Positions 1 through 27,610 of a DNA stretch of 27,610 nt are shown here, piece by piece. The translations under genes were made by a program, and so were the position numbers. This DNA is from a virus. The stretch lies in the IMG/VR virus record IMGVR_UViG_3300046741_000010, positions 1-27,610 of that record; one strand, given 5' to 3'. Positions within the stretch are counted from its first letter, which is position 1. Every line of letters starts with the position of its first letter. Under the pieces are notes generated by a model that saw nothing but the letters and a program-made list of their open reading frames with translations, was not told the origin of the DNA and ran no database searches.

Positions 1-633
1 AAGCGCTCACAAGCCGACAAGATGTTCGCGCGCGGTTACGATTTTGGTTGGGCCGACACACCGTTCCGCGATGCAGACGGTGTGTTGCAGGTGAAGCCGG
101 GATGGGTTTCGAAGCTTGAGCTCTCGAGCCGAACGCGCTTCCACGATCACCGCGACACCGCGGCGACGCACTTGCTCAGCGGAAGCTGGGGACCAGCTTG
201 GGACATCAAAATGGTGTCAGAGTTTTTGGGACACTCCGACGTCAAGGTGACCCAAGACCGGTACGCTCACCTAACGAACGACGCGAAGCTCCGAGCGGCG
301 GCGCAGATCAATCCGGGCGCTCCGAAGATTGGCCAAACTTTGGCCAACTCATCCCGGAACCCTACTGACCTAAGTGCTTGTTATCATTCAGCTCCGGAAG
401 TAGGACTCGAACCTACGACCACTCGATTAACAGTCAACAGCATCCAATCTGATTCCGCACACTTAGGTCAGAATGTGGCCAATGTGTGGCCACTTCAAAA
501 CCCGGCCGTTCATAAGCTCGCAAAGCAAGTGCTCGAAGCTGCAATGGGCGGCGCCCCCGTGAAGGCTGCAGCGCTCGCGCTTGCTGGCGCTGTGCTCGAA
601 GCGACCGACGCCGACGAGACGGAAGCGGCCTAG
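1..633 (+). CDS. int: Tyrosine recombinase/integrase, C-terminal part (5' end outside window)
   Basis: The frame is open from base 1, so the gene begins before the window; about 210 codons are visible. This is the end of the catalytic domain of a phage-integrase-family tyrosine recombinase, which catalyses site-specific recombination between attP and attB. Visible catalytic motifs are the H-x-x-R box (HDHRDTAATHLL, in-window residues 48-59), the second His in FLGHSDVKVT, and the nucleophilic Tyr in DRYAHL (residue 88, bases 262-264). The box I Arg and the Lys lie upstream. Past about residue 100 the protein is not a typical catalytic domain: the frame reads through a tRNA-like sequence (giving VGLEPTTTRLTVNS) and ends in an Ala-rich helical tail. 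Such tRNA-derived tails are known in integrases whose att site overlaps the gene. A terminator follows the stop. Confidence 0.93.
   Translation, partial: KRSQADKMFARGYDFGWADTPFRDADGVLQVKPGWVSKLELSSRTRFHDHRDTAATHLLSGSWGPAWDIKMVSEFLGHSDVKVTQDRYAHLTNDAKLRAAAQINPGAPKIGQTLANSSRNPTDLSACYHSAPEVGLEPTTTRLTVNSIQSDSAHLGQNVANVWPLQNPAVHKLAKQVLEAAMGGAPVKAAALALAGAVLEATDADETEAA
329..350. repeat. Tandem 11-bp repeat, putative left arm-type integrase sites
   Basis: Two consecutive 11-bp units, TTGGCCAAACT and TTGGCCAACTC, share the TTGGCCAA core. One-turn spacing would place two integrase arm-binding domains on the same face of the DNA. They match the TGGCCA core of the right-arm pair. The binding role is inferred. 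Confidence 0.6.
365..471. repeat. Perfect 12-bp inverted repeat flanking the tRNA-like core
   Basis: CTGACCTAAGTG at 365-376 is exactly inverted as CACTTAGGTCAG at 460-471, with 83 bp between. The repeat is centred on the tRNA-like T arm. It could hold core-type or Xis/accessory-protein sites, or form a long-range stem. Twelve perfect bases placed symmetrically around the core are unlikely to be chance. Confidence 0.65.
393..459 (-). tRNA. tRNA-Asn(GTT)-like remnant forming the attP core
   Basis: On the minus strand the 3' half is intact. The anticodon loop CTGTTAA (427-433, anticodon GTT, Asn) sits on a stem of four pairs with one end mismatch. It is followed by a 5-nt variable loop, a perfect T arm (GTAGG-TTCGAGT-CCTAC, 400-416) and the acceptor strand TTCCGGA (393-399). 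Upstream, TGCGGAA (453-459) could pair with the acceptor at 6 of 7 positions. Only about 12 nt remain for the D arm and no GG-containing D loop is recognisable, so this is probably not a working tRNA. It is best read as a phage-carried copy of the 3' half of a host tRNA-Asn gene. Confidence 0.45.
474..493. repeat. Tandem 11-bp-spaced repeat, putative right arm-type sites
   Basis: TGTGGCCAA at 474-482 and TGTGGCCAC at 485-493 are spaced 11 bp apart. They share the TGGCCA core with the left pair at 329-350. The role as integrase arm sites is inferred from symmetry around the tRNA-like core. Confidence 0.55.
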
Positions 634-655
634 CCTTCGAGCTCCAGAACGACGA

Positions 656-691
656 AGCCCCCAGTGACCGACCGGTCGCTGGGGGCTTTTT
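656..691 (+). terminator. Rho-independent terminator after integrase
   Basis: A 14-bp stem (656-669 with 674-687, one G-T wobble) with a 4-nt GACC loop is followed by a run of five T (687-691). It lies 23 bp after the integrase stop. It also sits between convergent genes, so the same hairpin may stop leftward late transcripts, although the T-run is weaker on that side. Confidence 0.9.
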
Positions 692-717
692 CTTTCCAGA
701 ACGTGAGCCGCCTTAGC

Positions 718-1602
718 TCACTTTACGCCGTCGATCTTCTGCTCCCGGAACTGCTCACTCAGCCACACCCAGAACTCCGCCGAGCGCTCGCCACCGTCGA
801 CGACTGCTTGCGCGCAAGCCGGCATGGCCGCTCGATCCCCGGCGAGCAAGCGCGCCTCGAAGGTCGTCGCGTCCCGACCGGCGAGCTCCCGGAACTGCGC
901 CCGGCGGCGGCGGCGGATGCGACCACCGTGCGGATCGTCGCCGGTCGCGCCCGAGCTGCCCGAGCTCGAGCCGCCCGACCCGTTCGACGAACCCGACTCG
1001 TCCGATTCGCCGCCGCCCGCTTCGCCGTTCGCGCCCGCCGCTTCGCCGCCCGCTTCGCCGTCCGACCGAGCCCGGCGTGTGCGCGCCCGGCGACCCGTGA
1101 TCGACTCGAGCACCGCGACTGCCCGCTTCGTCTCGATCGCCGTTCCCATGAGCAGCCCAAGCGACACCTCGGCAAACGTGCCGCCCGCCATCATGGAGAC
1201 CGTCCATTGTTCCGGCGTCGAAGCGAGCGCCCGTTCAACGTCAGCGCACAGCTCGTGTGCGGCGGCGGACATCACTCGAGCGCCACCTTCGCCGCGGATC
1301 GTAACCGTCGGGACCGGCGTCCCGAACCGCGACTTCCCAACGGACACCCGATACTCGGGCGCCACGTCCCGGCGATCCTCGGACGACGCCGCCGCGATCG
1401 CTTGCCGGTACGCCAGCACCCGTGTCACGGCGCGACGCATCGCAGCATCGCCGCCCGCCTTGGCTGTGTGGAGCATGTCGAGCGACCACGTCTCGTACGA
1501 CTCGATCGATTGCTCCGCGCCGCTCGTATCCGCTTCGACGCCGCCGTCGATCGCCGCCGCCGTGTTCTCGTTCTCGTTCGTCCCGTGTGTTCCGTGTGCC
1601 AT
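718..1602 (-). CDS. Hypothetical protein, 294 aa, last gene of the late operon
   Basis: The family is not recognised. The N-terminal part (about residues 1-170) is mixed alpha/beta-like and acidic at the very start. It is followed by an Arg-rich patch, then a Gly/Ser/Glu low-complexity linker (about 172-212), a basic cluster (GGRIRRRRRAQ), and a C-terminal helical part ending in WVWLSEQFREQK. The ATG at 1600-1602 is preceded by a good ribosome site (AAAGGAAG), and the gene has the strand of the tail genes upstream. Long overlapping plus-strand frames in this GC-rich DNA are Arg/Pro/Ser-rich shadows. A linker between two folded halves and a position after the fibre genes leave the role open: regulator, host-takeover protein or accessory factor. 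It has its own leader with repeated operator-like sites (1661-1752), so it may be regulated separately from the tail genes. Confidence 0.75.
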   Translation of the reverse strand: MAHGTHGTNENENTAAAIDGGVEADTSGAEQSIESYETWSLDMLHTAKAGGDAAMRRAVTRVLAYRQAIAAASSEDRRDVAPEYRVSVGKSRFGTPVPTVTIRGEGGARVMSAAAHELCADVERALASTPEQWTVSMMAGGTFAEVSLGLLMGTAIETKRAVAVLESITGRRARTRRARSDGEAGGEAAGANGEAGGGESDESGSSNGSGGSSSGSSGATGDDPHGGRIRRRRRAQFRELAGRDATTFEARLLAGDRAAMPACAQAVVDGGERSAEFWVWLSEQFREQKIDGVK

Positions 1603-1947
1603 GTGTGGGTACTTCCTTTGCTCGCCGGCCGAAAGGGCCAGCGACCGGGACGTACCACGCTGTCCGGTTTGCTGTCATTCCGGACAAGCGGACAATCGAT
1701 CTTGTCCGGCGAGATTCATTCCGGACAATCCGCGGAGCGATCCCTTGTCCGGCTTTCCAGGTTCGCGGCGGCGGCGACAGTCGGGCGGCGTTCGCTTCGA
1801 GCTCGAAGTCGATCGACCGGCGTCCGCTCATAGGGCGATACGAGCGCAACGCCGGTCGTCGTGAGAGCGAGCAATCACCACCACACACCCCAGTCACCAC
1901 CACACCACCACACACGCACACAGCCTAGCACGCCGCCGTGTCCGGCG
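1603..1947. other. 345-bp non-coding leader with operator-like repeats and CA-rich stretch
   Basis: This gap separates the last tail gene from the 294-aa gene. It contains the TGTCCGG half-site cluster (1661-1752), a CA/CCA-rich low-complexity stretch (about 1874-1925), and a short GC hairpin immediately after the upstream stop (1934-1947, 5-bp stem, no T-run). No coding frame here has a credible start and composition. No clear -35/-10 pair was found. Confidence 0.6.
1661..1752. promoter_or_regulatory. Cluster of TTGTCCGG/CCGGACAA half-sites (putative operator or iteron array)
   Basis: Forward half-sites TGTCCGG occur at 1661-1667, 1702-1709 and 1745-1752, spaced 41-43 bp. Inverted CCGGACAA occurs at 1680-1687 and 1721-1728, 41 bp apart, plus a near-match GCGGACAA at 1688-1695. 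They form inverted pairs, such as 1702-1709 with 1721-1728 (11-bp spacer), inside a roughly 41-bp tandem unit that also shares CATTCCGGACAA. About four helical turns separate the units, as expected for cooperative binding by a dimeric regulator. The cluster lies 58 bp upstream of the 294-aa gene. A replication iteron role is an alternative. Confidence 0.6.
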
Positions 1948-2316
1948 TTACGCGTGGAACAACAGGAGCTCGCCACGCGCCAGCACCGTTCCGCCGACGA
2001 CGTTCTCTCCCCACAGATACCAAGCCCATGGGATCGGAGTGCCGATGTACGCCGCGCCAAGCTGGCGCGTTTGTCCGCCGTCGAGTGAGAGCGTGATCGT
2101 CGACGTGACCGGATCGACGCTCAGACTAAACGACGCCACGAGCGGCGCCACGCCTTCGACGTGTGGCGATTCGATCGGCGCCGATAGCGTGTAGCCGGCG
2201 AGATCGAACGGCGTGCCGTCGCGGTTCTGGATGCCAAGCGAGAATGATAGCGAAGTGCCGATCGTGCATCGCACGCCGATCGACGCTGAGATGTAGTTGA
2301 GCGTTTGTGTTTGCAT
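1948..2316 (-). CDS. Small putative tail-fibre-associated protein (beta-rich)
   Basis: This is a 122-aa protein starting at ATG 2314-2316, chosen because AGGTG lies 5 nt upstream and because the longer frame would need a TTG start inside the preceding fibre gene. The pattern (SLSFSLGIQNRDGTPFDLAG, alternating hydrophobics, a final GELLLFHA strand) resembles the small immunoglobulin-like or BppU-like proteins that often follow fibre genes in tail operons. This is inferred from pattern and position only. It is the last tail-type gene before the 345-bp leader region. It could instead be a fibre chaperone. Confidence 0.7.
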   Translation of the reverse strand: MQTQTLNYISASIGVRCTIGTSLSFSLGIQNRDGTPFDLAGYTLSAPIESPHVEGVAPLVASFSLSVDPVTSTITLSLDGGQTRQLGAAYIGTPIPWAWYLWGENVVGGTVLARGELLLFHA

Positions 2317-2324
2317 GTCGGCAC

Positions 2325-4151
2325 CTAAAACCAAAGCTCGGCAGTCAAGCCGCCCTGCATGGCGCCATGCGCGCCGTAGTAAATCGCCGCGGTGCTCGTC
2401 GCGTTGGCGAGCGCGGTTAGGTTGTGCATGCCGGGCGCGGCGAGCCGTTGCGCTAGACGTGCGCGCAGCGGCACGAGCGACCCGCTCACGCTCGACATGT
2501 CACGCAGCCCCGTTGGCACGGTAGTCGAGTCTAGGCCGATGCCGATCGTCGCCGATGCGCCGGCCGCGTTTACGGCTGCGATGTGCTCGACGTCTATGGT
2601 GTCGATCGCTAGACCTTGCACCAGCTGGATTTTCGCCGATGCTTGGGCGTTGATTGACTGCCACGTGTCAGCTGTCGGGATCGTCCAACTGTCGAAGGTT
2701 GGCGTCCACGTGAACTGGCCGCGAATGCGGTTGCTTGCATTCCAGATGCCGCATACCGGACTGCTAGCGCCGCTGGCCGCCGAGACATGCGAGAACGTGG
2801 TCGCCGAGTCAGGCAGAATCGTTCCGACGTATCGCTGCGTAACCGAGCCGGACCTCACCCACACGCCATTCTGTTGGACGAGACTGGCTGCACGCGTGGT
2901 TGCGTTGGTCCATGGCGCCAGCACCAAGTTTGCATTTGTTAGTGATGAATAGGCGCAGAAAACATCGCATGGAATGCCAGCCGTCTGACCGGTAACGGCG
3001 ATGCTTGCCCCGGCCGCTATGGTGACGGTTTGCCACGACACGCCGTCATACAGCGCTATGCGGTTCCCGTTGTGCAGTGCCAATGTGACGGTAGAAGCAC
3101 TGCCATCCGTTGGCATGCTGGTTGCGTTGTTTGATAGTCGGAAATTGTTTAGCGACGGATCTAAAGCAACAATCCCGTGCACGTGGTCAACAGGCGCCCA
3201 TGTATAGCCGGAACCATTCGAGCTGCTACTTACGGGAGAGACAATTGAAGGTGATGCCGTGCCACGCGCCGCACCAATGGCGGCAAACGCGAGCGGTGTT
3301 GTCCCTAGTACAAATGTTGGATTGGTTACGAGAGCCCAAACCGTCCTGGAAAAGTTGGTGCCAGTCTCAACATAGACGCGCGTCCCCGGCGCTAGCTTTT
3401 CAGTGGTGTCCGCATCGGGAGCGCGGGGCCATGGCGACAGACTGACTGTGTACAGTCCGTTGTCAACCGCGTTCGATTGCGCTGTCAGCAAGAGACGCGT
3501 GCCGACCGGCCACGTAGTTCCATCGATCGTCGCCGTTCCACCTGCCAGCTGCTGCGCGACGTTACCAACCGCAACCGCACGAACATTTAGCTTATTGCTC
3601 ACGCTAAACGCATCAATCGCAGCCTTGTCCGCCGCCGATTCAAACCCCGCCACGCTAGTCGTAGCAAGCGCATGCGCGGTCCCGCCCGCCTGCACCCCAT
3701 GCGCGTGCACGTGGTCCGCATGCGCCGCCGTCCCAAGCACGCCGATCGCAGTAGTGCCGATGTCGAGCGGCGCAGTCGTCGCAAGTGGTGGTTGCGGACC
3801 CGCTGGCCCTTGCGGTCCGACGTCGCCTTGCGGACCGGTCGAACCCGTTGGACCGGGATCGCCTTGCGGACCGTCCGCGCCCGCTGGACCTACCGGACCG
3901 ACGTCGCCTTGCGGACCGTCCGCGCCCGCTGGACCTACCGGTCCGACGTCACCTTGCGGTCCGGTCGCGCCATCCGCGCCCGCTGGACCCACCGGACCGA
4001 CGTCGCCTTGCGGTCCGGTCGCGCCATCCGCGCCCGGCGAACCTTCCGGCCCTTGTGGTCCCGGCGGCCCAACCGGTCCCGGTCCGTCACTGACCGTGAC
4101 TTTCAAAACCGGCGTCGAGTTCGGATTCGGTACGACGATGAAGTCAGCCAC
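2325..4151 (-). CDS. Collagen-like tail fibre protein
   Basis: This 608-aa protein starts at GTG 4149-4151 with a strong GGAGGTG ribosome site. After a short N-terminal strand region come about 98 residues of Gly-X-Y collagen-like repeats (23-120, with recurring [16 protein letters not shown]). These are followed by a His-rich stretch (HADHVHAHG, 144-152; a second DHVHG near 322), then a module of the IDG...NGLY type (about 204-293), then a beta-rich C-terminal half that likely binds the host surface. Collagen repeats in phage fibres form trimeric rods. It lies downstream of the baseplate genes and of two other fibre-type proteins. Its GC content appears somewhat lower in the distal half than in neighbours, which would fit a recently exchanged tip domain. 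Confidence 0.9.
3792..4085 (-). repeat. Collagen-like Gly-X-Y repeat tract in the tail fibre
   Basis: About 98 codons of Gly-X-Y with near-identical DNA units (CCTTGCGG and CCCGCTGGACC recur). The high DNA identity between units makes copy-number change by slippage likely, which would change rod length. Antisense reading gives Pro/Cys/Gly-rich shadow frames. Confidence 0.85.
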
Positions 4152-4183
4152 GATGCACCTCCGTCACTCGGACCCGGACCTTG

Positions 4184-6493
4184 TTAGAGCACCACGCCCT
4201 TACCTCGAGCGTAACGCTCAAACACCAAGCACTGATCGTCGCTCCATACTTTGTTGTCGAGCACGACGTCATAGATCCGCGCCGAGCTAAACTGAGTCTG
4301 CGCCCCTGTGTTGCGCGCGCCTAGCGAAAGCGTGTGGCTCGGCGCGGCAGAGTTGAAGCCGAAGCTGGCATTGCGATAGGACGTCGTCCGCATGACTCCG
4401 TTCCGCCGGACTTGCACTGTGTTCGCGCCGGATGTGCATCCACCCAGATTGCGCAGCTCGAGCCCCGCGCCGACGTTGCGCAGAATGAAAACCTGAATCG
4501 GCTGATACAGAGATCGGTCTTCGACAAACAGCACGTAGTTGGGCGACGAAGCGCGTGACACGGCGTAGCTCGGTCCTTGCTGAGTAGACGACACCACAGA
4601 CCATATGAGCTCAAATCCGATTTTCGACGGGTCGAAGCCTGCAGTTGCGATTAGCGTCTGGTCGGCGCCTGCGATCGTAGGTTGCGCAAATATGAGCGCG
4701 AGCGTGTTGGTTGTGCCGTCGCTCATGAACGCCCAGTTCGACGCGACACCTGCCAAGTAGTAGTCAGCCGCTCCGTCGAACGCGAGGTAGTCATGGCTAA
4801 GGCCATCCGTAGCTACGGGGCAGCGCGCCGCGCCGGTCTGCGTAAAGTTTATTGGCGATGTGCCGTTGTCGACGATTGTATCGACTAGACCGCCGGTCTG
4901 CACGGTGTTGTCCGCGCGCCACCAGTGCAGCGGCGCGATGCTAGTTGAGATGTCAGACGCCGGGACCGTTGGCAGAACACCAGCCTTCGCGTCGACGTAT
5001 GCCTTCGTGGCGGCGTCGTTCGGATCGATAGGCTCAAGCACGCTCGCGATCTTCTTATCGCCTACGTCGAACACTGACGTCGAGTCGTCGTCGCGAATCG
5101 CGCTGGCCACAGCATCGGGCCGCAGCACGAGCACGTTTTGCCGTGTGCGCCACGTTAGGTCTCCCGCGATCCATATCCACTCGTAGTAAGACGCGCCGGG
5201 TACGCTGAGATTGTCGGGCGACAGTACAGTCTCGGTTCCGTCGGGCGACTCAACTGAGTGCCCCGTTGCTGGGATCATTCCGCAGCCTTCGCCGTCCACG
5301 TACACGGCGAACGAGTCCCCGTGTTTTGGACTTTGCGGCATGTTCACGGCGCCGCCGACATCGCTCGACAAGACCCATTGGTTGGGCTCAAGCGCACCGT
5401 AAGGTTGAATCGGGTATTCGAGCGGCGGGCGTGCCGAGGTGCCTGAGCCGCCGACGGGCACCCAGCGAATGTCCTCTCCGAAGTCTCGAGACACCCACTC
5501 GTACCAAGCGCCCGGCCGAAGCGGTGCGTCGTTGACGGTGTTGCGATCGATCATCAAGGACGCGCCGGCACACGTCACACTTGCGCCCGTCGTACCGCGC
5601 GACACGTAGATCGCAACGCGCCGATCGGCCTCATCGGGATCGGGCAACATCGACTCGACTCCAGTCGACGCGTTAACCCATTCCCCGAAGTCGGGGCTTG
5701 AGCCCGAGCCCAAAACGAGCCCACCGCCACCGCCGCCCGGCGGTAGCCACTCTGCGTTACCTGCATCGATTGCCGTAAGCACGTCGCCGGGACTCGGCGG
5801 CGCCGAACCTCCGAGCTCGACTAACCCGGCGTTAGTGATCAAGCGCTTCCCGACACCGGCCGTGTCACTCACGAGCCCCCAAAGTGCGGCGCCGTCCTCG
5901 TGATAAAAAACCCACTCGTAATCAGCGCCCGGCAACAGAGCTGCGCTCGTCCCGAGCACACCATCGAGCCCTTGAATCTGCGATGCGCCCAAGACGTTGA
6001 TCGTCACTGGCACCGTGACGTCCCGCCCTACGTACAACGCGAAGCGCGCGTCGACGGGCGGCGCCTCGAGCGACGACACGATATAGACGACGACCGGATC
6101 GGTCGCAGCGGGTGGCTGCAGCACGAAGCCCCACGTGCCCGAAGTGATCGTCGCCGAGCCGACAGAGCTCGTCCAAAACTTGATCGACGGATCGTAGTGC
6201 AGTCCGGGGACCCGCCAAATAGCATGCTCCGCGTCGACTGCCGTGAGCACTTGTCCGGGAACGGGCGGCGCCGCTCCGCCGATATCCACAGGAGCGCCCG
6301 GCACGTTCGTCTCGAGATCGCCGGTTGCTGGCGCGTTTTGCCACGTCGCGGTAGTCGACGACGTTGCGGTTAGCACCTGGTTCGCGAGCGGCGGCGGCGC
6401 GTTGCCTACGTCGACGACGACGCCGCTCGTCGACGTTGCAAGCTTGGTTGCCGCCGAAGCTCCAGATAGTAGGGCATCGAGATACGAAGACAT
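4184..6493 (-). CDS. Multi-domain tail fibre/spike with C-terminal LamG-like lectin domain
   Basis: This 769-aa protein starts at ATG 6491-6493 (AGAGGAG upstream); the longer frame extends into the preceding gene without a ribosome site. The N-terminal part has short repeats of the form PPP-x-x-Q-VLTA...W (near 33-52, 77-93 and 231-250). About three copies of a roughly 95-aa beta module follow, each with FALYV- or VAIYV-like strands and a PGA-x-YEW motif (near 150-210, 292-345 and 395-448). A linker with PNDAATKAYVDAK (about 491-503), typical of fibre trimerisation segments, precedes a C-terminal region (about 520-769) starting PLHWWRAD that looks like a LamG/concanavalin-type jelly roll. The last domain probably binds surface glycans. 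Neighbours are two other fibre-type genes. Confidence 0.87.
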   Translation of the reverse strand: MSSYLDALLSGASAATKLATSTSGVVVDVGNAPPPLANQVLTATSSTTATWQNAPATGDLETNVPGAPVDIGGAAPPVPGQVLTAVDAEHAIWRVPGLHYDPSIKFWTSSVGSATITSGTWGFVLQPPAATDPVVVYIVSSLEAPPVDARFALYVGRDVTVPVTINVLGASQIQGLDGVLGTSAALLPGADYEWVFYHEDGAALWGLVSDTAGVGKRLITNAGLVELGGSAPPSPGDVLTAIDAGNAEWLPPGGGGGGLVLGSGSSPDFGEWVNASTGVESMLPDPDEADRRVAIYVSRGTTGASVTCAGASLMIDRNTVNDAPLRPGAWYEWVSRDFGEDIRWVPVGGSGTSARPPLEYPIQPYGALEPNQWVLSSDVGGAVNMPQSPKHGDSFAVYVDGEGCGMIPATGHSVESPDGTETVLSPDNLSVPGASYYEWIWIAGDLTWRTRQNVLVLRPDAVASAIRDDDSTSVFDVGDKKIASVLEPIDPNDAATKAYVDAKAGVLPTVPASDISTSIAPLHWWRADNTVQTGGLVDTIVDNGTSPINFTQTGAARCPVATDGLSHDYLAFDGAADYYLAGVASNWAFMSDGTTNTLALIFAQPTIAGADQTLIATAGFDPSKIGFELIWSVVSSTQQGPSYAVSRASSPNYVLFVEDRSLYQPIQVFILRNVGAGLELRNLGGCTSGANTVQVRRNGVMRTTSYRNASFGFNSAAPSHTLSLGARNTGAQTQFSSARIYDVVLDNKVWSDDQCLVFERYARGKGVVL

Positions 6494-6507
6494 GTCTTGA
6501 GCTCCTC

Positions 6508-7350
6508 TTAGGGGTGACTGCTCGGGCCGAAGTCGGTGTAATCGACTGCCATCGCGCGAAACAGCGACGAGCTCGCCGCCGCGCCACTCACAACAAGATG
6601 CATGGTCGCACTGTCCGCAGGACAAAACGCATCGCCGGTCCACAACGCCGCAGCCAAATCGCCCTCAACATCAAAGCTAGTCAGGTCCACCAATACCGTC
6701 TGTGCAACCGCGCCGCTACTGAAAGAGTACGACCGAAGATACAGCGAGAAAGTCAGCGCGACTTGCCCTGCAGGTTGATGTCCGAACACCCAAATCTTCG
6801 TGCGGTGTGCTCCGTTCGGAACCGCAAAGGGAATCTCCCATACACCGCCAAACGTCCCGTTGAAGCGCACTTCGCTGCTAACGTCGAGATACGCGTTATA
6901 GTTTGACGGCGCGCTCGTTACGTTCGCGCCAGCCGATGCCCCGATAATGCGCCGCTCCGCTTTCGGCGCAGCGTACAGAAAGTCGCCTGCCGACAGCTCC
7001 CCCGACACGACTCCAGTGTCCGCCGTCAACGAGTGAAGGTCCGTTGCTCCCGTCACCGTGAGTGACGTTGCCGTGAGATCTGCGAGCGACGTCGCGCCCG
7101 GCGTGACGGTGAGTGACGTTGCCGTGAGAGCCGCCGTGTTCACCGCTCCGAAGGTATTCGTTCCCGTGAACGTGTTGCCGCCGGACTTTTGCGCGGCTCC
7201 ATCGGCGAGTAGTTTCAAGTACCGCGAACGGTTCGCGAGCACTTGAGAGATCGCAGTCACGTTCGCCGCGCGCACTGCGCCCGAGTCGGTTCCATCGGGA
7301 ACGGTTACGGTCGGGTCAAACGTTGCAGCTTCGGTTAGTACGTGAGACAT
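6508..7350 (-). CDS. Putative tail fibre protein, N-terminal baseplate-attached segment
   Basis: This 280-aa protein begins at ATG 7348-7350 (AGGGAG upstream). The first 50 residues are helical. They are followed by Thr/Ala-rich short repeats (TATSLTV twice, with GNTFTGTNTF before), typical of the shaft region of phage fibres, and then a beta-rich C-terminal domain with regularly spaced aromatic residues. It lies directly after the gpI-like gene, where P2-like phages encode fibre gpH, and may be the connecting fibre segment or an independent short fibre. No lectin motif is evident. Confidence 0.8.
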   Translation of the reverse strand: MSHVLTEAATFDPTVTVPDGTDSGAVRAANVTAISQVLANRSRYLKLLADGAAQKSGGNTFTGTNTFGAVNTAALTATSLTVTPGATSLADLTATSLTVTGATDLHSLTADTGVVSGELSAGDFLYAAPKAERRIIGASAGANVTSAPSNYNAYLDVSSEVRFNGTFGGVWEIPFAVPNGAHRTKIWVFGHQPAGQVALTFSLYLRSYSFSSGAVAQTVLVDLTSFDVEGDLAAALWTGDAFCPADSATMHLVVSGAAASSSLFRAMAVDYTDFGPSSHP

Positions 7351-7375
7351 GGCTTCGCTCCCTGACTGTCGACTG

Positions 7376-8080
7376 TCATATGTTGATGATCTGTGACGGC
7401 CCTAGCGCGGAGCTCCACGTGCTCGGCAGCGGCGTATCCCACGCAGCGGGCGGCGGCGAATCCCATAGCTCTCCGCCGGTCGGCAGTACGATGATCGTTC
7501 CGATCGCGTGGGCCGTGTTCCATTCGCGCGGAATGGCGCCAAGGTCCGCGATCTGGTCCGGCGTCAACGCGCCGGAGAACTGGTCCGTGTAGTAAATCAG
7601 CGTCCATTGTGCCCACTTCGGCGAACCCGTTTGCGACCACACGATCTGACTCTCGACCGGTGTCGGGTTCGTCGCTGTGATCGAGTAGCGCTTGCCCGAT
7701 GCGTAAATGAGATCGATCGGAAACCCGTGCGGCTTGTAGTGCAGATACAGCTGATTCAAGAGCGCATACGGACCACCGCGGAACCGATGATCGCGAAGCC
7801 AGTACCGAAGCCGGTCGGCGTACGTCGGATTGTCCTCGTAGAGACCGCGACGAATGCGCCGCTCTTTGCCGATGTACGGAAGCGACTCGTCGAGCGCGAC
7901 GCCGGGAAAGCGGCAGAGTATGCCTTGCTGCGTCGCCGAGCCGGTCGCGTCGAGTAGCGCGTGCGCCGAGAATAGGATCTTCTCGTTGTAGCCAGTCGAC
8001 AGCCACAACGGCGAAGCGGCGCGAATCGCTTCGCGAAACACAAGCAGCTCGACGGCTTCGTATGCGGCTTCGGTCGCCAT
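7376..8080 (-). CDS. Baseplate/tail protein in the gpI position
   Basis: This is a 234-aa protein; the ATG at 8078-8080 follows GGAGGT, which overlaps the end of the gpJ-like gene. The N-terminal part is helical. A conserved-looking segment (SLPYIGKERRIRRGLYE, then YADRLRYWLRDHRFRGGPYALLNQL, about residues 87-133) resembles tail proteins of the P2 gpI/Mu gp48 type that complete the baseplate wedge and anchor fibres. The C-terminal part is Trp/Pro-rich. The call rests on gene order (gp25, gpJ, then this, then fibres) as much as on sequence, so the exact family is uncertain. Confidence 0.75.
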   Translation of the reverse strand: MATEAAYEAVELLVFREAIRAASPLWLSTGYNEKILFSAHALLDATGSATQQGILCRFPGVALDESLPYIGKERRIRRGLYEDNPTYADRLRYWLRDHRFRGGPYALLNQLYLHYKPHGFPIDLIYASGKRYSITATNPTPVESQIVWSQTGSPKWAQWTLIYYTDQFSGALTPDQIADLGAIPREWNTAHAIGTIIVLPTGGELWDSPPPAAWDTPLPSTWSSALGPSQIINI

Positions 8081-8091
8081 GCTTATTCGAT

Positions 8092-9294
8092 CTAACCTCC
8101 GAAGCCTTCGGGCGGCGCGACGATATGGATCGTTGGCGTCGTCGTCGTTCGCGTAGCAACGCGCCCGATCACGAGCGCGACGTCGGACGCTGGAGCGCTC
8201 AACGTCACGTGATAAATCTCAGGTATCGCACCCTTGATCGCGGCGATGATCGCATCACGGAAAAGAAACCCGGTCGTGTCAGTCGCGACGAGTAGCGCTC
8301 CGCCGATCGGGTTCGCTGAGAACAAATCGTCGAGCGCAGTGGAGATCAAAGCCTGCGCTTCGGCGGCGGTGAAGCTCGCCGTCGAATACATCCACGCCTC
8401 GTATGTGACTGGCGTTGGGATCGTGATCGCCGACGACGTGTGAGCCGTGACGCACAGCGGCGCCGCTTTGTGCTGTATCTCATAGTCGACGATCCCGAGA
8501 TCGCTCGTTGGGTTCGACACGAGCCCAGGAACGCCGCCCGAGCGCGTCGCGACGAACGTCGTCTGATTGCCATAGCCGTCTTTTTGATTCTGCGTACGTG
8601 TCACGCCGACGTTGGAACCGTCGGGTCGCGTCGCGTTCACGGCTGCATAACGGTACGCATCCCACGGGCCCAGCGGGCTCAACGATCCCAACATCGCGTA
8701 GCAGCGCGACCGAAGCTCCTCGTTCGTCTCCGCGTCGCGCCCGACGACGGATAGCGGATTGTCGACAGCCACGCCTAGCAGCGTCGTAACCAGCTGCGAT
8801 ATCGCGTGCGCCGCCGAGCTCGAATCAGTGCCGACTTCCTCGGCAAGGATCGGAACGTTTGTCAATACTGACAACGGATTCAACGTGATCGGCGACGTGT
8901 TCCGATACGTCTTCTTCGTCGTCGGATTCAGGCAGATCAAATCGCCGGGCGCCAGCACATACAAGCCGCCGCCCGAGTTCGTGAGAGTCACAACGCCGCT
9001 CGCGAACGTCGCCGGGAGATAGTCGATCCCGTACACGTAGTGCGCGACCTGTCGAAGCCACTCGCCGGAACTCAGCTCGAGAAACCCCGATCGCGAGATC
9101 GCCGCCATCACCTCGGATAGCGCGGCGACGTGAATCGCCGTGCTCGTGATGTACGTTCGGACAACGCTGCCCGGTTGCCACTGCGTCGTCGTAACGCCGA
9201 GCGCTCCGAGCACTTGGTAATACGTCGTCTCCGCTTCGTCCGGAGTGACCGGCGTAACGAGCTCGTCGAAGTTGAAGGCTGATGGAGTGGTCAT
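8092..9294 (-). CDS. Baseplate J-like protein (wedge)
   Basis: This 400-aa protein has the features of the baseplate J / P2 gpJ / Mu gp47 family, which forms the wedge arms of contractile baseplates. The N-terminal helical segment ends in SGEWLRQVAHYVYGIDY, followed by ASGVVTLTNSGGGLYVLAPGDLI and the family-typical NEELRSRCYAMLGSLSPLGP (about 197-216), where incoming monomers fold over. Its ATG overlaps the stop of the gp25-like gene by 4 bp (ATGA), so the two are translationally coupled. Length is normal for the family. Confidence 0.93.
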   Translation of the reverse strand: MTTPSAFNFDELVTPVTPDEAETTYYQVLGALGVTTTQWQPGSVVRTYITSTAIHVAALSEVMAAISRSGFLELSSGEWLRQVAHYVYGIDYLPATFASGVVTLTNSGGGLYVLAPGDLICLNPTTKKTYRNTSPITLNPLSVLTNVPILAEEVGTDSSSAAHAISQLVTTLLGVAVDNPLSVVGRDAETNEELRSRCYAMLGSLSPLGPWDAYRYAAVNATRPDGSNVGVTRTQNQKDGYGNQTTFVATRSGGVPGLVSNPTSDLGIVDYEIQHKAAPLCVTAHTSSAITIPTPVTYEAWMYSTASFTAAEAQALISTALDDLFSANPIGGALLVATDTTGFLFRDAIIAAIKGAIPEIYHVTLSAPASDVALVIGRVATRTTTTPTIHIVAPPEGFGG

Positions 9295-9764
9295 AGAAGC
9301 TTCTCCACAAGTACATCACCATCCGTCACGCTGAACACGAGATCGAACGACTCGTCGCTACTCGCCGCCGTGATGTGCAGTCTGACTGTTAGCTTGTGCG
9401 TGCTGGAGTTGAACGTGCATATGCATTCAGCTTGCGCGACCCGTTGATCTTTTCGCGCTTCGGCGGCGATATCGCTCGCCAGTTGCGGCACATATGCAGC
9501 TGTGATCCCTCGATTCACGAGCCATCGAATGTCGTAGCCGTACTCTTGATCGTCGTCGAGCGTTCCGCGCGCAGTGATGAACCGCCGGAACACCGCTTGC
9601 GAGATCGCGAGTATCGAACGCGGATCAACCTCGGTCGCGTTCGCATCGATATCGAACACACACGACAGATCGACGCCCCACCCAAGCGCGCCCGTCGGCG
9701 GCGTAACGCGCCGCTTGAGCTTCGAGATCGACGCCTCGAGCGATGTGCGCATAAGCTCGTTCAC
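9291..9764 (-). CDS. gp25-like baseplate wedge protein
   Basis: This 157-aa protein starts at GTG 9762-9764, which overlaps the upstream stop (GTGA) and has AAGGTG just before it; an ATG four codons in is a weaker choice. Size, position between the hub-spike gene and gpJ, and the pattern DLSCVFDIDANATEVDPRSILAISQAVFRRFIT followed later by AAEARKDQRVAQAE fit the T4 gp25/P2 gpW family. This is the small conserved wedge protein that contacts the sheath and triggers contraction. Confidence 0.8.
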   Translation of the reverse strand: MNELMRTSLEASISKLKRRVTPPTGALGWGVDLSCVFDIDANATEVDPRSILAISQAVFRRFITARGTLDDDQEYGYDIRWLVNRGITAAYVPQLASDIAAEARKDQRVAQAECICTFNSSTHKLTVRLHITAASSDESFDLVFSVTDGDVLVEKLL

Positions 9765-11008
9765 AGATACACCTTCGAACTCGAGTCGCGAACCGTCCCC
9801 GTCAACACTGGTTCCACTGTCGTCGCACCATCCGCCGCCACTACCACGGGTGAAAACGTAAACGTGTACGCGCCCGATCCTACCGCGCTGCTTACCGCTG
9901 TCAGAACGATCTGTTGCCCGACTTGCGGCGCAACCGAAACCTGCGAACCGACGCGCGCAGCCGCGATCCCCGAGTCACGAAACGTGATGCTCTCGGGCGA
10001 GTGTCCCGGCTTCCCCTTGCCAGCGAAGCCCACGAGCACAGGTTGCGCCCGGTCGCCTTCCACGAATTCGACAAGCACTTCCACGCCCGGCGTCAGCGCC
10101 GCATGCGCGCCCGATACACCAGGCCACATTGAGATGTATCGAAGGTCGGGAAGGTTCGACGACTGGTTTACGATCTGCAGATCGACGCGCCCGTTCGGGT
10201 CGTTCGGAGTCATACGCACGACGCGGTAGCGGTACTTGCCCAACAGCTTACCGTCCATGATGCGCTGCACGATCGACGTTAGGAGCGCGGACAGATTGCC
10301 TTTGGTGGTGTCGCTCCCACCGCAGTACGCGACCAGCCGAAGCCGCTCGTCGTCTACCTCGAGCGTGTATTCACGGATCGTCGCCGCAGCATCGAGCCGC
10401 GGATCGACAAGGATCGAGCCGATCCCAATGGGCCCGAGCTCGGACTGCGCAAGCGCGATCGTCGCGACACGCAGCTTCGGATCGAACGACAGCAGCTCGA
10501 AGCGCGACGCGTCGACACTCGTCGCCGGTCGAAGCCCGACGTTCGTCGTTCCGTCGCCGGCGACATACCACGGCACACCGCCGGCGATATCCTCGAGCGT
10601 CCCCGCCGCCGTGCGCCCGGCTTGCCTCACATAGTCGACGCCGAGCCGGTCGTGTGCAGGCACGAACGACCCGAGCGTCTCGCCGAGCTCCCGGCATAGG
10701 TCCTCAGCGACGAGCGACGCGCGAACCCCGGCGTCGTTGTGATAGTGCTTCGCCGGCAACGTACGCGACCACGCGCCAGCACCGCCACGAAGCATGCAGT
10801 GTCGCGCAAGCGCGAAGCTTCCGTTCTCGCCTTCGGAGACGATGCCGCGCCACGTTTGCGCTCCGATCTTCAGATCGACCGCTGCGCCCGATGCGAGCGC
10901 TGGAGCTTCGGCGAACACGATATCGGCAAGCCACGCGCCTTGATTCGGCACGGTGAGCTTCAGCGATCGAACGCGTTCTCCGTTGGCTGTGACGTGGAAG
11001 TCGGTCAT
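9761..11008 (-). CDS. Baseplate hub-spike fusion (gpD-like + OB-fold spike)
   Basis: This 415-aa protein starts at ATG 11006-11008 (GAGGCGAG upstream); a longer frame would run into the upstream gene. Residues 1-about 230 have the beta-barrel/helix character of hub proteins of the T4 gp27/P2 gpD group (LKLTVPNQGAWLADIVF near the start; a helical ASLVAEDLCREL segment). Then a gpV/gp5-like OB fold follows (GRVDLQIVN, ISMWPGVSGAHAALTPGVEV, then LVEFVEGDRAQPVLVGF). The C-terminal end (RVGSQVSV from about residue 352, to LTGTVRDSSSKVYL) resembles the RVGD...G...GS-KV pattern of PAAR-like tips. P2 encodes hub and spike separately; here they appear to be one chain, as in VgrG. It forms the central membrane-puncturing device. 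Confidence 0.85.
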   Translation of the reverse strand: MTDFHVTANGERVRSLKLTVPNQGAWLADIVFAEAPALASGAAVDLKIGAQTWRGIVSEGENGSFALARHCMLRGGAGAWSRTLPAKHYHNDAGVRASLVAEDLCRELGETLGSFVPAHDRLGVDYVRQAGRTAAGTLEDIAGGVPWYVAGDGTTNVGLRPATSVDASRFELLSFDPKLRVATIALAQSELGPIGIGSILVDPRLDAAATIREYTLEVDDERLRLVAYCGGSDTTKGNLSALLTSIVQRIMDGKLLGKYRYRVVRMTPNDPNGRVDLQIVNQSSNLPDLRYISMWPGVSGAHAALTPGVEVLVEFVEGDRAQPVLVGFAGKGKPGHSPESITFRDSGIAAARVGSQVSVAPQVGQQIVLTAVSSAVGSGAYTFTFSPVVVAADGATTVEPVLTGTVRDSSSKVYL

Positions 11009-11022
11009 GTGCTCGCCTCGAT

Positions 11023-11550
11023 CTACGGTTGCGACAAGAGATCGATCTGCGCCTGATTGGCGAGTCGCTGTGCTTTGATCTTCGCTGAGTTCTCGTCGTT
11101 CTGCGTCGCTTCGGCTCCGTTGAGTTCGCTCATTTGAAAGAACGGCATTCGCGCTTCGACGAGCCGAAGCTCGACGACCCATAGCCCCGGCTCGGTCTGC
11201 GTCGGCGCGAACAAGTCTTCGACGTACACCGCCGCGATCCCTACGCTGTTAATCAACGTGTGTTTGACTTCGATCCCCTTGGCGTTCTTGCCAATCGGTA
11301 ACTTGTCGACGACCGGCTTGAACGCAAGCCACGCTTGCCACGTGCTCTGATTCCACAGGTAAAGCCTGACAGTGAAGTGACAGATACCGCGACCCATGAA
11401 CGTAACGGTCGCGCCCGCCACGCCATACCCTGCGCGCTCGTCGAACTTGCGTACTTCCTCGAGCCCCTCGATCTCACAGAACCCCGGCGACTTTTTCCCG
11501 GCAAATAAGATCGTGTCGAGATTTTGCGGATCGATGAATGGACTTGTCAT
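11023..11550 (-). CDS. Conserved tail protein between tape measure and hub
   Basis: This 175-aa protein starts at ATG 11548-11550, overlapping the tape-measure stop by 4 bp (ATGA). The first half is beta-rich (KSPGFCEIEGLEEVRKFDER, GATVTFMGRGICHFTVRLYL). The C-terminal end is a charged helix (NDENSAKIKAQRLANQAQID). In contractile phages this slot usually carries the hub-loading or LysM/tube-baseplate connector protein (the place of P2 gpU/gpX or Mu gp43), so a hub-adjacent structural role is inferred. No LysM motif is visible. Confidence 0.75.
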   Translation of the reverse strand: MTSPFIDPQNLDTILFAGKKSPGFCEIEGLEEVRKFDERAGYGVAGATVTFMGRGICHFTVRLYLWNQSTWQAWLAFKPVVDKLPIGKNAKGIEVKHTLINSVGIAAVYVEDLFAPTQTEPGLWVVELRLVEARMPFFQMSELNGAEATQNDENSAKIKAQRLANQAQIDLLSQP

Positions 11551-13742
11551 GGCGTACTCATGGCGACGTCACGCCCGCCCATTTGATCATTGACCGTGCG
11601 AAGGTGTTCCATAAGCGAAGTCGAGAACGACACCGCCGCGCGCTTGCCGGTATCCTCGGGCGCTTCGCCTTCCTTCGGTTCGAGCGTGATGTTGATGTCG
11701 CCGATCGAGTAGTGGTTCGTCGTATTCGACGTGAAGCCGCGCGTCGGCGGCTTCGACGGGAGATCAAACTTCGGCGGCGATGCCAACAGCGACGCGTCGA
11801 GATCTCCTGTCATGCCCGGCAAGCTTTCGTCGAAGCCGCTCGACAACGCATCGCCTAAGCCTTTGCCGTATCCCTTGAGCGAGTCGAAGTCCGGCATGCC
11901 ATCGTCGAAGCCGCTCGACAGTGACTTCGCGAGATCGCGCCCGGTCGCCTTCGCTGAGTCTTTCTGTTCTCCGAACCACGATGAAACTCGGTCGCTAAGC
12001 GACTTGAACCAGTCGCCGATCGGTTGCAGCCATTCGGTAAACGCCCCCCATATCTCCTTGAACTTCTTTCCCCACTTCGTCCCGGAGAACCAGTCAAGCA
12101 ACCACACGACGGCCTTCGCGAGCACGTACGCCGCTGCAGCCACAGCTAGGAATGGAGCAGCCGCGATCAAGAGCTCGACTAGGAACGCGCCGAACGAAAT
12201 CACCGCGCTGGCGACGATCGGCAACAGGCGAACGAAGCCGGCGATCAAGCTTCCAATGCCACGCATGGCGAGAAAGAAGATCTGACGGCCAACCCACATG
12301 ATCACAGTTCCGAGCACGCGCCACGCGCCTACGGCAAGCCACTTGCCGGCGACCACGGCCCAGCGAAGGCCCAGGAAGTTGATCGCCATTGTGATTTTCC
12401 AGATCACTCCGATCACGGTCGGCGCGATCTTGAGTGCGAAGACGCCAAGCCACAGCGTCATCAAAATCACGACCACGAGAAAGCCCTTGACCGCGAGCCG
12501 CGCCGCTTCGAACACAAGCTTCGAATCCGTTTTGAACTTCAGCAACGGCAAGCCGAAAGTCTGTTTCCACCACACGAGCACGTCGAGAATCGCGCCTTCG
12601 ACTTCGAGCAAGCCGAGGATCATACCTTGGAAAAACGTTTTCATAACGCGGCGCGCAACGGTCGCCGCTCGGATAAGCGGCGTCAGCAAATCGCCGAGTA
12701 ACGCCTTCAACGCCTTCCCTGATTCTGTCGACTGCGAAAAAAGTTCATTGAACTCCCGCTTCGCCTTGAGCAGCGGTTCGATCGGTAGATCGGCAAACAG
12801 CGCAGCGAATGACTCCTGCAGCTTTTGCGTCTGCACAGTGAGCGAGCTCATCTGCTTGGACACGATGCCGCCGAGCCGATTGCGCACTGTATTCGTAAGT
12901 TTCTCGATGTTACCGCCGGCTCGAGCCGTCGCACCGGCCACGTACGCGAACCACGATGCTTCCTCGGGCCCGAGCGCCGAAGCTGTCATCGACACGCCGA
13001 GCAACGCTTGATCAAGATTCTTTGCGCGAAGCCCGGCCCGATAGAGCTCCTGTTGATACGACGCGATCTTGTCGCGCGACAACGCAACCGACGACGACAC
13101 CCGATCGATCGACTCCTGCATCTGTTGCGCGTTGCCGGCTTGAATGCGCCAAAAGTTACGACGCTTAGTCATGCCCTCGAGCGCAAGCAGCTCGGTCCGC
13201 CGCGCGTCGGCTTGCGCCACGCCATAGCGGTAAAGCGCCTTCGTAGCCTGCACGGTTTTCGTCGTGAGGTACGCCATCGCCGCAGCAAGCGCCAGCGCGC
13301 GCGCAATCGCTCCCTTGCCACCCTTTGCGCCGAGCCGATCGCTGATCACACTCAACACCTTCGCAAAACTCCCGATCGCACCGCCCGCCTTCGCCGACTC
13401 CTCCAACAGCGTCTGGAACGACTTCGCCGCCGATCGGTTCTGTCGAGCAAGCTTCGCAGCGTTGCCGCCTAGCGCGCGATACATCGCATCGGCTTTTGCA
13501 ATCCGTTGATGCGTCGCCGCGATCGCCGTCGTTAGGTCCTTCGCTTGCTGTGAGTTCTCATAGCCGCCTTGCTTCAATCGCTTTAGCGACTTCTGCATCG
13601 AGTCAAGATCTTTAGTCGCGCTGCGAAGCTCTTTGTCGAGACGATCAAGCGCGGCGACGCTATCCGCCGCCGCCGCTTTCAACTCGTCGGCGTCGAGCTC
13701 CAGCTCCAGCACTGCGCGTGTCTGACTCGACTTTTTCGCCAT
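11547..13742 (-). CDS. Tape measure protein
   Basis: This 731-aa protein starts at ATG 13740-13742. The N-terminal part (about 1-130) is a long coiled coil rich in Lys/Asp/Ala. A mostly helical middle follows, then a long hydrophobic region with several membrane-type segments (about 418-552, including LVVVILMTLWLGVFAL and IAAAPFLAVAAAAYVLAKAV), and a polar Asp/Ser-rich tail. This is the usual tape-measure plan: the protein sets tail length, is packed in the tube, and its hydrophobic part probably enters the cell envelope on injection. By the rule of about 1.5 angstrom per residue the tail would be about 110 nm. It follows the frameshifted chaperone genes, as expected. Confidence 0.93.
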   Translation of the reverse strand: MAKKSSQTRAVLELELDADELKAAAADSVAALDRLDKELRSATKDLDSMQKSLKRLKQGGYENSQQAKDLTTAIAATHQRIAKADAMYRALGGNAAKLARQNRSAAKSFQTLLEESAKAGGAIGSFAKVLSVISDRLGAKGGKGAIARALALAAAMAYLTTKTVQATKALYRYGVAQADARRTELLALEGMTKRRNFWRIQAGNAQQMQESIDRVSSSVALSRDKIASYQQELYRAGLRAKNLDQALLGVSMTASALGPEEASWFAYVAGATARAGGNIEKLTNTVRNRLGGIVSKQMSSLTVQTQKLQESFAALFADLPIEPLLKAKREFNELFSQSTESGKALKALLGDLLTPLIRAATVARRVMKTFFQGMILGLLEVEGAILDVLVWWKQTFGLPLLKFKTDSKLVFEAARLAVKGFLVVVILMTLWLGVFALKIAPTVIGVIWKITMAINFLGLRWAVVAGKWLAVGAWRVLGTVIMWVGRQIFFLAMRGIGSLIAGFVRLLPIVASAVISFGAFLVELLIAAAPFLAVAAAAYVLAKAVVWLLDWFSGTKWGKKFKEIWGAFTEWLQPIGDWFKSLSDRVSSWFGEQKDSAKATGRDLAKSLSSGFDDGMPDFDSLKGYGKGLGDALSSGFDESLPGMTGDLDASLLASPPKFDLPSKPPTRGFTSNTTNHYSIGDINITLEPKEGEAPEDTGKRAAVSFSTSLMEHLRTVNDQMGGRDVAMSTP

Positions 13743-13749
13743 GCTCGAC

Positions 13750-14432
13750 CTATCCCTTAGACAGCGCCTTCGCGATCCACCGTATGCACGCAAGCCCCTC
13801 AGCGACCCCAAGCGCCCCTATGTTGGCTTGCGTCAAGAGCTCGTCATCGAGCTCGTCGTCGGACGTTACAGCGTACCGAACGAGCGCGAGTAACCCTTGC
13901 GCGATGATCGCCGGGTTCTCGTGCGACGCTCGAAACGCCGCCGCTATTTTGCATTGGCTTCCGCCGCACCTCCTTCGACGAGCGTCGCCAACGCGCCGAA
14001 GCACGCAGCAAGCGCGCCCGGATACTCTTCGATTATCGCTTCGAACCGCGACGCGTCGGGATAGAGCCGGCACTGCCGAACGATCTTCTCCGACTCGTCT
14101 GTGTTCGCGTGCCCACGCTTCAGCTGCTTATCCTGATGCGCGCGCCACTGCGCGTGTGTCGGCTTCTTGAGAATCACGCCGCCCGCCTTCGTGCGAAGCA
14201 TGATGATCTTTTTGCCGGCTTCGCCGTACTCCGCTTCGAGCTTCTCGAGCGCTTCATCGTCGGCAAGCGCCACGCCTTCCGCCTCGAGCGCGCGCTCGAT
14301 CTCCTTCGCCTTCGCTCGATCCTCGCGCGCCTTCGCGATCGCCTCACGCTTCGCGACAATCTCAGCAAGCCGCCGCTCCTCTGCAGTCGGCTCGTGTTGC
14401 GTGTCAGTGGTAGTGATTGCAGTGTCAGCCAT
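13750..14432 (-). CDS. Tail assembly chaperone, -1 frameshift product (G-T fusion)
   Basis: A second frame, -1 relative to the chaperone G gene and without its own start codon, continues past the G stop for 65 codons to 13750, directly before the tape measure. Slippage on AAA of GCA-AAA-TAG (13944-13952) would give a 227-aa fusion whose extension reads IAAAFRASHENPAI...RWIAKALSKG. This arrangement is the conserved G/GT or gpE/E' device of long-tailed phages: both forms bind the tape measure during tail assembly and are absent from the finished tail. Slip motif, downstream hairpin, position and lack of a start all agree; frequency is unknown. Confidence 0.82.
13923..13950 (-). promoter_or_regulatory. 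Programmed -1 frameshift signal (A-AAA slip plus hairpin)
   Basis: On the minus strand the run of four A (13947-13950) immediately precedes the in-frame TAG (13944-13946). Five nucleotides after the slip codon a 6-bp hairpin can form (GCGGCG at 13936-13941 with CGTCGC at 13923-13928, 7-nt loop, one G-U). The heptamer is not the canonical X-XXY-YYZ: only the AAA codon re-pairs well, so slippage may be helped by the adjacent stop codon. Confidence 0.6.
13944..14432 (-). CDS. Tail assembly chaperone (gpG-like, short form)
   Basis: This 162-aa protein starts at ATG 14430-14432 (AAGGATAA upstream). It is highly charged and helical in the first half (VAKREAIAKAREDRAKAKEI, then AEGVALADDEALEKLEAEYG), with a globular second half (THAQWRAHQDKQLKRG, RFEAIIEEYPGALAACFGAL). 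It lies between the tail tube and the tape measure and has a -1 extension, both hallmarks of phage tail assembly chaperones. Family membership is by position and architecture rather than strong sequence identity. Confidence 0.85.
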   Translation of the reverse strand: MADTAITTTDTQHEPTAEERRLAEIVAKREAIAKAREDRAKAKEIERALEAEGVALADDEALEKLEAEYGEAGKKIIMLRTKAGGVILKKPTHAQWRAHQDKQLKRGHANTDESEKIVRQCRLYPDASRFEAIIEEYPGALAACFGALATLVEGGAAEANAK

Positions 14433-14471
14433 TCGTTATCCTTCGCCCTATGTTCGTGTCGCGCGCGCCCG

Positions 14472-14948
14472 TCACAGATCTTGCGGCTCGAACAACGCCA
14501 AGCCGTTTCGCAAAATCTGCATCGGCAAAAACTCGACGTCCTCTTGCAACCCCTCTGTGCCTTGCGTGAACGACGCCGAGCTGCTCGTCCACGTGCACCC
14601 GTTGATCTCGATCGTTTGCGGATCTTCCGACCCGTTCTCTATGAACTGCGCGACGACCTGGAACACTACGCCGCCGTATGCCGTACCGGAGTCGGACTGC
14701 TCCGCGAGCATTCGACGCATCTCCGCGATCGTCGACACATACCCCGTGATCTTGCACGTGTCCGGCGTATACACGCCGCTCGTCTTGCCGCGCGGAGTCT
14801 GCGCGCGACCGGCACCATACAAGAGCGCTTGATCGCGCTTGTCGCCGTATGTAAGCCCCGTGTATCCGATAATGAGCTGTCCCGCGATCTTCACTTTCAG
14901 TGAAGCCCAAGACATCTGATTGCCGTTGATGAAAACTTGATCTGCCAT
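14472..14948 (-). CDS. Tail tube protein
   Basis: This 158-aa protein starts at ATG 14946-14948 (CAGGAGAGG upstream, a strong site as expected for an abundant structural protein). It begins MADQVFINGNQMSWASLKVK and has the compact beta-rich composition and length of contractile-tail tube proteins (Mu gpM, P2 gpFII group). It lies directly after the sheath gene, the standard order. It forms the inner hollow tube through which DNA passes. Confidence 0.88.
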   Translation of the reverse strand: MADQVFINGNQMSWASLKVKIAGQLIIGYTGLTYGDKRDQALLYGAGRAQTPRGKTSGVYTPDTCKITGYVSTIAEMRRMLAEQSDSGTAYGGVVFQVVAQFIENGSEDPQTIEINGCTWTSSSASFTQGTEGLQEDVEFLPMQILRNGLALFEPQDL

Positions 14949-14983
14949 GATCTAGCGCCTCTCCTGTTGATCTGACGTCAACC

Positions 14984-16447
14984 TCACGCCGACGCCGTAA
15001 ACAACACCTGCAGCGCTGGATTGACAAATCCGATCTCTACGTCGAAATATTCAACGTAGCCGAGCGGCAGCACTCGTACGCGCCCGTGAATGGTTTTCGT
15101 CGACAAGATGTTGTCGTTACGCTGCACCTCGAAGTACGCGTCGCTTACCTTCGGGACCGGCATAAGCGCGGAGCGAAGCGCGTTCGTCCCGCCTGCGTTG
15201 AGTTCCATCGCCTCGGACTTCAGGATGTAGCCCGTCTTTTTGTCGAGCACGATCCCCTGATTCACGCGGCGCAGTAGGAACTGATAAATCACATCCTCCG
15301 CGATGTTGATGATCAACCGGTGTGGGATCAAATAGAAGTCCGACCCGCTCGCGCTCATGATGCGCGGCCGGTTGACGTAGATCCCTTGGACGCCGATCCA
15401 AGTACGAAGCACCGTGAACCGTGCATCGTCCAGCCCTGGAAATAGCGTCTCGTCGTGTAGCCCCTGCACCGGGTTACCGTTCGCGTCGCGGAGCGCAACG
15501 CCCGGCAACGCACCGAGATTCACATCGGCGATATCGACTTCCTCCGAGACGATGTTCTGCAGCGGCGCCACGGCATACGACGCCGGGCGCGTGTAAATCT
15601 TGCCGTCGATCGATGATGCGATCGTCGCAGCGCCTGCGCAGATCGAGCCGAACGTCGTCGCGAACAATCCCCACTCCGACGACAACGCCGCCAGATACGC
15701 CGCTTCGGTTTCGCCAGTCGTCGGCAAACGAGCGTTCGCGATATACATCCGCGGCTTGTGGTTCGCCTGCAGCCCGACAAACTTCTGATCGATCGCGAGC
15801 GCGACGTTCTGAATGACCGGCGGAACAATGAAGCAGATACGCCAGTTCACGACACTCAGCGCCAGCGCGTCGATCGCCGCCGTGATGCCAGCGACGTCCG
15901 CAGTCGGCGCCGACGTCGTGAACGTTACAGCGTCGTTCGCGACGATCGTTCCAGCCGCAAGCGCGAGCACGATCCCGGTCCCCGGAATAGTGAGCGTCGT
16001 CGCGGCGCCTAGCGACTGCAACGCGCTCACGTTGCGACCACCGTCGATCGTGTAGCGATACGTGATGCCGGCGGTTCCGACCGTGCCCGGTCCGACGAAC
16101 GTCACCTTCACGTTGTAAGCCTGTGCTGGCGCCGCTGTGACGTCGGCGGTAATGACCGACGTTCCGGTTCCGGTAAACGTCAACGTCCCGATCGCGCCCG
16201 GTGTCGCCGCCGCGCAACGAATCACGACGATCGGACGCCCGTACAGCTCGATCGAGCGCGCACCCGCTTCGACGAGATCGCCCGCTCCAAAATCGGCTTG
16301 TAGCGACTTCGTTCGACCGTACGTCGCTGGCATGTTGAGCGGTCCGCTTGACGACGTACCGATCAACGCAAGCAACGCCCCCTCGCTGTCCGGCAACACG
16401 CCGAGCGCGTTGTCGATCTCCGTAATAGTGACTGCAGGTTGTGTCAT
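14984..16447 (-). CDS. Tail sheath protein
   Basis: This 487-aa protein has the architecture of myovirus sheath subunits. The N-terminal TEIDNALGVLPDSEGALLALI donor-strand region is followed by a variable beta domain (about 85-185), the conserved core with SYAVAPLQNIV, then LRTWIGVQGIYVNRPRIMS (about 353-371) and a C-terminal domain ending GYVEYFDVEIGFVNPAL. The sheath contracts to drive the tube through the envelope, so this gene alone shows a contractile tail. The ATG at 16445-16447 has GAGGATTAG upstream. Confidence 0.95.
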   Translation of the reverse strand: MTQPAVTITEIDNALGVLPDSEGALLALIGTSSSGPLNMPATYGRTKSLQADFGAGDLVEAGARSIELYGRPIVVIRCAAATPGAIGTLTFTGTGTSVITADVTAAPAQAYNVKVTFVGPGTVGTAGITYRYTIDGGRNVSALQSLGAATTLTIPGTGIVLALAAGTIVANDAVTFTTSAPTADVAGITAAIDALALSVVNWRICFIVPPVIQNVALAIDQKFVGLQANHKPRMYIANARLPTTGETEAAYLAALSSEWGLFATTFGSICAGAATIASSIDGKIYTRPASYAVAPLQNIVSEEVDIADVNLGALPGVALRDANGNPVQGLHDETLFPGLDDARFTVLRTWIGVQGIYVNRPRIMSASGSDFYLIPHRLIINIAEDVIYQFLLRRVNQGIVLDKKTGYILKSEAMELNAGGTNALRSALMPVPKVSDAYFEVQRNDNILSTKTIHGRVRVLPLGYVEYFDVEIGFVNPALQVLFTASA

Positions 16448-16451
16448 CTGA

Positions 16452-17348
16452 CTAATCCTCTTCGGTTACACGGAAAGGCCCGTACAGCTCGAACACGAGC
16501 GGCGAGACGCCGACGACTACAGGATCGGAAGTTATGAGCCGCCAACCCGTGTCACCGTTGGCCGTTCCGCCGGGCGCAACAGTCACGAAGAACCCTTGCG
16601 CGAGTACATCCGCGGTGCGCACCCATGCGCCCACGTCGACGACGTAAAGCCCGTTGCGCGTCTTGTCCGGCTCATCCTTCACGAGCGCGATCGCGCCGCT
16701 CACGAGCGGAATCCCGTCGATCGGTTGCTCGCCACTCAGTGTGATCGGGCCCGTGGTCGCCGCGACGGCGATCGGCGCCGCCGGTCCGCTTATGACCTGC
16801 TCCGTCACGTCGAGCTCCTCGACGTCGACGACGAACCGAGCCGGCGAATCGAGCGGAGCGTCCGCAACCGGGATGATAATCCACTCGTCGGAATACATCG
16901 GCGACTGAATCGTGATCGTCGCAATGAGCGCCGTTCCCGATCGCCGCTCTTTATGGATCTGCACCCACTCTTGCCTCTGAATCGTGAACGTCCCCTGCGC
17001 GACGTGAAACGCCGCTTCGTACCAACGCCCCCATAAAATCCGCGTCGTCCGCCACGCGAACAGCTCGTTCTCAGGATCGAGCTTGTCCGCCCACGTCGAC
17101 ACGACGACGTGAAACACCTCATTCAGCGTCGCGAGATAGCGCGGCACTCCGCCCGGTTGCGTGGTGCCGACGATCTCTCCCACGAACCCCGAACGGTCGC
17201 CCGGCACCCATGCGATACGATCCTGCACAGCCTGTTGCTGCGCCGGCTCACGCCACCCGAACGGTTGATAAACCTTCCCCCACCCGTTCGTCTCGAAGTA
17301 CGAGCGAACGCCGTTGTAAAGGTTCTCGAGCGCCAGAATGTCAGCCAC
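16452..17348 (-). CDS. Tail terminator/completion-like protein with C-terminal IDG-type module
   Basis: This 298-aa protein starts at GTG 17346-17348, overlapping the upstream stop by 8 bp. The N-terminal domain (about 1-185; ENLYNGVRSYFE, later SPMYSDEWIIIPV) and the position before the sheath fit a head-tail joining or tail terminator protein (Mu gp37/38 region). Unusually, a second domain (about 195-290) reads TLSGEQPIDG...LVKDEPDKTRNGLYVV...AWVRTADV...GVSPLVFELY. This is the same module type found in the collagen-like fibre (residues 204-293 there), where it is usual. The fusion suggests a surface-exposed decoration at the head-tail neck. Confidence 0.75.
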   Translation of the reverse strand: MADILALENLYNGVRSYFETNGWGKVYQPFGWREPAQQQAVQDRIAWVPGDRSGFVGEIVGTTQPGGVPRYLATLNEVFHVVVSTWADKLDPENELFAWRTTRILWGRWYEAAFHVAQGTFTIQRQEWVQIHKERRSGTALIATITIQSPMYSDEWIIIPVADAPLDSPARFVVDVEELDVTEQVISGPAAPIAVAATTGPITLSGEQPIDGIPLVSGAIALVKDEPDKTRNGLYVVDVGAWVRTADVLAQGFFVTVAPGGTANGDTGWRLITSDPVVVGVSPLVFELYGPFRVTEED

Positions 17349-17757
17349 TGGAGCGCTCCCCCGCCGCGACGACTTCCTGGAACGCCTTGCCTACCGCTTC
17401 GAGACACGCATCGGCCATACGGTCGCTAAGGCCCTTGGACGGCATGATCTCTCGCACGAGCCCACCTCGAGCCCACCCGAGCGAATGCCGTGCGTCCTCG
17501 CCAGTGACAGTCACGATCACGAGCGACCCGATCGTCTGCGCCTGCAGCGTCTTGTCACCGTGAACGAGCGGACGTCCCCCGTCGCTCTTACGCGGCTCCC
17601 ATGGAACGCCATACGGATCTGTCCCGGCGGCAACGGTCCGCTTGATCTCCGCGCCGAGCGCCTCAGCGACACGCGGCGCCGCGACTTCATCGAGCTTGCC
17701 GACTGCGCGCACCGCCCGGATAAGTTTCTGGAGCTCGTCGTGGTTCGACGTTGCCAT
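17341..17757 (-). CDS. Phage virion morphogenesis protein (Mu gpG/P2 gpS-like)
   Basis: This 138-aa protein starts at ATG 17755-17757 (MATSNHDELQKLIR), which overlaps the last base of the upstream stop; the longer frame would overlap that gene by 66 bp. The central motif AAGTDPYGVPWEPRK, followed by DGGRPLVHGDKTLQ (about residues 44-75), is typical of the virion-morphogenesis/HK97 gp10-like family. These small proteins act in head completion and tail joining. The C-terminal end is helical. Gene order (connector, this protein, terminator-like, sheath) supports the call. Confidence 0.85.
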   Translation of the reverse strand: MATSNHDELQKLIRAVRAVGKLDEVAAPRVAEALGAEIKRTVAAGTDPYGVPWEPRKSDGGRPLVHGDKTLQAQTIGSLVIVTVTGEDARHSLGWARGGLVREIMPSKGLSDRMADACLEAVGKAFQEVVAAGERSSG

Positions 17758-18242
17758 CACTGAAACGTGCCCCCACCGTTCGAGTCTTCTTCGCGCGCCC
17801 GTTGCCGCTGCTTCGTGGTCCACACGTACGGGCCCGCTTCGCTGTAGACGCGCGGAACTTGAGTCACGATCCCGCTTTGCTTCGTGTCTTGGCGAAGCGG
17901 CAAATCAAGCCAACCGTTCTCCGAGTCGGCGGCTTCTTTTAGGTCCGTCTGTACTTGGTTGTATTGATCCTGATAGGTCCGCGCCTCTTCGTCCGTCGGC
18001 GAATAGCCACGTCGAAGCCACACGCTCATCGTCACGAGTCGTGCCAGCCATGACAGCAACACGAGTGAATAGGGTTCTTTGAACGGCGCGTCGTAACGCT
18101 TGCGCAGTCGACTATCGATAACCGCCGACGACAGCTCGAGCTGTGCCGCAATGAACCCCGGATTCTGCACCTCGACACGATCGACGAACTCAGGAGGTAT
18201 CAGCGAATACAGCTTGAACTCCTCTAACGTTAGATACGCCAT
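17757..18242 (-). CDS. Head-tail connector protein (Mu gp36/DUF1320-like)
   Basis: This 161-aa protein has a very good ribosome site (AAGGAGGTG) before ATG 18240-18242. The opening MAYLTLEEFKLYSLIPPEFV and the segment AAQLELSSAVIDSRLRKRYD (about residues 32-51) match the pattern of the DUF1320/gp36 family of small helical head-completion adaptors that bind under the portal. It directly follows the major capsid gene, its usual place in Mu-like heads. The C-terminal 30 residues are polar. Confidence 0.85.
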   Translation of the reverse strand: MAYLTLEEFKLYSLIPPEFVDRVEVQNPGFIAAQLELSSAVIDSRLRKRYDAPFKEPYSLVLLSWLARLVTMSVWLRRGYSPTDEEARTYQDQYNQVQTDLKEAADSENGWLDLPLRQDTKQSGIVTQVPRVYSEAGPYVWTTKQRQRAREEDSNGGGTFQ

Positions 18243-18266
18243 AACCCTGACACCTCCTTCCGTTTC

Positions 18267-19286
18267 TCAAGTCGCCTTGACGCGAAACAGTCCGTACGGA
18301 TGCAACGGCAAAAGCCCGTTACGGCCCTTGCATGTCCACTGGAGTTTGTCGGCGCGTTCGAGCTCCGCGTCCGTCATGCCGGAGTTGTACCGAACCGCGA
18401 ACGGTTGCCGGTTCGAGTAGATGAACGCGCCTTCCTCGCCTGTGAACTCGGTCGCGAGATAGTACGTCGAATCGCTTCCGTTCGTGAACGACGCGCTCAG
18501 CTCATCGGCGGCGAGCGGTTGCCCGATGCCCCACGATGCCGCAAGCGGCTTGTTGTCAGCCGTACCGCCGCCGCTCACCGCCGCGCCCGGTAGGAACGCG
18601 CCCATGACCAGCTGAACCGCGCGACCGTACAAAGCAGGAGGCACAATCAACGCCTTCACGCGGAGCTTGCGCGGATAGCCCGTCGGCGTCTTGAGTGACT
18701 TGATATACGCGATCGCCTTCGTGAGATTGATCGCCGCTTGATCGAGTGTCGTCGCGCCGCCGATCGGCAACGCGCCCGGATACGAGCCCGACGCTGCGCC
18801 CGTCAGATCGTTTGCATAAACGCCGTCGAGCGTGTCGACGCCGTTCGTGTAGTGCGCTGAGTTGAAGTACGTCAGCAAGTCATACGTGACCGGGTTCGCA
18901 AGGATCGAGTCGGACAACAACTGTTGCGGGTGATGGGCCGTCAACTGGCCAATCTCGCCAATCCACTTCGTAGCGGATTGAACGCCGTTGCCGTCGAGAT
19001 CGGAAAGCTCCGCCTCGGTCAGTTCCAAGCCCGACTGCGTGTACTCGTTCTCGACCGCCGTGTTCAGGTAGCGGATCTCATCAAACGTCTTGAATCCGCC
19101 CTTGTAACCCCGATGCAACTTCGCCGTCTCGAGCGAGAAATACACGATCTCTTTTAGAGATCGGCTCACGCTCTCATACGTGCAAACGCGCCACCACGCT
19201 TCCTCATTCAACGACGCGTATTTCTGGTCGAACAACACGCGCATGTTCGACTCGAGTGAGCCGAGGAACGCTGGATCGATAATCAT
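18267..19286 (-). CDS. Major capsid protein (Mu gpT-like)
   Basis: This 339-aa protein (ATG 19284-19286) begins MIIDPAFLGSLESNMRVLFD and continues with FKTFDEIRYLNTAVE. It has the HK97-fold features of Mu gpT-type major head subunits, including NPVTYDLLTYFNSAHYTNG and a late TFTGEEGAFIYSNRQPFAVR-like segment (TEFTGEEGAFIYSNRQPFAV, about 279-298). Mu gpT is likewise about 305 aa. No N-terminal delta domain is obvious, in agreement with scaffold being supplied by the protease gene. It assembles the icosahedral shell and is expected to be strongly expressed. Confidence 0.9.
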   Translation of the reverse strand: MIIDPAFLGSLESNMRVLFDQKYASLNEEAWWRVCTYESVSRSLKEIVYFSLETAKLHRGYKGGFKTFDEIRYLNTAVENEYTQSGLELTEAELSDLDGNGVQSATKWIGEIGQLTAHHPQQLLSDSILANPVTYDLLTYFNSAHYTNGVDTLDGVYANDLTGAASGSYPGALPIGGATTLDQAAINLTKAIAYIKSLKTPTGYPRKLRVKALIVPPALYGRAVQLVMGAFLPGAAVSGGGTADNKPLAASWGIGQPLAADELSASFTNGSDSTYYLATEFTGEEGAFIYSNRQPFAVRYNSGMTDAELERADKLQWTCKGRNGLLPLHPYGLFRVKAT

Positions 19287-19316
19287 ATATCTTGCCTATA
19301 TCCTTTTGATCTGTTG

Positions 19317-19332
19317 TTAGGCGGACGCCCAA
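19317..19332 (-). other. Hairpin between decoration and capsid genes
   Basis: A 6-bp stem (TTGGGC with GCCTAA, 4-nt loop) lies a few bases after the decoration gene stop, before the capsid ribosome site. It has no T-run, so it is more likely to affect mRNA stability or relative expression than to terminate. Low certainty. Confidence 0.3.
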
Positions 19333-19335
19333 CTG

Positions 19336-19749
19336 TCAGGGAGCCGGGTCCTCGACCGCCACAGGCGCGGCGATGATGCGCGGAACGACGAGCACTTGCG
19401 CCGAGTTCGCTTCGAGCACGTAGCCCGCAGGCTGGCCCGCAGCCGTTGTTACGGTTGACCCGTTGAGATAGTTCGCAGTCGTGAACGCCAACGTCACCAC
19501 TCCGCCCGTGTCGTTCGTGAACCAATACCCGTCCACTTCGGAGAACAGACGCACGTTGATCTTCCGCGTCCCGTCGCCGGTAAACGCCTCGGCAAAGTGC
19601 CCGACCGCGATCGTCGTAAGCGACGGTGTGATCGTAACCTTGCCGGTCGCAGGATCGCCGAATGCAACGTTGCCCTGAACCGCGACGTCCGCTGCCTTCA
19701 ACGCGAATACGTACTGACTGATCGGAACGTGATTGATAAATCGAGGCAT
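19336..19749 (-). CDS. Capsid decoration/stabilisation protein
   Basis: This 137-aa beta-rich protein has ATG 19747-19749 with AGGTCAG upstream. It contains AADVAVQGNVAFGDPATGKV, TTIAVGHFAEAF and GRKIN-like strands (RKINVRLFSEVDGYW), resembling the DUF2190/decoration-type proteins (lambda gpD position) that lie between protease/scaffold and major capsid. The position fits exactly. It probably binds the outer capsid at threefold or quasi-threefold points. No enzymatic motif is seen. Confidence 0.8.
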   Translation of the reverse strand: MPRFINHVPISQYVFALKAADVAVQGNVAFGDPATGKVTITPSLTTIAVGHFAEAFTGDGTRKINVRLFSEVDGYWFTNDTGGVVTLAFTTANYLNGSTVTTAAGQPAGYVLEANSAQVLVVPRIIAAPVAVEDPAP

Positions 19750-19784
19750 TGATCTGACCTGACCTTCCCTGTCGTGTTAGTTCG

Positions 19785-19804
19785 AGCGCGCTTCGACGCG
19801 CGCT
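19785..19804 (-). other. GC hairpin immediately after protease/scaffold stop
   Basis: A perfect 7-bp stem AGCGCGC/GCGCGCT with a 6-nt loop starts within the TAG stop of the protease gene. No T-run follows, so it may be a processing or attenuation element that separates protease/scaffold from decoration and capsid expression. Confidence 0.35.
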
Positions 19805-20468
19805 ACTTGCTCGACTCCGCCGCCGAAGGCAGCTGGTAATCTTCGGGGACGCCGACGAACGTCGTGTTCCCGATCCGCTTGTTGACGAGCTTCGGCGCCG
19901 GAGCGAGCCCCATGCGCGCGTCGAGCTTCGCTTGCGCCTCTGCAGACAATCGCGGTCCGGTTTCCACGCCTTGCGTCTTGCCTTGCGTCGGCTTGATCGA
20001 TTGCGTGCTCGGCTTCGCCGGAAGCTTCGGAGGCTTCGCGACCGGGATAGCCGCCGCGATAGCCTTCGCTTCCTCGAGCGGCAACGCGCGAAGCCGCTCG
20101 ACTAGCGTCGCCGGCAAGTCAGTACGCGACGCGTAGAACGCTTCGACGTCGCCGTTCGCGAGCTTCGCCGTGAGCGTCTTGTTCTCCGCTATGAGCTCCC
20201 CGATCGACTTCGTGATCGCCGCGAACTGCCGCTTCGAGATCGCCGCCGGCTTGTCGTCGTCGTCTTTCTTCTTGTCGTCGTCGGTCGGTTCCGGCTTGTC
20301 GTCTGCACCTTTCGGTTCGTCGGTCGTGTCGGGCGCGTCGTCGGCGCCCGCCGGCTCGTCCTTCTCATCCATCGCAGACAATGCCTTGCGTGCCCCGCTC
20401 GCGACCGTATCGTCATCCGACTTCGCCGCTTCTTCGAGCGCCGCGCGCGCTCGCTCCATCGCTGTCAT
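19803..20468 (-). CDS. Nested scaffold protein (internal start in protease gene)
   Basis: ATG 20466-20468, in frame with the protease at codon 263, is preceded by AGGAGAG at 8-nt spacing, better than many gene starts here. The 221-aa product (MTAMERARAALEEA...) would be the charged, helical C-terminal half alone. In lambda the scaffold Nu3 is made from an internal start within C in just this way. Expression is inferred from the ribosome site; another ATG three codons later is less well placed. Confidence 0.65.
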   Translation of the reverse strand: MTAMERARAALEEAAKSDDDTVASGARKALSAMDEKDEPAGADDAPDTTDEPKGADDKPEPTDDDKKKDDDDKPAAISKRQFAAITKSIGELIAENKTLTAKLANGDVEAFYASRTDLPATLVERLRALPLEEAKAIAAAIPVAKPPKLPAKPSTQSIKPTQGKTQGVETGPRLSAEAQAKLDARMGLAPAPKLVNKRIGNTTFVGVPEDYQLPSAAESSK

Positions 20469-21254
20469 GTTGAGCTCTCCTGTTGCGATTTTTGCGAGCA
20501 GCTCGTCGAACGACGCGCGCTCGTCCGCGAGCGACGCGGCAACAGCCGCTCGACCCGCAAACACTTTCCCGTTCATCCCGGCGACCGCTTCGACACTCAG
20601 CCGGCGACGCGCCGCCACGTGCTCGAAGAACACCGCGCCGAGCTCGCCGACGAGCGCTTGTTGTTCGCGCATCTCGTCGTCTGTGATCGGCGCATCTTCG
20701 TTCCCGTCGAGCTTGCGCGCGCCCGTCGCAACGAAGGCCACGTTCACACCACGCGCCGCGTTCTGTTGGGAGAAGTCGACGCGGCGTGACAGAACGCCGA
20801 TCGAGCCGACGATCGCCGTTGACCCGACAAAGATACGAGCCGCGACGCACGCGAGCGCATACGCAGCGCTGCAGCACTGCGCGCCAACGTACGCATAGAT
20901 CGGCTTGCCTGCAGTCTGACAGATCGACGCGATGCTATTCGCCGCGTCGATCATCCCCTGCGCGTCGCCGCCCGGCGAATCCATGCGGAGCACGATCGTC
21001 GACGTTTCCTGTCGAGCGGCGGCGATGCCTACGCGCTCGACAATCGACTCGTAAGAATCGCACCACATCTCCGCGCGCGTCGTAAGCGGCCCGAATATGT
21101 CGACGATCTCGACACTGCCGACGAGCGCGTTCCGGCGATCCGTCGGCGGCGGTAGAAAGAACTCGAAGAACGCTTGCGGGCGGATCGCGAGTTCGCCGAC
21201 GCGCTCGAAACGCTGCAACGGCTGCAGCTTCGCCGCTTGATCTTCTGGCTTCAT
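19803..21254 (-). CDS. S49/ClpP-like head maturation protease fused to scaffold
   Basis: This 483-aa protein has an ATG that overlaps the portal stop by 4 bp. The N-terminal 260 residues are an S49 (SppA/lambda gpC-like) Ser-Lys protease: MDSPGGDAQG (91-100, oxyanion region), catalytic Ser129 in GAQCCSAAYALAC, and probable catalytic Lys181 in ATGARKLDGNED. The C-terminal half is a charged linker (Asp/Lys/Pro-rich, about 295-345) and helical segments (AITKSIGELIAENKTLTAKL), typical of capsid scaffolds. Protease cleaves scaffold and itself during head maturation. An in-frame internal start at codon 263 with a strong ribosome site suggests a separate scaffold product, as with lambda C/Nu3. Confidence 0.93.
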   Translation of the reverse strand: MKPEDQAAKLQPLQRFERVGELAIRPQAFFEFFLPPPTDRRNALVGSVEIVDIFGPLTTRAEMWCDSYESIVERVGIAAARQETSTIVLRMDSPGGDAQGMIDAANSIASICQTAGKPIYAYVGAQCCSAAYALACVAARIFVGSTAIVGSIGVLSRRVDFSQQNAARGVNVAFVATGARKLDGNEDAPITDDEMREQQALVGELGAVFFEHVAARRRLSVEAVAGMNGKVFAGRAAVAASLADERASFDELLAKIATGELNMTAMERARAALEEAAKSDDDTVASGARKALSAMDEKDEPAGADDAPDTTDEPKGADDKPEPTDDDKKKDDDDKPAAISKRQFAAITKSIGELIAENKTLTAKLANGDVEAFYASRTDLPATLVERLRALPLEEAKAIAAAIPVAKPPKLPAKPSTQSIKPTQGKTQGVETGPRLSAEAQAKLDARMGLAPAPKLVNKRIGNTTFVGVPEDYQLPSAAESSK

Positions 21255-22930
21255 TCCGCCGCCTCTTGTGTGCTAGTGGGCGCGCTCGGTTCGGTAGGTG
21301 GAGCTTCGGCGGCAGTCGGGACGAACCCGGCTCCTACCGAACCGAGCATCTCGGCCGCCGTCGCGTCGTCGACTAAGAACGAACGCTTGATGATCCCGAT
21401 CGCTGCATCCCTTGGGATCTTGCCATCGGCGACCGATTGCACGACGAGCACGAGCGACGCGATCTGCGCGCCATTCAACGCCGTATCCTGCGCGTCTTTC
21501 TGTGACGCCACGAGATCGACAGCTGCAGCGCTTGCACCTTCGATCGGCGTTCCATCGCCGGCACCGCTCGAGCCCTTAGCCGCGTTGTCGTTCGACGCGC
21601 CATCGTTCGCGCCATCACCATCGCCATCGCCAAGGATCGGAACGCCGAAGTCGACGCACAGCTGCGCAACGTCGACGCGCTTCCCATGCGGCGCCAGCGC
21701 CTCGGTAAGCCCCTTGATCGCCGTCGACGCCGTAACCTGTGACGTCGCTTCCGAGTTGAGATCCTTCGGCGGCGTCGTATCCCACCCCATTACGACGATG
21801 CGCGACTCGAGCGCTTGTTCGCCGTAGACGTTGAACACGTACGCCGGCAACACCTGCGTGTTCACGGTGTAAGCGAGATCGTCGCCCGTCGCCTGAATCA
21901 AGTCGCTTCGGATCGACTTGTAGAGATCGGCCGATACGAAACCGCTTTTCCCCTCGGTCGTTACGGTCTGGCCGGCAACACAGATCTGGAACTCGCGATC
22001 CTGATCTTCAATCGTCTTTGAATACGACTGCCATCCGATCCCGTTCGACTCCAACAGCCGGACCACATACCCCGGCTTCGTGGAGAAAACCGTGTTGATC
22101 CCCCAAGCCGCGACCTGTTGAAACCATCCCTGTTGCTGATCTTCGGTCGCCGCTTGCGGAGCTTCGGCAACACGCGCAGCGTTGGACAGCTTTTGCTCCC
22201 AGTTGTCGCGCAGTAGCGAAGCGGTTTCTTTGCGGATGTACGCGCGCGCAATCGCTCGCCAAAAACCGTTTTGCCAAGGCGAAACGCGCCCGCCTGGACA
22301 ATGGAGCACCCAGTGTCCATCGCCTGCAGTGATCGGCAGCATGCCGGCGACGGACTGGTAGTACCAACAGCCGTCCGACCATAGGTAGACGAGAAACTGC
22401 GGATCGAGCCGCACGAGCACGGGATACGCACGCCCCGGCACTTCGACGAGCTCCGCCACGCCGACGCCGAGCGTAAGGCCGTCGGCGGCGAGTAACGCGA
22501 GCTCCTTCGGGGGGCACATCTCGTCGAAGTCGCTCCGCGGATCTGTATTCGTCGAACCGCTCGTGTGCCCCGCTTCGAGCGCTGCGCAGATCTCCGAGTC
22601 ACCCACGAACTTGCGTGGCAGTCGAACGAGACCGTCGGTTCGCGTCGACAGAACGCCGGAGTAAACGCCGTCCTGCTTTGCAGCGGCCATAAGCTGCGCC
22701 GCCCGCTTGATCTGCCCCATATCCGCGGCAATCGTCGCCGTCTCAACGTCAGCAAGGTACAGACGCGTCGGAACGCGACCGGGCGGCGCCAGGTTGCCGC
22801 CGAGTGCTTCGCGCGCGCGGATCACTTGCGGCGACGTGAGCTCGTTCGAGCCAGTCGCCATGCTCGGCTTTTCCGCGTACGCGGAGCGCCCGAGCAACAC
22901 GTCAGCCACGCGCTGGAGTAGTGACGCCAT
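21251..22930 (-). CDS. Portal protein (Mu gp29/DUF935-like)
   Basis: This 559-aa protein starts at ATG 22928-22930 (MASLLQRVADVLLG); a 10-codon extension would need a TTG start. It has the features of portal proteins: MGQIKRAAQLMAAAKQDGVY near residue 70, AADGLTLGVGVAELVEVPGR with RLDPQFLVYLWSDG, then GHWVLHCPGGRVSPWQNGFW (wing/stem region), a GWQSYSKTIEDQDREFQICV segment, and a low-complexity Gly/Asp stretch near 440-470. Size and its place next to terminase and protease agree. It forms the dodecameric DNA gate. It begins the late leftward operon and is divergent from the terminase. Confidence 0.88.
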   Translation of the reverse strand: MASLLQRVADVLLGRSAYAEKPSMATGSNELTSPQVIRAREALGGNLAPPGRVPTRLYLADVETATIAADMGQIKRAAQLMAAAKQDGVYSGVLSTRTDGLVRLPRKFVGDSEICAALEAGHTSGSTNTDPRSDFDEMCPPKELALLAADGLTLGVGVAELVEVPGRAYPVLVRLDPQFLVYLWSDGCWYYQSVAGMLPITAGDGHWVLHCPGGRVSPWQNGFWRAIARAYIRKETASLLRDNWEQKLSNAARVAEAPQAATEDQQQGWFQQVAAWGINTVFSTKPGYVVRLLESNGIGWQSYSKTIEDQDREFQICVAGQTVTTEGKSGFVSADLYKSIRSDLIQATGDDLAYTVNTQVLPAYVFNVYGEQALESRIVVMGWDTTPPKDLNSEATSQVTASTAIKGLTEALAPHGKRVDVAQLCVDFGVPILGDGDGDGANDGASNDNAAKGSSGAGDGTPIEGASAAAVDLVASQKDAQDTALNGAQIASLVLVVQSVADGKIPRDAAIGIIKRSFLVDDATAAEMLGSVGAGFVPTAAEAPPTEPSAPTSTQEAAE

Positions 22931-22934
22931 TGAT

Positions 22935-22950
22935 CCGCTTAGGTAAGCGG
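22935..22950. repeat. 16-bp inverted repeat at the portal start
   Basis: CCGCTT and AAGCGG (4-nt loop) form a small palindrome within the leader of the portal gene, 5 bp before its ATG. It could partly mask the ribosome site of the portal mRNA or be a protein-binding site. Modest evidence. Confidence 0.4.
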
Positions 22951-22992
22951 CTCGAGGCAATCAGTATCAACTGGCGCTCTAGTAGATTCGAC

Positions 22993-23013
22993 AGTAAACC
23001 TAACAGGTTTACT
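22993..23013. promoter_or_regulatory. 21-bp perfect palindrome abutting terminase start (putative operator)
   Basis: AGTAAACCT and AGGTTTACT are separated by AAC and end at the base before the ATG at 23014. The site lies in the 83-bp divergent gap between portal and terminase. A repressor bound here could control both directions; as RNA the hairpin would include the AGG of the terminase ribosome site. No confident -35/-10 was found nearby. Confidence 0.55.
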
Positions 23014-24687
23014 ATGGTCACTTACTCGAACGAAGTCTCGATCAAAGACCGCCGGCCTCGCCTCGGTTCGCGCGCGTCGAACGAATCAAGTCGGATCAAG
23101 ATGGGGGCTGATCTGGCGCGCGCAATCCGCGCGAAGCTTCATGAGCGCGTTTCCCTCACGTGGCCCAACGATCGATACGTCCTCGATCCTGTCGGGTTCT
23201 GTCGACAGATCCTCGGCTTCGAACCATGGTCGCGCCAGCAAGAGCTACTCGAAGCCGTGCGCGACTTCGATCGCGTCGGCGTGTGTTCTGGCCAAAAGAC
23301 GTCAAAGACTCGGACGATCGCAGCGCTCGCCCTGTGGTGGTACTGCAGCACCCCGAACTCGCAATCGATCCTCTCGTCGACGACCGACCGGCAACTAAAC
23401 AAGGTCGTCTGGTACGAGCTCCAGCGCGTGCTTATGGAGTCGGGACGTTGCATCGACTGCAAGCGAAGCGACCCGCACGGACCGCGACCGTGCGCGCATT
23501 CGGCTCTTATCGATACCGGTCGCGTCGGCTCACTCGCTCGAACCGGCATCACCTCGAGTGACGGAACCCGCATGATCTTCGGCTTCACGAGCCGCGAGCC
23601 GGAAGCCGTGCAAGGCATCTCGGGCCCGAACAACCTGTATCTGATCGACGAGTGTACCGGCGTCGAAGATCTCATCTACGAAGCCATACGCGGCAACCTA
23701 AGCGGCGGCGGCAAGCTGGTTTGCATATCGAACCCGACCCGTAACGAAGGCTTCTTTTATCGGATCTTCAACGACGATGAATCCGTGTTTCACCGGATGC
23801 GTATCTCGTCCGAAGAATCCCCGAACGTCGTCGCCGGGCGCGTCGTAATCCCCGGCCTCGCGACTCGCCAATACGTCGACGAGCTCGAAGGCGAATACGG
23901 TCGCGACTCCGCGTTCTTTCGCGTGCGCATTCTCGGAGAGTTTTGCCAAGCAGAAATCGGCCGGATCTTCCCGATGGACTTGATCACCGCCGCCCAACAG
24001 CGCCTCGAAGACGCGCCAGCCGACGGCCTCTTGTTCGTCGGAATAGATCCCGCCGGTTCCGGCTCCAAAGGCGACGAGTCAGGTTTCAGCGTGCGCCGAG
24101 GGTTCCGGCACCTCGCGCTCGAGGCGCACCGCGGCATGACCGCCCAAGCGATCCTCGGACACGTTCTGCTTTTGATCCGAACCTTCGGCGTCGATCGCGA
24201 AGTGCCTGTCGTCGTGATCGATCGCGACGGAGCCGTCGGCGCCGAAGTATACGGAACGTTCCGCGCCTACCACGAAGCACACCCGTATGGGTTCCGTTTG
24301 ATCGGCGTTCGCGGCTCGGTCCGACCGTTCCGCGATCACGAGAACTACGCGCTCGTTCGCGATCAAGTCTGCGCGTCGCTCGAACGCTGGATTCGATCGG
24401 GCGGATCATTGATCTCCGATAACCACCTCGCCGCCGAACTCCACGTCATGACCTGGAGCATCGACGACCGTTCGCGCCTAAACCTGATCGACAAAGATTC
24501 GATCAAGGCCATTCTGAAAAGATCGCCCGATCGTTTTGACGCGCTCGCATTATCGACGTGGGAACCCACCTGGATGACCTATGACCCGACGCCGCTCCCA
24601 CCGTCGACGCCGCCGCCCGACATTCGAACGCCGCTCGTCGATCCGTATGCGATGCGCGATACGTGGGATCCGCGCAAACGTCGCTAA
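23014..24687 (+). CDS. terL: Terminase large subunit (packaging ATPase/nuclease)
   Basis: This is 557 aa from ATG 23014; an ATG at 23101 (528 aa) is possible, and neither has a strong ribosome site. The N-terminal ATPase has an unusual Walker A (SGQKTSKT, 92-99), Walker B LYLIDE (208-213), and between them a possible zinc knuckle (C146, C149, C160, H162). The C-terminal RNase H-like nuclease shows GIDPAGSGSKGDE (Asp345), VVVIDRDGAVGAE (Asp403) and SPDRFDALAL (Asp509). It cuts concatemeric DNA and powers packaging through the portal. It is transcribed away from the portal and head genes, unlike most phages. Confidence 0.95.
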   Translation: MVTYSNEVSIKDRRPRLGSRASNESSRIKMGADLARAIRAKLHERVSLTWPNDRYVLDPVGFCRQILGFEPWSRQQELLEAVRDFDRVGVCSGQKTSKTRTIAALALWWYCSTPNSQSILSSTTDRQLNKVVWYELQRVLMESGRCIDCKRSDPHGPRPCAHSALIDTGRVGSLARTGITSSDGTRMIFGFTSREPEAVQGISGPNNLYLIDECTGVEDLIYEAIRGNLSGGGKLVCISNPTRNEGFFYRIFNDDESVFHRMRISSEESPNVVAGRVVIPGLATRQYVDELEGEYGRDSAFFRVRILGEFCQAEIGRIFPMDLITAAQQRLEDAPADGLLFVGIDPAGSGSKGDESGFSVRRGFRHLALEAHRGMTAQAILGHVLLLIRTFGVDREVPVVVIDRDGAVGAEVYGTFRAYHEAHPYGFRLIGVRGSVRPFRDHENYALVRDQVCASLERWIRSGGSLISDNHLAAELHVMTWSIDDRSRLNLIDKDSIKAILKRSPDRFDALALSTWEPTWMTYDPTPLPPSTPPPDIRTPLVDPYAMRDTWDPRKRR

Positions 24688-24783
24688 ATACCGCTATCCG
24701 TTATACAGTCAAATATAGCTATGACACTAACAGTTAGTATGACTGTTAGCATGATGTATACAATGATACTCTCGGGAGATGGC
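24688..24783. promoter_or_regulatory. AT-rich leader of the small-terminase-like gene
   Basis: This 96-bp gap is distinctly AT-richer than its surroundings. It holds a 23-bp inverted repeat (24727-24749) and a TATACA element (24757-24762) that could serve as a -10, with only a poor -35 (TTAGTA) 17 bp upstream lying within the palindrome. A promoter overlapped by an operator is plausible but unproven. Confidence 0.45.
24727..24749. promoter_or_regulatory. 23-bp palindrome, putative operator of the HTH gene
   Basis: CTAACAGT and ACTGTTAG are exact inverted copies with a 7-bp spacer, 34 bp before the chosen ATG. The downstream protein has an N-terminal helix-turn-helix, so autoregulation is possible. 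Confidence 0.55.
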
Positions 24784-25404
24784 ATGTCGAATACAACTGT
24801 ATACGTAACGCCGCCGATTACACAAGGCGAAGCTATGTTGCGCGCAGTCCCGGCGTCGATTGCGCGGATTGCGCGCGAACTCGCCGTTCGATCGCGCCAG
24901 TCCGTGCATCTATGGCGACACGGCTTGAAGCTACCTTCACAAGCTGCGCGCGCTCGCATGCGTGACGTCTACTCGATCCCCGTGGAGACTTGGGATCGTC
25001 CGCCCGATCCACCCGGCCTCGCTGCACCGTCGACCACCGCTTCGAGCTCGTTGACGCCCACGCCCACGCCGGTCCGGGCGATCTCCGAGATACAAGCTTC
25101 GACAGCGGCGGCGATCGGCGTGAGCGCGACCCTCGCCGACACGCAAGCTCTGATCGACGAGGTTCGCCGCAAGCGCGCAACGCCCGGCATGAGCGCGCTC
25201 GATTACATGCGCGTCGTCCGTATGGAGGCGCAGCTGTTGCGCCAGAAAGCCGGCCTCGAGCTCGCCGCCGAGCAAGTCGACGACCGTATCGTCCGGAACA
25301 ATCCACGGTGGCGCCAGCTTCGCGAAGCACTCGCCGATATCCTCTCCCACTATCCCGACGCCGCGGAGCGTGTCGCTGTCATGCTCGACCGGCTCGACTT
25401 GTGA
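24784..25404 (+). CDS. HTH protein, probable small terminase subunit
   Basis: This 206-aa protein starts at ATG 24784 (GGGAGA upstream). Residues about 25-70 form an XRE-like helix-turn-helix (IARIARELAVRSRQSVHLWR, then YSIPVETW). A Pro/Thr linker follows (about 75-98), then helical segments suited to oligomerisation (QALIDEVRRKRATPG, VVRMEAQLLRQKAGLELAAE). DNA-binding N-terminal part plus helical oligomer domain is the small-terminase plan, and it follows terL on the same strand, though the usual order is reversed. A transcription regulator is the main alternative; the palindrome in its leader would fit that too. The 3' end overlaps the methyltransferase gene by 55 bp, tail to tail. Confidence 0.7.
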   Translation: MSNTTVYVTPPITQGEAMLRAVPASIARIARELAVRSRQSVHLWRHGLKLPSQAARARMRDVYSIPVETWDRPPDPPGLAAPSTTASSSLTPTPTPVRAISEIQASTAAAIGVSATLADTQALIDEVRRKRATPGMSALDYMRVVRMEAQLLRQKAGLELAAEQVDDRIVRNNPRWRQLREALADILSHYPDAAERVAVMLDRLDL

Positions 25405-26051
25405 CCGCTTCGAGCCGATCGAGGAAGTCGCACGCGCTGATCACGTGGCGTCGACTCGAGTACGCTGATTCGACCTTGGCCACCCTGACCCCGCCCACGC
25501 TGCCAAACGAACCATGCATATTCGTCCGAATCCGTACCGCGATCGTCGAACGCCGGGCGATTCGGTAGCACGTACACAGACGGCATGAACGCGCGCAGCG
25601 CCGCCGCCCGACGTTCCGACCCGAGATAGTTCAGCCGTAGCAGCGCGACGACGACCGCCGCGCGGAGCTCGAACGCATGCTCGATTACCTCGCTCGCGAT
25701 CCTGAACGGTGGGTTCAGAATCGCGACGTCGACGTCGACGCCGCTCGGCTTCGCGTAGTCCAGGAACGACCCGATGTGTACGCTTCCCCCATACCCGCTC
25801 GGACCGGCGAGACGTCGAAGCGCCGGCTCGTGTCGCGCTTCGAGCTCTGCCAAGTGCCACTCGAGCACCGGGAAAGCATGCCGTTGACGATAGCCGTTCA
25901 CGGCTCGAACGATGGCGCCATCACCAGCCGTCGGCTCAAGCCAAACGCCGCCACGCAGTGGCACCGCTTCGAGCAGCCGTTCGACGCACCAACCCGGCGT
26001 CGGATAGTAGTCAGCCGCCGACCGTTGCCCGCCGCGCTTCGTGGAACTCAT
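25350..26051 (-). CDS. DNA methyltransferase (probable N6-adenine type)
   Basis: This 233-aa protein starts at ATG 26049-26051 (MSSTKRGGQRSAADYYPTPG); the ribosome site is weak and longer in-frame starts would overlap the upstream gene. Motif I (WLEPTAGDGAIV, 37-48) binds S-adenosylmethionine and motif IV (ILNPPF, 111-116) is the catalytic NPP-F of amino-methyltransferases. It is short, without a clear target-recognition domain beyond about residue 150. No restriction partner is present, so a role in protecting phage DNA from host restriction or in regulation is inferred. The basic C-terminal 25 residues overlap the small-terminase-like gene antisense and look poorly conserved. Confidence 0.85.
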   Translation of the reverse strand: MSSTKRGGQRSAADYYPTPGWCVERLLEAVPLRGGVWLEPTAGDGAIVRAVNGYRQRHAFPVLEWHLAELEARHEPALRRLAGPSGYGGSVHIGSFLDYAKPSGVDVDVAILNPPFRIASEVIEHAFELRAAVVVALLRLNYLGSERRAAALRAFMPSVYVLPNRPAFDDRGTDSDEYAWFVWQRGRGQGGQGRISVLESTPRDQRVRLPRSARSGHKSSRSSMTATRSAASG

Positions 26052-26082
26052 GCACCCGGTATGTGTGCGACCGATCGCCGCG

Positions 26083-26418
26083 TCAACCGCCGCGCATGCG
26101 TTCGAGCCGCCGACGCGTCGCTCGTCCCTGCTCATCGGTCGGCGGCTTCCACTCGCCGCAGCCACACGGAATGAGCTGATCGAGTGGCTGCCCGAACGCG
26201 CTAACGCCCGGCAACGTCGAGTCACGCCCATGGACTAACGTGCACGTGACGCCGGTCGGCGTCTCTGCATAGCTATAGATCGTGTAGTGAAACCTCGGGT
26301 TCTCCGTCGACCGATAGCAAATCAGCTTGCCGCCGCTGCAGCCTGGCCACCGCCGAGCCGCCGCTCGAACAGCTTCCGGTCGCGCTTCGACCCATGCGTT
26401 CCACTCGTCGTCTGTCAT
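26083..26418 (-). CDS. Hypothetical protein, 111 aa
   Basis: The ATG at 26416-26418 gives MTDDEWNAWVEARPEAVRAA, then CYRSTENPRFHYTIYSYAET, LVHGRDSTLPGVSAFGQPLD and a terminal polar helix. The composition and regular alternation are those of a real small globular protein, and the pattern recalls small conserved proteins common in phages of high-GC hosts. No function is known to me. It precedes the methyltransferase on the same strand with a 31-bp gap and is likely co-transcribed. It has no strong ribosome site. Confidence 0.7.
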   Translation of the reverse strand: MTDDEWNAWVEARPEAVRAAARRWPGCSGGKLICYRSTENPRFHYTIYSYAETPTGVTCTLVHGRDSTLPGVSAFGQPLDQLIPCGCGEWKPPTDEQGRATRRRLERMRGG

Positions 26419-26465
26419 GCGCCATTGATTGCATATTCGCCGGTCGCATGCGATGCCGACGAGTC

Positions 26466-26690
26466 ATGATCAAATTCACGGCAAGCACAAAGACGGGCGC
26501 GAAGCTCATCACCTTCGGGCTGTCCGATGGCAACCTGCAAAGGCTCAGACAAAGCCAGCCCATACTCGTCGACCTAGAGCCGCTTGGAGTGCCCGGCGTT
26601 CAGTTCATGATCATGTGGGGCGAGACCGAGCAGGCAATCGTTGACGCGTTAAAAGCTGCCGGCTTCAACGTGGACCCCGAGCAGTCATGA
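26466..26690 (+). CDS. Small hypothetical protein, 74 aa
   Basis: ATG 26466 begins MIKFTASTKTGAKLITFGLS, followed by RQSQPILVDLEPLGVPG and EQAIVDALKAAGFNVDPEQS. It looks like a compact alpha/beta protein. The next gene overlaps its stop by 4 bp (ATGA), a strong sign of a real, translationally coupled pair. The function is unknown. The region upstream to 26418 contains only a short gap between divergently arranged genes. Confidence 0.75.
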   Translation: MIKFTASTKTGAKLITFGLSDGNLQRLRQSQPILVDLEPLGVPGVQFMIMWGETEQAIVDALKAAGFNVDPEQS

Positions 26691-27205
26691 TGCCGACGCT
26701 TCGACCCACACACCACTGCTTCGACGACGCGCTCGACTTCCTAGAGCTCTTACGGCTCGACGACCCGACCTTGCGCGACGACATACTCGCGTCGATCCGC
26801 GTCGCGCATGCCGTGTGCGTATCGAGTACCGGCGTCCGCTATGCGCATGCGTGGGTCGAAGAACACGTGCACGACGACCCGGACCGCGCGACGTGGCCAA
26901 GCCGCGCAGTGTGGCAAGGCTACCTGGACGACGCCGGTCGCCGCGGATGGTACGCGGTCGACGCCGAATGGTTCTATCGGACCTTCGCCGTGCGCCGCTG
27001 CGCGCTTTACACGCTCACGGAGTGCGCGTTGCACAACCGCACCACCGGACACTATGGCCCTTGGCGTTTGGATCACTACGCACTAGCCACCCAGAAAGGC
27101 AACGCCGGACGCATCGTCGGCAACGTCGAAGGAGCGTCGCCGCTAGCGATCATTGCGCCCGACCAGCTCGGGAGCGCGAACGCCAAACGACGGAGCCGCA
27201 CGTGA
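26687..27205 (+). CDS. Hypothetical protein, 172 aa
   Basis: ATG 26687 overlaps the upstream stop (ATGA). The sequence is globular and rich in aromatic residues and His (TGVRYAHAWVEEHV, GRRGWYAVDAEWFYRTFAV, HNRTTGHYGPWRLDHYALAT), with a positively charged tail. I do not recognise a family with known activity. It ends one base before the stop of the convergent 98-aa gene. As part of a two-gene cassette with the 74-aa protein, it may be an accessory or host-interaction gene. Confidence 0.75.
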   Translation: MMPTLRPTHHCFDDALDFLELLRLDDPTLRDDILASIRVAHAVCVSSTGVRYAHAWVEEHVHDDPDRATWPSRAVWQGYLDDAGRRGWYAVDAEWFYRTFAVRRCALYTLTECALHNRTTGHYGPWRLDHYALATQKGNAGRIVGNVEGASPLAIIAPDQLGSANAKRRSRT

Positions 27206-27502
27206 CTAGCCTTCGACGAACAGCCGCGCGCGAACCGCGGCGTCCTTCGCTTCGAGCAACTTCCGAAGCGCGACCGTTCGTTCTGGATTGCTCGGAAGCT
27301 CCGCGACGAGCCGCTTCGCGAGTTCGCCGAACGGTTGCGACACTTCGCGCAAGTGCGCCGGCAAGTGGTCGGCGGCGAAGAACTGCAAGATGCGTTCGGG
27401 TCTCGGACCGAGCTCCGAAACGAGCCGCCGATCTACGTGTTCGGCTCGCGCGGCTTCGGTCGCTTCGCCTACTGGATTCGGGTTCGGGTTCGGGTCGCTC
27501 AT
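27206..27502 (-). CDS. Small helical-hairpin protein, possible Acb2/Tad1-hairpin type
   Basis: This is a 98-aa protein from ATG 27500-27502; the first 20 residues (NPNPNPNP) are disordered. Then come two predicted helices: ILQFFAADHLPAHLREVSQP leading into FGELAKRLVAEL, and NPERTVALRKLLEAKDAAVRAR (about 37-92). This two-helix arrangement and the ending ALRKLLEAKDAAVRA resemble small phage proteins that I associate, from memory, with the Acb2/Tad1 hairpin domain, which binds cyclic nucleotides to blunt CBASS or Thoeris defence. The resemblance is not verified and the family may be a different helical hairpin. It stands alone, convergent with the preceding genes. Confidence 0.75.
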   Translation of the reverse strand: MSDPNPNPNPVGEATEAARAEHVDRRLVSELGPRPERILQFFAADHLPAHLREVSQPFGELAKRLVAELPSNPERTVALRKLLEAKDAAVRARLFVEG

Positions 27503-27537
27503 GCCGCCGACGATACCCGACCGCCGTCGGCTCGCCG

Positions 27538-27610
27538 CCGCCCCCCCCCGAATTTCGCCGCCCCCCCCCAAATTTCAGCCCCCGCCGGGCTCCCGGATTA
27601 TTTTTGGGGG
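27538..27610. other. Homopolymer-rich terminal sequence, probable contig-end artefact
   Basis: The last bases contain two runs of about nine C, repeated AATTTC/AAATTTC pieces and a terminal poly-G. This is unlike anything else in the window and typical of low-quality assembly ends. No gene is supported here. Confidence 0.6.

Follow-up and report, generated by a model that had tools for sequence, protein, structure and literature searches.

Positions 329 to 495 of the viral DNA analyzed here (27,610 nucleotides, "the window") very likely constitute the attachment site (attP) of a tyrosine integrase, lying in frame toward the 3' end of int, the gene for that integrase, and having the 3' half of a tRNA-Asn as its core. 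We put the probability of this reading, which was already that of the initial annotation, at roughly 90%. It now draws on the spacing of candidate arm-type sites in a related contig (L002), a synonymous divergence of 0 from that contig, a compensated change in the tRNA T-stem, and tRNA halves lying between arms in many members of a clade of related integrases. The features of the region are as follows.

1..633, + strand: 3' part of the tyrosine integrase gene int (Pfam match; 76% identity to L002 int)
329..347, + strand: candidate left arm-type pair, TTGGCCAAACTTTGGCCAA, with TGGCCA at 330 and 341 (spacing; same place and spacing in L002)
365..376, + strand: left half of a 12-bp inverted repeat, not supported as a component (chance level; 9/12 in L002)
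393..435, − strand: tRNA-Asn 3' half, the putative attP core (Rfam, tRNA-Asn matches, ARAGORN hybrids)
400..416, − strand: T-arm of the tRNA-Asn half (pair 401/415 compensated relative to L002)
427..433, − strand: anticodon loop CTGTTAA (GTT, Asn), where strand exchange is predicted
436..630, + strand: native C-terminal tail of free-phage Int, ~65 residues, expected to be missing from the integrated form
460..471, + strand: right half of that repeat, with the same lack of support (chance level; 9/12 in L002)
475..493, + strand: candidate right arm-type pair, GTGGCCAATGTGTGGCCAC, with TGGCCA at 476 and 487 (spacing; symmetry with the left pair)
654..693, + strand: intrinsic terminator of int (−32.4 kcal/mol, z of −7.8; stem covaries in L002)

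The reading frame of int is open from base 1 of the window to the stop at 633, other forward frames in the region contain stops, and the product matches the Pfam family Phage_integrase (PF00589; E of 5e-8). L002, a 43.9-kb viral contig and the sole close relative known of the window phage, carries a complete int of 593 residues to which the window int is 76% identical, and the start of the window falls inside the gene. The catalytic Tyr lies in ..VTQDRYAH.., and all attP elements are 3' of it and in the same frame, in the order TGGCCA pair, antisense tRNA-Asn 3' half, TGGCCA pair, tail ending at 633, and terminator. The earlier placement of an attP inside an open reading frame thus holds, as all of its elements fall within the int frame at 1-633, which is open throughout. 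An AlphaFold model of Int from a two-row alignment was unusable (mean pLDDT of 36), except for a bbb-a arm-domain-like N-terminus at 14-60. Elsewhere in the window, a tail sheath gene (14984-16447, − strand) matches those of Thermus phage Riverbug, Meiothermus phages MMP7 and MMP17, and Myxococcus phage Mx4 at 30-34%, and therefore the window phage has a contractile tail.

Candidate arm-type repeats and a tRNA-Asn half within int

Two copies of TGGCCA spaced 11 bp apart had been reported on each side of the core, and they are present at 330/341 and 476/487. Only 6 further copies occur elsewhere in the 27.6-kb window, and among all other 6-mers of the window none makes two such pairs within 60 to 250 bp, at 11 bp or any other spacing from 8 to 15. 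Moreover, such a double pair arose in 0 of 200 Markov-simulated windows, and the left and right pairs together make a 17-nt inverted repeat that is 88% complementary. By sequence, then, paired putative arm-type sites are present on either side of the tRNA core, and we consider the TGGCCA pairs to be candidate arm-type sites, two per side, on the grounds of their spacing and symmetry. The initial annotation had also included a 12-bp perfect inverted repeat. The repeat does exist (365-376/460-471), but an attP role for it is unsupported: 0.76 perfect 12-bp inverted repeats are expected per window, and the match in L002 is 9/12. It was rejected both as a core-type and as an arm site for being at chance level and unconserved in L002. 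The elements are nested as described, but not with perfect symmetry, since their centers differ (411 for the arms, 418 for the 12-bp repeat, and 430 for the anticodon loop).

The proposed tRNA-Asn-like core was borne out as an antisense tRNA-Asn 3' half at 393-435 with a GTT anticodon, a T-arm, the acceptor 3' strand, and a discriminator G at 393. The same 45 nt agree at 82-92% with tRNA-Asn genes of bacteria and phages, and tRNA identity stops just past the anticodon loop. The Rfam tRNA score of the core (22.4 bits) is under threshold because the tRNA 5' half is missing, and ARAGORN called no complete tRNA at the site. Crossover in the anticodon loop is a recognized class of tRNA integration (PMC4383910), and the phage tRNA 3' half begins at the anticodon loop, as in Islander site A (the anticodon-loop class).

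Divergence between the window and its closest relative

Nucleotide identity between the window and L002 is 71% in 1-326 and 97% in 367-495, and dS is 1.51 in the int body and 0 in 367-495. Among codons for identical amino acids, 38/38 are themselves identical in 367-495 versus 35/75 in the body (p of 6e-10). Loss of the arms from relatives that keep the integrase had been named as grounds for refutation; the outcome is favorable to attP, as L002 int retains all four arm sites at identical spacing. Identity is mosaic, with arms and core conserved and with the spacer at 348-366 and the DNA beyond 495 diverged. The T-arms differ at the pair 401/415, which is T-A in the window and C-G in L002 (+ strand letters), and because the changes are a compensated pair, the core is constrained to function as tRNA. 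We conclude from the comparison that 329-495 is evidently under selection as DNA.

A second near-identical block, at 571-661, comprises the end of int (AALALAGAVLEAT) and 28 nt past the stop, with diverged DNA around it. Neither attP nor the terminator alone explains its conservation.

Related integrases and comparable systems

A wider search and an HMM defined a clade of 31 integrases that includes that of the window. A tRNA T-arm lies antisense within the int frame in 20/31, 78 to 167 nt past the Tyr codon; two more, L102 and L103, look embedded judging from the peptide only. Nine of the 31 have short C-termini, with a T-arm just past the stop in three (L078, L093, and L094). The embedded anticodons are as follows.

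Asn GTT: window, L002
Arg CCG: L034, L077, L086, L098, L099
Arg ACG: L083
Arg TCT: L091
Thr CGT: L007, L035, L080, L089, L095
Met CAT: L084
Trp CCA: L096, L100
Val CAC: L033

Pairs spaced by 11 bp flank the core in many clade members, and a strong 17-nt arm inverted repeat (14-17 of 17) is found in eight (window, L002, L034, L035, L077, L086, L096, and L099). On a tree that leaves out the tails (a quick one, with long branches and with 21 embedded rows including L102 and L103), the embedded state changes 5 times versus 13.6 with shuffled labels, a value this small being reached in 0/500 shuffles. One branch of 11 rows (99) is entirely embedded, and L034 and L077 cluster with L002 (98).

Some relatives look integrated. 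In L007, from a bacterial metagenome-assembled genome, the int frame terminates within an intact tRNA-Thr, and a host-like gene lies past the tRNA. L091 has an intact tRNA-Arg within the int frame at a contig end, and L157, in another bacterial genome, breaks off in a tRNA-Thr core preceded by an 11-bp arm pair. In L100, int ends with an intact tRNA-Trp (4138-4211) and a truncated tail, CSTN, and L096, with an Int 87% identical to that of L100, has half a tRNA-Trp and a tail of ~50 residues, as well as inverted right arms. L100 was rejected as the integrated form of L096: its intact tRNA-Trp is flanked by phage genes on either side, and L100 is therefore a phage variant rather than a host junction. 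Also set aside were L010 and L011, viral contigs that carry the left arm sequence exactly but are unrelated chance matches, and L008, an unrelated tRNA-rich contig. L008, a 74-kb viral contig, carries a run of broken antisense tRNA-like pieces at 5200-5420.

An attP within a tyrosine integrase gene is known from Myxococcus phage Mx8 (PMC6070905; PMC4701971; PMC4383910). There, integration replaces the C-terminus of Int and alters its specificity (PMC6070905); 112 C-terminal residues give way to 13, and the prophage Int is less active (PMC4701971). A 2016 paper cited Mx8 among the very few elements with att sites within their own integrase gene (PMC4701971). In the Mx8 genome (NC_003085), GTGACAGCG occurs at 6370 and 6381 as an 11-bp pair, followed by a tRNA T-arm and a third copy at 6582, all in the int frame. 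Shared with the window are the attP in int, the core of an antisense tRNA 3' half, the direct repeats spaced by 11 bp, and a long tail, which is replaced on integration in Mx8 and predicted to be so in the window phage. The arms differ, however, being two inverted pairs in the window and one pair plus a single copy, of different sequence, in Mx8. Mx8 Int falls outside the clade on the tree, scores 59 bits with the HMM versus at least 177 for full-length clade members, and shows no BLAST similarity to L002 Int (E of 3.7). As Mx8 Int is outside the clade, the window design would be Mx8-like in its working but not necessarily homologous. What appears new relative to Mx8 is that the embedded layout recurs over a whole integrase family with different tRNA targets, and we found no description, in the literature searched, of a whole clade that keeps an embedded attP while changing its tRNA target.

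Other systems resemble the window in part. Archaeal suicidal integrases (SSV1, pTN3, and pT26-2 types) likewise carry the att site in the integrase gene, which is split when they integrate, so that the catalytic part ends up in a fragment of its own (PMC8371274). In the window, by contrast, the site lies past the catalytic Tyr, and the tail alone would change. When streptococcal ICEs that target rumA integrate, their integrase gene has its 3' end exchanged (PMC4701971). They differ from the window in having a serine recombinase and a protein-gene target. In Brujita-type mycobacteriophages, integration also changes the C-terminus of a protein, but attP sits in the repressor gene and not in int. 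Thermus phage phiMa (MH673674) has, like the window, a tRNA-like core by int with two repeats 11 bp apart on either side, except that its int stops before the first arm and the att region is outside the frame. That region (L003 1690-1931) is unannotated, lies directly past the int stop, and has TGGTGGTCA repeats, two per side.

Two alternatives would deny the region, or its repeats, a role in attP. The near-identity of 367-495 could stem from recent recombination or from a scrap of tRNA that both phages share, free of functional constraint, and indeed just two close sequences exist (the window and L002) and short homologous tracts between phages are common. The conserved stretches stop at the arm ends, however, and a diverged spacer parts the left arms from the core, so the pattern is not that of a single recombination tract. 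Moreover, the T-stem difference is a compensated pair, and other clade members carry different core sequences between equivalent arms. We consider such a tract or scrap very improbable. Alternatively, the TGGCCA pairs might be operator or other regulatory sites of int, as repressors can bind palindromic paired motifs and the regulation of intS in KplE1 acts at the att region. The KplE1 intS gene is a case of tight integrase-gene regulation (PMC2951348). The pairs, however, sit at the 3' end of int and flank the core on both sides, relatives have paired repeats around their tRNA core that are equivalent but of different sequence, and the 11-bp pairs of Mx8 (GTGACAGCG) and phiMa (TGGTGGTCA) lie around a tRNA core as well. 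A regulatory role in place of an arm-site role is thus highly unlikely, and we favor an embedded attP.

Proposed integration and the integrase tail

How the embedded attP would be used can be modelled from its layout. The arms would be the two TGGCCA copies per side, one helical turn apart and inverted across the core, and strand exchange would occur at a predicted crossover within the anticodon loop of the tRNA-Asn half. On entry into a host tRNA-Asn gene, the host 5' half would be joined to the phage 3' half and the tRNA regenerated. The int body would then adjoin the restored tRNA gene and read antisense through it, and as a consequence the tail of prophage Int would be swapped: the native tail of ~65 residues would be lost and a short host-encoded tail gained, while the native tail and right arms would shift to the opposite prophage end. 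When the phage 3' half was joined to six real tRNA-Asn 5' halves, ARAGORN called tRNA-Asn for 5/6 hybrids and, for the sixth, a tRNA without a clear anticodon. In the modelled swapped frame, int gains about 5-10 host-encoded residues before it reaches a stop or leaves the tRNA.

Because a host attB was not found, we infer integration and recombination from the phage side. A single scan of genome contigs for a host gave L007 as the sole match. None of 149 genomes of the L007 phylum contained the exact tRNA-Asn 3' half, and a looser pattern was absent from 59 genomes. Plasmid and phage tRNA-Asn matches (82-92%) are spread over too many taxa to indicate a single one. A change of Int activity on integration, known only for Mx8, may occur here as well.

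Is the site an intact attP, and does its tail matter? As the window begins within int, its left side is short, and 329-495 could in principle be a prophage junction (attL or attR). In L002, however, phage genes lie on either side of the same site with no complete tRNA, and the window site is whole. Phage genes on both sides thus indicate an unsplit, unintegrated attP, and a junction is extremely unlikely. A second question is whether attP is real and the read-through incidental, the int frame being open by luck in GC-rich DNA and the tail functionless. The stop rate in other frames is just 0.019 per codon, such that any one tail would be open by chance in 10-30% of cases, nine clade members end int before attP, and a profile search found no significant tail homology over the clade. 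Nor was homology of the window tail to the Mx8 tail or to other clade tails significant against shuffles. On the other hand, in every one of the 15 loci scored as entering the T-arm, the frame continues without a stop for at least 63 codons more, with a chance of ~0.30 each, for lineages that are not fully independent. Moreover, the embedded trait clusters on the tree over deep divergence, and the C-terminus matters in Mx8 (PMC4701971). Finally, the tails of the window and L002 differ by one 3-base in-frame indel, have a dN below dS (0.38 and 0.92, respectively, in 496-570), and share the identical stretch AALALAGAVLEAT. We regard incidental read-through as rather unlikely, and there is moderate evidence that the tail is functionally relevant.

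More tentatively, and with somewhat less than even odds, we suggest that integration switches Int from the native tail of the free phage to an antisense-tRNA tail in the prophage and that attP is a heritable, retargetable cassette in a widespread clade. If so, the arrangement would provide a built-in switch of directionality or activity, and the tRNA half would have been exchanged in evolution while the layout of arms, core, and tail was kept. With ~20 embedded cases, for tRNAs of at least six amino acids, the clade allows tail swapping coupled to integration to be tested comparatively as a form of integrase control. It may show how an integrase can change its tRNA target with attP constrained as protein, as tRNA, and as a site all at once. 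Ultimately, compact int-attP units of this kind may serve as self-contained modules for integration into many tRNA genes.
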